Shown here: positions 1 to 46,204 of the stretch, in pieces
How positions within the stretch are numbered: the first letter of the stretch is position 1
Layout of the letters: each line of letters opens with the position of its first letter
Virus record (IMG/VR): IMGVR_UViG_3300034061_005389
Span: 1-46,204 of that record
Strand: one strand, 5' to 3'
Origin: a virus
Length of the DNA: 46,204 bases
Notes under the pieces: model-generated
Told to the model about the DNA's origin: nothing
Database searches by the model: none
Seen by the model: only the letters and a program-made list of their open reading frames with translations
Position numbers and translations under genes: made by a program

Positions 1-699
1 GGTGCCGTCTCCGAAGCGAAGCTCAAGGAAGCCGTCGGGATTCTGCCGGACCCAGTAGCCAAGGTCTTGGTTCTGGATGAGGGCAGGATAGAGGTAATGG
101 GTTGCCTGCTCGCCGCCAACCGTGACCTCAAGCTCATCGTCGCCGCGGTTGTAGATCGCGCTCTTCTGCGGAATGACGAAACGCTCGAAGGCCCGACCCG
201 AGGTCAAGCCGAGCAGCACGTCAATCTTCGCTTGACCCTCAACGACCGTCGCGGAGACGGAAGTATCTCCCCCGGGGATGAGCACCTCGGTCGTCGTCTC
301 GAAGAACGCCGTACCTTCGGGCCCAGCACCAGAGAACCGCGTGAAGCGCGGGATGAGCAGGTCATCCGCAAGGGGCGCATCCAGCGTCAGCGTGACGATG
401 GCCTCGGCAGGCGTCGCGCGCTGGGCCATGTAGCCCAACCACTCCGCGAACTGACGAAGGACCTCACGGTGCGGCGTCTTGGTGGGCGCCATGTCGCGGA
501 AGGTCGCGTCAGCCCGGTAGTGGAGATGGTCGGCGAGGTACGACAACTGCTGCAGCAGCACGATGCCGAAGTCGTCGCCTTCCTTGTACGTCCACTCAGG
601 GAGGAGGGACGGGATCATGCGCGTCAGGTCCGCGAGGATCGACTGATACTCGCGGTTGAGCCCGCCGACCTGCATGTTGGGGGGGAGGTTGTTGATCAT
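1..699 (-). CDS. Baseplate wedge protein, gp6/J-like (partial, cut by left edge)
   Basis: The first 233 residues of a protein that runs off the left edge are visible. It starts at ATG 697-699 (MINNLPPNMQVGG), and the stop of the gp25-like gene overlaps this ATG (ATGA). The N-terminus has features known from T4 gp6 / Mu gp47 / P2 gpJ type baseplate proteins: a helical segment about a multi-residue 'EGDDFGIVLLQQLSYLADHL' pattern, then 'LRQFAEWLGY', then beta-rich sequence ending in 'LRFGDGT', which resembles the conserved gp6 core (the F-G-D-G motif). In that family the protein forms the wedge ring around the hub. Its position next to a gp25 homologue supports this. The C-terminus is not visible. 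Confidence 0.8.
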   Translation of the reverse strand, partial: MINNLPPNMQVGGLNREYQSILADLTRMIPSLLPEWTYKEGDDFGIVLLQQLSYLADHLHYRADATFRDMAPTKTPHREVLRQFAEWLGYMAQRATPAEAIVTLTLDAPLADDLLIPRFTRFSGAGPEGTAFFETTTEVLIPGGDTSVSATVVEGQAKIDVLLGLTSGRAFERFVIPQKSAIYNRGDDELEVTVGGEQATHYLYPALIQNQDLGYWVRQNPDGFLELRFGDGT

Positions 700-1097
700 T
701 GTCCGCTTCCTACCGCCACGCGCAGGACAGTTTCCTGCTCGAGGTTATTGTGGCGCACCCCAACATCAAGGGTAATCACCCCCTTGCCCGGGTCTTCCTT
801 CTTGCCGACCGTGATGATCTGGGCTCGAGGGCAGCAATCTCGCACCGCGGTCCTGACCTCATCGACGATGAAGACGCCGAGCGCGGGGACGGGGCTGAAG
901 AGGAACCGGTCAACACCCGCGCCCCAGTTGCCGAGCATCACCCGCGCGCCTTTGCCGGTCAGCAGGCACTGCGTGACGCCCTGGCGAATGGCCGAGTCTC
1001 GGTCCTCGTTGGTCGCCTCGCGCTTGAAGCCGCCGACGCTAGCCACACGGCCAGCCTCGAAGCGGAAAGGGAAGCTCATTCCGACGTAGAAGCTCAT
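696..1097 (-). CDS. Baseplate wedge protein, gp25-like (GPW/gp25 family)
   Basis: A 133-residue protein, the usual size for gp25-like wedge proteins, which in T4, P2 and type VI systems join the wedge to the sheath. Recognisable family features are 'GMSFPFRFE' near the N-terminus, a central helix with many polar residues (NEDRDSAIRQGVTQCLLT), then 'GARVMLGNWGAG' where the family usually has an R-x-M-x-P/G-x-x-G-x-x-L pattern, and a C-terminal beta-rich half. It overlaps its upstream neighbour by 4 bases and the gp6-like gene by 4 bases. A GGGGGA sequence lies just before the ATG. Confidence 0.82.
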   Translation of the reverse strand: MSFYVGMSFPFRFEAGRVASVGGFKREATNEDRDSAIRQGVTQCLLTGKGARVMLGNWGAGVDRFLFSPVPALGVFIVDEVRTAVRDCCPRAQIITVGKKEDPGKGVITLDVGVRHNNLEQETVLRVAVGSGQ

Positions 1098-1411
1098 GAC
1101 TGAATCCCCCGAGTGATGACCTGGCAGTTTGCCAGTCGAACCCGTATGGCTTCCAGTTCGCGCGCCAGCTTCTGCCGCTTTCCTTGCGAGCGATTGAGCT
1201 CCTCAATCCACTCGGGAAGCTCCATCGCCGCCGCAATCCTGATGCTCTCAGGGCCGGTGGAGATGGCGTCTCGAAGCTCGGTGACGACCTGAACGTGCCA
1301 GTCCTGATCCTGCTGCGCCTTGGCGACTTGGGTCCGAAGATGGTCAAGCTCGCGGCGCAGGACGTCCTGCCGCTGCAGTCCAAAAGCCTCAGAGAGGGTC
1401 TTCCAATTCAT
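1094..1411 (-). CDS. Small coiled-coil protein of unknown function in the baseplate module
   Basis: A 105-residue protein. I chose the ATG at 1411 (MNWKTLSEAFG) because a GGAGG lies 8 bases upstream; a longer reading frame would overlap the preceding gene. The sequence is strongly helical and charged, with heptad-like runs (VLRRELDHLRTQVAKAQQ and a second run near the end), so a coiled coil is likely. I do not recognise the family. Its place between the gp25-like gene and a large structural protein suggests a baseplate component or assembly factor (inference). Confidence 0.6.
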   Translation of the reverse strand: MNWKTLSEAFGLQRQDVLRRELDHLRTQVAKAQQDQDWHVQVVTELRDAISTGPESIRIAAAMELPEWIEELNRSQGKRQKLARELEAIRVRLANCQVITRGIQS

Positions 1412-1415
1412 CACG

Positions 1416-2462
1416 TCAACCTCCGAGGTTCTGGAGTTGCACGACGCCGTTCTCGATGCCGGCGATACGAGCACCCAAGAGTCGCTTCAAGATTTCGTAG
1501 TGGGCCACGGGATTGCCCGTGGCGAACAGCAGGGTGATACCTGCCGTCAGCTTGTACTTGGGCTGATTGGAGGAGTTCAGCAGCGCCTGCTGAAACGCCT
1601 CTGTGCCGCCATCCGGCGAGTAGACGCCCAAGATGGCGGCGCGGGGGAGAATCTGGGCGAGGTTCGCCAAGAACCGCGCAACCTTCTCCACCTCCTCAAG
1701 GACCTGCTGGATGTAGACCGCCCGCTCACGGAGAACTTCCGCGAGGTTCTGCAGCCCACGCCCAATGCCCGCGACGTTACTGGACAGGCTGTTGGCCAAG
1801 CTCTCAAGCAACTCGATGGCGCGCGTGAGGGGCGGCACAAGGTCGGTCCAGTTGGTGCGGTACCAGTCCCAAGGAACGCCCTGCGAGTTGCGGTCCTGTC
1901 GCGGCAAGGGGTTGTTCTTGGCCTTGTTGAACTCGAACTTCAGGTCAGCCAAACGGGACCACTTGTTGATCTGGTCTTGGGAGAACAACTCCCCGAACAC
2001 CTTGATGGTGCTACGGAAGTCCTCCCAGTTGTTGGCGCCCACCAAGATCGTGAACGAGAAGAACCCTGCGCCCGCGCTGAACTCGGGGCGATTTGGGTCC
2101 CGAAGGTCGGTCAGTGAAGCGTTCACGTCGCTCAAAGCCGTCTGAACCGAGTAGGGGTACAGCAGCGAGGACCAGTTCTTCGGGAGAATGGGGAGCGCGT
2201 AGATGTCCGTGTTGCGCAGGTCGTTCATCAACGCCGCGAACTGGCCAAGCGCCGCACCGAAGATGCCGCGAATCGGGTCATCCGCAAGGATCGACTCGAT
2301 GACCCGGACGGCCTGGCCGACGGTATCGGCTGCGTCAGCAACACCATTCAGCCCATCGGCGATGGACTCCAACGCCGACAATTGCTCGGCAAGGTCGTCG
2401 TAGAAGTTGTCGAGTCCTTGCCAAGACTCCCACTTGCCAGCGGCTGCGCGTGCGACGGCCAT
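1416..2462 (-). CDS. Phage structural protein of unknown function, baseplate region
   Basis: A 348-residue protein that starts at ATG 2462, overlapping the stop of the spike gene (TAATG), with GAGGG upstream. The N-terminal 110 residues and residues about 210-280 are predicted to be helical with coiled-coil character (repeated LESLANSL, LAEVLRERAVYIQQVLEEVEKV). The middle contains a more globular, aromatic segment (NNWEDFRSTIKVFGELF). No signal peptide or catalytic motif is visible. It lies between the spike and wedge genes, so a baseplate role is likely, but I do not recognise the family. Confidence 0.6.
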   Translation of the reverse strand: MAVARAAAGKWESWQGLDNFYDDLAEQLSALESIADGLNGVADAADTVGQAVRVIESILADDPIRGIFGAALGQFAALMNDLRNTDIYALPILPKNWSSLLYPYSVQTALSDVNASLTDLRDPNRPEFSAGAGFFSFTILVGANNWEDFRSTIKVFGELFSQDQINKWSRLADLKFEFNKAKNNPLPRQDRNSQGVPWDWYRTNWTDLVPPLTRAIELLESLANSLSSNVAGIGRGLQNLAEVLRERAVYIQQVLEEVEKVARFLANLAQILPRAAILGVYSPDGGTEAFQQALLNSSNQPKYKLTAGITLLFATGNPVAHYEILKRLLGARIAGIENGVVQLQNLGG

Positions 2463-3679
2463 TACAGTGCCCTCAGGTTCGTGGAAGCCACTGCCGCAAT
2501 TGCCGCGGGTAATCCGCCAGCGAGTTGTTCGCTGGGCTTGGCGTTGAATTCAGGGGTAACAGTATGCGTGTGCACCAAGATAAGGCCGAGTGCCTCAACA
2601 ACAGCCGCCGCCATCGCGACAGGCAGCCCGACACCAACGGGGGAGATGTCGACGCCGGCAGCCGACAGCCGGAGCTGGGGCAAGCCTACGGCAGTCGAGA
2701 GGTTCACGCCGGTCAAGCCCGTGAGGTTGGCGCTATACGACGAGAAGAACGCCAGGCTGCCCAAGGACGACATCGACACCGAGGTCGCGCTCAAGTTGTA
2801 GGCGTCGCCCACCGTGACCTCGAGCCCACCAATGTGGTCGAACCGAGTGCGGCCTCGAGCCTTCATCTGGATTGCCGATGCCTCGAACATCAGGTCAAGG
2901 CGCGACTGGAGTTGAATCTCCTTGGCCAAGAGCACCAAGCGGCCCTGGATGTCCTCGATCTTGTTCTTGCCGACCGACTCCAAGCTGTGGCCGTCGACAC
3001 GGACGCGCTCATCGCCACCGATGCGAGTCGTAGCCGCGTCAGCGACCTCGGTCCACGACTTTGTCCACCGCTCGGTCTTGACTCCCGCGTCGTTGATCTC
3101 GATGCCCGCCCCAGTCGGATGATGAAGCTGAGCGCGGGCAGAGCCTGGGGTGTCGTCGAGCTCAAAGACGAAGCCCGAGGTCGTCTTGATGACCCTGTTC
3201 TTGCCGTACTGCCCCGCGTTCGCGGAGTTGGGCAAGGAGACCTCGATCTTCTCCTTGTTCTCCGTGTTACGAACGGCGCGCGAGGCGATGTCGACCACCC
3301 GCATCGAGGTAGCGGGGTCGGGGACGGTGAACGGGGTGCCCACCTTGAGGAACACGGACTCATCATCCACGCCCATGGAGGTCGGAGGGGCCGCGGATGC
3401 GCCGTTGGACTCCAGCACAGGCCCGCCTGTCTCGTAGACCAAGTCGTAGGTCACGTCCTCGGACGAGTAGACGCACTGGACCCAGATGATGGAGCCGACC
3501 GGGGGAATGGCCAAAGAACCGACGCCGAGACCCTGACCCGTCTTGGCTTCAATCCAAGGGGAAGGAACAACGTCGCCAGTTTCAGGGTCCGCGAACATGT
3601 CTGGGATGCTCGCGCGAATCCGCCCCCGCTTCTCAGGGTCGTCGATGTGCGTAACGACTGCCCGCATCAACCCGTACAT
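2462..3679 (-). CDS. Baseplate central spike / gp5-like OB-fold protein
   Basis: A 405-residue protein. The N-terminus (VVTHIDDPEKRGRIRASIPD, then 'GVGSLAIPPVGSIIWVQCVY') matches the OB-fold domain of T4 gp5, P2 gpV and VgrG-type spikes: a 'D-P-x-x-x-G-R-I/V' start and 'P-P-V-G-x-x-V-W-V' ending. After it come about 200 residues of short beta-rich repeats (residues about 170-340) that fit a trimeric beta-helix needle, with phrases such as 'VELDDTPG', 'GHSLESVGKN' and 'IEDIQGRLVLLAKEIQLQS'. No lysozyme domain is visible. The spike pierces the outer membrane. It is coupled to the hub gene by TGATG with GGAGG upstream. Confidence 0.82.
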   Translation of the reverse strand: MYGLMRAVVTHIDDPEKRGRIRASIPDMFADPETGDVVPSPWIEAKTGQGLGVGSLAIPPVGSIIWVQCVYSSEDVTYDLVYETGGPVLESNGASAAPPTSMGVDDESVFLKVGTPFTVPDPATSMRVVDIASRAVRNTENKEKIEVSLPNSANAGQYGKNRVIKTTSGFVFELDDTPGSARAQLHHPTGAGIEINDAGVKTERWTKSWTEVADAATTRIGGDERVRVDGHSLESVGKNKIEDIQGRLVLLAKEIQLQSRLDLMFEASAIQMKARGRTRFDHIGGLEVTVGDAYNLSATSVSMSSLGSLAFFSSYSANLTGLTGVNLSTAVGLPQLRLSAAGVDISPVGVGLPVAMAAAVVEALGLILVHTHTVTPEFNAKPSEQLAGGLPAAIAAVASTNLRAL

Positions 3680-5382
3680 CAGAAGCCTCCGGTATCTGCG
3701 GGGAAACCTGTGTCACCAGGGTCTATGGAAACGCCAGCAGATTCGTCCGCCGCCGTATCGGGAACGGGTTCTGTGGTAGGCGGCTGGGGAACATCAACGG
3801 GGACCTCGAAGCTCGACACCTCAATAAGGTTGGGGTCAATCGCCCCCGAGGCGTCGGTGGAGAAGTACGGCAAGGAGAGCGCCAACGGTGTGCTGGGAAA
3901 CGCCTTAGAGGCCTCGGCGATAACCTCCTGTATCGTCTTGGCCCTTGCAGCTTTTTGAAGAGGTCGGCAAATGTGCGTCGTCTTCAGCCCGCCATCTTTG
4001 GTCAAGCTGAGTTGCGTCTCCTCGATGCCGTAGACCCCATCATGCGTGGGCGTCCCAATCACCTGAACAATCTTGCCAGGGTCCAAGAACGGAGCGCCTG
4101 GATTCAACGTGATGGTGAGCTTGGTCTTGATTCCCGCGCTCAGCACAATGCCGGCGACTCGGGACGCTTCCATGTCCTTGGTCGACACGGTTGAAGGTGG
4201 CGCGGAGCGCGTCTCGGTCTGCACAGGAAGTGCCGAACTCGGGGTGTCCGAGGTTTGCTCGGTGCTCAGTGCCACCACGTCGAGGGTATTGGGATCGATT
4301 TGCCCATTGGTCTCTCGGAACGCTGGGAGCGACAAGGTAAGGACCTCCTCCTTAACCTTCGCCTGCTCTTGGGCGCCTTCCTTGTTGATCTTCTGCGTGA
4401 CCGAGACCCGAGCTGCAGAACGCTCGTCGCTGACTTGGATGGAGCTGGCCAAGTAGTCCCATTTGGTCCGGTACGCATTCCCGTCAAACCCGAACTTCTC
4501 GGGGCTCAGGTGAGGGCAGTACCCAATCACGATGTCGCGCGATTGCTCGAGCTTCGAGATGTCGACAAAGTCGTTGATGATGCTCTGGATGGTCAGGATC
4601 GTCCGAACCTGCCCCTGTTTTGTCGCCCACTTATCCTCGTTGCCGTCAGAACCCTCACCAACGAACTCGTAGGCGTACGGGTTCATCTCCCCGGGGGTGC
4701 TGACCTCCGTCGAGAGCTTGAGGTTGGCCCCATAGAGTCCAGAAATTCGCTCCAAGAAGTTCAGCGTGTTCTCGCCTGAATGCTGGGCGATCTGCTGAAT
4801 CCGCGAGTTAACCGGCAGGCTGCCATCGATCCGCAGCGTCACACCGAACTCGTTGGCTACACCCTTGGCGATGTCGAGCAGGGTCTTGTCGGTGTAGACG
4901 CGAGGGCGGCGAGATTCGAGCATCCGCAGGGTCCGTCCGACCATCCCGTTGAGGGTGACCGTCCAGACACTCGACTCGTACTTCCACTCGACCGTCTCAA
5001 TCTTGTAGCCGGCGACGCGCGAGAACTGCTTAGGATCTGGGCTGGTCCGCACGCCTGCGCCGCCCACCCAGAACGACACAGCGCCCTCATACCCAAAGCC
5101 CACCGTCAGCATCGGCCGGGCGTCGAGGTAGAGAAGTTGGGCCATCTTGCGGGCTGATGCTTCGTCAGGAATCAGGAACACGATTCGAGCCGCGCCGACC
5201 TTAGGCTTTCCCTGAGGATGCTGTCGCGTGATACGCGAACGGCCCAGTGTCAGCGTCATGTCGACACTCTGGAGCAGGTCGGCAATGCCGAGCTCTTGGA
5301 TGAGCACACCGTTCCACAGGATGGCGGCGCGCGGCCGTTCCTGCCGGTACTCTCGCGGCTCTGGGAGCTTGGCCTTAGCCAC
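3679..5382 (-). CDS. Baseplate hub protein, gpD / gp27-like
   Basis: A 567-residue protein with a GTG start overlapping the upstream stop by 8 bases. The first 300 residues read like late control protein D / T4 gp27 / VgrG-head hub proteins: beta-rich start, 'DKTLLDIAKGVANEFGV' followed by 'QIAQHSGENTLNFLERISGLYGANL', the helical segment typical of this family. The C-terminal 200 residues contain further beta sequence (HDGVYGIEETQLSL, 'IVQVIGTP') and an acidic, Pro-rich tail. The hub trimer sits on top of the spike encoded directly downstream. Confidence 0.8.
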   Translation of the reverse strand: MAKAKLPEPREYRQERPRAAILWNGVLIQELGIADLLQSVDMTLTLGRSRITRQHPQGKPKVGAARIVFLIPDEASARKMAQLLYLDARPMLTVGFGYEGAVSFWVGGAGVRTSPDPKQFSRVAGYKIETVEWKYESSVWTVTLNGMVGRTLRMLESRRPRVYTDKTLLDIAKGVANEFGVTLRIDGSLPVNSRIQQIAQHSGENTLNFLERISGLYGANLKLSTEVSTPGEMNPYAYEFVGEGSDGNEDKWATKQGQVRTILTIQSIINDFVDISKLEQSRDIVIGYCPHLSPEKFGFDGNAYRTKWDYLASSIQVSDERSAARVSVTQKINKEGAQEQAKVKEEVLTLSLPAFRETNGQIDPNTLDVVALSTEQTSDTPSSALPVQTETRSAPPSTVSTKDMEASRVAGIVLSAGIKTKLTITLNPGAPFLDPGKIVQVIGTPTHDGVYGIEETQLSLTKDGGLKTTHICRPLQKAARAKTIQEVIAEASKAFPSTPLALSLPYFSTDASGAIDPNLIEVSSFEVPVDVPQPPTTEPVPDTAADESAGVSIDPGDTGFPADTGGF

Positions 5383-5671
5383 GACCGACTTCCACTCGAG
5401 GAATCCGCAGCTTCACGCCAGATGGCAGGAACTGCGGGTCAACATCAGGGTTCATCTCGGCCAGGATGTTCCACAGACGAGAATCGCCCAAGAACTCGAA
5501 GGCAAGACGGTCGATACGGTCGCCATCGTGGACCATGTACTCGACGTACTGATCCGTGTTGACGAGATAGGCTTGGTCCAGAAGTTCGCGCGGCTCGAAC
5601 TCGTCACGAGTCGAGAAAGGCGGCGAGGCCTTCTGAATATCCTGCGAGGTGTATCTGGAGAAGGTGCTCAT
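5375..5671 (-). CDS. LysM-like baseplate/tail protein (gpX / gp53-like)
   Basis: A 98-residue protein. The core 'YMVHDGDRIDRLAFEFLGD' followed by 'RLWNILAEMNP' and 'LPSGVKLRIP' is the LysM-type pattern of P2 gpX, PBSX XkdP C-terminus and T4 gp53: G-D-x-x-D-x-I-A, then W-x-I-x-x-x-N, then a P-G-x-x-L-x-I-P end. In contractile injection systems this module binds at the hub-tube junction. It overlaps the next gene upstream by 4 bases (ATGA) and the hub gene by 8. Confidence 0.75.
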   Translation of the reverse strand: MSTFSRYTSQDIQKASPPFSTRDEFEPRELLDQAYLVNTDQYVEYMVHDGDRIDRLAFEFLGDSRLWNILAEMNPDVDPQFLPSGVKLRIPRVEVGRG

Positions 5672-6546
5672 GGCGTCGACATGTTGGGTTCTTGGTTGAA
5701 GTACGCGCGACGACCACCAATGTCGATGTACTCGCGACCAGACTCGTCCTTACCCACGCCGCCGCAGAGAATCTGCTGGGGCTTCTTCCTGACCGGGGGA
5801 ATGACCCGCTTGGGGCGGAAAGGGTCGATGACCGTGAGCGGGATGTAGACCTGCATCTCCACGCTGGCGGAGACCAACTGTGGAGTCCCTGGCTGATCCG
5901 CTGAGAATCGCTGAACGCTGGGAGAGGTGAACATCTCTGACTTCAACTGGACGCTGTTGATGACGATGGGAACGGCATTCTCCGCGCCGCCCCAGTGCAA
6001 GTATAGGTCGGCTGGAGGAACAGCTACGCCAGTACCATCGTGGCCGACCATGTACGCCTTGAAGAACTGCCGGGCCTGCTCGGCGAGCGCAACCCTGCGG
6101 TTACCAAGGATTCTATCGACGGGGTCGGTTGGTTTGGAGGACCATAGGAAGGCGTCGCAGAACCAGAGCTCAACCGAAAGGCTAACTCCCTTCGCACCCA
6201 TCTTCTGGAAGGCAGGGTAAGCCCGACCTGGTGTGCTGTCCGAGGCGAGCGCGGATTCGATCTTCTCGTTGAGGAACTCGGGGTACCGCGAGAAGAACAG
6301 TGCGTCGCCGCGAGAGTGGTCGATGGGGTCGAGCGCGTAGATGGCGCCCTTAGCTGCGCCAGGGTAACCGAACTTGGGCTGCGGTATAGGCGCGGTCCAA
6401 CCCTTTGTGTTCCGGTCGATGAACTTGTTGCCGTTGCCGTTGGCAATGTCGTTTTGAACGCTGGCAACTATGGCCTGGGTCTCGGTCGCGGCGTCCCAAC
6501 GTGTTGCCAGGCCGAGGTCAACCGTAAACTTGGATGGTGTGGCCAA
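5668..6546 (-). CDS. Tail/baseplate protein, possibly tube-initiator-like
   Basis: A 292-residue protein starting with TTG at 6546 (GGAG 10 bases upstream); no ATG lies near the N-terminus. It has no signal peptide or enzyme motif. The sequence is beta-rich with 'VSLSVELWFCDAF' and 'LYLHWGGAENAVPIVINSVQLKSEMFTSPSVQRFSADQ' -like order, which recalls the N-terminal domain of XkdP/Afp7 tube-adaptor proteins. There the domain is fused to LysM; here the LysM part is the next gene. That family assignment is inference from order and general pattern. It follows the tape measure gene directly. Confidence 0.55.
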   Translation of the reverse strand: MATPSKFTVDLGLATRWDAATETQAIVASVQNDIANGNGNKFIDRNTKGWTAPIPQPKFGYPGAAKGAIYALDPIDHSRGDALFFSRYPEFLNEKIESALASDSTPGRAYPAFQKMGAKGVSLSVELWFCDAFLWSSKPTDPVDRILGNRRVALAEQARQFFKAYMVGHDGTGVAVPPADLYLHWGGAENAVPIVINSVQLKSEMFTSPSVQRFSADQPGTPQLVSASVEMQVYIPLTVIDPFRPKRVIPPVRKKPQQILCGGVGKDESGREYIDIGGRRAYFNQEPNMSTP

Positions 6547-6548
6547 GG

Positions 6549-9500
6549 TTATTGCTCCGGGTTAAGCGACATGATGGGGGGGTCGGCAGGCGAAAGCTGG
6601 AGATTCCGAAGAGCCTGCACCAGAGCCTGTTGCCCATTCTCTGTGGCGGCTTTGGCGAGGAAGGCTTTGATCGGATCTACGAGCTCTGGAATCCGCGCCA
6701 TGCTCTTCTTATCTTCGCCCACAGTGCTCAAGAACGCCTCAATTAATGGGTTCTTGTACCGGGCCTCAGCCGAGATGGCGGGATTGTAGCGGCCTTGCTC
6801 ATCAAGCTGGGCGATTGAAGTTACCGCCTCTGGCCGGGCCCTAAGTTTTTTCTCGTACTCAGCGAGTTCAGCCTGCTGATCGGGGTCAAGGCTACGACGT
6901 TCAGCCCCAAAAATTCCTCGCAGGATCGTCGTCGCCAAAGAATCAGAACTGGTTAGCAGTTGCTTCTTCCTACGCTCAACAAGCGCAGCAATCTCTGGCT
7001 CAGACCCAGGCCTAAGTCGTTCCGTCACCGGGACCTGGTTAAGTTTGAGCCTAAATTCGTTCCTGCCGAAAAATCCGGCGTTCGCCATGGCTTCATCCAT
7101 GGTTTTAGCCCCCTGCTGCTCCATGAAATTCCGACGTAGATCTACCTCAGCCCCGCCTGTTGGAAACTCCGATGAGAATGGGGCGTACCCACGCTGAGCG
7201 CGGTTGAGATTCGTTACCTGATACGCGCTGTACAATTGATCTGGGCCGAACGTGCCACGATCACCCTTGGCCCCCTTGTAGTCTGGTGAGGTGAACAAGG
7301 TGCGAAGAAGTTTGGGCATCACCTCTTCGATGATCCGCTTCTCGTCCACCTTGAGGGCCTCGAGCTGCGCCGGAAGCTCAGGACTACCTGCGTACTGCTT
7401 CGCAACAACCTGCCGACGAGCTTCGTTGTAGAACTCTCCGGCCTTGGTTGGGTCACCACCCCCGGCAATGAAACGAGCCACTGAGGCTGCAAGTGGGCCC
7501 GCCTCGGCGATGTCGAACATCTGCCCACGGTTCAATCCAGTTACTTGACCACTGGCCCCAATACCGAGCTTGCCAGCGGCCAAGGCCTCGAACATTGATC
7601 CAAGTGCCCGCTCTTCTTTCTGCGTGCGGGCCTTATTCTGACGGTCAAGGTAATCCGAGAAGTCAGTGACTGCCTTGTAGGCGGCCTCAACGCCAATCCC
7701 GAAAGAAGCTAGAGCGGCAATTGCTATCCCGAGGGTTGCCCCAAGTGGACCAGTCAAGAAAGAGGCAAGACCAGAAAAGGCTCCGGCGAGGCTGCCTGAC
7801 GCCGCTGTAGTAGTAGCCATCGAGGCAGATACAGTTCCGATGATAGCCTTTGCTTGGAAAAGCGCCTTACCAACTTGGTACACGCCGTAGCCAGTGGCCC
7901 CAGCCGCGGCGATTCCACCCAAAGCCCCTAGTGTGTTCAGACCAGCACTGGAGCCGGGCGTGTACGCAGCACCAACTCCAGGATCCGGGGTGATAATGCT
8001 CGTAAATTTATCCAAGATTGTCTTAGTTACGGAAATAAATGCGTCCTTCATCGGAAGGGCCGCAGTCCCGAGCGCGATCTTGAACCGCTCCAACGAGGCG
8101 TCGAAGCTCTCGCCAAGCATCTTTGAGGTTCGACGCAGCTCACCCGCAAGACGGCTTGCCTCGCCCGCAGCACCAGAGAGACCGATACGTAGGAACTCGA
8201 AAGCGGTACGGGCATCCGCCGCCCGCATACCTTCGAATGCTGTCCCCTTCGTTTTCTCCATGGTCGTCTCAACCATCCGGTTGACGGCCGCGAAGATGGC
8301 GCCACCACGAACACCCGTTAGCTTGAACTCCAACTGCTCGCGCTCAAGGCCAAGTTGCTGCTTGAAGACCTTGTCCAGAGACTTGGGCTCGTACTTGACC
8401 CCAGCGGCTTTCGCCGCGGCTTTTTCCTCCGCGATTCTCTCAGGTGACCGGTAGTATTTGGACGCTTTCCCCTTTGCGACCTCTTCCAACTGGTCGTTGA
8501 GGTCAAGGAACACGTCCATCATCGGGCGGCGCTTGCCCTCTGCATCGACCGGACGCACCCCGAGCTCAGACAGGATCTTCTGGGACTCAGGCTTCACCAG
8601 CGAGAGGAGCGCGTTACGGGTGATCGTACCTGCCTTCGACGCCGTCTTGGCGATAGGCATGATCGACCCGATGACCAGCAACGTCTCCTCAAGCGACTGG
8701 CCTGATTGAACCGCGGCTTCAGTCGCGTAACCGAGGGCGTCACGGATGTTGCCCACGGTCATCGGGAACTGGTTCGCCGCCTTCACCGCGGTATCAAGCG
8801 CCGCCCGCATATCCATTCGGAGAGAGCCGAATGCGCGCTCCAACGAGATGCCAAGGTCGGCAGCGGACTGTTCCGTGAGCTCGCCTGCCGAGGCCAACAT
8901 GACGTCAAAGATGGCCGCGGTGTTTTCGACCATACTCGACTTTGAATAACCCGCAGCCGCCAACTGCTTCATACGCTCCATGGCGGCAACAGGCATCACC
9001 TCGCCTTGGGTTGCCCCGTACTTGGCGAGGTACTGATTGTAAAGGACTTCACCCGCCGGGCGTCGCTCACCAAGAAGCGCGCTCACGCTTCGCGAGGAGA
9101 ACTCAAAGTTCTCTGCCGAGCGCGTGGCGTTCAGGATGGTCTTGATGGCCTGGAACGTCATCGCCAAGCTGGCGACCGACTGAGTGATTGCCCCAATCAA
9201 CTGGCTACGCAGAGCTCGAGCTGCCTCACGCGCTTCCATAGCCAAGCTCTTCTGGGCATCACGAAGCCGCGTCGTCTCTTGGATCTCTCCAGCCTTTGCG
9301 TTGATGAGCTTCTGCCGCTCAGTGACCTCCCTAGCAAGCTCCGCCTTGATCTTGTCCTTTTCCCCACGCGCCCCAAAAATTGCCTCACCGGCCGAGGACA
9401 AGGCTTTCGTCGCCCTGTCGATTTGGGCCAAGATCATACCTTGGCGCATGTTGTGGCGCGTGGCTTCCTGCGACATCCCCTGGGCTGGGACGACTTTGCG

Positions 9501-10718
9501 GGTGGCTTCAAGACGAGCAGCTTCGGCCTCAGCCGCGGAGATTCTCTGCGCCCGCTGCTGCTGAGCGTCGTTGAAGCTCGTGGTCAAATGCTGACGCGCT
9601 GCGGAAATATTGTACTTTAACCCCAAGGACTCAAAGGCCAGATCAGCGGAGTGTTGCTGCAGCGAGACGCGCTGTCGAACACGTTCTCTTTGAGCTTCTG
9701 TGAGAGTGGAGCTACCCTCAAGGCGCGCTTGGACTCTCGTAACTTTCTCGCGCTCAGTCTCAAGCTGCCGCTTCAGCCTTTCAGATTCAATCTTGAGCGG
9801 TTGCGATTTAAGGTTGGCCTCGGCCGCGAACTTCTGGGCTGCTTCCATCGACTGGAAAATGCCCTGGGTTTTAAGTGCAAGACGCTCTTGGGTCGCCTGT
9901 CCCTTCGTGATCTGGCCAGCTTTCTGGCGCGCTGTAATCTCTTCAAACTTAGCTTTATTGGTGGCTGCGTCTACTACGCCAGTTTGAAAGCCTGCGGCAC
10001 CTCTTCTTCCCGCAGATACGAGTATGCTCGCCCCTCGGATGTCGGCGTCGATTTTCGCCTTTGCTGCGCTGAGCTCACGAACCTTAACGGCGGACGCCTC
10101 AAGCGCCGCCATATCTCTCACATAATCCTTGGGCAACCGCTTTTTGGCGGCATCTGCCGCGTCCATCGCCCTCAAGTCTTTGAGGCGGGCGTTTGCGGAT
10201 TCTTGGCCCAATCGAATCTGCGCGAGTCTATTCTGACTCTCCGGTAGGACGTCACGCACAGCAGCGCGCTGCGCCGTAGTGGCGGCGCGGCCTGCGGTCT
10301 GCTCCAGGCGAATCAGCTCCTTCTGCTTGTTGATTTGCTCATCAAGCGTCCGGTTGAACTGAACGGCTTCGCGGTACTTCTTGCTGTACGCCGCGTCGCC
10401 CTTGGGAGCCTGGTCTTGGACCTCTTTCAGCCGCTCCTTTTGCTTCTTGATTTCATCATTGAGAAGCCGCTGTGCGCGTTCCTGCTCACGAATGAGCTTG
10501 TTCTGGGCAGCCGTTGCCTGCGTAGCTGCGCGACTAGCAGCATCGTTGGCTTCGCGCATTCTTGATACGTCGGCGTTAAGGCCGCGGATCTTGCCCTGCA
10601 TCTGAGCAACAGCCGCATCGTGCTGCTGCGCCATTTGGCGGAAGCCGCGCGAGGCATCGTCCGTCGTGACGCGCACGCCGATGGAGAGCGTGTGCTTCAG
10701 GTTGCCCATGAAGCTCAT
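6549..10718 (-). CDS. Tape measure protein
   Basis: The longest tail-shaft gene, 1389 residues, starts with ATGA overlap to the chaperone extension. Residues 30-520 are almost entirely charged helical/coiled-coil sequence rich in Ala, Gln, Arg and Glu. Residues about 650-870 contain the phage tape measure core ('AATEAAVQSGQSLEETLLVIGSIMP'-type segment, 'SAADLGISLERAF'). Residues about 912-1012 are hydrophobic (GIAAAGATGYGVYQVGKALF and following), fitting the membrane-active part. Tape measure proteins set tail length and are ejected before DNA. Position directly after the frameshifted chaperone is the classic arrangement. The coding sequence appears richer in A/T than the neighbouring sheath and tube genes by eye. 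Confidence 0.9.
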   Translation of the reverse strand: MSFMGNLKHTLSIGVRVTTDDASRGFRQMAQQHDAAVAQMQGKIRGLNADVSRMREANDAASRAATQATAAQNKLIREQERAQRLLNDEIKKQKERLKEVQDQAPKGDAAYSKKYREAVQFNRTLDEQINKQKELIRLEQTAGRAATTAQRAAVRDVLPESQNRLAQIRLGQESANARLKDLRAMDAADAAKKRLPKDYVRDMAALEASAVKVRELSAAKAKIDADIRGASILVSAGRRGAAGFQTGVVDAATNKAKFEEITARQKAGQITKGQATQERLALKTQGIFQSMEAAQKFAAEANLKSQPLKIESERLKRQLETEREKVTRVQARLEGSSTLTEAQRERVRQRVSLQQHSADLAFESLGLKYNISAARQHLTTSFNDAQQQRAQRISAAEAEAARLEATRKVVPAQGMSQEATRHNMRQGMILAQIDRATKALSSAGEAIFGARGEKDKIKAELAREVTERQKLINAKAGEIQETTRLRDAQKSLAMEAREAARALRSQLIGAITQSVASLAMTFQAIKTILNATRSAENFEFSSRSVSALLGERRPAGEVLYNQYLAKYGATQGEVMPVAAMERMKQLAAAGYSKSSMVENTAAIFDVMLASAGELTEQSAADLGISLERAFGSLRMDMRAALDTAVKAANQFPMTVGNIRDALGYATEAAVQSGQSLEETLLVIGSIMPIAKTASKAGTITRNALLSLVKPESQKILSELGVRPVDAEGKRRPMMDVFLDLNDQLEEVAKGKASKYYRSPERIAEEKAAAKAAGVKYEPKSLDKVFKQQLGLEREQLEFKLTGVRGGAIFAAVNRMVETTMEKTKGTAFEGMRAADARTAFEFLRIGLSGAAGEASRLAGELRRTSKMLGESFDASLERFKIALGTAALPMKDAFISVTKTILDKFTSIITPDPGVGAAYTPGSSAGLNTLGALGGIAAAGATGYGVYQVGKALFQAKAIIGTVSASMATTTAASGSLAGAFSGLASFLTGPLGATLGIAIAALASFGIGVEAAYKAVTDFSDYLDRQNKARTQKEERALGSMFEALAAGKLGIGASGQVTGLNRGQMFDIAEAGPLAASVARFIAGGGDPTKAGEFYNEARRQVVAKQYAGSPELPAQLEALKVDEKRIIEEVMPKLLRTLFTSPDYKGAKGDRGTFGPDQLYSAYQVTNLNRAQRGYAPFSSEFPTGGAEVDLRRNFMEQQGAKTMDEAMANAGFFGRNEFRLKLNQVPVTERLRPGSEPEIAALVERRKKQLLTSSDSLATTILRGIFGAERRSLDPDQQAELAEYEKKLRARPEAVTSIAQLDEQGRYNPAISAEARYKNPLIEAFLSTVGEDKKSMARIPELVDPIKAFLAKAATENGQQALVQALRNLQLSPADPPIMSLNPEQ

Positions 10719-11700
10719 TTGCGCGCCCCCTCAGAGACCTTCTTGATTATCGTGTCGCGAAGGTCGCGGATTCGGCTGATGAACGTCTTTCGCACAGGCT
10801 CCTCCATGTCGACGACTTCATTGTACGACCACGGAAGGTAGGGCAGCGAGAGAATCGGGCCTAATCCACCGCCAACCAACTGGCCGGCCGTGCAGAGCTC
10901 GAGGACGTCCTCGATCAGCTCTTTTTCGGCCCCTTCACGGCGAAAGGGATGAGCCACTCGTCAAACTGCAGGCCACGCGTCTGCTGGTGCTTGCAGGTCG
11001 GACAAGCGAGGATCACCTCAGGGTCCGGCTGGGGAAGCTCAATCTTCCCCGCCGCCGCCTCAAACGCGTCAAACACGTCGAGGTCAAGTTCGCCAAGCTC
11101 TCGGGCAGAGATGCCCTTGCCTGTTTGGTTCCAGTCGACAATGAGGGTCGAGTACAACTCGAACTGCATGTCGCCGAAGCCAGAGCCGTCCTTGGGGAGG
11201 TTCTGCAGCTTCTTCTGGGCGACACGCATGTCGTTCAGGGTCTGGAGTGCGACGGTGGCCTGGTAGTCAGCCCCCTTCGCGCTCTTGAACTTGATAGTGC
11301 TGACCGCACGGCCATCAGCCGAGAAGCTGATGACCGCGTCGGTGCCGATGATGGCGACGTCCGCGGCGTTGACGCTGTCGTCAAAGCCAGCACCGCAGGA
11401 CTCGCAGACGTTGCGGAGCAGGTTGAGCCGACCTTCGTCGATCAACTCGCTCATGCAGAGATGGATGTAGTCGCGGTCGGACACCGTGAGCTTTGACACC
11501 AAATCCGCAGGGGGATTGTCGATGGTGCCGATCTTCGAGACGACGTGAACGAGCGCCGTAATCTCGATGTCTGCCATGCCGGACGTATTGGGCCGGTTGG
11601 AGAGCTCTTGGCGGAGACGACCACGCGGAACACGAAGCTCAAACGTGTCGAGCTTGGTGTTCCGGTGCATGATGCCGACAGGCAGGCGATATTCGCGCAT
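10715..11700 (-). CDS. Tail assembly chaperone frameshift product (gpGT-like, predicted -1 frameshift)
   Basis: The reading frame 10715-10957 overlaps the end of the chaperone gene in the -1 frame. It has only a GTG start without a convincing ribosome site, so it is probably reached by slippage. The zero frame reads CCG AAA AAG AGC TGA at 10913-10930. After AAG, a one-base backward slip gives GAG CTG ATC and 68 more residues, for a fusion of about 328 residues. Seven bases after the A-run, a stem CGAGG/CCTCG starts (palindrome 10900-10913), strengthened by GAGCT/AGCTC. Lambda-type phages use the same arrangement to make two chaperones in a fixed ratio. Slippage itself is inferred. Confidence 0.65.
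10895..10926 (-). promoter_or_regulatory. Programmed -1 frameshift signal: slippery A-run plus stem-loop
   Basis: On the minus strand AAAAAG (10921-10926) is read in the zero frame as AAA AAG. It is followed after a 7-base spacer by the perfect 14-base palindrome CGAGGACGTCCTCG (10900-10913), flanked by AGCTC (10917-10921) and GAGCT (10895-10899), which add five outer pairs with a 3-base bulge. Slippery run, spacer and stem fit known -1 sites. The base before the run is G, so the first tRNA re-pairs imperfectly; efficiency may be modest. Confidence 0.65.
10915..11700 (-). CDS. Tail assembly chaperone (gpG-like, zero-frame product) with zinc-ribbon-like cysteines
   Basis: A 261-residue protein starting at ATG 11700 with GGAAGGA upstream. 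It lies between the tube gene and the tape measure gene, the fixed place of tail assembly chaperones (lambda gpG, P2 gpE, Mu gp41, T4-like gp26/gp51). The N-terminus 'GRLRQELSNRPNT' and 'DLVSKLTVSDRDYIHLCMSEL' fits such chaperones. Two cysteine pairs, CESC (about residue 134) and CPTC (about residue 237), could bind one zinc, as in T4-like baseplate chaperones. The gene ends in an A-run plus hairpin where a -1 shift would extend it; see the separate entry. Confidence 0.7.
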   Translation of the reverse strand: MREYRLPVGIMHRNTKLDTFELRVPRGRLRQELSNRPNTSGMADIEITALVHVVSKIGTIDNPPADLVSKLTVSDRDYIHLCMSELIDEGRLNLLRNVCESCGAGFDDSVNAADVAIIGTDAVISFSADGRAVSTIKFKSAKGADYQATVALQTLNDMRVAQKKLQNLPKDGSGFGDMQFELYSTLIVDWNQTGKGISARELGELDLDVFDAFEAAAGKIELPQPDPEVILACPTCKHQQTRGLQFDEWLIPFAVKGPKKS

Positions 11701-11761
11701 TTCTCATTCCTTCCGGTTCGAGGCTGACTCAGCCGAGGTCCGGGGTGGATGGTGGTGGACC

Positions 11762-12298
11762 TTACCGGATGTCGTTGAGGTCCAGGGCGGGGAACTGCTG
11801 GAGGATGGGGCCGTAGCCGACCAGCGTGCAGGTCACCGTGCCGAGCTCAGTCGACAGGCCGGTGAAGTTGCTCACGGTCAGCGAGCTGATCCAAGCGTTC
11901 CGCAGGCGCCACTGCTTGATGAGCTGCGCGCCGACGGGGCTCTCCACCGCGTTGGGCGTACCCTGGCGGTCGTAGAGGGAGATGATCACGTCCTCACGGA
12001 GGAGCTCGTCGCCGAGCGCCGTGTTCTCCTCGACGCACGCCTTCCACCGCTCAAGGTAGTTCGAGCGGTCGAGGCCCTTCACCAGCGTGATGGTCGAAGC
12101 CATCGTACGGCCGGGGATCTGGTCCTCGAAGAGGTCGTTGCCCTGCTTGTGCTTGATGGCTTCGGTCGTCCGCTCGAGGCCCTGGACCTCTTGGAAGCCG
12201 ACCTGACCCTGGGGAATCCAGCGCCCGCCCACCGTGTAGACATCGAACCATGCCGTGACGACAGGACGGGTCGCGACGCCGTTAGCGAAAGTTGCCAT
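11762..12298 (-). CDS. Tail tube protein (T4 gp19 family)
   Basis: A 178-residue protein of normal tube-protein length. The 'VGFQEVQGLERTTEAI' segment matches the conserved F-x-E-V-x-G-L signature of T4 gp19/Hcp-like tube proteins, followed by 'GRTMASTITLVKGLDRS' (the usual L-x-x-G segment) and a long helix 'LERWKACVEEN'. C-terminal beta strands end in 'TCTLVGYGPI'. It stacks as hexameric rings inside the sheath. Its place directly downstream of the sheath gene agrees. A 61-base gap follows before the chaperone gene; it holds a small inverted repeat (GGCTG/CAGCC at about 11723-11735) and nothing else I can identify. Confidence 0.9.
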   Translation of the reverse strand: MATFANGVATRPVVTAWFDVYTVGGRWIPQGQVGFQEVQGLERTTEAIKHKQGNDLFEDQIPGRTMASTITLVKGLDRSNYLERWKACVEENTALGDELLREDVIISLYDRQGTPNAVESPVGAQLIKQWRLRNAWISSLTVSNFTGLSTELGTVTCTLVGYGPILQQFPALDLNDIR

Positions 12299-12317
12299 GT
12301 GAATGCTCTCCTGAAGC

Positions 12318-14711
12318 TCAGATGTTGTTGGCGACCGTCAGGCCACCGGCCGAAACCGAGAGCTGCATGACGATTTGCTCTGCCTGCGTAGCGGGGCTGA
12401 CCGCCACCTCAAGGCCGACCACACCCTGCGCGACCATCTCCGCCGTCGTCGTCTCGCTGTTGCAGCGGACGTAGTAGGCGCGCTTACGGTCGTTGTCAGG
12501 GTAGAGGGCGCCCTTCTGGAACTCCTCCGCGAGGATGTTCTCGATGATCTGCTCGACCCGCGGGAACAGGTTCTCGTTGTTCGGGGCAAACACGACGTTC
12601 GAGAGACCCGCCTCGGCCTTCTGGATAAAGGCGTTCAGCCAGCGGCGAACGCTGCCGAAGCGACGAACGTCGTTCGTCGAGAGCAGGGTCCGGTCACCGT
12701 ACAGGCGGATGGTCCCGTCGATGATGGCGAAGCAGCTCACGCCAGCCTCGTTGAGCTGGGCGCGATCCGTCTTGGACGGGTTGTAGGCGAGGCGGATGAC
12801 GCCGACCGGGACCTGGTTGCCGCAGGAGCCGTGGTCACCGACCACCTTTTGACCCGTCGCGATGAGGCCGCACACCACAGGGCTGCTGGGCGTGAAGATC
12901 TCCGAGCGGGGGAGCGAACCGGGCCGGAAGTCCGCGACGTACAGCCAGCTATTGCTGAGCATCGCGAACGACGTGTTCAGGGCCAAGTCGTTGGTCAGGT
13001 GGTTGAGGACGTCCGTCGCACCCTGCACGTCGCTCGGGGGGTCGAGAACCCACACGAACGAGCCCTCCTCCTTCGCGCGCTCCACGAAAGCAATCTGGGC
13101 ATCGGGGCTCGTGACGCCGGGGGCGCAGGCGAGCTTGATGTCCGAGTAGCTGGCGAGGAGGTACGAGCCGGTCGCCGGGGTGGACTCGCCGATGTAGTCG
13201 GCGTCCGTGAGCTCCGAGCCGTCGTCGCCGCCGGACAGGCCGACGCCAGCGAGGCAGCGGGGCAGACGGTCGTACTCTTCCTCGGCCGTACCGACCACCA
13301 CGTTCGCACCGTCGATGATGATCAGGCTCGACTCGCTGCCGGAGACCGGTGCGAACGTCGCAGGGTCACCACCGAGGCGGTACTGGACGAAGTCCTTGTT
13401 GGTCGAGATGAGCGAGAGGAAGTCGTGACGGGCAACCTCGGACTCGCCGAGGGAGACAATCGCACCGAACTCCTGGCTCGTGACCAACAGCTTCGCGCCA
13501 CCCGTGAGACGGGTCGCGACGAGGCTGCTATCAATGTCGCCGCCAGCGTTGACCGTAACGGCCACAAGAGCGTCAGCCGCAGCGTTCGCCTCGATGGCCG
13601 TCTTGAGCGTAGCCGCCGTGTAGTAGCCAGCCGTGTTCGAGTTGATGGTGATGGTCTTACCACTCACCGACACGCTGTTGGCCGCAGCCGACGTCGTGAT
13701 GACGATGGTCACGCGGTTGCCAGTGGGACCGGCGTCCTTGGCCTCAAAGCTCACGACGGCACCATCGTCCGAGGTGTACTTCAAAGCCGCCTTCGTCTGC
13801 GCCGGCAGCGTGTAGTCGCCAGCATTGACCGCGGGAGCCGTGAAGTAGACGCGGTTGCCGCTGACACGCTCGACAACGACGTGGCTCTTGGCCGCGAGGC
13901 CGCGCGTCGAGTCCGTCTCACAGTGCGAGTAGAGGTAGAGGCTGAGGAGCGAACCCTTGTTCACGCCCTCGGTGGAGTCGAGCAGGATGCTCGTGGCATC
14001 GTCCGCAAGGTCCTCGGCCGCGAAGGTCTTGGCGCGGTGCTGCGAGTTGGTCTTGAGGAAGTAGCCCGAACCATCGACGTCGGAGCTCGGCTTCTCGATG
14101 ATGACTGAGTTCGTGGTCGAATCGACCGCGAGGACCAGCACCGAATCAGCGTAGGGCTGACCCGCCGTGTCGAAGATGTCGACGCGGTCACCCGGGGCGA
14201 GCTTCGTGATGTTCGAGACGGGGATGCGCGCCACATCGAGCGACTTAACATTGGCCGCCGTGTTGGGCAGGTCATTGCCGTCAACGTCGATGACTTGCTG
14301 CCCAGCCGTGCTCTCGATGCTCTTGAGCACGAGGTTCAGGGCGAGGTCGTTGCCCCACTCGCCGGGGTTCGCGGCGTAGACCGTGAAGATCGGGCTGTTG
14401 ATGTTGCTGACCACGTCCGAGCTGCTGTCGGCGCCGACGGCGTCCGAGGGAGCAACGCGGAGAACGCGAACCGCAGCGCCGCCATTGGCGAAGAACTGCC
14501 AGATGTGCGTGGCGAGGTCCACGTTCGTGCTGAAGCCGCCGTAGGTCGACACGAACTGCGACCAGCTCGTGATCAGGCGGACGTCATTGACGGGACCACG
14601 CAAGGCGGAGCCCATCATGGCCGTGAGAGTGCGGCCGGTGTTGATAGGGGCGGCCACCGGAGCCGCCTCTTCGACGCGAACACCAGGGGCGAAGTTGTTG
14701 CTGAGTGCCAT
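12318..14711 (-). CDS. Contractile tail sheath protein
   Basis: A 797-residue protein. I chose ATG 14711 because GGAG sits 6 bases upstream; a TTG four codons earlier is less likely. The N-terminus 'FAPGVRVEEAAPVAAPINTG' followed by 'ALRGPVNDVRLITSW' is the canonical sheath start (P-G-V-x-x-x-E, then G-P-V/x). The C-terminus 'NVVFAPNNENLFPRVEQIIE' followed by 'GALYPDND' and 'YYVRCNSETTT' matches the conserved sheath C-terminal domain. The protein is larger than typical 400-500 residue sheaths; the extra sequence is a Thr/Ser/Ala-rich beta region at about residues 170-430, probably surface domains. The sheath contracts to drive the tube through the envelope. Confidence 0.93.
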   Translation of the reverse strand: MALSNNFAPGVRVEEAAPVAAPINTGRTLTAMMGSALRGPVNDVRLITSWSQFVSTYGGFSTNVDLATHIWQFFANGGAAVRVLRVAPSDAVGADSSSDVVSNINSPIFTVYAANPGEWGNDLALNLVLKSIESTAGQQVIDVDGNDLPNTAANVKSLDVARIPVSNITKLAPGDRVDIFDTAGQPYADSVLVLAVDSTTNSVIIEKPSSDVDGSGYFLKTNSQHRAKTFAAEDLADDATSILLDSTEGVNKGSLLSLYLYSHCETDSTRGLAAKSHVVVERVSGNRVYFTAPAVNAGDYTLPAQTKAALKYTSDDGAVVSFEAKDAGPTGNRVTIVITTSAAANSVSVSGKTITINSNTAGYYTAATLKTAIEANAAADALVAVTVNAGGDIDSSLVATRLTGGAKLLVTSQEFGAIVSLGESEVARHDFLSLISTNKDFVQYRLGGDPATFAPVSGSESSLIIIDGANVVVGTAEEEYDRLPRCLAGVGLSGGDDGSELTDADYIGESTPATGSYLLASYSDIKLACAPGVTSPDAQIAFVERAKEEGSFVWVLDPPSDVQGATDVLNHLTNDLALNTSFAMLSNSWLYVADFRPGSLPRSEIFTPSSPVVCGLIATGQKVVGDHGSCGNQVPVGVIRLAYNPSKTDRAQLNEAGVSCFAIIDGTIRLYGDRTLLSTNDVRRFGSVRRWLNAFIQKAEAGLSNVVFAPNNENLFPRVEQIIENILAEEFQKGALYPDNDRKRAYYVRCNSETTTAEMVAQGVVGLEVAVSPATQAEQIVMQLSVSAGGLTVANNI

Positions 14712-14759
14712 TTGGGTCTCCAAGGCTGCGGTCGGGGGCTTAGGCCGACCAGAATGGTA

Positions 14760-16022
14760 CTATTGAACTTCGTGGTACGTCCAGCGGTCTGCGAAACTTC
14801 CAACACCCATGAAAATCTGCTGAACGCCTTCGAAGTTCTCGTAGATGTTGGAGAAGTACGTCACTCGAACCATACCCTCCCAACAGGCCACGTCGATGCC
14901 CTGTGTGAGGACGGCACGGTTCTCTGCGACCATTTTCTCCTCGGTCGTGATGATGAGGCCGGTGTTGGGGGATCTACAGGAACCACGACTGAGTGCGTAC
15001 CTGATTCTCTCCGCAGTTTCTAGGGCAACTCTCGGCATATCCGTGGTGACCTCCACCTTCACGGGGAACTCCCAGGTCTGGTGGTGCTGACGGACTCGAG
15101 TCTTCTTGTTCTCCGCCCCGCGCTTGTAGTCGAACAGGGGTCCGACATCATGGCGAACGGGCTTCGCCACCCCATCCACGTAGAGCTCGAGGGACGGGAC
15201 CGTGGTGGTCCTGATCATCTCGTCTTGGTGGACAAGCACGATGGGCGGCTGATGTGAGTACTGGATCTCGATCACGTCGCCAATCGTGGGGGCAACGCTG
15301 AGCGTGACGGTCTGCCCCGCCACGCCTGCGAAGATGTTCGAGTTCTTGTTCGGGTCCTCGTTCAGGTTGAACACCTTCACGGGAGCCGCGTTGTCGATGG
15401 TGTAGTTCGTCTCAAGCGTCACGGTGGGAAGGATTGAGGTCGCCACTTGGTGCATGGTGACCGGCATCCGCACTTCCTGCAGCCGCGCGTTGATGTACTC
15501 GTACATGTCGATGGACGGGTTGTACGTCCACTCCAAGTACAAGGAGATGTGCTGGACTCTCGGTGTCCCGAGATTGCCGCGGCTCAACCGGCACCGAAGC
15601 GCCATCGACTTGGGGTTGAGTAGTGGCAGGGTCTCGCAGTTGTCGTTGAAGTTCTCGATGGTCGTGTAGGCGCCATCCGCAGGCTGTGCGACCCATGCCG
15701 CGCCCGTCCAAGCCAAGAACGTCGCGCCGCCATCCAGAGAAATCTGGAAGGCGCACGCCGCTGAGGCGTCGGTCCCGTTCGGCCAGGTCGCCGTCACCCA
15801 GATGCCGAAGACCTCAGTCAGCGCGGACATCGGGATGGCCTGCGTCTGGAACCAGCCCGTCGGCTCGTAGGTTCCCCGAGGATTGAACCGGCTGGGGTCC
15901 ACACCAATCAACCGCAGGCGAATCCCCTCGCGGTCATAGGCGACGGAAGGAACATCGCCAGCACCCGTCGAGATGGTCGACACCGTGCTGATGCTGGTTC
16001 GGTCGAGGATGAACTCAGGCAT
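14760..16022 (-). CDS. Virion structural protein of unknown function, upstream of sheath
   Basis: A 420-residue protein. The sequence is mostly beta-type with aromatic residues, e.g. 'TEVFGIWVTATWPNGTDAS' and 'ISLDGGATFLAWTGAAWV', resembling immunoglobulin- or carbohydrate-binding-like surface domains in the N-terminal half. The C-terminal half has 'TWEFPVKVEVTTDMPRVALE' and 'GLIITTEEKMVAE'. No signal peptide is present. It lies between the tail-completion and sheath genes, where tail terminator or collar proteins often sit, but I do not recognise the family. The 48-base gap to the sheath contains an inverted repeat (GGTCGG/CCGACC) without a U-run. Confidence 0.6.
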   Translation of the reverse strand: MPEFILDRTSISTVSTISTGAGDVPSVAYDREGIRLRLIGVDPSRFNPRGTYEPTGWFQTQAIPMSALTEVFGIWVTATWPNGTDASAACAFQISLDGGATFLAWTGAAWVAQPADGAYTTIENFNDNCETLPLLNPKSMALRCRLSRGNLGTPRVQHISLYLEWTYNPSIDMYEYINARLQEVRMPVTMHQVATSILPTVTLETNYTIDNAAPVKVFNLNEDPNKNSNIFAGVAGQTVTLSVAPTIGDVIEIQYSHQPPIVLVHQDEMIRTTTVPSLELYVDGVAKPVRHDVGPLFDYKRGAENKKTRVRQHHQTWEFPVKVEVTTDMPRVALETAERIRYALSRGSCRSPNTGLIITTEEKMVAENRAVLTQGIDVACWEGMVRVTYFSNIYENFEGVQQIFMGVGSFADRWTYHEVQ

Positions 16023-16024
16023 CG

Positions 16025-16747
16025 TTACTTCACCGGACGGACGGAGTAGGCGGCTCCGAACTTGTTGAGGCTATCGAAGTCCGTCACACCGCCAATGATC
16101 TTCTTGGAGATCACCTCAACAAGAGCCGCGTCAAGGCCAACCAGGGCACTGCTCTGCAGAACCTCTTGCGCGGCACGATTCAGCGCGGGGCCCAAGAAGG
16201 GGCGAGCAGGAATCTTGATGACGTCGCTTCCGCCAGTGTTTTCCCCAAGGCCGACTCCAGCCGCCACTTCTTTGGATTTCGCCCATTTGACGATCTCCTC
16301 GACGCGGTGCTGGCGGCCAATGGCGACGAAGCCGTTGATCATCTTCCTGCTGACACGAACGACGAAGCCGTTCTCTTGGATGCGGGCAACACCGGCTCGA
16401 GGGCCGCGTACACCAAACTCCAGCCCGCTACCGCTGACCTCAGCGAAGAGGCCGTTGAGGAGTTGCCCGGTCTGGTAGAGGGCCGCCTTGCTGTTGTCGC
16501 CGACCACCTCACGCAGCCGTAGCGTGATGGGGCTCGGCTTGAGCTTGTCCGGGTGTCGAATGGCCTTGATGTAGTCGCCGGCATGTTTCACCGCGCGACT
16601 GCCGACCATCCGAAGAATCGAGTTGGAGTAGGCTCTGAACTCGGGGCTCAGGTTCGCGTTCCGCATCCTACGGAACACATCCATGCTCCGCTGAGGGATG
16701 TCCAGGTGAAACTTTGGGAGCGGCATGCCGTAGTGGAACGTGAACAT
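16025..16747 (-). CDS. Tail completion / virion morphogenesis protein (Mu gpG / P2 gpS-like)
   Basis: A 240-residue protein. I chose ATG 16747, which overlaps the previous stop (TGATG) with GGGAG upstream. The phrase 'IPARPFLGPALNRAAQEVL' near the C-terminus is the signature of the phage virion morphogenesis family (R-P-F-L-G followed by a helix), preceded by 'ALYQTGQLLNGLFAEV' (the L-x-x-x-G-x-L-x-x-S/L segment). The protein is longer than the about 150-residue typical member because of an insert between the two motifs. In P2 and Mu this protein is needed to complete the tail or join it to the head. Confidence 0.68.
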   Translation of the reverse strand: MFTFHYGMPLPKFHLDIPQRSMDVFRRMRNANLSPEFRAYSNSILRMVGSRAVKHAGDYIKAIRHPDKLKPSPITLRLREVVGDNSKAALYQTGQLLNGLFAEVSGSGLEFGVRGPRAGVARIQENGFVVRVSRKMINGFVAIGRQHRVEEIVKWAKSKEVAAGVGLGENTGGSDVIKIPARPFLGPALNRAAQEVLQSSALVGLDAALVEVISKKIIGGVTDFDSLNKFGAAYSVRPVK

Positions 16748-17172
16748 CACGCCGCTCCCTTGAGGTCCTTCAACGACCTCAGCTTGCACCGCACGAGGAT
16801 TGGACCCACGGTGGGGAGATGACCTCGTGGGTCGAAACCGATGACCTCGAAGTCCTCAGAGACTTGGGTCCCAGCGCGGTCGTAAAAGGCGATCTTCGCG
16901 CCCTTCAGAGCCTCTGGGTCCACGCTCCGCTTGAGCAAATCGTCCCGAGCGAACATGACGTAGGCGTCGACGCGTTCCGCGTCTCCCGAGTACTTCGGGT
17001 CGACCCGCTTGTTGTTCGCAAATCGGGGTTGGCCGGGAACGACGATGACCTCTCCATAGGCATTGAGCACCGTGGACGCACGAGTTCCGAAGAGCGGATC
17101 CTTGGGGATGTCCGCTTTCCGCAACAGGCGTATGCCCACGTTGCTGTTGCCCATGAAGAAGGGTCGACGCAT
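16747..17172 (-). CDS. Small head-tail joining region protein, unknown family
   Basis: A 141-residue protein, coupled on both sides by one-base overlaps (TGATG). It contains beta-type sequence 'GAKIAFYDRAGTQVSEDFEVIG' followed by 'GHLPTVGPILVRCKL', which could be a small barrel as in head-closure (stopper) proteins. That suggestion rests mainly on size and position between connector-like and tail-completion genes. No catalytic or membrane motif is visible. Confidence 0.55.
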   Translation of the reverse strand: MRRPFFMGNSNVGIRLLRKADIPKDPLFGTRASTVLNAYGEVIVVPGQPRFANNKRVDPKYSGDAERVDAYVMFARDDLLKRSVDPEALKGAKIAFYDRAGTQVSEDFEVIGFDPRGHLPTVGPILVRCKLRSLKDLKGAA

Positions 17173-17519
17173 CAGCCCACGCAGAACCAGGACGTGGTGT
17201 TCGTGCTGTCGCCGGCCCCCGTGATGCCGTGCAGGCGGATGTACTTCAGGCCGAGGTTGTTGACCGAGAAGTACCCAGCATCACCCGCCGCCAGCGCGGT
17301 GAGCTCCGCATCCGTCACGTCAATCCAGGGCCCATCAGCCTCGGGAGACGTCTGCAGCTTCGCGGTGTCGAGCGCGTCCGCGCCGATGTTCTGAACGTAG
17401 ACGCCGACGCGGCTGTAGGATTGAATCTCGATGGGGCCAAGGATGACGTTGCCGGCATCCGTGACGGCTTGGTTGGCCGACTTCGCGCTGCCGCCGAACT
17501 GGTTGCTCAATGCGCTCAT
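17172..17519 (-). CDS. Small beta-sandwich-like structural protein, unknown family
   Basis: A 115-residue protein, Ala/Gly/Asp rich, with alternating hydrophobic strands ('EIQSYSRVGVYVQNIG', 'LGLKYIRLHGITGAG'). The pattern 'V-x-V-x-N-x-G ... L-x-x-S-x-x-x-x-G-P-W' resembles phage surface or minor head proteins with an immunoglobulin-like fold; this is a loose resemblance. It ends TGATG into the next gene and starts with ATGA overlap after the connector gene. Confidence 0.55.
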   Translation of the reverse strand: MSALSNQFGGSAKSANQAVTDAGNVILGPIEIQSYSRVGVYVQNIGADALDTAKLQTSPEADGPWIDVTDAELTALAAGDAGYFSVNNLGLKYIRLHGITGAGDSTNTTSWFCVG

Positions 17520-18412
17520 ATAATCCTCACGTCCGAAGACAAGATGTAGGGGGCCAGCAGGGAGTCGAACTTCTTGCTGCCCGTCAGAGTGGCGTTGGGG
17601 TCTGAAATCTGGAACTCGATCTCGTAGTCGTCCGTCTTCTCGCGGCGGATTCGACCCTGCAGAACAGGCTCTTGCCCATTCACGTTCGCCGCCCGCTCGC
17701 GGAGCGTGACGCCGACGAGGTAGTTCGAGACGAGCTCAATCGCTCTCGGGGTCGCGCCGAAGGTACGAACAGTCGCATCGACTGGAACGACCACTTCAGC
17801 CCCAAGCGGATCGAAGTACAGCCGGCTCAAGGTCCGGTCGATTCGGTTGATGATGACGCGAATCGAGACCTCGTCCGTGAAGATGTCGAGCACGTCCCTG
17901 GGCTGGAACCCAGATGCGTCGGCGACGTCGACGTAGTCAGACGTCTCGTCGATCTCCGTGGTCGTGACCGACGAAAACATGTGGAAAGGTTCCACGCGGC
18001 CAACAACGCCAACGACCTGGACGTTCCGAGGGCCACCCGCGAAGTCGCGGAAAACGCTCTCGACCAAGCCAGCCTTGAGGACGTAGTCGTTCGGATTCAG
18101 GACCTTGTCGCCCTCAAAGGTGATGCGGTCCCTGTACCGACTATTCGCCTCTTCGTTGGTCCGGTTGAAGATGTGCGTGATGGACTCGATGTGGCAGAAC
18201 CACCAGCCTCGAGGATGGTACGCGATACGACGACCACGGCCGTCGCACTCGTAGGTACCGTACTCCCCGTTGAAGAGGTGCTGGGTGATCGAGTCGATCT
18301 CCGCGCTCACGTCGCGGATCATGTCCCAGACCTCGGCAGCCGTGTACCCATCGAGGACGAACCTCGCCTGGGCCAAGGAGGTCGGGGTGGTGTAGATGCG
18401 CGACGGTTGCAT
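17516..18412 (-). CDS. Head-tail connector / adaptor-like protein
   Basis: A 298-residue protein. I chose ATG 18412 because GAGG lies 6 bases before it; an ATG two codons earlier (18418) is inside that spacing. The N-terminal helical segment 'ARFVLDGYTAAEVWDMIRDVSAEIDSITQHLF' (split here into its parts: 'GYTAAEVWDMIRDVSAEID' and 'ITQHLFNG') recalls connector adaptors that start with a helix bundle of the form 'I-x-x-A-S-x-x-I-D', followed by a large beta part. It is first in the run of joining proteins after the fibre block, which fits. Upstream, 18413-18504 is non-coding and holds a 7-bp hairpin at 18488-18506. Confidence 0.55.
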   Translation of the reverse strand: MQPSRIYTTPTSLAQARFVLDGYTAAEVWDMIRDVSAEIDSITQHLFNGEYGTYECDGRGRRIAYHPRGWWFCHIESITHIFNRTNEEANSRYRDRITFEGDKVLNPNDYVLKAGLVESVFRDFAGGPRNVQVVGVVGRVEPFHMFSSVTTTEIDETSDYVDVADASGFQPRDVLDIFTDEVSIRVIINRIDRTLSRLYFDPLGAEVVVPVDATVRTFGATPRAIELVSNYLVGVTLRERAANVNGQEPVLQGRIRREKTDDYEIEFQISDPNATLTGSKKFDSLLAPYILSSDVRII

Positions 18413-18487
18413 GTCCATCCTCAGTGGTTGCGTCGAGAATGCCGAAACAAGCCCCAAACGGCAACGTAGTCCACGAGAAACGCGGAC

Positions 18488-18506
18488 AAGGTCAGCGATT
18501 GACCTT
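18488..18506 (-). other. Short perfect hairpin at the end of the lipoprotein gene
   Basis: AAGGTCA and TGACCTT form a perfect 7-bp inverted repeat with a 5-base loop, overlapping the stop codon of the lipoprotein gene. There is no U-run, so it is not a normal intrinsic terminator; it may protect or pause the transcript. Confidence 0.35.
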
Positions 18507-18729
18507 AGTGCGCCGCGCTCGCAGGCGCCACAGCCGCATCTGGCTTGGCCAGCTTGGGGATTTCCGCGTCGTGCGCCACGGCAGCATCGGGTGCAGCGGC
18601 GCTGGCCACCACAGGGGCGGCATCAGCGCGCACGAGCGCGGAAGCAGGGGCCGTGGGGGCGGCGGGAACAGCCGTGCCGGAGCAGGCCGAGCAGAGGAGA
18701 ACGGAAGCAAAGATGATGAGGTTACGCAT
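18505..18729 (-). CDS. Small lipoprotein-like protein, Ala/Pro-rich (possible outer-membrane spanin or moron)
   Basis: A 74-residue protein with a short N-terminus 'MRNLIIFASVLLCSAC' that looks like a lipoprotein signal peptide ending in Ser-Ala-Cys, followed by about 55 residues made mainly of Ala, Pro, Val and Asp. Lipidation at Cys16 would anchor it in a membrane. Rz1-type outer-membrane spanins are similar in size and Pro content, but no matching Rz-type partner is obvious. A surface exclusion lipoprotein is another option. It overlaps the 52-residue gene upstream by 8 bases. The residue at -3 (Cys) is atypical for a lipobox. Confidence 0.55.
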   Translation of the reverse strand: MRNLIIFASVLLCSACSGTAVPAAPTAPASALVRADAAPVVASAAAPDAAVAHDAEIPKLAKPDAAVAPASAAH

Positions 18730-18880
18730 TGGGCTTCTGTGGCTTTTCCAGCGCCTTCAGGCGCTTGACGATTTTGTCGAAGTCCTTGCTGCTGACACAA
18801 ACGTCAGGCGGCGAGGCGGGGAGTGTGACGGCAATTGGGCGACTGGTATTGTAGGCGGTTTCAGGTACCACTAGCGCCAT
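18722..18880 (-). CDS. 52-residue protein of unknown function
   Basis: A short frame from ATG 18880 to TAA 18722 that tiles exactly between two neighbours: it starts 18 bases after the 59-residue gene and its end overlaps the lipoprotein start by 8 bases. The protein begins MALVVPETAYNTSRP, has a Pro-rich middle (PASPPDVCVSS) and a charged helix at the end (DFDKIVKRLKALEKPQ). The ribosome site is weak (GGA nine bases upstream). Tiling and sequence character support it; function is unknown. Confidence 0.5.
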   Translation of the reverse strand: MALVVPETAYNTSRPIAVTLPASPPDVCVSSKDFDKIVKRLKALEKPQKPNA

Positions 18881-18898
18881 ACCAAATCGTCCAAGCTG

Positions 18899-19078
18899 TC
18901 ACGGCACTTGCCAACCGTCGGGGACGGTAACGTCAATCGTTGGATGAACCTCGATAGACGCGATGGTATTGTCGCGCCAGAAGTAGCGAGCGCGGGTCTC
19001 GACATCCTCGATAGACTGGCCGGAAAACAGTCGAAGATATCTGCCACCGTCAATGACGGCTGTTACTAGGTAGAGCAT
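18899..19078 (-). CDS. 59-residue protein of unknown function downstream of the tail fibre
   Basis: Starts at ATG 19078 overlapping the fibre stop (TGATG), with GGGAGG six bases upstream, so translation after the fibre gene is well supported. The product starts MLYLVTAVIDGGRYLRLF and ends 'TIDVTVPDGWQVP'. It looks like a small beta-rich protein, not a membrane protein. Small proteins right after fibre genes are often fibre assembly chaperones; that is only a positional guess. Confidence 0.55.
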   Translation of the reverse strand: MLYLVTAVIDGGRYLRLFSGQSIEDVETRARYFWRDNTIASIEVHPTIDVTVPDGWQVP

Positions 19079-22000
19079 CAAGACCTCCCAAAGTAGGTGG
19101 ACGAGAACGTGAAGTCGGGGGGTGCTGCGTTTAGAGAGCCGAAATTGACCCAAAACGCCCGAACTTGCGTGGTGCGCACCGCATTCGTCTGATAGCAGCC
19201 TAGACGTACCGTGTTCGCAAGTAGCGTGTCAGCAGCTAGATCCGTGTACCGAATGGAGTGGATGAGTCGTGGTCCACTCCAGATGTAGATTCGATTTCCA
19301 GCGCGCCGCACAGTCCAAATGAACCAATCATTCGCCACATGGCCCGACTGGAGCTCGCACGCCGCGGTTTCAAGGGTAACGCCCGTGACTGTAGGATATA
19401 GACTTATACGTTTGGTTCCATCTCGGATAACCAGCGCGGACTCATTAGCCGAGCCGACCTGGGACGCCCGCATCTCCACGCGAATCTCCCACGTTGTCTG
19501 GGACGAGGTCAGCTCAGTAAACGTACGGACCATGCCAGCCTTGCTGGTCGCACCACTGACGAGTTGAATAGCGGAACCCGTGCCGACCGTTGGGTACGTC
19601 ACCGTGTTGCCAGTCTCGACCGTCCAATCCGTGGGAACGGAGCCACTTGGGTCCGAGAACGAGTAGGTCCACGAGTCAGCCGCATAGGGGGAGCTGCTGC
19701 CGAGCACCGCGACTTGACTGACCGTGACGATCAAGCTCGGGGTCGCGGGGTGCGGGGAGACCGCGCTGTAGGTCGGCAGCGAGATGGAGACGTCCTGCAC
19801 CGACCACATGAGCTCGATGTAGTCGCCTGCCGCGAGCGTCAGGACGAAGTTCCATGCCGCCACCTCGTTGCCGTTGGTGCTGCCGTGGCTACCGGGGACG
19901 GTGATCTGCGTGTTCGAGTTGTCGACCGCCGTCCCGTTCAGCGCGATCCAGATGTCCGCGTCGTGCTCTTGGCTGTCCGAGTTGTCGAGCTGAGCCGAGA
20001 ACTGGATGTTGTACACGCCGGCATTGGCAACCGTGATGCGGCTACCACTGACGATGGAGACGCCATTTGCCTCGGTACCAGCCGCAGGAGGCGTCTGGTT
20101 GATGGTCATCGCCTTCGCGGTATTGGCGCTCGTGTGGGTCTGGGTGGTCGTATCGAAGAACGACCCGTAGTACCCAGTCGAGGTGCTACTTCCGCTTGAG
20201 ACCGTGGTCCACGTCGGCGCACCGCCGCCAGAGCTCGTCAGGACCTGGCCAGACGTACCACTCGAAGCCGTCGACAGGATTTCGCGGCCTGCCGTGGTGA
20301 TGTCCGTCACGGTCGCAGTGTCCGTGCCGGTGAAGTAGGGCAGCTTGTCTGCCGCCGTCGTGACACCAGCGAGGGCCGTCAACGTAGCGTCAGCCGACTG
20401 GAACGACGTCGCGGCCGAGGTCGCTGCCGTGCCAAGTCCCAGCGTCGTGCGAGCCGTCGCCGCGTCCGCATCGTCGATGAGTGTGCGCGCGAACGAGCTC
20501 AGGGTCGTCGTCGATGCGACGTCAGTGCCGGTGAAGTACGGCAGAGCATCAGCAGCCGTGGCCAACCCAGCGAGCGCAGTCAGGGTCGCATCGACAGGCT
20601 GCTTGTCCGACGCGAGCGAATCCAAACCCGCGCCGACCGTCGCAGGCACGGTCGACCAGTTGGCGCTCGTCGTTGGCGTGTACGCCAGCGAGCGCGCTTC
20701 GTCGAGGAAGTCGAAAGCAACGAGAGCAGTGACGGTGTACGTCGTACCCGCCGCGGGATTGATCGCCCACGCAGGAGACACTGTGATGGCAGTCGCGGTG
20801 TTGGACGAGACCGTCCGGGTCTGCCCCGATCCGGTGCCGCCCGTCAGCGTGATCGTGCCGCCCGTCCACTGGTTCGTCGTAAACGCCTTGCTGGTGTCCG
20901 TGATCGTTGTCGCTGCGCCCCCCGTTGCCGTTCCCGAGCTTGTCGCGGGGTTCAGCGTGCGCGCAGAGAGCACGCCTGACGAGTTTCGGCTGAACGCGAG
21001 CGTGGTGTATGACGTCGAGTCCATCTTGTACCGAGTGCCGCTCGAGGAAGAACCGATGCGGTACTGCGACGCAGGGACGCCGGTGCCCGAGTAGACGCGG
21101 AACTGGTTGACCACGAATCCGATGTACGAAGTCGACGTCGAGCCAGTGACGGCGCCATTGTCGACGGTGCCGAGCATGGAGCGGTCGATGTCGTAGATGC
21201 GGCAGCCGTCAACCTCGCCGAGCGTCAAACGCGGACCGAGCGCAGCAGCCAGCGTGGAGTTGTGGCACTTGAGTGTGATCGTGCCCGTAGGCGCTTTATT
21301 GGCCGTGCCGACCAGCGAGTAGATGGTGCTATTGGCGACCGGCGTCGTGCCCCAAGTCGTCGACAGCGTCAGCGTGGTCGCGGTGTTGGAGACAACCGTG
21401 GCAGTCTGGCCTGAACCCGTCCCTCCGGTCAGGCTGACCGTAGCGCCCGCGTACTGGTTGACCGTCCACGCCTTGCTCGTGTCTTGGAGCGTCGTGCTGC
21501 TCTGCGTGCCAGTGGCCTGCCCTGTACCGTTGCTCCACGTCGACGGACTCGACACGTAGGCATAAGGCACCGCGCCGATGTAGCTGCGGACGACTCCCGC
21601 TTCGCCAACCGTGCAGCCGTCAATCTCGATGATGGACGTGGGCAGCCCGTTGGTCGTCGGTACCGTATAGCTGGTGCCGAGAACCATGCCGCCAATCAGG
21701 TTGGCCTTGTAAGCATAGAAGTTGAACTGGCCGTAGTTGTTGTCCCAGTTGGACCCAACGCCACTGCCCGCGAACGCCGTCTCCTCAAAAGCGAGAGAAG
21801 ACAGACCCGTGACGACGAGCGGGTCGGCGGTCGTGTCGGCTTCGACACCGCCGCCGGCTTCACCCGTGATCTCGAAAGTCATCTGCGCCGAAACGCCCGC
21901 CCACGGCGCAGGGAAGCTGGCCTTGAGTGCTTCCATGCTGGACGCGGGGAAGTCGGCGCGAACCGCCGACATCTTCACGTTGCCGACAATCTGCACGCCA

Positions 22001-23946
22001 TTACCAATCAGCTGCACGCGCGCACGCTTGAAGCCGAGCGTGACGTCTTCCACGTAGCGACCAGGCGCGAGCCTAAAAACCAGCTTCTCCGTGACGAACT
22101 GACCGACGCTTGCGTTGTAGGTGCTGTTGCTTGGGTTGCCGAGCGACGTGACCTGCGAGTAGGCGTAGTTGATGCTCGCGTAGGGCTGACCGAGCGTTCC
22201 GCCACCGGGAGCATCGGTGCCGTTGGTGGAATCGACGTACACGGTGAGCGCGCCTGCGAACACCGCCCCTGAGCCACCTGTCGCCGCAGCAGGCGCCCAC
22301 TCGGAGCCCGACCACGTCAGCACCTCGCCCGAGGACGGAGCCGTCGAGGCCACGTCAGACAGGTCCGCGAGCGCCGCAGCGTGGACATGGTCGCCTCGCG
22401 CATAATCGGCAGATGTACCCGCGCTGGCCGTACCGATGTTCGCAGGCGTGCTAGCATAGGGCGTCTGGGGCTCGCCAGGAGCTCCGTCTGCCCCATCGGC
22501 CCCAGCGGGTCCGATGAGAGAAGCGAGCCATGCGGCCTCATCGCCAACAAAATCATTGGCAACCGCGATCTCGTAAGCGGAAGCGCCATCCACGCCGTCC
22601 ACGCCGGGCGCCCCGTCGGCACCATCAGCGCCCGGAGCGCCATCGGCGCCATCGGCGCCATCGGCGCCGTCAGCCCCAGGAGCGCCATCAGCTCCGGGGG
22701 CTCCATCGGTGCCCTTCTGAGCCAGCAACGTCCAGTACGGGCTGACAGCCGAAGGCGTGTCGCCAACATTGCCGCCATGTGCATCCGTCCGGTACCAAGT
22801 CTCGCCGCCATAGGTTGCGACGTCGCCGATGGCGTAGGGGTCTCCCGCGCCATACGCACCACGGAAGTTCCACAGGGCATCCGCGCCGTCAGCGCCGTCA
22901 GCGCCATCGGCACCTGGAGCGCCGTCAGCGCCATCGGCACCTGGGGCGCCATCGGCCCCTGGCGCCCCGTCCGCGCCGTCTGCCCCAGCAGGCCCGATCA
23001 GCGAAGCCAACCATGCAGCTTCATCGCCGACAAAATCATTGGCAACCGCCACCTCGTAAGCAGAGGCACCGTCAGCGCCGTCAGCCCCAGGAGCGCCATC
23101 TGCCCCATCAGCCCCAGGAGCGCCATCTGCCCCATCAGCCCCAGGAGCGCCATCTGCCCCATCAGCCCCTGCGGGACCAATCAGCGTGGCAAGCCACGCG
23201 GCCTCGGTACCAAAGAATCCATTGGCGACAGCCACCTCGTAAGCAGAGGCGCCGTCGGCACCGTCGGTCCCAGGCGCTCCATCGGCGCCGTCGGCTCCAG
23301 GCGCTCCGTCGGCCCCGGGTGCCCCGTCGGCCCCGGGAGTGCCGATGATCTGGCCTGCATCGACCCACGTCAGCGCCTCAGAATAGATCCAGAGATGACC
23401 GCCGCCCTCGTCAACCACCCAAGCGTCACCAATCTGCTGACCGCTTGAGGGGAGATCCGAGATGAGGCTCTTGGTCCCCTTCAAATCAAAGCTGTAACCA
23501 TTCGCGCCATCGGCACCGGGAGCGCCGTCAGCCCCGTCGGCGCCATCAGCCCCATCGGCTCCCTTCAGGGAGTCCAACCAAGCCGTCTCGTCGCCAACGA
23601 ATCCGTTAGCCACCGCAAGGTCGTAGGCCGAAGCGCCATCAGCGCCATCAGCTCCGTCCGCGCCATCAGCACCATCTGCGCCGTCAGCTCCAGGAGGCCC
23701 GGGAGGCCCAGGGATACCAGAGCCACCGCTCCCCTGATCGCCCGTTTCCGGCAGGAACGAATATTCGAGGCGGCCTCGAGAAGCCTCAAGGACAAGAACC
23801 TCGAACGGGTTGAAGCCGAGCGAGCTCGGACCAACCGCATCGTTGACCTCGAAGGTCTGAGCAACAGGCGTCGCGAGCACCTTGCCAATACCAGGCAGGA
23901 TGATCTCGACAAGCGGAGAAGTCGTGTTGGTGACAACAAGTTGCAT
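19078..23946 (-). CDS. Large tail fibre with collagen-like tracts and C1q/TNF-like domain
   Basis: 1622 residues. Domains in order: a 75-residue N-terminal domain; seven Gly-X-Y collagen-like tracts, mostly GAD/GAP (about residues 78-105, 129-146, 199-230, 254-291, 315-353, 408-452, 476-490); four copies of a small linker 'SAYEVAVANGFFGTEAAWL' (from residues 106, 231, 292, 453); a carbohydrate-binding-like insert (about 356-408, 'YAIGDVATYGGETWYRT'); a beta-helix-like region from about 560 with two copies of a 'GGTGSGQTATVVSNTAT' module; Ala/Thr fibre repeats ('DATLTALAG' twice); a jelly-roll of the C1q/TNF kind ('AGVYNIQFSAQLDNS ... AAGDYIELMWSVQ'); and a C-terminal domain that may be lectin-like. 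Probably trimeric receptor-binding fibre. GAGGG precedes the ATG. Confidence 0.88.
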   Translation of the reverse strand: MQLVVTNTTSPLVEIILPGIGKVLATPVAQTFEVNDAVGPSSLGFNPFEVLVLEASRGRLEYSFLPETGDQGSGGSGIPGPPGPPGADGADGADGADGADGADGASAYDLAVANGFVGDETAWLDSLKGADGADGADGADGAPGADGANGYSFDLKGTKSLISDLPSSGQQIGDAWVVDEGGGHLWIYSEALTWVDAGQIIGTPGADGAPGADGAPGADGADGAPGTDGADGASAYEVAVANGFFGTEAAWLATLIGPAGADGADGAPGADGADGAPGADGADGAPGADGADGASAYEVAVANDFVGDEAAWLASLIGPAGADGADGAPGADGAPGADGADGAPGADGADGADGADALWNFRGAYGAGDPYAIGDVATYGGETWYRTDAHGGNVGDTPSAVSPYWTLLAQKGTDGAPGADGAPGADGADGADGADGAPGADGADGAPGVDGVDGASAYEIAVANDFVGDEAAWLASLIGPAGADGADGAPGEPQTPYASTPANIGTASAGTSADYARGDHVHAAALADLSDVASTAPSSGEVLTWSGSEWAPAAATGGSGAVFAGALTVYVDSTNGTDAPGGGTLGQPYASINYAYSQVTSLGNPSNSTYNASVGQFVTEKLVFRLAPGRYVEDVTLGFKRARVQLIGNGVQIVGNVKMSAVRADFPASSMEALKASFPAPWAGVSAQMTFEITGEAGGGVEADTTADPLVVTGLSSLAFEETAFAGSGVGSNWDNNYGQFNFYAYKANLIGGMVLGTSYTVPTTNGLPTSIIEIDGCTVGEAGVVRSYIGAVPYAYVSSPSTWSNGTGQATGTQSSTTLQDTSKAWTVNQYAGATVSLTGGTGSGQTATVVSNTATTLTLSTTWGTTPVANSTIYSLVGTANKAPTGTITLKCHNSTLAAALGPRLTLGEVDGCRIYDIDRSMLGTVDNGAVTGSTSTSYIGFVVNQFRVYSGTGVPASQYRIGSSSSGTRYKMDSTSYTTLAFSRNSSGVLSARTLNPATSSGTATGGAATTITDTSKAFTTNQWTGGTITLTGGTGSGQTRTVSSNTATAITVSPAWAINPAAGTTYTVTALVAFDFLDEARSLAYTPTTSANWSTVPATVGAGLDSLASDKQPVDATLTALAGLATAADALPYFTGTDVASTTTLSSFARTLIDDADAATARTTLGLGTAATSAATSFQSADATLTALAGVTTAADKLPYFTGTDTATVTDITTAGREILSTASSGTSGQVLTSSGGGAPTWTTVSSGSSTSTGYYGSFFDTTTQTHTSANTAKAMTINQTPPAAGTEANGVSIVSGSRITVANAGVYNIQFSAQLDNSDSQEHDADIWIALNGTAVDNSNTQITVPGSHGSTNGNEVAAWNFVLTLAAGDYIELMWSVQDVSISLPTYSAVSPHPATPSLIVTVSQVAVLGSSSPYAADSWTYSFSDPSGSVPTDWTVETGNTVTYPTVGTGSAIQLVSGATSKAGMVRTFTELTSSQTTWEIRVEMRASQVGSANESALVIRDGTKRISLYPTVTGVTLETAACELQSGHVANDWFIWTVRRAGNRIYIWSGPRLIHSIRYTDLAADTLLANTVRLGCYQTNAVRTTQVRAFWVNFGSLNAAPPDFTFSSTYFGRS
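23081..23161. repeat. Three tandem 27-bp units inside the collagen-like region
   Basis: A 27-base unit starting tcagccccaggagcgccatc occurs three times in a row with no mismatch, followed by a partial fourth copy from 23162. Each unit encodes nine residues (three Gly-X-Y triplets), so gain or loss of units changes collagen length without shifting frame. Confidence 0.85.
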
Positions 23947-23980
23947 GGCGCGGCCCTCGTGTGGGATGCGCCAAAAATAG

Positions 23981-24030
23981 GAAAGCCCGCAACACCTCGC
24001 AAGCGTAACTGCGAGACATTGCGGGCTTTC
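23981..24030 (-). terminator. Intrinsic terminator after the head gene block
   Basis: GAAAGCCCGCAA (23981-23992) and TTGCGGGCTTTC (24019-24030) are a perfect 12-bp inverted repeat, with an inner CTCGCA/TGCGAG pair (23996-24001, 24010-24015). On the minus strand the stem is followed by CCTATTTTT. It lies 5 bases after the holin-like gene and before the fibre gene, so it separates head and tail transcription units or lets a fraction through. The fibre start is only about 35 bases beyond it, leaving little room for a new promoter. Confidence 0.8.
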
Positions 24031-24035
24031 TACAA

Positions 24036-24587
24036 TCAGCCGTTCTTGACGATGCGCTTTCGGGCGACCGGCTTAACGACTGTCTGGTGGAAGCCAACCG
24101 AGGCCAGAGGGGCGAGCGCCATGAAAAGCGCCTGCCACCACTGGGTTCCGGGTGTGACGGTCGAGAGACCGCCGACCAAAGCCGACAAGATCAGAACGAA
24201 CTTGCCGACTTGGCCTTCCTTCAGGAGGAACCCGCCGAATCGCCGCAAGAGCGAAATCAGCACGAGCACAATCGCCGAGATGGCCGAGGCAATCCCGAAG
24301 ACCGTTGGCCCGTCGAAGGCAGCCTTCGTCTTCTCTGCAGCAGAAACAACACCACCCGCGAGGTCATCCGCAGCGACGCTCGCCGCAGCCGAAGCTGGGA
24401 CGGAAGGCGCCACGGAGGCCTCGACGGAAGGGGCTGCAGAAACGACAGCAGGCTGAGACACGACAACCGCGGCATCGGCTTTCACCGGTACCTTGGCGTC
24501 GCCCGACGAAGGTCCCCCATCCGCGCCCTGGGCGAGCGCCGTCAGATACGGCGCGAGCACCAAGACCAGCATGAGGACGTACTTCAT
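24036..24587 (-). CDS. Holin-like membrane protein with signal peptide and Ala/Ser/Pro linker
   Basis: 183 residues from ATG 24587 (a GTG three codons earlier is less likely). The N-terminus MKYVLMLVLVLAPYLTALAQG is a signal peptide or first membrane helix. Residues about 22-85 are a low-complexity Ala/Val/Ser/Pro segment. Then come membrane helices 'IASAISAIVLVLISLL', 'GKFVLILSALVGGLSTV' and 'ALFMALAPLASVGF', with a basic C-terminus (KPVARKRIVKNG). Size, helices and charged tail fit a phage holin. The long polar linker is unusual for one, so another membrane role is possible. It is last in the head operon, just before a terminator. Confidence 0.55.
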   Translation of the reverse strand: MKYVLMLVLVLAPYLTALAQGADGGPSSGDAKVPVKADAAVVVSQPAVVSAAPSVEASVAPSVPASAAASVAADDLAGGVVSAAEKTKAAFDGPTVFGIASAISAIVLVLISLLRRFGGFLLKEGQVGKFVLILSALVGGLSTVTPGTQWWQALFMALAPLASVGFHQTVVKPVARKRIVKNG

Positions 24588-24616
24588 GGTTCTCACCCTT
24601 CGAGGTCAGTTCAGGT

Positions 24617-26176
24617 TCAGACCGGGCTCTGGCTGCCGGAGGCCACGCGGAGGCCCTCGACGAGGATCGCGGCCGAGTGCTCCACGAGCGTGAAGTCGTG
24701 CCACGAGTACGCGTCGTACCGGTAGGAGTCCGTCTCCTGCTCGTACTTGAGGTACTGCTGGAAGCCGCCCTCGCCCGAGTCCGGCGCCGCCACCGACACG
24801 CGCCACTGGAGGTTGGCGGGGGTCGTGAGGAAGAGCGAGGAGCCCTGGTAGAGCGTGTTGCCAGCGCCAGCGGCCGCGCCGCTGTACGTGCCAGCCGTGA
24901 GGCCGAGCGTCGGGAGGCCGTTCGCCGCGCCAGCCGCGACCACCACCGAGGAGAGAGCGCCCGAGGTCGGGGAGGTCAACTCGATGCGGCCGAACTGGTC
25001 AACACGGGCCACGTCGCGGTACGCCGAGCCCTCAGCAGCAACGAGCGCGTCGTTGATGATGTTGGCGACGCGCTGCGCGGAGATCTGGCGATCCATGAGC
25101 GAAGCGTCGTTGACGTGCGGGAACGTGATCGTGTTGGCGCCAGTGTTGTCGACGTTGAGGCTGATCTGGTAACCATCGGTCGGGAACTTGAAGTAGTCCG
25201 CCTTGGTGCCCAGCGCGCGACCCGGGACAGCCGTCGTGATCGTATTGATCGCGTCGTCCGTGGGGAGCAGCGGGATCGGCCAGAACTGAACGCCGAGGGG
25301 AGCGGGGGCTGCACCCGTGAGCGCCATCGAGGCCTCGAGCGCGCCACCGGCGCGAACGCTCATCGCCTGGATCCAGTCGAGGATGACGGCCGGGTTGCAG
25401 AAGAAGTACTTCTCGCGCGGCATGTAGAGCTTCGGGAAGCTCCGCATCATCTCGAAGAACAGGGGGAGCTCGACGAAGTTGCCGTTGTAGTGGATGCGCG
25501 TCGAGCGGGCGCGCATCTGCTTCAGCCAGCCGTCGTTCGCCGACAGGAGGGCCGTGCGGTCATCGCTCGGAACGATGTCGTCGTCGCCGAGGAGGGCCAT
25601 CTGCTCAAGGTCGTTCACCATGAGCGGCATGACGCGGCTCATGAGGAGGTCCTGGAAGCGGTCCTCGTAGAACGTCTGGTAGACCATCTCCTTCGAGAAG
25701 GTGATGAAGGTCTGCATCTTCTTGAGCTGCCACTCGTTGCTGACGCGCATCGAGAGGGGCTTCGTGGACGGCCCGGGGTGCGCCGTGAACTCCGACGCGG
25801 GGCGCATGACAGTGCCACCAGCGAAGGTGTTCTCGATGCGGCCCGACATCTTGCCGCCGCGGTGAACGATGAAGTCGATGCCGGGGCCACCAACCGCCGA
25901 CGGGGGGAGACCGCCCGTGGGGAAAGCGACGTTCGGGTAGGTCGAGGGCGCGTTCGGCGGGTAGAAGGCCGACGGACCCTGCGGCTGCCACTGCGCCGAC
26001 AGCTTGGGCGAGAGCAGCGTCGACTGCGCCCGCATGAACTGGAAGGCTGCCTCCTGAACCTCGGGGTCCAGACGGCCACCCGCGTTGAGGTCAGACGTGC
26101 TGCCCTCAACCAAGTACGCCTTCGCGATCTTCTCACGGTCCTTGAGGCCGTGGTGCTTCCACATATTGAACGACAT
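24617..26176 (-). CDS. Major capsid protein (HK97-fold, predicted)
   Basis: 519 residues, start ATG 26176 with GGAG upstream. Position after portal, protease and scaffold-like genes is the fixed place of the major capsid gene. The order of features fits: an N-terminal region to about residue 130, a helical spine 'WQLKKMQTFITFSKEMVYQ', 'QMALLGDD' (the conserved phrase E/Q-x-A-x-x-x-G-D/N seen in many capsid P-domains), 'KYFFCNPAVILDWIQAM', and a C-terminal beta-rich part. The N-terminal extension could serve as a delta domain removed by the protease. A substitution-rich insert (about 320-450) contains Ala/Gly-rich beta sequence, possibly a surface domain. Confidence 0.82.
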   Translation of the reverse strand: MSFNMWKHHGLKDREKIAKAYLVEGSTSDLNAGGRLDPEVQEAAFQFMRAQSTLLSPKLSAQWQPQGPSAFYPPNAPSTYPNVAFPTGGLPPSAVGGPGIDFIVHRGGKMSGRIENTFAGGTVMRPASEFTAHPGPSTKPLSMRVSNEWQLKKMQTFITFSKEMVYQTFYEDRFQDLLMSRVMPLMVNDLEQMALLGDDDIVPSDDRTALLSANDGWLKQMRARSTRIHYNGNFVELPLFFEMMRSFPKLYMPREKYFFCNPAVILDWIQAMSVRAGGALEASMALTGAAPAPLGVQFWPIPLLPTDDAINTITTAVPGRALGTKADYFKFPTDGYQISLNVDNTGANTITFPHVNDASLMDRQISAQRVANIINDALVAAEGSAYRDVARVDQFGRIELTSPTSGALSSVVVAAGAANGLPTLGLTAGTYSGAAAGAGNTLYQGSSLFLTTPANLQWRVSVAAPDSGEGGFQQYLKYEQETDSYRYDAYSWHDFTLVEHSAAILVEGLRVASGSQSPV

Positions 26177-26187
26177 GGCTTTTCTCC

Positions 26188-28380
26188 TCAGAGGGCGTAG
26201 GTGGTCTGACGCCGCGCGTGCTGCAGGTAGGCATCCTGCGGGCTGGTGGTTGTGGGCTCGTTGCTCTTGGTCGTGTACGTGGCGCTGCCAGTCGCCTCGA
26301 GGCTGTCAGAGACAGGTCGAGCCGGGAGGGCGACGCCCTTGGCCACAGGAGCGGGAGCCGCTTCCGGCTCATCGCCCTGCACATCAATCTGCATCTGGCC
26401 ATCCACGACCGTCACCTTGAAGTTCTTCTTGGCAGCGACGAGCGCGGCCATGATGTCGGCGGGGTTAACCGCCGTCTTCTCGGTGACAACCGCCGGCTCA
26501 GCCGACGCAGCCTCGGGCTCCGGTGCAGCAACCTCAGGCTCCTTGTGAGCCTCGGCCTGCTCCGAAGCGACGGTCTCCGCAGGAGCAGCCTCGGCCTCAG
26601 CCGCAGGCTCCTCCTCGGACTTCTTCACCGCCTCTTCGGGCGGGGAAGGCGCGACAGTCTCTTCGACGTCCATCTTTTTCTCCCGTGCAAGCCGGCTCTC
26701 GTATTGAGCCTTGAGTCGCTTCGTAAAGTTCATAGCAGCAGTTCCGCCCCAAAGCAACCACGCAACGAAACCGGGGCTTTCGCTTCCAACACGGTCATCC
26801 TGCCCAGCCGTCCAGTCCACACGGTGACGTGCAAACCAAGCTGGGCCCTTGACGACCGCCCAGTATTCGGGCATCGGGTCGCCGGCAGCCATGCGACGGG
26901 CGCGGCGGATGGTTTCTTCCACCAGCCCATCGCCACCGCGGCCTTCTTCGTAGGCGCGCAAACCACGACGCGCAGCGGAGCGCATCGCGGCATTCGGGCG
27001 GAGCTCGTCAGAGCTGATCAGGCTTCCGCCAGGGAGCTTGCCTTCGCTGTCCGAGACCTTGGTGACAACGTCGTAGTCGACGCCATCATCCACAAGCTCA
27101 AGCTCGGGGAGCGAGTCATTGAACCGCTCGTAGTTGTCGAGGTCCTTGTCCTCGAAGAACCGAAGAACTTCGACCTCCGCCTCGACAATCTCGTCCTCGC
27201 CGCCAGCTTCGATGATGGTCACGATGCTGTCGTCCGTGAACGACTTCTGCGTGGAAGCGGGGTGCGACTTGGGGAGCAAGTCAGTGTCGAACGGTCGGCG
27301 CGGGAACTTCCCAGTGCCGAGGGCAGCGAGGAAAACGCGAACACGCGCAAACGCCCACTGCTCAGCAGAGCTGACATTGGGGCGAACGCTGGAAGGGTTC
27401 GTGCGGTAAGCGCCAATGCCGCGATTGTAGACCTGACGGAGCATCTCCATCGTGGCCTGCTTGCCTTCGCCGGAGTACTTCGCGTTGTGCTCCGTCATCA
27501 TGTCGCGGACGCGGGACTCGACTGAATCGGGCAGCGCCTTCTCGTACTCCTCCTCGCTGATGGAGGGGAGCTTCTTGAGGTCAGAGAATGGCTTCAAAAT
27601 CCGTCGGTCAGACGGAAGCCACTCATCCTCTTCGGTCTCGTAGTACGAGAGCAACGTGGCGACGGGGTTCGCGGCCGTGGCCTCAAGAACCTCGCCGGTA
27701 CCACGAAGCTGAACCTTGCCCGACCGACGAACGCCGATGACGCGGGCCTTGCCGATCATCGGGGGGCCGGGAGGCTTGGGAATCTCGTAAGAGACGAAAT
27801 CACCCACGGCCAGGTCCTCAGCCTTCTTCATGTCGTCGGGCTTCCAGCCCGCTTCCACTTCCACCGCGGCCCCAACGTCAGACTCGATGGAAACATCGCG
27901 CGGCCCAAAGGAGACCGGCATTTCCATGAGGTCGGTGATGTCGAAGGAACCGTCAGCAAGCTGGGTGTACGTCGCCATGAAGTACATGGGATTCGGCGCT
28001 TCCGCCGCCATGATGGCGTCAACGAACTTGGGGCCCATGAGGACGCGGTCGCGGTAAATGCGAATCGCGTCAACGTAGTAGTCCTGGGTGCTCTTCGTCT
28101 TGACGAGGATCTTCTTGCGGATGGTGTCGAGGAGACGATTGATTACGTCACCAATCACCTCGTTCTCGCTGGAAGCGAAGAACTTGGAGACGAACTCCGG
28201 CAGGTCATCCGCATTCTTGATGACGGTGAAGCCCTCGTGATTGCGGCTCTCCGCCTCGGTCAGGATCGCAGGCTCGGTGACAAGCGAGACCTCTTCAGGG
28301 TCAATGTTGCTCAGGCGATGCCGGCGCGCTTTTTCAACGCGGACAGCATCCTTGGCAATCGAGCTGAAATCGAAGTCCAT
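26188..28380 (-). CDS. Multi-module head maturation / scaffold-like protein
   Basis: 730 residues. I chose ATG 28380 because GAGGAG lies 5 bases upstream. Residues 1-60 contain 'NIDPEEVSLVTEPAI ... FTVIKNAD', the segment that usually follows an XkdF-type protease domain; here the protease is the separate upstream gene. Residues about 191-245 ('AVGDFVSYE ... GKARVIGVRRSGKVQLRGTG') form a small tudor/SH3-like module. Residues about 305-375 ('VYNRGIGAYRTNPSS ... QWAFARVRVFL') match the DUF5824-type module. Residues about 464-556 ('RSAARRGLRAYEEGRGGDG ... WFARHRVDW ... AWLLWGG') match another module common in phage head proteins. The last 165 residues are Glu/Ala-rich and scaffold-like. Likely guides or matures the prohead. 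Confidence 0.68.
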   Translation of the reverse strand: MDFDFSSIAKDAVRVEKARRHRLSNIDPEEVSLVTEPAILTEAESRNHEGFTVIKNADDLPEFVSKFFASSENEVIGDVINRLLDTIRKKILVKTKSTQDYYVDAIRIYRDRVLMGPKFVDAIMAAEAPNPMYFMATYTQLADGSFDITDLMEMPVSFGPRDVSIESDVGAAVEVEAGWKPDDMKKAEDLAVGDFVSYEIPKPPGPPMIGKARVIGVRRSGKVQLRGTGEVLEATAANPVATLLSYYETEEDEWLPSDRRILKPFSDLKKLPSISEEEYEKALPDSVESRVRDMMTEHNAKYSGEGKQATMEMLRQVYNRGIGAYRTNPSSVRPNVSSAEQWAFARVRVFLAALGTGKFPRRPFDTDLLPKSHPASTQKSFTDDSIVTIIEAGGEDEIVEAEVEVLRFFEDKDLDNYERFNDSLPELELVDDGVDYDVVTKVSDSEGKLPGGSLISSDELRPNAAMRSAARRGLRAYEEGRGGDGLVEETIRRARRMAAGDPMPEYWAVVKGPAWFARHRVDWTAGQDDRVGSESPGFVAWLLWGGTAAMNFTKRLKAQYESRLAREKKMDVEETVAPSPPEEAVKKSEEEPAAEAEAAPAETVASEQAEAHKEPEVAAPEPEAASAEPAVVTEKTAVNPADIMAALVAAKKNFKVTVVDGQMQIDVQGDEPEAAPAPVAKGVALPARPVSDSLEATGSATYTTKSNEPTTTSPQDAYLQHARRQTTYAL

Positions 28381-28382
28381 CG

Positions 28383-28835
28383 TCACTCCTCGTAGGTTCT
28401 CTTGGCCATTGCGCCAATCGAGAACCCTTTGATTACGCCATTTTGAACTGCAGTCCACACATCTTCGTCAAGCACTTTCACCGCGAGCATCCAGCTCCCC
28501 TTAGGGATCACGATGTCGCCGTTGCCCTTGTCGTCTGGCAGGGCAGCGCGATTATCTCGGGGAATCGTCTCTTCGATGGTGGTCACATAGGATTCGACGA
28601 CAGGGAACCGTGACCGTGCGCGGTCGAAGTCCCTGTGCATGAAGCCCGTCGTGGCGTTGCCCTCAACGTACTTCAGCATGAAGCGGTGAGCCGCCTCTTC
28701 GATGTCCATCGCCGAGATGACGGAGCCCTGCCGGTCCTCAATATCTGGACGCAGTACAGGCCCCTTCACGACGCGTTGCGCGTCGCTCGTCTTCATGATT
28801 GGAACGAAGAGGGAGACCTTGTTCATGTCGGGCAT
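28383..28835 (-). CDS. Prohead protease, XkdF-like (Peptidase S78_2 family)
   Basis: 150 residues. Motifs in order: 'GPVLRPDIEDRQGSVIS' (the entry strand with D-x-Q/G), 'IEEAAHRFML', 'GFMHRDFDRA' with a His as likely catalytic residue, 'FPVVESYVTT' with the V-E-S serine motif, and 'IPKGSWMLAVKVLDEDVW' followed by 'GVIKGFSIGAMA'. These are the hallmarks of the XkdF / S78 prohead protease fold. It would cut scaffold and capsid N-termini during maturation. It lies between portal and scaffold-like gene. Confidence 0.82.
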   Translation of the reverse strand: MPDMNKVSLFVPIMKTSDAQRVVKGPVLRPDIEDRQGSVISAMDIEEAAHRFMLKYVEGNATTGFMHRDFDRARSRFPVVESYVTTIEETIPRDNRAALPDDKGNGDIVIPKGSWMLAVKVLDEDVWTAVQNGVIKGFSIGAMAKRTYEE

Positions 28836-28850
28836 GGTAAGTGGCCGCCT

Positions 28851-30407
28851 TTACCGCGTCAATCCACCCGGCAGAGGCCGGAGAGGCACCGCATTTGTGG
28901 GGTCTTCCGCCGCGGGCGCGGGGGCCTTTCCAATCGTCGCCTCTTCGTGGGCGAGGATGCGCGAGGGCTTCTGCATGTTGGCGTCGGTCTGGGCGTCGAT
29001 CATCAGGACAGGCAGGTCTGCGCCGTCGATGATGCGGTTGAACTGGTCGCGGATGTCGTTGACCGAGAGGCCGTCCTTCATCTTCGAGACCACCGAGGAA
29101 ATCTGAACCGGGTCGAGATTCTTCGGACGGTTGAACTTGAACACGGCCCCAGGGGCGATGCGAGGCGCGAGCGCCTCAGTCAGCAGTTGTTCCCACTCTT
29201 CGGAACGCGGGTTGATGACGCCTTCCATGGTGATGTGCTTCTGCGAAGCCGCAGCGCGCGTCGTGCCCGTCGCATTGCCGCCCAAGAACGCAGGCGACAT
29301 GCGGAAGGCCTCCGCGATCTCGTCATTGTTCTCCATGGCGCGCTGTGAGAGGCCAGCCAAATCCTTGATACCGAGCTCCACGCGCTCGATGCGGATCTTC
29401 GCGCCCTGACCGAGAGCGCCTTGGACTCGAGGCTCAATGATGGCGGCACGATTGGCGTTGTGGACGCCCTTACCTTCCGCATTGAAGATGGCCTCGATGC
29501 GCTCCGTGGAGCCGTCCGTCAGGTTGCCGCCCTCGACGATCACGAGGATCGGGACGTGGGTACCGTTCTCCAAGAACGAAACCATGAACTGGCCCATCTG
29601 GTCGTTGCCCATGATGGCGTTCAGTGCAGAAACGTACGACGGTGCCCCGTAGTAGCTGTCGAGCGGGTGGTAGTTCTTCAGGTGGAGGATCGCGTTCCCC
29701 TTGAGGTCGGGGTCCAAGTCTGCCGGCCACTGCGCGTAGAACTCACCAGTCTTGCGGTTGATGTACTTGTGGTCGGGGTTCACGTCTCCGAACACGCGGT
29801 AGTACAGACCGTTGAACCTGACCGCGGTCTCGCTGCGCGTCTCGACATCGTACAGGTTGATCAGGGAGCCCTGAATCCACCGCTCCCGGTACTTGTCGAT
29901 GCGCATGAAGGTGAACGGCACATGCAGCAGGCCCTGAACATCGCCTCCTGCTTCGCGGTTCTCCTCAAGAATCTCCAAGGTGGCGTTGCCGCAGCCTTGG
30001 TAGTCCATCTCCGCCTTCGTGATCTCGTGCGAAAGCGGGAGGAAGGAGTTCGGGTTGGGGCGGCGGATGAAGTCGTCCAGCGTCTGACGCTGGCGCTCCA
30101 ACTGCGCGAGCTTGTTGGGGCGACCCTCAAACTCCTTGAGAAGTCGCGGGTCCACCTGAGCTCGAGCGCCGAGACCGACCGAGCTTCGCGCAATCTGCCG
30201 AACGCAGCTTCCAAGCCGCGTGTTGACGTCCATGTACTGGAGCCACACGCCTGGCGTGTGGCGCGGCACGACGAAATCAGCGTGGAACTGGAGGTCCAGC
30301 GTCGGGTCATCGCTGATGGTCTTGGGCCGGTCACGCTGGACCTGGACCTTGCGGATCAGGACGTCCGACGCGTCACGGTTCAGGTCAGGAGTGAAATCGT
30401 ACTTCAT
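28851..30407 (-). CDS. Portal protein
   Basis: 518 residues from ATG 30407 (MKYDFTPDLN, GAGG five bases upstream); the longer frame would overlap the terminase. Portal features are 'IYxxDVxTR'-like clip region, 'NAILHLKNYHPLDSYYGAPS' followed by 'YVSALNAIMGNDQMGQF' (the conserved P-x-x-x-Y-G-x-P-x-x-x-x-A segment of PBSX/HK97-like portals), and 'NNDEIAEAFRMSPAFLGG' (the I-A-x-x-F-x-V-P-x-x-L-G segment). The tail is Ala/Pro-rich. The portal ring is the DNA entry and exit of the capsid and docks the terminase. Confidence 0.9.
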   Translation of the reverse strand: MKYDFTPDLNRDASDVLIRKVQVQRDRPKTISDDPTLDLQFHADFVVPRHTPGVWLQYMDVNTRLGSCVRQIARSSVGLGARAQVDPRLLKEFEGRPNKLAQLERQRQTLDDFIRRPNPNSFLPLSHEITKAEMDYQGCGNATLEILEENREAGGDVQGLLHVPFTFMRIDKYRERWIQGSLINLYDVETRSETAVRFNGLYYRVFGDVNPDHKYINRKTGEFYAQWPADLDPDLKGNAILHLKNYHPLDSYYGAPSYVSALNAIMGNDQMGQFMVSFLENGTHVPILVIVEGGNLTDGSTERIEAIFNAEGKGVHNANRAAIIEPRVQGALGQGAKIRIERVELGIKDLAGLSQRAMENNDEIAEAFRMSPAFLGGNATGTTRAAASQKHITMEGVINPRSEEWEQLLTEALAPRIAPGAVFKFNRPKNLDPVQISSVVSKMKDGLSVNDIRDQFNRIIDGADLPVLMIDAQTDANMQKPSRILAHEEATIGKAPAPAAEDPTNAVPLRPLPGGLTR

Positions 30408-30414
30408 GGCGACC

Positions 30415-32502
30415 TCAAAAAGTTCGCACCAGCATATCGCCGCTGTCCCACGGCTCCAACAGGAACGGGAAACGGTGGCAGTTGAATACCACACCAGCCA
30501 CAGCGTCCGCTGCGTCCTTTGACCCGTTGTGAGGATGGTCAATCTTGTCGCGGCGATCCTCGAGCCGGAAGATTTCCTGAAGCAGAGGCTCGTACTCGTA
30601 GATGGAGAACCGTCGCTTGCCGTCCGCCGCGATGTCCATCACGGCATCACGGAAGCAGTAGTAGGGGTCCTTGGTCTTGTCGACCGAGAGGTGCTCCGCG
30701 ATCACCGTCCCCGCCCTTGAAAGTTGGTGCTGCAGGAACTGCTCGGACTGGTGACCGTCAGCCGTCACGCAGCCGATCATGAACCCGTTCGCCCGCATCT
30801 TGTTGAGGACGGCCTCGATGTTGTCGAACTGGATTCGCCCACTCTTGGGGGGAAGCACTTGCAGGACGAGGTCCATGTAGACCCGAGGTCGGTCCATGGG
30901 CGTGCCGTACATGCCGGTCCCGTTGCAGACGGGGCAGACGACGGTCTTCTGACCGCGGCAAGACGCGCAGCGGACCTCAGTCCTGCCAACTCGCCGCTTT
31001 CCAGTGCCCAAGCATCGGGGGCAACTACAGACCTTCGCGCCAAAGCATTCGCCGCAAGAACGCGTGGTCTCACCCTCGGTGAGCCGGTTGACCGTCACCA
31101 AGTTCGAGACGTGACCCATTGCCAAGCCGAAGGCGTCAGACGTAACGCCAGGGTCGGCATGAACGGCCCGAAGCATGTTGGGGTTCACCCGCGGCCGCTT
31201 GGTCACGGGGTCGACCAGCATGTTCAGGTAGAACTCCACCGAGTCGGACAAGGTGGTGGTCTGCGAGGAGAACGGGTGGCGGCATTGGTAGTCCGCGTAG
31301 CCGTCAACCTCAAGTCGCAAACAACGGACGAAGTTCTCACGCTGAGGAATCAGGGGGCGCAGGCCTTCGACCGAGACTCCGGCCAAGTCGCGCAATGAGC
31401 CATCGAGGTCCTTGAGGAAGGACGCTCGCATCTCCTCGGCGCACCAGACCACTCGACCAGTCGCGTGCTCGACCTCATCCGCCGCCAAGATTCTCGACGC
31501 CCTGTTCCCTGAGCCCACTTCCACTGGAAAAGTGCGGCCAGAGAAGATCAGGTTTCCCGCGTTGTCCTTGACGCCCTTCTTCGCTTCCCACTGCGACATC
31601 GAGAAGACGACCGTCGGGTAGGCAGCATCCCCTGCCAGCGCGGTTCGCTCTCGCCGCTCAACGAAGTCGTCCGGGTATTGCCGAGACGAGTCGAGCACCA
31701 CGCGGCAAAGCTGCAGCGTGTTGTTCCGCATGAAGCGCGACTCCATACGGCGAAAGCAGTTCTCGACCAAGTCCTCGGCAACGTCGAGCGTCTCGCCGCG
31801 CTTCTTCGCGGACTCCTCGACGACTGCGTAGAAGTTGCACTCGGTGGCGTACAACCCGAGCACGTCTTCGGAGTGGATGGCCGACTCGCTGGTGACGTCA
31901 GGACGAATGATGATGTTCTTCGTCTTCGACGCGATCTTCGAGGAGAGCTCCTGATTTCGTGGGAACTCGTACTGGAAGTACGGCGTGGCGTCGATTGCCG
32001 TGAGCAGCGGCTCAAACAGCTTGGCCTTCGCCTTCTCCTTCTTCATCGAGACCATGACGATGACGAGAGGCGAAGTGCTCGGCAGATTCAGGAAGTTCTG
32101 CGGGCTAGAGAAGCACGACAACCGGTAGTAGTCGTACATCGCCAGCAGTACTAGGATTTGTGTTTTGCCGACACCGATGGCGCCCGTGAGGATGACCTCA
32201 GTCACGTCACCTTGGGCGGCGGAAATGAACATCTTTTTCTTCTCGGGCCACAGGAAGTCACCCGCGAACGGGCCCGAGTAGTACTGGTTCTCAATCCACT
32301 CTTCAGGCGGCAGGATTGGCCGATCCAGAGGGACAGAACCTTCGCCCAAGAACTTCTGGGAGAAGGCTGAAACGATGCTGTCGAACTTGGATGAAGTGGC
32401 GTTACCGGACTTGACGTAGAAGCTGCCGACAAGCCCTTTGGTGTGCCCGCATTCTCCAAGATCGGCAGGCGCGGATTTGGGGGCTTCGAAGCTGAAGTTC
32501 AT
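30415..32502 (-). CDS. Large terminase subunit with DnaJ-type zinc-finger insert
   Basis: 695 residues. The ATPase domain has Walker A GAIGVGKT (107-114) and a Walker B-like VVEES (227-231, Glu as catalytic carboxylate). The nuclease domain has Asp450 (VHADPG), Asp582 (VTADGHQSEQ) and the Asp663/Asp666 segment (NGSKDAADAVAG). Between the first and second catalytic Asp lies a cysteine-rich insert (about 480-533) with CGECFGAK, CPRCLGTG, CASCRGQK and CPVCNGTG, matching the four CxxCxGxG units of the DnaJ central domain; two extra Cys are at 492 and 523-related positions. The enzyme cuts and pumps DNA into the prohead. Start overlaps the upstream stop by 4 bases. Confidence 0.93.
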   Translation of the reverse strand: MNFSFEAPKSAPADLGECGHTKGLVGSFYVKSGNATSSKFDSIVSAFSQKFLGEGSVPLDRPILPPEEWIENQYYSGPFAGDFLWPEKKKMFISAAQGDVTEVILTGAIGVGKTQILVLLAMYDYYRLSCFSSPQNFLNLPSTSPLVIVMVSMKKEKAKAKLFEPLLTAIDATPYFQYEFPRNQELSSKIASKTKNIIIRPDVTSESAIHSEDVLGLYATECNFYAVVEESAKKRGETLDVAEDLVENCFRRMESRFMRNNTLQLCRVVLDSSRQYPDDFVERRERTALAGDAAYPTVVFSMSQWEAKKGVKDNAGNLIFSGRTFPVEVGSGNRASRILAADEVEHATGRVVWCAEEMRASFLKDLDGSLRDLAGVSVEGLRPLIPQRENFVRCLRLEVDGYADYQCRHPFSSQTTTLSDSVEFYLNMLVDPVTKRPRVNPNMLRAVHADPGVTSDAFGLAMGHVSNLVTVNRLTEGETTRSCGECFGAKVCSCPRCLGTGKRRVGRTEVRCASCRGQKTVVCPVCNGTGMYGTPMDRPRVYMDLVLQVLPPKSGRIQFDNIEAVLNKMRANGFMIGCVTADGHQSEQFLQHQLSRAGTVIAEHLSVDKTKDPYYCFRDAVMDIAADGKRRFSIYEYEPLLQEIFRLEDRRDKIDHPHNGSKDAADAVAGVVFNCHRFPFLLEPWDSGDMLVRTF

Positions 32503-33032
32503 GCGTCACGTTTCATTGCAGCCAGGGTCGCACGAAGCGCGAGGGCCAAGTCGACGCCAATACCTTGAAGCTGATGTGGGTCCGAAATGTGCCGGCGAAG
32601 CACCGCATAGACGGAGTCCATGAGGTTGCCGAGCATGTCCATCGTGATGACGTCACGCATCTTCAGCGTGGTCACGACGGCCTTCTCCTTCACCTCGGCA
32701 GAGGCCTTGGCGATCTGCACCTTCAGCCGCACCGCCTCACTCTTGAGGATCTCGTTGTCCTCAAGCAGCGCGTCGATGCGGAGTTGCTCACGCTCAAGCC
32801 GCGCGAGCTCCACCGAGAGGTCGAAGAGGGAGCCGTTGCTCCGCAGGTCCTCGACCAGCGACCAGACGTCCTCCGACACGCTCGCCGGCCGGACGCTTGT
32901 GCGCCTCGACTCCAGCATCGCGTTGATCTCTTGGAGCGCCTTAACCTGGCTGCCGCGACCCGCGGGCTGAAGAACAACAACAGGCGCGGGCTCTGGGAGG
33001 TCGATTGGCGGCGGAAGGTCTTCCTTCATCAT
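32499..33032 (-). CDS. Coiled-coil protein, candidate small terminase subunit
   Basis: 177 residues. Residues 1-25 are Pro-rich (PPPIDLPEPAPVV), residues about 55-125 are a charged coiled coil (VELARLEREQLRIDALL, 'EILKSEAVRLKVQIAKASAEV'), and the last 50 residues are helical. It lies directly before the large terminase with a 4-base overlap, where the small subunit usually sits. I see no clear helix-turn-helix, so DNA binding is not shown. The start could be either of two adjacent ATG codons (33032 or 33029). Confidence 0.5.
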   Translation of the reverse strand: MMKEDLPPPIDLPEPAPVVVLQPAGRGSQVKALQEINAMLESRRTSVRPASVSEDVWSLVEDLRSNGSLFDLSVELARLEREQLRIDALLEDNEILKSEAVRLKVQIAKASAEVKEKAVVTTLKMRDVITMDMLGNLMDSVYAVLRRHISDPHQLQGIGVDLALALRATLAAMKRDA

Positions 33033-33334
33033 CGCACCACGGATTCACCGAGTGCAGTCGCCCGCCACTCGACGTATCTCCCGCGGCCAATGCTGCCGTT
33101 CGGTCGCTTTCGTTCGGCAGAGGTCACCAAGCCCATCTTCTTCAGGTGATGAAGATGGACTCGTGCCCAGACCAGCCTCGCGTCACCGTTCGAGATTAGG
33201 GTCGTTTCGGCACCTGTGCAGAGGTCGTCATAGAGGGTGGCGACCGCGTTGGCGTAGGTGACACCCTGCTTCACGACGAAGCTGAGGATCGTGTTGCGGA
33301 CTCTTCCGCGGAGGACCAAGGTTTCTTCGGACAT
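33029..33334 (-). CDS. Small winged-helix-like protein, first gene of the packaging operon
   Basis: 101 residues from ATG 33334. The C-terminal half 'WARVHLHHLKKMGLVTSAERK' followed by 'GRGRYVEWRAT' fits a recognition helix plus beta wing, so DNA binding is plausible: a transcription factor or part of packaging recognition. There is no Shine-Dalgarno sequence before the ATG; instead the start codon is part of a long imperfect palindrome (33332-33359). The mRNA may be leaderless or the start controlled by that site. Confidence 0.55.
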   Translation of the reverse strand: MSEETLVLRGRVRNTILSFVVKQGVTYANAVATLYDDLCTGAETTLISNGDARLVWARVHLHHLKKMGLVTSAERKRPNGSIGRGRYVEWRATALGESVVR

Positions 33335-33359
33335 AAAGTAAGGGTAAAACTTACTTATG
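33332..33359 (-). promoter_or_regulatory. Operator-like palindrome overlapping a start codon
   Basis: CATAAAGTAAG (33332-33342) and CTTACTTATG (33350-33359) are near-perfect inverted repeats with a 7-base spacer; one arm has one extra A. The arm nearest the gene contains the ATG of the small winged-helix-like gene. The site is AT-rich in GC-rich surroundings. A TTGATT sequence lies about 18 bases further upstream and may be a -35 box. It could be bound by one of the LexA-like proteins (inference). Confidence 0.5.
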
Positions 33360-33365
33360 CCAAAA

Positions 33366-33578
33366 TCAACACTCGCGGGGGTCGCTCTCCAACGGAGGCA
33401 GACCACCAACGATGGCCTCGATGTCCTCGGGGCGCCCAATCAAGTTCACCGAGTTGTCGTCGAAGCAGACCTCGCAGTAGACGTGGGTCTCCGCTTCCTC
33501 CTGCAGCTTCCAGATTGCCTTCGCCAGCCCGAGCGCGTCTGCCTTTGAGGCGAAGCCGATTTTGTTGACCACATTCAT
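33366..33578 (-). CDS. 70-residue protein of unknown function
   Basis: Starts at ATG 33578 inside the overlap GTATGA with the previous gene, with GAGG eight bases upstream. The protein begins MNVVNKIGFASKADALGLAK and contains 'THVYCEVCFDDNSV', including one CxxC pair. It has a mixed helix/strand pattern typical of small soluble phage proteins. Function unknown. It is the last gene before a short 31-base intergenic region. Confidence 0.6.
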   Translation of the reverse strand: MNVVNKIGFASKADALGLAKAIWKLQEEAETHVYCEVCFDDNSVNLIGRPEDIEAIVGGLPPLESDPREC

Positions 33579-33898
33579 ACGTCCCACCTCATTTCATTGA
33601 GGTCCTCGACAATCGAACGAACGACCGACAGGTCCTTCGACGACAGGGCCTTGGAGTGCGAGACCTTTGCCGCGAGGTCATCCACGACCTTCCGCGCAAC
33701 CTCGTAGTCCAGATCGCCGCCCTTACCGAACGGGAGCGCGAACGCGCCAGAGGGAAGATGCGTGACCACGAAGCCGCGACCCAAGTTGGCGGGCAAGGTC
33801 ACGGCCCATGGACCTGCCTGGTAGAACTTGAAGACCTCGCCCTGCGTGACGGTGTTGCTCTTGTTGAGCATCGGAATCCAGATGCGCTCGAACCTCAT
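33575..33898 (-). CDS. 107-residue protein of unknown function
   Basis: I chose ATG 33898 (MRFERIWIPML), which gives the usual 4-base overlap with the LexA-like gene; a longer frame reads through that gene. The N-terminal half is beta-like with aromatic residues ('GEVFKFYQAGPWAVTLP'), the C-terminal half helical ('YEVARKVVDDLAAKVS', 'KDLSVVRSIVEDLNEMRW'). No recognised motif. Confidence 0.55.
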   Translation of the reverse strand: MRFERIWIPMLNKSNTVTQGEVFKFYQAGPWAVTLPANLGRGFVVTHLPSGAFALPFGKGGDLDYEVARKVVDDLAAKVSHSKALSSKDLSVVRSIVEDLNEMRWDV

Positions 33899-34311
33899 GC
33901 GCCCCCCACGTTGAAGGTGATGCGGCGGTTGCTGGAGTCCCTGACGACCTTGTACGTGCGACCCATCTTCTCGATGTGCCCAGACTCGATGAGCTGGGTG
34001 AGGGCGTACTGCACGCTCGACAGGCTCTTCCATCCGAGATGGATGCGAATCTGCTCGTAGCTCGGATGTCGCCCAGCCTCTTGGATGTTGCGAACGATGA
34101 ACTCAAGCATCTTCCGGTTCTTGTCGCCCATCTGGAACAGGTCCAGTTGAGCCTCTGGCTCGGGCGTCTTGATCTCGCCCTCGACCTCAAGGAGCGCCAA
34201 GCGCAGGCTCTCTGCCTTCTGGAGCAGTGGGTAGGGAAGGTGCGGCATGAACTGCTGAACGATCTCGGAAGGTCGTTCATCCAGTCGTTGAAGAAAGAAC
34301 CCGGGCGTCAT
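33895..34311 (-). CDS. LexA-type winged-helix DNA-binding protein without peptidase domain (A)
   Basis: 138 residues, start ATG 34311 overlapping the methyltransferase stop, GAGG seven bases upstream. Residues about 65-125 ('RKMLEFIVRNIQEAGRHPSY' followed by 'EQIRIHLGWKSLSSVQYAL' and 'LIESGHIEKMG') follow the LexA DNA-binding pattern: Q/K-x-x-x-L-x-F-I, G-x-x-P-S/T-x-x-x-I, G-x-x-S, L-x-x-G-x-I. There is no autoproteolysis (Ser/Lys) domain. It probably binds operators in phage or host promoters. The N-terminal 60 residues are helical and of unknown role. Confidence 0.68.
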   Translation of the reverse strand: MTPGFFLQRLDERPSEIVQQFMPHLPYPLLQKAESLRLALLEVEGEIKTPEPEAQLDLFQMGDKNRKMLEFIVRNIQEAGRHPSYEQIRIHLGWKSLSSVQYALTQLIESGHIEKMGRTYKVVRDSSNRRITFNVGGA

Positions 34312-34964
34312 CACTCAACCTCCAGGATTTGGTACTCGATGGTCTTGGGGAAGTTCCCCTTGCGCCACATCATCCAGCAGTAGGTAGCGCCATCCGTCTT
34401 GTTGTTTCCGGTGAACGAAGGGCGGCGGGTGAGCCCGAAGATTTTCGTGGGCATCCCGACATCATTCTTCAACCACTTTGTCCGTCCGTGCCGCTTCGCG
34501 CCGTCTAGCAACCAACTGCTTCGAAGCAGGACGAACACCGCGCCGCCGTCACAGACTTCGCGAATGGCCTTGTCGATGAACCTCTGCGCGGTGTTCATGG
34601 CGCCACCATAGGGCGGGTTCATCACCACCAGGTCGATGACCGGAGACGATTTCGGCATGCCCAAGTAGTCGCCGACCTCCATCTGCATCCCGCGCATCTC
34701 GCAGTCAGACGCGAACGACTCGTCGATCTCGTTGCCCAAGAAGTGGTCGTAGCCGAAGGGGCGGAGCGCGTCAGCCACACGCTCCAAGATCACGCCATTC
34801 CCAGCCCCGGGCTCGAAGATGCAGCCGAGTTCCTGCCGCGCAGACTTGCGAGCAATCACGGTTCGGCCAATCTCCTTGATGACCTCGGGGATGATGACGT
34901 CCACGCACCACGCGGGCGTGGGGTAGAAGTCGGTGCCGCCACTTGGCGTGTTCTTCCGGCTCAC
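34311..34964 (-). CDS. DNA methyltransferase, adenine-N6 type (NPPY)
   Basis: 217 residues. The start 'DFYPTPAWCVDVI' is typical of phage-type adenine methyltransferases. Motif I is FEPGAGNG (50-57), binding S-adenosylmethionine; motif IV is NPPYGG (116-121), catalytic. 'VFVLLRSSWLLDG' corresponds to the strand after motif IV, and 'GATYCWMMWRKG' to the C-terminal strand. Such enzymes methylate phage DNA against host restriction or change regulation. The target sequence cannot be predicted. Overlaps the exonuclease gene by 4 bases. Confidence 0.83.
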   Translation of the reverse strand: MSRKNTPSGGTDFYPTPAWCVDVIIPEVIKEIGRTVIARKSARQELGCIFEPGAGNGVILERVADALRPFGYDHFLGNEIDESFASDCEMRGMQMEVGDYLGMPKSSPVIDLVVMNPPYGGAMNTAQRFIDKAIREVCDGGAVFVLLRSSWLLDGAKRHGRTKWLKNDVGMPTKIFGLTRRPSFTGNNKTDGATYCWMMWRKGNFPKTIEYQILEVE

Positions 34965-35755
34965 TTCGCACCTCGCTCACGAAGCTCGGCTCGAAACGCC
35001 GCCTCGGCGCCTGGATGGAGCCCTTCCATCTTCTCAAGGATGAACTTGATGTAGTCCTTCGGGACCGCGTTCAGGGGACGCCCGACGTGCTTGCCTGCGC
35101 CTACCCGAATGACGCTGGGGAACTTGCGGTCGCGGTAGAGCCAGTACGACCAGGCCTCCGACTCGGTCTTGATGAGCCCAGCCGCCTTCGCCTGCACCTC
35201 GACGGCCTTCTGCACGTCCGAAGGAAGGAAACCGTCGTCGAGCATGTGGTAGAGCAGGTCATGCGTCGCCAGCGCGTCGGCCTTCGCGCTGTGCGCGTTG
35301 GTGAGGTCGATCTCGTAGTGCGCGCAGACGTCGCCGAGCTTCCGGCTGCGCATCGACCGCATGTGCCAACGAGCGAAGATGATCAGGTCGATGACCTTGG
35401 AGCGGTCGATGACGATGGGCATACCAGCTCGAGCGAACTCCGCCTCAATCAAGGGCAAGTCGTAGTCGAGCAGGTTGTACCCAAGAATCACGTCAGCCGA
35501 GCGGAACCGCTCGGCGATACCCTCGGCCACCTCCGCGAATGCAGGCGAATCAGCGACGATGGCGTCAGTGATTCTATGTACAGCAGTCGCCTCGGGTGGG
35601 ATTGGGCAGCCCGGGTTGATGTACCGCTGAAGCGCCTTGCGACCAACCTTCGGGTCGTAGAGGACGCCGCCAATCTCGACGATTCGCGCCTGCTTCGGGT
35701 CAATGCCCGTGGTCTCCGTGTCGACCACGAGGATGCGAGAGTCTCTGAACTCCAT
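34961..35755 (-). CDS. DEDDh 3'-5' exonuclease (DNA polymerase III epsilon-like)
   Basis: 264 residues. I chose ATG 35755 because GGAGG lies five bases upstream. Exo I is VVDTETTGID (Asp and Glu bind metal), Exo II is GYNLLDYDLPLIEAEF, and Exo III is NAHSAKADALATHDLL, with the His and Asp expected for DEDDh enzymes. 'CPIPPEATAVHRITD' is the loop usual in epsilon/DinG-type exonucleases. The C-terminal about 90 residues form an extra domain found behind phage exonucleases of this kind. Likely acts in DNA repair, proofreading or host DNA recycling. A promoter-like element lies at 35773-35803. Confidence 0.85.
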   Translation of the reverse strand: MEFRDSRILVVDTETTGIDPKQARIVEIGGVLYDPKVGRKALQRYINPGCPIPPEATAVHRITDAIVADSPAFAEVAEGIAERFRSADVILGYNLLDYDLPLIEAEFARAGMPIVIDRSKVIDLIIFARWHMRSMRSRKLGDVCAHYEIDLTNAHSAKADALATHDLLYHMLDDGFLPSDVQKAVEVQAKAAGLIKTESEAWSYWLYRDRKFPSVIRVGAGKHVGRPLNAVPKDYIKFILEKMEGLHPGAEAAFRAELRERGAK

Positions 35756-35772
35756 GAACACCTCCGCTGGCA

Positions 35773-35803
35773 TCTTTAACGTAATGCAGCGAGAGGTTCA
35801 AGT
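35773..35803 (-). promoter_or_regulatory. Promoter-like element A (shared with 40126-40156)
   Basis: On the minus strand ACTTGA is followed after 18 bases by TTAAAGA. The same boxes with the same spacing occur at 40126-40156; 21 of 31 positions agree, including GCTG, AT and CG in the spacer. It sits directly before the exonuclease gene, which has a ribosome site within 15 bases, so any leader would be very short. TTGA resembles a -35 box; the TTAAAG box is a weak -10. Confidence 0.5.
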
Positions 35804-35812
35804 AGTATCTTA

Positions 35813-37045
35813 CTAAATGCTGGGCCTCAACGAGACCACGAAGGCCGAGCCCATCGGCAACGGGATGTACCGGATGGAGCCGTCCAACTTGGACAGGATT
35901 GCCTGCGCGAGCGCGAGCCCAACCCCAGTTCCTGGGAACTCACTGTGGGCGCGGTAGAACATGGCGAACAACTGGGCGCGGTATTCAGGTGCGATGCCGA
36001 CACCGTTATCGACGAACTTGATGCTGACCATCAGGTCGTCTGGTTCAACCTCGACCGATACGCACGGCACCTTGGCTTGGTTGAACTTCAGCCCATTCTC
36101 GATGAGGTTGTAGAAGACCTCGCCTAGCAGGACCGTGTCCCCCATCACCATGAGCTTGTCGTGGCTTGGGAGGTAGACCATTCCAGCCCGCACCTCCTTA
36201 GCCTTCTTCGCCGCCCCCAAGATGAGGGGCATGATGTTGACTGGGTATGCCTCGATGTTCTTGTTGCGAAGCCCCGTCAGCATGCTGATGGCGACCACAG
36301 TCTCAGCTAAGGACTGGGAACGCTCGCTGATGAGCTTCAGTCGATCCTTAGCCGGCTCTGGGACCGTGTGCCCGTAGTCCTCAAGGACAGAAGTCGCCAG
36401 TGCAGAAGCTGTTCTCGCCGGCCCCTTCAATTGGTGCGCGGTGATTGAAGCGAACCTGGAGAGCTCGGCCGCCATCTGCATGGCGTCGGTGATGTCGGTA
36501 CCGCAGACGAGAATGAACTCGCCGTTCTTCACATACCGCCACTCGAAGATTCGCCCGCGCCCGTCTTTGCAGCGGATGCTGCCACGGTTGCCTGTCCCGC
36601 AGTTCAACCCCGTGACGGCGTCAATCCATGCCAAGCTCTCGAGGTCCTCGGGTTCAATGATGTCCTCAACCGACATCTGGAGCAGTTCTTCCTGATCCCA
36701 ACCTGTCTGCCGAGTCCAAGCCTCGTTGACCCAACTGAACACGATCTCGTGGCGATGAAAGCAGAGGGGCGCAATGGCCATCAGGTCGTTTGTCGCCTTG
36801 GACCAGTACATCAACTGGTGCTGCACCCGCATCGCCGCGGTCTTCATCTGCAGAGTCGTGATGAGCAGCGCGACTGTTGCCGCCCAGAATGAGGACAGGA
36901 GTATGACCTCAGGGGTGAAGGTCACGATGAACCTGTTGATGATGACGCCGACCAGAACATTGGCGGCGACCACAGAAACAACTTCTGCAACGTCCCGCGG
37001 CCCACAGCAGATTCGATGCCGCAACCGGCTTAGCATGGACCTCAT
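35813..37045 (-). CDS. Membrane histidine kinase with PAS domain
   Basis: 410 residues. Two membrane helices (about 21-41 and 47-65), then a PAS domain (about 84-185: 'IVFSWVNEAWTRQTGWDQEE', 'EWRYVKNGEFILVCGTDIT'). The dimerisation helix carries the phospho-acceptor His204 (ASITAHQLKGP, the H-x-L-K/R-x-P form seen in phytochrome-type kinases). The ATP-binding domain has the N box NLIENGLKF (313-321), the G1 box DNGVGIAP (346-353) and a G2/F region 'FYRAHSEFPGTGVGLALAQAI'. All key residues are present, so it should be active. It overlaps the response regulator by 4 bases (ATGA). Two-component pairs are rare in phages; the genes are probably host-derived. Confidence 0.88.
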   Translation of the reverse strand: MRSMLSRLRHRICCGPRDVAEVVSVVAANVLVGVIINRFIVTFTPEVILLSSFWAATVALLITTLQMKTAAMRVQHQLMYWSKATNDLMAIAPLCFHRHEIVFSWVNEAWTRQTGWDQEELLQMSVEDIIEPEDLESLAWIDAVTGLNCGTGNRGSIRCKDGRGRIFEWRYVKNGEFILVCGTDITDAMQMAAELSRFASITAHQLKGPARTASALATSVLEDYGHTVPEPAKDRLKLISERSQSLAETVVAISMLTGLRNKNIEAYPVNIMPLILGAAKKAKEVRAGMVYLPSHDKLMVMGDTVLLGEVFYNLIENGLKFNQAKVPCVSVEVEPDDLMVSIKFVDNGVGIAPEYRAQLFAMFYRAHSEFPGTGVGLALAQAILSKLDGSIRYIPLPMGSAFVVSLRPSI

Positions 37046-37467
37046 TGTGGTACCTGATTGAGGTCAAGCCAGAAGCTGAAGGTCTTCTGGATGACCTGGT
37101 TGAAGTCCACGGGACGAAGAGGTTTCTCGACATAGCCGTTAGTTCGGTTCAGGTAGGCTTTCTCGATGTCGGTCTGGGTGTTGGACGTGGTCATGATCAC
37201 CACGGGCAACTTCCACCCGCTGTGATTCGCGCGGATCACTTTGAGGCAGTCGATGCCAGACATCCTGGGCAGATGGAGGTCGAGAAGAACCAAGTCAAAG
37301 CTCTGCCTGAGCTTCTCGCCATCGAAGAGCTTGTCGCAGGCTACGATGCCGTCTCGAGCTCGAATGACCTCGTAGACCATGCCAGTCGGTTGAAGTACGC
37401 GCGAGATTGCCCGCTCCGCGAGCATCGCGTCTGCGTCGTCGTCCTCCACCAAGAGGATTCGCTTCAC
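37042..37467 (-). CDS. CheY-like single-domain response regulator (Rcp1-type)
   Basis: 141 residues with a GTG start (GTGA overlap with the upstream stop). Receiver motifs are all present: acidic residues VEDDDAD (7-13), phospho-acceptor Asp63 in VLLDLHLPRMSG, Thr in IMTTSN (91-96), and Lys115 in YVEKPLRP. There is no output domain. The C-terminal 'FSFWLDLNQVPQ' resembles the 'FW-L-x-x-V-x-L-P' end of Rcp1-type regulators that work with phytochrome-like kinases, matching its kinase neighbour. A receiver without an output domain acts by protein-protein contact. Confidence 0.87.
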   Translation of the reverse strand: MKRILLVEDDDADAMLAERAISRVLQPTGMVYEVIRARDGIVACDKLFDGEKLRQSFDLVLLDLHLPRMSGIDCLKVIRANHSGWKLPVVIMTTSNTQTDIEKAYLNRTNGYVEKPLRPVDFNQVIQKTFSFWLDLNQVPQ

Positions 37468-37922
37468 GGCTTTAGCCCCAGACCCGGGATCGTCTGAATC
37501 CCGGTCAATTGCTGAAGGATGCCGAGGAAGAGCAGCACGAGGCCAAGGATCAGTGCAGAGCCACCCTTCTCCCACACCGCCTTTGCGACGATGGCGAGGC
37601 GCTCATCCTTGCGCTTCTTGGTCTCCTCTTGGGCCGCCAAGTGCTTGCTGATGAGCTCGAAGAGCTTCTCCTGATGCGTCGTGTGCGCGCTCTGGAGGAC
37701 CTCAAGCATGCGCTGCTGGTCGAACCGCTCAAGGTCGCCTCGAACGCGCTCGACACCGCGGATGATCGAATCGTCCCGTGCCTGCATCGTCGCGATGTGC
37801 TGCTGGAGGACCGAGTCGAGCTTGGCCACGTCTCGAACCAGCATGTCCAGACGAACATCGATCTTCACGATGTCCGAGGCAGGACCTGTAGGTGTTTTCT
37901 TCGGCGTAGGCATGCCGCGCAT
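37464..37922 (-). CDS. Coiled-coil protein with C-terminal membrane helix, coupled to the two-component pair
   Basis: 152 residues. Residues about 20-115 are a charged, mostly helical coiled coil ('VRLDMLVRDVAKLDSVLQQH', 'RVRGDLERFDQQRMLEVLQ'). One membrane helix follows near the C-terminus ('GSALILGLVLLFLGILQQLTG'). There is no signal peptide, so the bulk is probably cytoplasmic. Coupled to the response regulator by GTGA, it may be a partner of the kinase, or a tail-anchored holin-type protein that merely shares the transcript. The ribosome site before either ATG (37922, 37913) is weak. Confidence 0.6.
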   Translation of the reverse strand: MRGMPTPKKTPTGPASDIVKIDVRLDMLVRDVAKLDSVLQQHIATMQARDDSIIRGVERVRGDLERFDQQRMLEVLQSAHTTHQEKLFELISKHLAAQEETKKRKDERLAIVAKAVWEKGGSALILGLVLLFLGILQQLTGIQTIPGLGLKP

Positions 37923-37946
37923 GATAGCGCAAGCAGTTGGCGTGTC

Positions 37947-38225
37947 CTACTGTTCCTCGGGTATCTGCGGCTTAAGCTGCATGGCGCAGCCAGCGAAGTT
38001 CCCTAAGGGCATACCGTAGGCGGAGAACTTGTATCGTAGTTCTTTCCCGTTGCGGTTGTAGCGGGCCTTGCCGTCAGGAAGAACCTCGAGTGCGCCGTTC
38101 GCCTCTGAGCGTTTGCTGACGACGCCCGTCCACCGGACAGTACCGGTCACGGCGTCAACGCAGACCACGGGCATCCCGACAGCGAAAGACGCTTGGTTAA
38201 GCCTCCAACTACTCGGCGCTGACAT
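37947..38225 (-). CDS. 92-residue protein with a small beta-barrel-like pattern
   Basis: Starts at ATG 38225 with GAGGTGGACG just upstream and overlaps the preceding gene by 17 bases. The sequence 'GMPVVCVDAVTGTVRWTGVV' plus 'GKELRYKFSAYGMPLGNF' alternates strands and turns as in a small SH3-like fold. No recognised family. The next gene follows after a 24-base gap. Confidence 0.55.
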   Translation of the reverse strand: MSAPSSWRLNQASFAVGMPVVCVDAVTGTVRWTGVVSKRSEANGALEVLPDGKARYNRNGKELRYKFSAYGMPLGNFAGCAMQLKPQIPEEQ

Positions 38226-39012
38226 CGTCCACCTCAATCCTGCCCCACGACTTCGGCTCGAGGTTCGACCAAAATACTCGTAGGAGGTTCCGCTCAGGCA
38301 AGGTGGTACCAAAGCCTTGCTCAGCCCCGAGCCAGTAGGCCAAGGCCATGACCTGTGGCGGCTCAAGGAAGGTGAGCTCAACCTCAACTCCCCAATGCCC
38401 ATGTTCCGCCGCGCCGTGGCACTGCGCGACGATGTCCGCGAAAACCTGTAGCAGCTTGGGCTCTCGCCAAGCATTGGCCGTCTGCCGCGCCAAGTAGGTA
38501 GCCGTGTCGTGGGTCTGCTTGTCCATAATCCTCGGGATGACGTAGTGCTCCAAGAACGCCTCGCGGCCCCGTTCACGAATGCCGCGCTGGTACTCGTGCT
38601 TGTTGGCCAAGGCGTCCAAGAACCAAGGGTCGAACTCGAACCCGAGCTGACGCAGCTTCACTGCGTCCTCGGGGGTGATTGCTTCCCGAAACGAGAGCCA
38701 GCCGTGGATGGTGCGGCGGTGGATGCCGATGTCGCGCGAGGCGTGCTTGGGGACGTACCCCAAGCTGTAAAGGAAGAGCTCAAGCCGCCGCATCTCTGCG
38801 ACATACCCGGGGCTCGTGAACTTGGCGGCCATCCAACTGTCGGTGTGGAAGATGTTCCGCATCGCCAAGTAGACCTGCCACAGGCAGTGCCGAGTCCATG
38901 GCGTCTTCCGCTTCGGTTCGCCGCCACAGGCTTGGACGTACTTGTCCAGCGCCTGCCCCAGTTTCCTGGCGAGCTCAATCTCGTGCGACTTCCGCACCCG
39001 CTCCCTGGCCAT
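38209..39012 (-). CDS. 267-residue protein with helix-turn-helix-like segment, unknown function
   Basis: I chose ATG 39012, which overlaps the stop of the small membrane protein (TAATG). Near the middle, 'HASRDIGIHRRTIHGWLSF' followed by 'EAITPEDAVKLRQLGFEF' resembles a helix-turn-helix DNA-binding segment. The N-terminal part is helical and basic, the C-terminal part mixed ('VEVELTFLEPPQVMALAYWLG'). It could be a regulator, but the resemblance is weak. The protein is coded within the lysis block, which might reflect control of lysis genes. Confidence 0.5.
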   Translation of the reverse strand: MARERVRKSHEIELARKLGQALDKYVQACGGEPKRKTPWTRHCLWQVYLAMRNIFHTDSWMAAKFTSPGYVAEMRRLELFLYSLGYVPKHASRDIGIHRRTIHGWLSFREAITPEDAVKLRQLGFEFDPWFLDALANKHEYQRGIRERGREAFLEHYVIPRIMDKQTHDTATYLARQTANAWREPKLLQVFADIVAQCHGAAEHGHWGVEVELTFLEPPQVMALAYWLGAEQGFGTTLPERNLLRVFWSNLEPKSWGRIEVDDVSAE

Positions 39013-39191
39013 TAGCCCTCGGCGCGCTTCGGGAACAGGAGGTTCGTGACGAAGTGGGCGGCGAACACGAGGACCATGGTCGTCGTGACCGCAGACAGCC
39101 CTGCGATGAGCATCCCGACGCCGAGGCCGTGGATGTGGATGGCCAGCAGGTTGCTGATGAGCATGATTGCGGCGCCTTCGAGGTACTTCAT
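39012..39191 (-). CDS. 59-residue two-helix membrane protein (holin candidate)
   Basis: A short frame from ATG 39191 to TAA 39012, with AGGA nine bases before the ATG. The gene before ends in ATGA at the start and the gene after begins in the TAATG at the end, so it tiles perfectly. The protein (start MKYLEGAAIMLISNLLAIHI) has two hydrophobic helices separated by 'HGLGVG' and ends in a basic tail (FPKRAEG). Size and topology match class II holins. It follows a SleB-type lysin, which supports a lysis role. Confidence 0.6.
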   Translation of the reverse strand: MKYLEGAAIMLISNLLAIHIHGLGVGMLIAGLSAVTTTMVLVFAAHFVTNLLFPKRAEG

Positions 39192-39577
39192 GGAGAGGTC
39201 CTTTCGTCATCGCGCATGCCAGCGCGGATTCGGTTGTTCTCGAAATCTGGGTCGACCTTCACACCTTCGGCCCAGAGCGTTGACCTATCGGCCGGGAGCG
39301 CAGTCGCGCGGTACTCCAAGCCGCCCTTGTAGCTGTAGAAGTGCGGACGCTGATCGACCGGCATCTCGAAGGTCGTCTGCATGATCCGGTCGGAGAGCAT
39401 CTCGCGTCGGGCCTTGATGATCTCGGCACCCAGCTTCGACCCGCCCACACCATTCCTGTCGATGAACCCAGGAGTAGCGCGAAACGAGTTGGTGCTACTC
39501 GGCTCCCACGAGACGAGGCGAGCAGGCTTACGAAAGACCCGCATAGCCCAGATGATGAAGTCCTCGAGTAGTGTCAT
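39188..39577 (-). CDS. 129-residue protein of unknown function in the lysis block
   Basis: Starts at ATG 39577 with the 4-base overlap (ATGA) to the lysin gene. The first 25 residues (MTLLEDFIIWAMRVFRKPAR) form an amphipathic or weakly hydrophobic helix rich in aromatic and basic residues; the rest is soluble ('LGAEIIKARREMLSDRIMQTT'). Its place between lysin and the small membrane protein suggests a lysis accessory function, but nothing in the sequence shows it. Confidence 0.5.
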   Translation of the reverse strand: MTLLEDFIIWAMRVFRKPARLVSWEPSSTNSFRATPGFIDRNGVGGSKLGAEIIKARREMLSDRIMQTTFEMPVDQRPHFYSYKGGLEYRATALPADRSTLWAEGVKVDPDFENNRIRAGMRDDERTSP

Positions 39578-40035
39578 TGGTTCTTCTCGAAAAAGTAAAC
39601 GCCCTTGAAACGCTTGGACACCTTCACGCTGGACAGCCAGCTTGGCGGTCGTTTCTTGCCGACCTTCTTCAGCCACTTGCTGGCCGTTGCTTCCTCGGTG
39701 AACCACCGGACTCGCCGATTCATCCATGCCGGCTTCCAGACCTGCTTCATGTCGCCGTTGACCAGTTGCCGCGCGAGCACGCGAACGTAGGCAGGCTCCT
39801 TGATGCGGCAGCGCCCGTTGAACTGCTTGGGCGCCATTAGGACCTTAACGATTTTCTCTTTGCGGGTGCCGTCCAAGAGGGCCATTCGATTCTCGATGAC
39901 GTGCGCCACGAGCATTCCCAGGGCATCGTCATTCCCAGCTTCGCCGCAGATGATGTTGGCCACCAGCGACTCGGGGTCGCTCGGGTCAAGGGGCTTCGGA
40001 GAAGCCAAGGCGGCGAGAAGAAGTAGGGAGAACAT
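39574..40035 (-). CDS. SleB-type cell wall hydrolase (endolysin) with signal-like N-terminus
   Basis: 153 residues, start ATG 40035 (GAGG six bases upstream). The first 13 residues (MFSLLLLAALASP) resemble a short signal or signal-anchor. The core 'ANIICGEAGNDDALGMLVAH' followed by 'VIENRM' and 'APKQFNGRC' matches the SleB/Hydrolase_2 family: the Glu in the E-A-x-N/G motif, 'V-A-x-V-I-x-N-R', and 'QF'. SleB-type enzymes cleave peptidoglycan glycan strands. The leader between 40036 and about 40125 folds so that the ribosome site lies in a stem (separate entry). Confidence 0.72.
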   Translation of the reverse strand: MFSLLLLAALASPKPLDPSDPESLVANIICGEAGNDDALGMLVAHVIENRMALLDGTRKEKIVKVLMAPKQFNGRCRIKEPAYVRVLARQLVNGDMKQVWKPAWMNRRVRWFTEEATASKWLKKVGKKRPPSWLSSVKVSKRFKGVYFFEKNQ

Positions 40036-40039
40036 CAAT

Positions 40040-40124
40040 CACCTCACGGGTAAATGCGGCTTCGCCGCAAGTTCAAGTTCGCCTTGAGCACCGGTCCTCC
40101 ACCGGCTTACGTTGTCGTGAGGTG
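40040..40124 (-). promoter_or_regulatory. Structured leader: multi-branched RNA that hides the lysin ribosome binding site
   Basis: In the minus-strand transcript a perfect 9-bp stem joins CACCTCACG (at 40116-40124) and CGTGAGGTG (at 40040-40048). The 3' arm contains the GAGG Shine-Dalgarno of the lysin gene. The enclosed sequence holds three more perfect hairpins: CCGGT/ACCGG with loop GGAGG (40091-40105), TCAAG/CTTGA (40073-40087) and TGCGGC/GCCGCA (40055-40069). Together they form a four-way junction. The design suggests that ribosome access is regulated (riboswitch-like, thermometer-like or protein-controlled). It does not match a tRNA. Confidence 0.6.
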
Positions 40125-40125
40125 T

Positions 40126-40156
40126 TCTTTAACGCTATCCAGCCCTCAAGTCAAGT
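40126..40156 (-). promoter_or_regulatory. Promoter-like element B (shared with 35773-35803)
   Basis: Minus strand: ACTTGA, 18 bases, TTAAAGA; TTGACT is a good -35 hexamer. The -10 (TAAAGA after 17 bases) is weak. It agrees with element A at 21 of 31 positions at identical spacing. Transcription from here would start just before the structured lysin leader. The region 40157-40174 upstream is AT-rich (TTTACTACTTAA). Confidence 0.5.
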
Positions 40157-40174
40157 CGCTTTAGAAAATATTTA

Positions 40175-40453
40175 CTACTTAACGTCAGCTTGGACGTAGA
40201 CCCCGAACTGGATGCGCTTGCCCTCTGGCTCGCGGATCACCTTCCAAGACCCGCGCTCGCTGTCCGGCCCCTTGGTGACGTACTCCAAGTAACCCTTCTT
40301 GATGAGCGCCTGGATGTGGGCGTTTGCCGCGCTTCGGGAGTTCATCTTGAACTCTTCCATGATGTCGTTGGTCGTGGCGTGCGTGTGGTACTTCACGATG
40401 AACTGGATCATGAAACGAAGGATCTCGGCCTGGCGTTCGGTCAGCCCGCTCAT
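40175..40453 (-). CDS. LexA-type winged-helix DNA-binding protein without peptidase domain (B)
   Basis: 92 residues. 'LTERQAEILRFMIQFIVKY' followed by 'ATTNDIMEEFKMNSRSAANA' and 'IQALIKKGYLEYVTKG' follows the LexA N-terminal domain: T-x-R-Q-x-x-x-L-x-F-I, helix-turn-helix, then K-K-G-Y/x-I/L. The rest ('GSWKVIREPEGKRIQFG') is the wing. There is no cleavage/dimerisation domain, so it differs from host LexA and could act as a dominant competitor or phage-specific regulator. It overlaps the MazG-like gene by 4 bases (ATGA) and ends 139 bases before the lysin. Confidence 0.75.
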   Translation of the reverse strand: MSGLTERQAEILRFMIQFIVKYHTHATTNDIMEEFKMNSRSAANAHIQALIKKGYLEYVTKGPDSERGSWKVIREPEGKRIQFGVYVQADVK

Positions 40454-41094
40454 TGGTTGGTGTCCTTGTAGAGGGTGACGATGGCGGCGAGGACGTCCTT
40501 GAGCTCGGTCAGGTCTTCGCCGCGAACCCGCGCCTTGAACATGTACTTGAGCAGGTCGATGGCCTCTTGCCGCGCATCGTTGATGGTGTCGCGGCCGTCG
40601 TCGCTCATGAGGTACTGCCCGTACTTCTTGAAGCCAAACTCCGCCCGGGCCTGGACATCCGAGATGACGGTGCCAGAGTTCTCGATCTTCTCCTCAAGCC
40701 ACTCCACGAGGAGCTCAGGAATCGGCTCGCCTTCGGCGCGCGGCAGAGGTTCAGGTTCGGCGATGGGCCCGCCCGAGGTCACCCAGCGAGCGGAGTCCTC
40801 AAGCTCTTCAACGGTTCGTCTGATCATGAGGTCCGGCACAATCGGGTGTTTGCCCAAGAAGGCGAGCCATTTGTAGTAGGTGGTGGTCGACAGGGTGCTG
40901 TTGCCCCAGGTGTTGCTCCTGTTGGCGGTTGCGACCATCGTCAGGGAAGGGCCACCGGCTTTGAGAGTGGCGAGTTGGATGCGCACCGTGGCCTTTGGCC
41001 GCTGGACGTACCAGAACCCACCGCGGCGCTCAGCTCTGCACAGGTGGAGCTGCTTGCGCCAGTAGTCGACGACGGAGTCTGCCGTCCAGTCCAT
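40450..41094 (-). CDS. Protein with MazG-like C-terminal domain
   Basis: 214 residues. The C-terminal part (about 145-210: 'VQARAEFGFKKYGQYLMSDD' followed by 'GRDTINDARQEAIDLLKYM') matches phage MazG-like all-alpha NTP pyrophosphatases: a K-x-Y-G segment, then D-A-x-x-E-x-x-D with acidic metal-binding residues. The N-terminal about 100 residues ('AERRGGFWYVQRPKATVRIQ') are beta-rich and of unknown role. Possible task: removing unwanted nucleotides or (p)ppGpp. The fusion with the N-terminal part is unusual. Confidence 0.6.
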   Translation of the reverse strand: MDWTADSVVDYWRKQLHLCRAERRGGFWYVQRPKATVRIQLATLKAGGPSLTMVATANRSNTWGNSTLSTTTYYKWLAFLGKHPIVPDLMIRRTVEELEDSARWVTSGGPIAEPEPLPRAEGEPIPELLVEWLEEKIENSGTVISDVQARAEFGFKKYGQYLMSDDGRDTINDARQEAIDLLKYMFKARVRGEDLTELKDVLAAIVTLYKDTNQ

Positions 41095-41432
41095 CAGAAG
41101 TCCGCCTCAAGCTCCTCGAGCTTCTTGTTCACGTCATCGAGCTTACGCGTCAGGTCGAGGATTTCATCCTCGAACTCCCGATGCTGGCGTTCCTCGGCGG
41201 CAAGCTCGTCACCGAGGTACTTCACCTCTGACTGGAGGTCCTCGATGTCGGCTTGGAGGCTCTGCCGCGTGGGCTGCCCGACGAAGGCTTGGAGCGCATC
41301 ACGAAGGCCCTCGACGTCCTCAAGACGGATGACGATGTCCGTGTCGGTGTGACCAAGCGTCTCGATGAGCTTGGTGAGGTTGTAGTCGTGCGTGTTCTCC
41401 GCCCACGGGAAGGTCGGCTGGTAGCTCTTCAT
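41094..41432 (-). CDS. 112-residue coiled-coil protein
   Basis: Start ATG 41432 (a GTG one codon earlier is less likely), AAGGA upstream. The C-terminal 65 residues are a long coiled coil rich in Glu, Leu and Asp ('LQADIEDLQSEVKYLGDELA', 'LDLTRKLDDVNKKLEELEAD'). The N-terminal 45 residues ('YQPTFPWAENTHDYNLTKLI') look globular. No recognised family; probably an oligomeric accessory protein. Confidence 0.6.
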   Translation of the reverse strand: MKSYQPTFPWAENTHDYNLTKLIETLGHTDTDIVIRLEDVEGLRDALQAFVGQPTRQSLQADIEDLQSEVKYLGDELAAEERQHREFEDEILDLTRKLDDVNKKLEELEADF

Positions 41433-42127
41433 CACTTGTTCCTTGAGATGTAGGAGTTCTTGTCGTTCGCCACGCGGTCTGGGTGGAAGTCGCTTCGGGT
41501 CCGGCCGAGATGGTCATCAACAGTAGACTGGGGCGCTGGTCCACCTTTCCGGTGCCAAACGTCCCGCGCCTTGCGCTCCGCGCAGAGCTTCAGGAAGAGT
41601 GCGTCGTAGTCCTTGCTGTCCACGGTCTGGACAGGTTTGGTCCGGTCGCGCTCCTGCTTAGCCTTGTAGGTGCGCTGGTTGAACATGTACGTCGGGATGC
41701 TCTTGTTGATGCGCGACATCAGCAGGTTGTGGACCGTCTCGGTGAACGCGATGCCGCGCTCCCGCTTCGAGAGGTCAACCAGCGCATCCCGGCAATCTTG
41801 GCCCACCGAGCACTCCAGGCGGCGAAAGCGCGGGTGCATGGGCTGCGTCCACGTCTTCATGTCCTGGGGGCGCATGATGTAGTTGTGGCTCTGCCGCGTC
41901 AGCCGAGGGTTGGGCAGGGTGTAACCCAGCTCTCGGAGTGCCTCGGTGAGCTCGACGATGATGATGCCAGCGGCCGACCAGATCTTCCCACCGCAGATAG
42001 TCTCCACCTGAATCTGGTAGATGCGCTCGCGGATGGCGTCGTCGGGCGTGATTCGGAACTTGCCGAGAAACAACCTCACGTCGCCACTCGTTTGAAACGA
42101 AGGCCGTACCTTTGTCTTTGCGTCCAT
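41432..42127 (-). CDS. 231-residue protein of unknown function
   Basis: The start is uncertain: ATG 42127 overlaps the upstream gene by 52 bases, while a GTG at 42079 would give the usual GTGA overlap and a 215-residue product. The protein is mixed helix/strand with many basic residues; 'QIQVETICGGKIWSAAGIII' and 'NYIMRPQDMKTWTQPMHPRF' are typical stretches, and the C-terminus is basic (RTYKAKQERDRTK). Nucleic-acid binding is possible but not shown. Confidence 0.55.
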   Translation of the reverse strand: MDAKTKVRPSFQTSGDVRLFLGKFRITPDDAIRERIYQIQVETICGGKIWSAAGIIIVELTEALRELGYTLPNPRLTRQSHNYIMRPQDMKTWTQPMHPRFRRLECSVGQDCRDALVDLSKRERGIAFTETVHNLLMSRINKSIPTYMFNQRTYKAKQERDRTKPVQTVDSKDYDALFLKLCAERKARDVWHRKGGPAPQSTVDDHLGRTRSDFHPDRVANDKNSYISRNK

Positions 42128-42393
42128 ACCGCCACGTCCAGCCTTGCCGAGGTCTCAAGCATCGACTCGCAGTACGCGAGTCGGGACTTCAAGACATTGA
42201 TGTGCTCTTCGAGCGCCTCACGAAATCCAGTACCTTGCGCTGCGAGGTCATCAGCCGCCAAGGCCATGTAGACTTCGACGTTCTCCTTGTTCTTGAACAC
42301 CCGAAACTGCAGGTCATCCTTCTGAACGAGCAGGGTTCCATGAACGAGGTTGTGCGTGAAGCCCGCTTGAGTGCAGGTCATCTTCAGCGTCAT
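42076..42393 (-). CDS. 105-residue protein of unknown function
   Basis: Start ATG 42393 with a strong AAGGAG five bases upstream, 13 bases after the phosphatase gene. The N-terminal half is beta-like ('HGTLLVQKDDLQFRVFKNKE'), the C-terminal half helical ('REALEEHINVLKSRLAYCESM'). No recognised motif. Confidence 0.6.
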   Translation of the reverse strand: MTLKMTCTQAGFTHNLVHGTLLVQKDDLQFRVFKNKENVEVYMALAADDLAAQGTGFREALEEHINVLKSRLAYCESMLETSARLDVAVWTQRQRYGLRFKRVAT

Positions 42394-42406
42394 GCGACTC
42401 CTTAGG

Positions 42407-43003
42407 TTAGTCCCTAAAGAGTAACTGAGGCGTGTACTGCTGTCCAGCAGAAAGTCGGAGGTGTTGCGCGATTAGCATCGCGCAGGCCTCTGGAATGTAG
42501 TTGGTCAACGGTACAGGTTCTGGGTCACCGAAGTGCAGCGGGTCCACCCGAAGAAGGTGGGGCTCCGCGACGTAGCAGCCGAGCTTCGTCAGCTTCTCGA
42601 TGGCCAGCCAGTCGTCGATCAGAATCCAAGGCTTGTTGGCGATGAACGAGAAGTCGTTCTCCTGCCGCGTGGTGAAGACCTTGTTGACGTGCTTGAGCAG
42701 GCCAACAGCCTCGAGCGCGCATCGAGCATAGATGGGGTCGGCCCCCGTGTAGACGTGGACCTCACCAAGTTCACGGAAGGCTTGAAGGGCGAGCTCGGCA
42801 CCTGGGCGCACGAGTACTCGTTCCATGCGGAAGGACGAGACGACGGCACGCTCCGCGTGCTCAAGGCAGCGGGCCATGTGGTCGAGGCGCCCTTGCGGCA
42901 GACCACGATTTCTCGCACTCGTCAGGGCGGCGCGAAGACCTTCTGGTGTCTCCTGAAAGGTATCCAGGAGCGTGTGGTCCAGGTCGACGAAGATGATGTT
43001 CAT
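42407..43003 (-). CDS. HAD-superfamily phosphatase, FCP1/NIF-like
   Basis: 198 residues, start ATG 43003 after GGGGGAG (short spacing). Motif I is VDLDHTLLD (catalytic Asp and Asp+2), motif II is HVYTGADP (Thr), and motif IV is ILIDDW (paired Asp); a Lys for motif III is likely in the NKVF/ANK segment. 'VLVRPGAELALQAF' followed by 'IYARCALEAVGL' matches FCP1/NLI-interacting-type phosphatases. Substrate could be a phosphoprotein or a nucleotide or nucleic-acid end. The gene is downstream of the structured intergenic region. Confidence 0.75.
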   Translation of the reverse strand: MNIIFVDLDHTLLDTFQETPEGLRAALTSARNRGLPQGRLDHMARCLEHAERAVVSSFRMERVLVRPGAELALQAFRELGEVHVYTGADPIYARCALEAVGLLKHVNKVFTTRQENDFSFIANKPWILIDDWLAIEKLTKLGCYVAEPHLLRVDPLHFGDPEPVPLTNYIPEACAMLIAQHLRLSAGQQYTPQLLFRD

Positions 43004-43037
43004 GTGCTCCCCCAAAGTTGTGTGGAGGGTACATGAT

Positions 43038-43360
43038 TAACCCCTGACCCTGCAGCCGCGGAGTGAGACGCGGAGGTGTCAGCCCTTTTCATCAGGGTCA
43101 GGGGGGGTGCCGATGAACCGCAACATTCGCCTCTTAGAGGCGCCTACACGGCGGTAGGCGGTCGATTCGATGACCACTCGTCAGGTCCGAACTTGGGCCT
43201 GCTCCAGTCGCCGAAGGTAGGCGCTACCTCCACCCTCTTTTGGCCGGGGCGGAACTTGCCAGCGACTGTCTTTCTTCTGCCGTCACCGCAGCATAGGGCG
43301 TTGCGGCCCTCGTTCTTGTCAGCCTACGCAGGAGGTTGTTGCGGGTCAACAACTTTTTTT
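43038..43360 (+). ncRNA. Candidate structured non-coding RNA, antisense to all genes
   Basis: 43004-43371 contains no credible gene. Read on the plus strand it holds: a 12-bp perfect stem (43041-43052 with 43093-43104) around an inner CCGCG/CGCGG hairpin (43056-43073); CGCCT/AGGCG (43128-43142); CGCCTAC/GTAGGCG (43141-43160); CAGGTCC/GGGCCTG (43182-43201); a 7-bp stem 43205-43211/43262-43268 enclosing AGGTAG/CTACCT (43215-43229); AGGGC/GCCCT (about 43295-43309); and an intrinsic terminator (43335-43360). It matches no RNA family I know from sequence alone. The 5' end is uncertain; no clear promoter is seen. Confidence 0.55.
43335..43360 (+). terminator. Intrinsic terminator facing the plus strand
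   Basis: GTTGTTG (43335-43341), loop CGGGT, CAACAAC (43347-43353), then seven T residues (43354-43360). The order works only for plus-strand transcription. No plus-strand protein gene precedes it, which is the main argument for a non-coding transcript. Confidence 0.78.
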
Positions 43361-43371
43361 GGAACACCTGG

Positions 43372-43608
43372 TCAACAGTCGTCTGGGTCGCGGCTTCTGG
43401 TCTTGGCGCATTGCTGGCACCGCTCATGGATGTAGCCGAACATGGACATCGTGGAGAATGCCCATTCATGGCCGGCCTGTTCACATTCTTCTATGAGCGC
43501 GTTGAACTGGGCCTCAAACCGGGCGCGATGGGGCGCCAAGAGTGCGTCGCGCTCCGCGCGTTCTTGGCGTTCGATCTCCAGACGACGGTTCCAGATGGTC
43601 TTGCTCAT
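43372..43608 (-). CDS. Small paired-cysteine protein, copy 1 of a duplicated gene
   Basis: 78 residues. The N-terminal half is a charged helix (MSKTIWNRRLEIERQERAER), the C-terminal half contains 'GHEWAFSTMS' and CQQC, with His and Cys that could bind zinc. The gene at 44656-44880 has the same plan with nearly the same start (MSKSIWERRLEIERQEREER) and 'GHEWRFTTLG ... CNYCRKTR'. The two are diverged paralogues. Function unknown; small metal-binding adaptor is a guess. It ends at the border of the structured non-coding region. Confidence 0.68.
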   Translation of the reverse strand: MSKTIWNRRLEIERQERAERDALLAPHRARFEAQFNALIEECEQAGHEWAFSTMSMFGYIHERCQQCAKTRSRDPDDC

Positions 43609-43612
43609 GTTC

Positions 43613-43873
43613 TCACTTGCTGTGGAAGCAGATCATTTTGAAGAGCTCTTGGGCTTCCTGCGGGTTTCTTTCAACCTGCTCCCAAGCGTGCTTGGACAGG
43701 TTCTCGATCTTCTTCAACTTCTCGCGAAGTCTAGTGATTTCATTCTCAAGTCCTACCACGTACTCAGTGCGTTTAGGATTCTCATGCGGAGCTGAGTAGG
43801 CCTGGAGAACTCCGGCCCTTCTGGAGTAATATGCCGCAAGAATCGAGTCTACGTCACGGTCATCTGGTTCCAT
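43613..43873 (-). CDS. 86-residue coiled-coil protein with TEYVVGLE module
   Basis: Begins MEPDDRDVDSILAAYYSRRA. The middle 'KRTEYVVGLENEITRLREKL' starts a coiled coil running to about residue 75. The same phrase, RTEYVVGLEREVERLR, occurs at the right edge of the window in the gene ending at 45346, so the module is reused. Four bases separate it from the next gene. Function unknown. Confidence 0.58.
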   Translation of the reverse strand: MEPDDRDVDSILAAYYSRRAGVLQAYSAPHENPKRTEYVVGLENEITRLREKLKKIENLSKHAWEQVERNPQEAQELFKMICFHSK

Positions 43874-43881
43874 ATAAACTC

Positions 43882-44103
43882 CTACAGGGCCTCGCGCAGC
43901 GGGATGTTCTCGACGGGCTCTTCAAGTGCGAGTTTGACCCGCTGAAGCAGATCGTAGTCATGGGCTTGCGGGCAAGCGCGGCCAACGTCAAAGCCCGATT
44001 CGCCGCCGCACATCACGCAGGCAGGTGATTCAGGTCCAAAGACGTGACGGGCCAAGCTCCCTTGGACCTCGGTGAGAAGAGCAATCAGGTTGTTGTTGGT
44101 CAT
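43882..44103 (-). CDS. 73-residue protein with a Cys-rich core
   Basis: Starts with ATGA overlap to the gene upstream. 'ACVMCGGESGFDVGRACPQAH' supplies three Cys and a His, enough for a zinc site; the flanks are helical ('YDLLQRVKLALEEPV'). One of five small cysteine-pair proteins in this block. No recognised family. Confidence 0.58.
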   Translation of the reverse strand: MTNNNLIALLTEVQGSLARHVFGPESPACVMCGGESGFDVGRACPQAHDYDLLQRVKLALEEPVENIPLREAL

Positions 44104-44438
44104 GCTGCACTCGTTTTCAACACCGCCCGTGCAGACTCCCGTAGAGTTTCTGGCAAGCGTGGTTTATTGCGCCCACAGACGCAGTTTATGTACGGATACA
44201 GGTCCATGATTTCGGTCAGCAGCGCGCAGGCTTGGCCGCTCTCCGCGCGGCTCTGGTATCGGGCAAAGTCGCGTTCTTTGACCGCAACATTGTGCATGGC
44301 GTTGGCGAGATCGAGCAGGGCTTGGAGTTCTCCGATTCGCTTTTCGTACCTCTGCGAAACCTCGCAGACCTCGCACAGCGACACGCTCTCGTGAATCTTG
44401 CGAGCCCCGCACTCGGGGCAGTCCTTGTAGTTGATCAA
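44100..44438 (-). CDS. 112-residue zinc-ribbon-like protein
   Basis: The N-terminus MINYKDCPECGARKIHES followed by LCEVCEV contains two CxxC pairs, a typical zinc ribbon. A coiled-coil helix follows ('YEKRIGELQALLDLANAM'), then a third Cys pair 'NCVCGRNKPRLPE' near the C-terminus. Overlaps neighbours by 4 bases on both sides. May bind nucleic acid or proteins; function unknown. Confidence 0.6.
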   Translation of the reverse strand: MINYKDCPECGARKIHESVSLCEVCEVSQRYEKRIGELQALLDLANAMHNVAVKERDFARYQSRAESGQACALLTEIMDLYPYINCVCGRNKPRLPETLRESARAVLKTSAA

Positions 44439-44653
44439 GTTATATCCTTATCTCCGCATCGGTACGCGATCCCGACATCTCGGATCGACAGGGCGTTCGG
44501 GAATACCTCTGCGACTTCGCGCATATTAGCGGCCAAGTAGTAGATTTGTCCGCTATCTGCAGCCAAGTAATCTTCACCGCACTTGACGGTGTTTCTCACC
44601 GCATTAGTGGCTGGAAGTTCCAGCAAGAACGCACGCATTTGGGTAAATACCAT
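44435..44653 (-). CDS. 72-residue protein of unknown function
   Basis: I chose ATG 44653 because GGAGG lies seven bases upstream, within the end of the preceding gene. The sequence starts MVFTQMRAFLLELPATNAVR and includes 'GEDYLAADSGQIYYLAANM', a mixed helix/strand pattern. Two single Cys are present but no CxxC. Function unknown. Confidence 0.52.
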   Translation of the reverse strand: MVFTQMRAFLLELPATNAVRNTVKCGEDYLAADSGQIYYLAANMREVAEVFPNALSIRDVGIAYRCGDKDIT

Positions 44654-44655
44654 GC

Positions 44656-44880
44656 TCAATCCTCCACTCTAGTTTTTCTACAATAGTTACAGGCAAAGAA
44701 CGCCTGCCCGCCGACACCCAAAGTCGTGAATCGCCATTCGTGCCCGCTCACGTCGCACTCGGCTTGCAGGGCCTCGTAAATCGGCCTGAACTTCTCGTGA
44801 ATCGGATCGAGCGCGGCTTGACGTTCTTCACGCTCTTGACGCTCGATCTCAAGTCGCCGCTCCCATATTGATTTGCTCAT
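44656..44880 (-). CDS. Small paired-cysteine protein, copy 2 of a duplicated gene
   Basis: 74 residues; paralogue of 43372-43608. Shared features: start MSK-x-IW-x-RRLEIERQER, a central acidic/aromatic helix, GHEW-x-F, and a C-terminal C-x-x-C-x-K-T-R. The conserved His-Glu-Trp and Cys residues suggest a fold held by metal. The copies are separated by four other small genes, so this is not a recent tandem duplication. Confidence 0.66.
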   Translation of the reverse strand: MSKSIWERRLEIERQEREERQAALDPIHEKFRPIYEALQAECDVSGHEWRFTTLGVGGQAFFACNYCRKTRVED

Positions 44881-44884
44881 GGGC

Positions 44885-45349
44885 TCACCAACTGCGAAAA
44901 GGGTTCAGCAGCACGCCGAAGAAGTCGGTGGCTTCGATCTTCTTGTAGTCCACCCTCTTTTTCTTGGCCTTATAGAACTTATCCCACTCTTCCTGTGGCC
45001 TAGTTGCGCCGATTTGACGGCTAACCTCGCCCTCGGCGTCAATCGCATAGTCGGTATGTGTTCCGACGTGCTGTTGGAACAAGGCATGGTTGGCGAGTTC
45101 AATCTTGGCTTGTTCGGGAGTGAGCTCCCAAGCGACCCAGTACTTCCGGTCCTCGGCGTAGATGGCCTTGCAGTAGAACACGCGCTCGAAGCACTCGAAG
45201 ACGCCGGACAGGGGGCCGTCGTAGTAGTCCAAGTGGAACAACGGCTTGACGTCCCAGACATTCGAATGCTGGCCGTCGCGGCTGAGTATGTGGTGGAACC
45301 ACGGCGGCGAGAGTTCCGTGACGTGCTTGGGGATGTCGGAGAGCTTCAT
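44885..45349 (-). CDS. 154-residue protein of unknown function
   Basis: Start ATG 45349 (MKLSDIPKHV), overlapping the previous gene's stop (ATGA), with AGGAG six bases upstream. It has a mixed pattern with aromatic residues ('SGVFECFERVFYCKAIYAED', 'YWVAWELTPEQAKIELANHA') and a basic C-terminus (KAKKKRVDYKKIEAT). I do not recognise it. Confidence 0.6.
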   Translation of the reverse strand: MKLSDIPKHVTELSPPWFHHILSRDGQHSNVWDVKPLFHLDYYDGPLSGVFECFERVFYCKAIYAEDRKYWVAWELTPEQAKIELANHALFQQHVGTHTDYAIDAEGEVSRQIGATRPQEEWDKFYKAKKKRVDYKKIEATDFFGVLLNPFRSW

Positions 45350-46204
45350 CCCTGAGCTCCTGAATCGTTGGGCGCTTCCTTCATCGCCTTCTCCAAGAAC
45401 TCGAGCCATTGAGCAAGAACTTGGCCGGAGGGTTGGTTGCCCATCTTGAAGCTGTAGTGGACCGTACCCAGCGCGTCGAACAGCCGATGTGCCCGAAGCC
45501 GCGCCGCGTCCCGCTCGCGTTCTGCCTTTTCGGCGCGCAGCGTGAGGCCGTGCATGGTTTCACGCCAATCGGCCTGTTCATGGGGCGCGGGGGAGCCGTT
45601 CGCCACGATTGCGAAGTAGCGGTTCGCGGTCTCTTCAGACAGCGGCTTGACCTCTTGATTCACCCACGCCCGAAGCGCGTTGAACCGCTGCTGATACCAG
45701 TCCACAGAGTTGTTGTGCCGGCTGGTCAACGCCTGGTCTTGGGCGGCGATTGCCTCGTCGAAGTTCTGCTTCTCTGCAGCCAAGTCTGCGCGCAGGTTGT
45801 TCACCGCGTTTTCGACGTGCATGACGGCGTGCTCGTATGACGAGTCGGACCAGTCGAATACGCGCGCAAGCAAGTCCAGCAACGACTTGAGACGCTGCAG
45901 TTCTTTATCGGCTTTGAGGTCGCGCACCGTCAGGTGCAGCTCGTCTGCCATCTGCCAGCCCCTTGATGCGCTGGCCTCGGAAGCGCGCAGGTCGTCGGCG
46001 GCGACCGCCGCAGCAGCGGCGGCGAGATGAAACGGGGTCCAGTAGCCGTCATCCATTGGAACGGCGACAGGTTGGTCGGGACCGTTCCAGCGCAGGCCAT
46101 AGCGAGGTTGGCCATCTCCCTCAGGGGGGCGGGGAGGAAGTTCAGGCTGAATGCCGCGCAGTCTCTCGACCTCACGTTCCAGGCCAACGACGTACTCAGT
46201 CCGT
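45346..46204 (-). CDS. Helical protein with TEYVVGLE module (partial, cut by right edge)
   Basis: About 286 residues are visible; the reading frame is open to the right edge, so the N-terminus is missing. The first visible residues are RTEYVVGLEREVERLRG, the module also present at 43613-43873. A Pro-rich link follows, then 'GYWTPFHLAAAAAAVAADDL', and long helical stretches ('KELQRLKSLLDLLARVFDW', 'RAEKAERERDAARLRAHRL'). No enzyme motif. An internal ATG at 46056 is not the start, because the open frame and conserved module continue upstream. Confidence 0.6.
   Translation of the reverse strand, partial: RTEYVVGLEREVERLRGIQPELPPRPPEGDGQPRYGLRWNGPDQPVAVPMDDGYWTPFHLAAAAAAVAADDLRASEASASRGWQMADELHLTVRDLKADKELQRLKSLLDLLARVFDWSDSSYEHAVMHVENAVNNLRADLAAEKQNFDEAIAAQDQALTSRHNNSVDWYQQRFNALRAWVNQEVKPLSEETANRYFAIVANGSPAPHEQADWRETMHGLTLRAEKAERERDAARLRAHRLFDALGTVHYSFKMGNQPSGQVLAQWLEFLEKAMKEAPNDSGAQG

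Follow-up and report, generated by a model that had tools for sequence, protein, structure and literature searches.

The window (the whole stretch of 46,204 bases analysed here, which is one entire IMG/VR virus record) carries on one strand three adjacent genes, encoding in downstream order a tail-anchored coiled-coil membrane protein (hereafter the coil protein), a single-domain response regulator and a membrane sensor histidine kinase (Table 1). Each junction is a four-base overlap, and the three genes are probably translated together; at a homologous locus on contig G008 (L101) the coil and receiver genes likewise overlap, there by ATGA. The kinase and the receiver had been presented in a preliminary description as a sensor-regulator pair encoded back to back with a four-base overlap, and Pfam, motif and sequence analysis confirms that the pair is real. 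The coil gene, which lies directly upstream of the receiver gene, is absent from that description.

Table 1 Coordinates of the three-gene cassette and of neighbouring features in the window
Feature	Position	Strand	Basis
Terminase large subunit	30415..32502	-	tblastn, ~29% to annotated phage terminases; 56% to G007 protein
DEDDh exonuclease, next gene downstream of the kinase	34961..35773	-	Pfam RNase_T E=2.4e-26; phrog_192
Sensor histidine kinase: two TM helices, PAS, HisKA-type DHp (H204-Q205), HATPase_c	35813..37045	-	Pfam/PHROGs, motifs, hydropathy, PDB sequence matches, AlphaFold/Foldseek
Overlap of receiver stop and kinase start, four bases (ATGA)	37042..37045	-	sequence
Single-domain response regulator, Rcp1/DrRR-like, GTG start	37042..37467	-	Pfam; PDB matches; alignments
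Overlap of coil-gene stop and receiver GTG start, four bases	37464..37467	-	sequence
Tail-anchored coiled-coil membrane protein, third cassette member	37464..37922	-	hydropathy, AlphaFold, same-position homologues in other phages
59-aa strongly hydrophobic protein, holin candidate by appearance alone	39012..39191	-	sequence; no family match
Probable exported endolysin, hydrophobic N-terminus	39574..40038	-	SleB-like PF07486 Hydrolase_2 E=6e-4, below cut-off; phrog_938 E=2.5e-5

The kinase (410 residues) contains a HATPase_c domain (PF02518, E=2.6e-17) and a PAS fold whose score falls just below the Pfam cut-off, the PAS region being preceded by hydrophobic helices at residues ~18-41 and 47-65, an arrangement that leaves next to nothing in the periplasm. 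Its H box, HQLKGP, includes H204, which is invariant across the clade of phage kinases described below, and the ATP-binding boxes, represented in the window by an N box at 313 (N313), G1 (DNGVGI at 346, D346-G348) and G2 (GTGVGLAL at 372), are conserved among the kinases of that clade. Structure prediction, which the preliminary description had proposed, reproduces the expected succession of helices and strands (TM-TM-PAS-DHp-CA), but the AlphaFold model, made with six sequences, is of low confidence (mean pLDDT 55); Foldseek aligned it over ~370-380 columns to PAS/LOV histidine kinases. An assignment of the kinase as PhoR was rejected, its score being 73.6 bits against the NCBIfam TIGR02966 cut-off of 334 bits.

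The receiver (141 residues; Response_reg, E=1.2e-15) retains the acidic pair E8/D9 as well as D63, T93 and K115, all invariant in the aligned receivers, and ends in the aromatic stretch FSFWLDLN (FSFWLDLNQVPQ end), in agreement with the earlier reading of a CheY/Rcp1-like receiver with Asp63, Thr, Lys115 and an FW end. Its best PDB matches are DrRR (6xvu, E=2e-22), 3heb, Rcp1 (1jlk, E=2e-16, and 1i3c) and RcpA (1k68), DrRR, the partner of the Deinococcus bacteriophytochrome, being the nearest solved relative. Response_reg is the one Pfam domain found, and an output domain is absent from this receiver and from those of every triad described below. Overall, sequence and structure searches retrieved histidine kinases for the one protein and Rcp1/DrRR receivers for the other, far beyond chance, and comparison of sequences supports the assignment of the kinase catalytic core and of the receiver to the lineage of HDLQEP/HDLKAP kinases and Rcp1/DrRR receivers. 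The phytochrome-like ancestry proposed earlier thus stands for the catalytic cores and not for the kinase as a whole, in which Pfam finds PAS and HATPase_c alone and no GAF or PHY chromophore-binding domains.

The coil protein (152 residues) is modelled by AlphaFold as one helix spanning residues 14-140, and a single TM helix follows a VWEKGG motif at its C-terminus. It has no match among Pfam or PHROG holin families. A scan of 398 Pseudomonadota genomes with the coil family returned one weak match (E=8e-4), within a 430-aa frame. Identity within the family is ~20-28%, and because sequences of coils and of TM helices match one another readily the family is only moderately secure.

The description of the window as a contractile-tail phage is borne out by a module comprising portal, head protease, sheath, tube, tape measure and baseplate hub genes, all on one strand and accompanied on that strand by a collagen-like tail fibre. 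This fibre gene (19078-23946, 1,622 residues) aligns only as repeated, variable pieces between contigs that are otherwise 97% identical. No tRNA was detected in the window, and a promoter and terminator scan gave no signal over shuffled counts. The close genomic relatives of the window are uncultivated virus contigs: G001 and G002 are ~97% identical to it over the shared part, and G007 is a diverged relative (96.7 kb) in which nearly the whole structural module keeps its gene order, most of its proteins being 28-70% identical (terminase 56%, portal 47%). Terminase and sheath Pfam searches of the relatives came back mostly empty, but as they also missed the window's own terminase they are uninformative, and phage genes of the relatives were called from PHROG matches and from sheath and baseplate homology instead.

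In both the window and G007 the cassette lies upstream of the terminase gene. The G007 copy (L040), which came from a profile scan of viral contigs, has coil-TM, receiver and kinase genes ordered as in the window, with a kinase 34% and a receiver 39% identical to those of the window; this synteny implies that the cassette belongs to this lineage of phages, either inherited or exchanged repeatedly at a single site. Genes resembling ThyX and thymidine kinase, recognised by eye, flank the cassette in G007 (L040 2803-3681 and 8717-9268). Comparison with G002 gives a dN/dS of 0.113 for the kinase (dS 0.35, dN 0.04) and of 0.044 for the receiver, values far below 1 that indicate working proteins under purifying selection. 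Silent divergence from G002 (L010/L011) across 34961-37467 amounts to 0.17-0.35 for the exonuclease, kinase and receiver genes and to 0.03-0.06 for the terminase, portal and coil genes on either side, a 3-10x excess over the neighbours; the stretch was therefore probably swapped by recombination, hinting at a larger pool of such cassettes.

These data bear on whether the locus could be bacterial chromosome, DNA from a prophage junction or a pair of cargo genes in decay, the first of which the preliminary description had named as what would refute its reading. Bacterial genomes abound in kinases and receivers, and such genes turn up as contaminants in viral collections. The cassette, however, has phage genes on both sides, occupies the same place in a diverged relative, occurs as syntenic copies in three further contigs (G001, G002 and G007) and shows dN/dS far below 1, all of which makes a bacterial or decaying origin extremely improbable, and it is almost certainly a genuine, selected phage cassette.

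The triad of coil, receiver and kinase genes is found in the same order in the group of the window, in G007, in G003 (169 kb) and G005 (40 kb), in G004 (73 kb) and in G008 (315 kb; contig 3300025121_000282), that is, in four unrelated phage backgrounds: G003, G004, G008 (of which parts were compared) and the window group have little in common beyond the triad and a handful of genes. An independent test is provided by the coil gene of G008 (L101), which matches a coil profile built without G008 at E=7e-32. A second type of triad, with coil-TM, receiver and kinase genes again in this order, occurs in G006 (L027) and G015 (L193), where it adjoins a tail sheath gene of ~1,750 residues; these contigs have sheath or baseplate proteins in common with G003. 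Giant tail sheath genes lie directly upstream of the second-type triad (L027 822-8708 in G006, L231 11818-19782 in G015). Profiles of the first and second coil families match each other (E=3e-5, probability 72%), which makes homology of the two families likely, although coiled-coil composition may inflate such a match. Searches of open-access literature found no description of the three-gene unit, and the conserved triad seems to be undescribed.

Phylogeny, also suggested in the preliminary description, separates the two types. In a quick tree of 95 kinase cores, in which many deep forks are weak, the six triad kinases with an AHQ box form one all-viral group on a long stem (SH-aLRT 100), and the kinases of G006 and G015, which have a HELK box, fall into a separate group (SH-aLRT 99) whose neighbours are both viral and cellular. 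When genome contigs were searched with the clade alignment, the best 80 matches listed were distant cellular kinases, with nothing close to the clade among them; the virus-only clade is accordingly a statement on the sampled sequences. The pairing of kinase and receiver is by contrast not as exceptional as had been claimed: the statement that a sensor-regulator pair in a contractile-tail phage is very unusual proves too strong, given that about 40 of 79 IMG/VR loci recovered with the kinase profile have a neighbouring Rcp1-like receiver (counted by hand; part of the contigs were confirmed to be viral), many lying on contigs above 100 kb, and given also a pair in a Microcoleus phage and phoR-like phage genes. 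In the Microcoleus phage (OR578706), where the surrounding sequence is viral, a GAF/PAS-like kinase, annotated as hypothetical, and an Rcp1-like receiver overlap by four bases (L015 7140-9190). Many other records of the 'phages' collection (for instance Listeria phage LM 4-14-1, AGRM01000002) resemble bacterial DNA, and kinase and receiver matches in that collection, mostly in bacterial-looking DNA, were not used as precedents except for OR578706.

The residue next to the catalytic histidine (H+1), overlooked in the preliminary description, sets the phage clade apart. It is Gln in all six kinases (Q205 in the window) and Asp or Glu in 104 of the 105 cellular cores of our sets whose H box was recognised, the remaining one having His. 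The clade thus lacks the acidic residue on which kinase activity depends in the family members tested. In CpxA this residue is described as a general base (PMC3904827), the substitution E372Q in CrdS abolishes kinase and keeps phosphatase activity, and NtrB E140Q behaves as kinase-negative (PMC3510030). Hence, of the earlier statement that all catalytic boxes are intact, the part concerning His204 and the N, G1 and G2 boxes stands and the whole becomes doubtful, yet complete cellular kinases with Gln exist; likewise, both proteins look functional in that both are under selection, but kinase activity as such is questionable. By its fold the protein would be a deviant relative of HisKA-type kinases, and no kinase activity is claimed for it.

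The same residue invites the reading that the kinase is a signal-gated phosphatase or phosphoryl sink, with the receiver phosphorylated by host kinases or acetyl phosphate. The clade-wide Gln, set against the near-universal Asp/Glu of cellular cores, and the behaviour of CrdS E372Q and NtrB E140Q point this way, as does DrBphP, which has a non-acidic residue (His) at H+1 and acts as a light-gated phosphatase of DrRR (PMC8292422), itself the best PDB match of the phage receiver. Phosphatase action is not assured either, however, since H+4 is Gly in the window and Ser in the other kinases of the clade and not the phosphatase-linked Thr, Asn or Glu. Moreover, an HQLRTP box was encountered in 14 of the 100 Pseudomonadota genomes searched, the eight boxes inspected all lying in kinase-like frames, most of them with ATP boxes, and the phage kinases keep their ATP-binding boxes. 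A dedicated phosphatase or sink appears possible but rather unlikely.

Taken as a whole, the locus is best explained, somewhat more probably than not, as a phage-borne three-gene signalling cassette made of the coil protein, a receiver-only response regulator and a membrane kinase/phosphatase. The kinase, a TM hairpin with no periplasmic domain, would sense either the membrane or its coil partner's TM helix and set the phosphorylation of the receiver, perhaps as a phosphatase more than as a kinase in view of the Gln at H+1. As the receiver has no DNA-binding domain, output very probably proceeds by protein contact and not by DNA binding, most simply on the coil protein, which could be sensor partner or effector; that the coil protein is a functional partner at all we consider likely. 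In a different scenario the cassette would rewire the signalling of the host: the viral receiver, once phosphorylated or dephosphorylated by the viral kinase, would compete for the host proteins with which Rcp1/CheY-like receivers interact (in motility, stress or cyclic-di-GMP pathways), and the phage would gain an altered host state instead of control over lysis. Cellular single-domain receivers do act by protein contact, the relatives found in bacteria adjoin other signalling genes, and an action on host circuits has been suggested for phage regulators such as phoR (PMC10987575), but the retention of the triad across otherwise unrelated phages, with a phage membrane protein dedicated to it, suggests an internal partner, and rewiring of the host is the doubtful option.

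For a three-gene cassette with an internal partner, the output might be a late membrane event, with lysis timing or lysis inhibition as a first guess. In the window, a probable cell-wall hydrolase gene in the same orientation lies upstream of the cassette, ~1.7 kb from the coil gene; its product resembles SleB/CwlJ cell-wall hydrolases and is likely an endolysin. The small hydrophobic protein of Table 1 is encoded between this gene and an HTH-like gene. Elsewhere, an SLT-like gene (sub-threshold) lies directly upstream of the coil gene in G007, homologues of the lysis inhibitors rIIA and rIIB (L101 1-2806) within ~5 kb upstream of the triad in G008, and an amidase-like gene ~5 kb from the triad in G003; no lysis gene was seen beside the coil gene in G004, G006 or G015. 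The window and G007, which have the closest lysis contexts, represent one phage lineage, and this, together with the missing lysis gene in G004, the adjoining sheath gene in G006 and G015 and the missing holin match, counts against a lysis-related output, which we hold to be tentative at best. Still less probable is the fullest version of the idea, in which a phage-specific three-component phosphorelay, with a Gln-type kinase/phosphatase and its receiver gating the coil protein, would form a signal-controlled lysis clock common to unrelated phages.

Phages sense small molecules through arbitrium, VqmA and LuxR-type receptors, and carry single borrowed regulators. If the present interpretation is correct, phages would also monitor the cell or its membrane during infection through a phosphorelay of their own, and the recurrence of the triad in very different phages (on contigs of ~28 to 315 kb) suggests a signalling device that is conserved among them. 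The triad offers a compact three-gene system for probing the signal, the receiver's partner and the effect on the latent period, and its clade a natural set of Gln-H+1 kinases for probing the role of that residue.

Among known systems, the cassette resembles DrBphP-DrRR and Cph1-Rcp1 in its receiver-only response regulator and in a related kinase-core lineage with an H-x-L-x-x-P box, and it has in common with DrBphP a non-acidic H+1 residue, His there and Gln in the phage kinases. It differs from these pairs in lacking the GAF/PHY photosensor, in being membrane-anchored with a PAS domain, in having a third (coil) gene and in being carried by phages. The kinase and Rcp1-like receiver pairs of large viral contigs and of Microcoleus phage My-WqHQDG (WOL31350/WOL31351) likewise place a phage kinase beside a receiver-only regulator, but mostly in the order kinase then receiver, with an HDLQEP box and on other branches of the tree, and no coil gene was detected in the same position at these loci. 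Phage phiCDHM1 carries agr genes including agrC, host-like two-component parts that lack the response regulator AgrA (PMC7790227, citing Hargreaves 2014). Soil phages carry phoR/phoB-like auxiliary genes, with phoR dN/dS below 1; these too are host-like, and the phoR-type genes are proposed to act on host PhoB (PMC10987575). Neither set forms a phage-specific three-gene unit. Histidine kinases are also reported from hot-spring phages (PMC6302217). Phage-borne histidine kinases, and kinase-receiver pairs in large viral contigs, are already known, and it is the conserved three-gene unit that the present locus seems to add to them.
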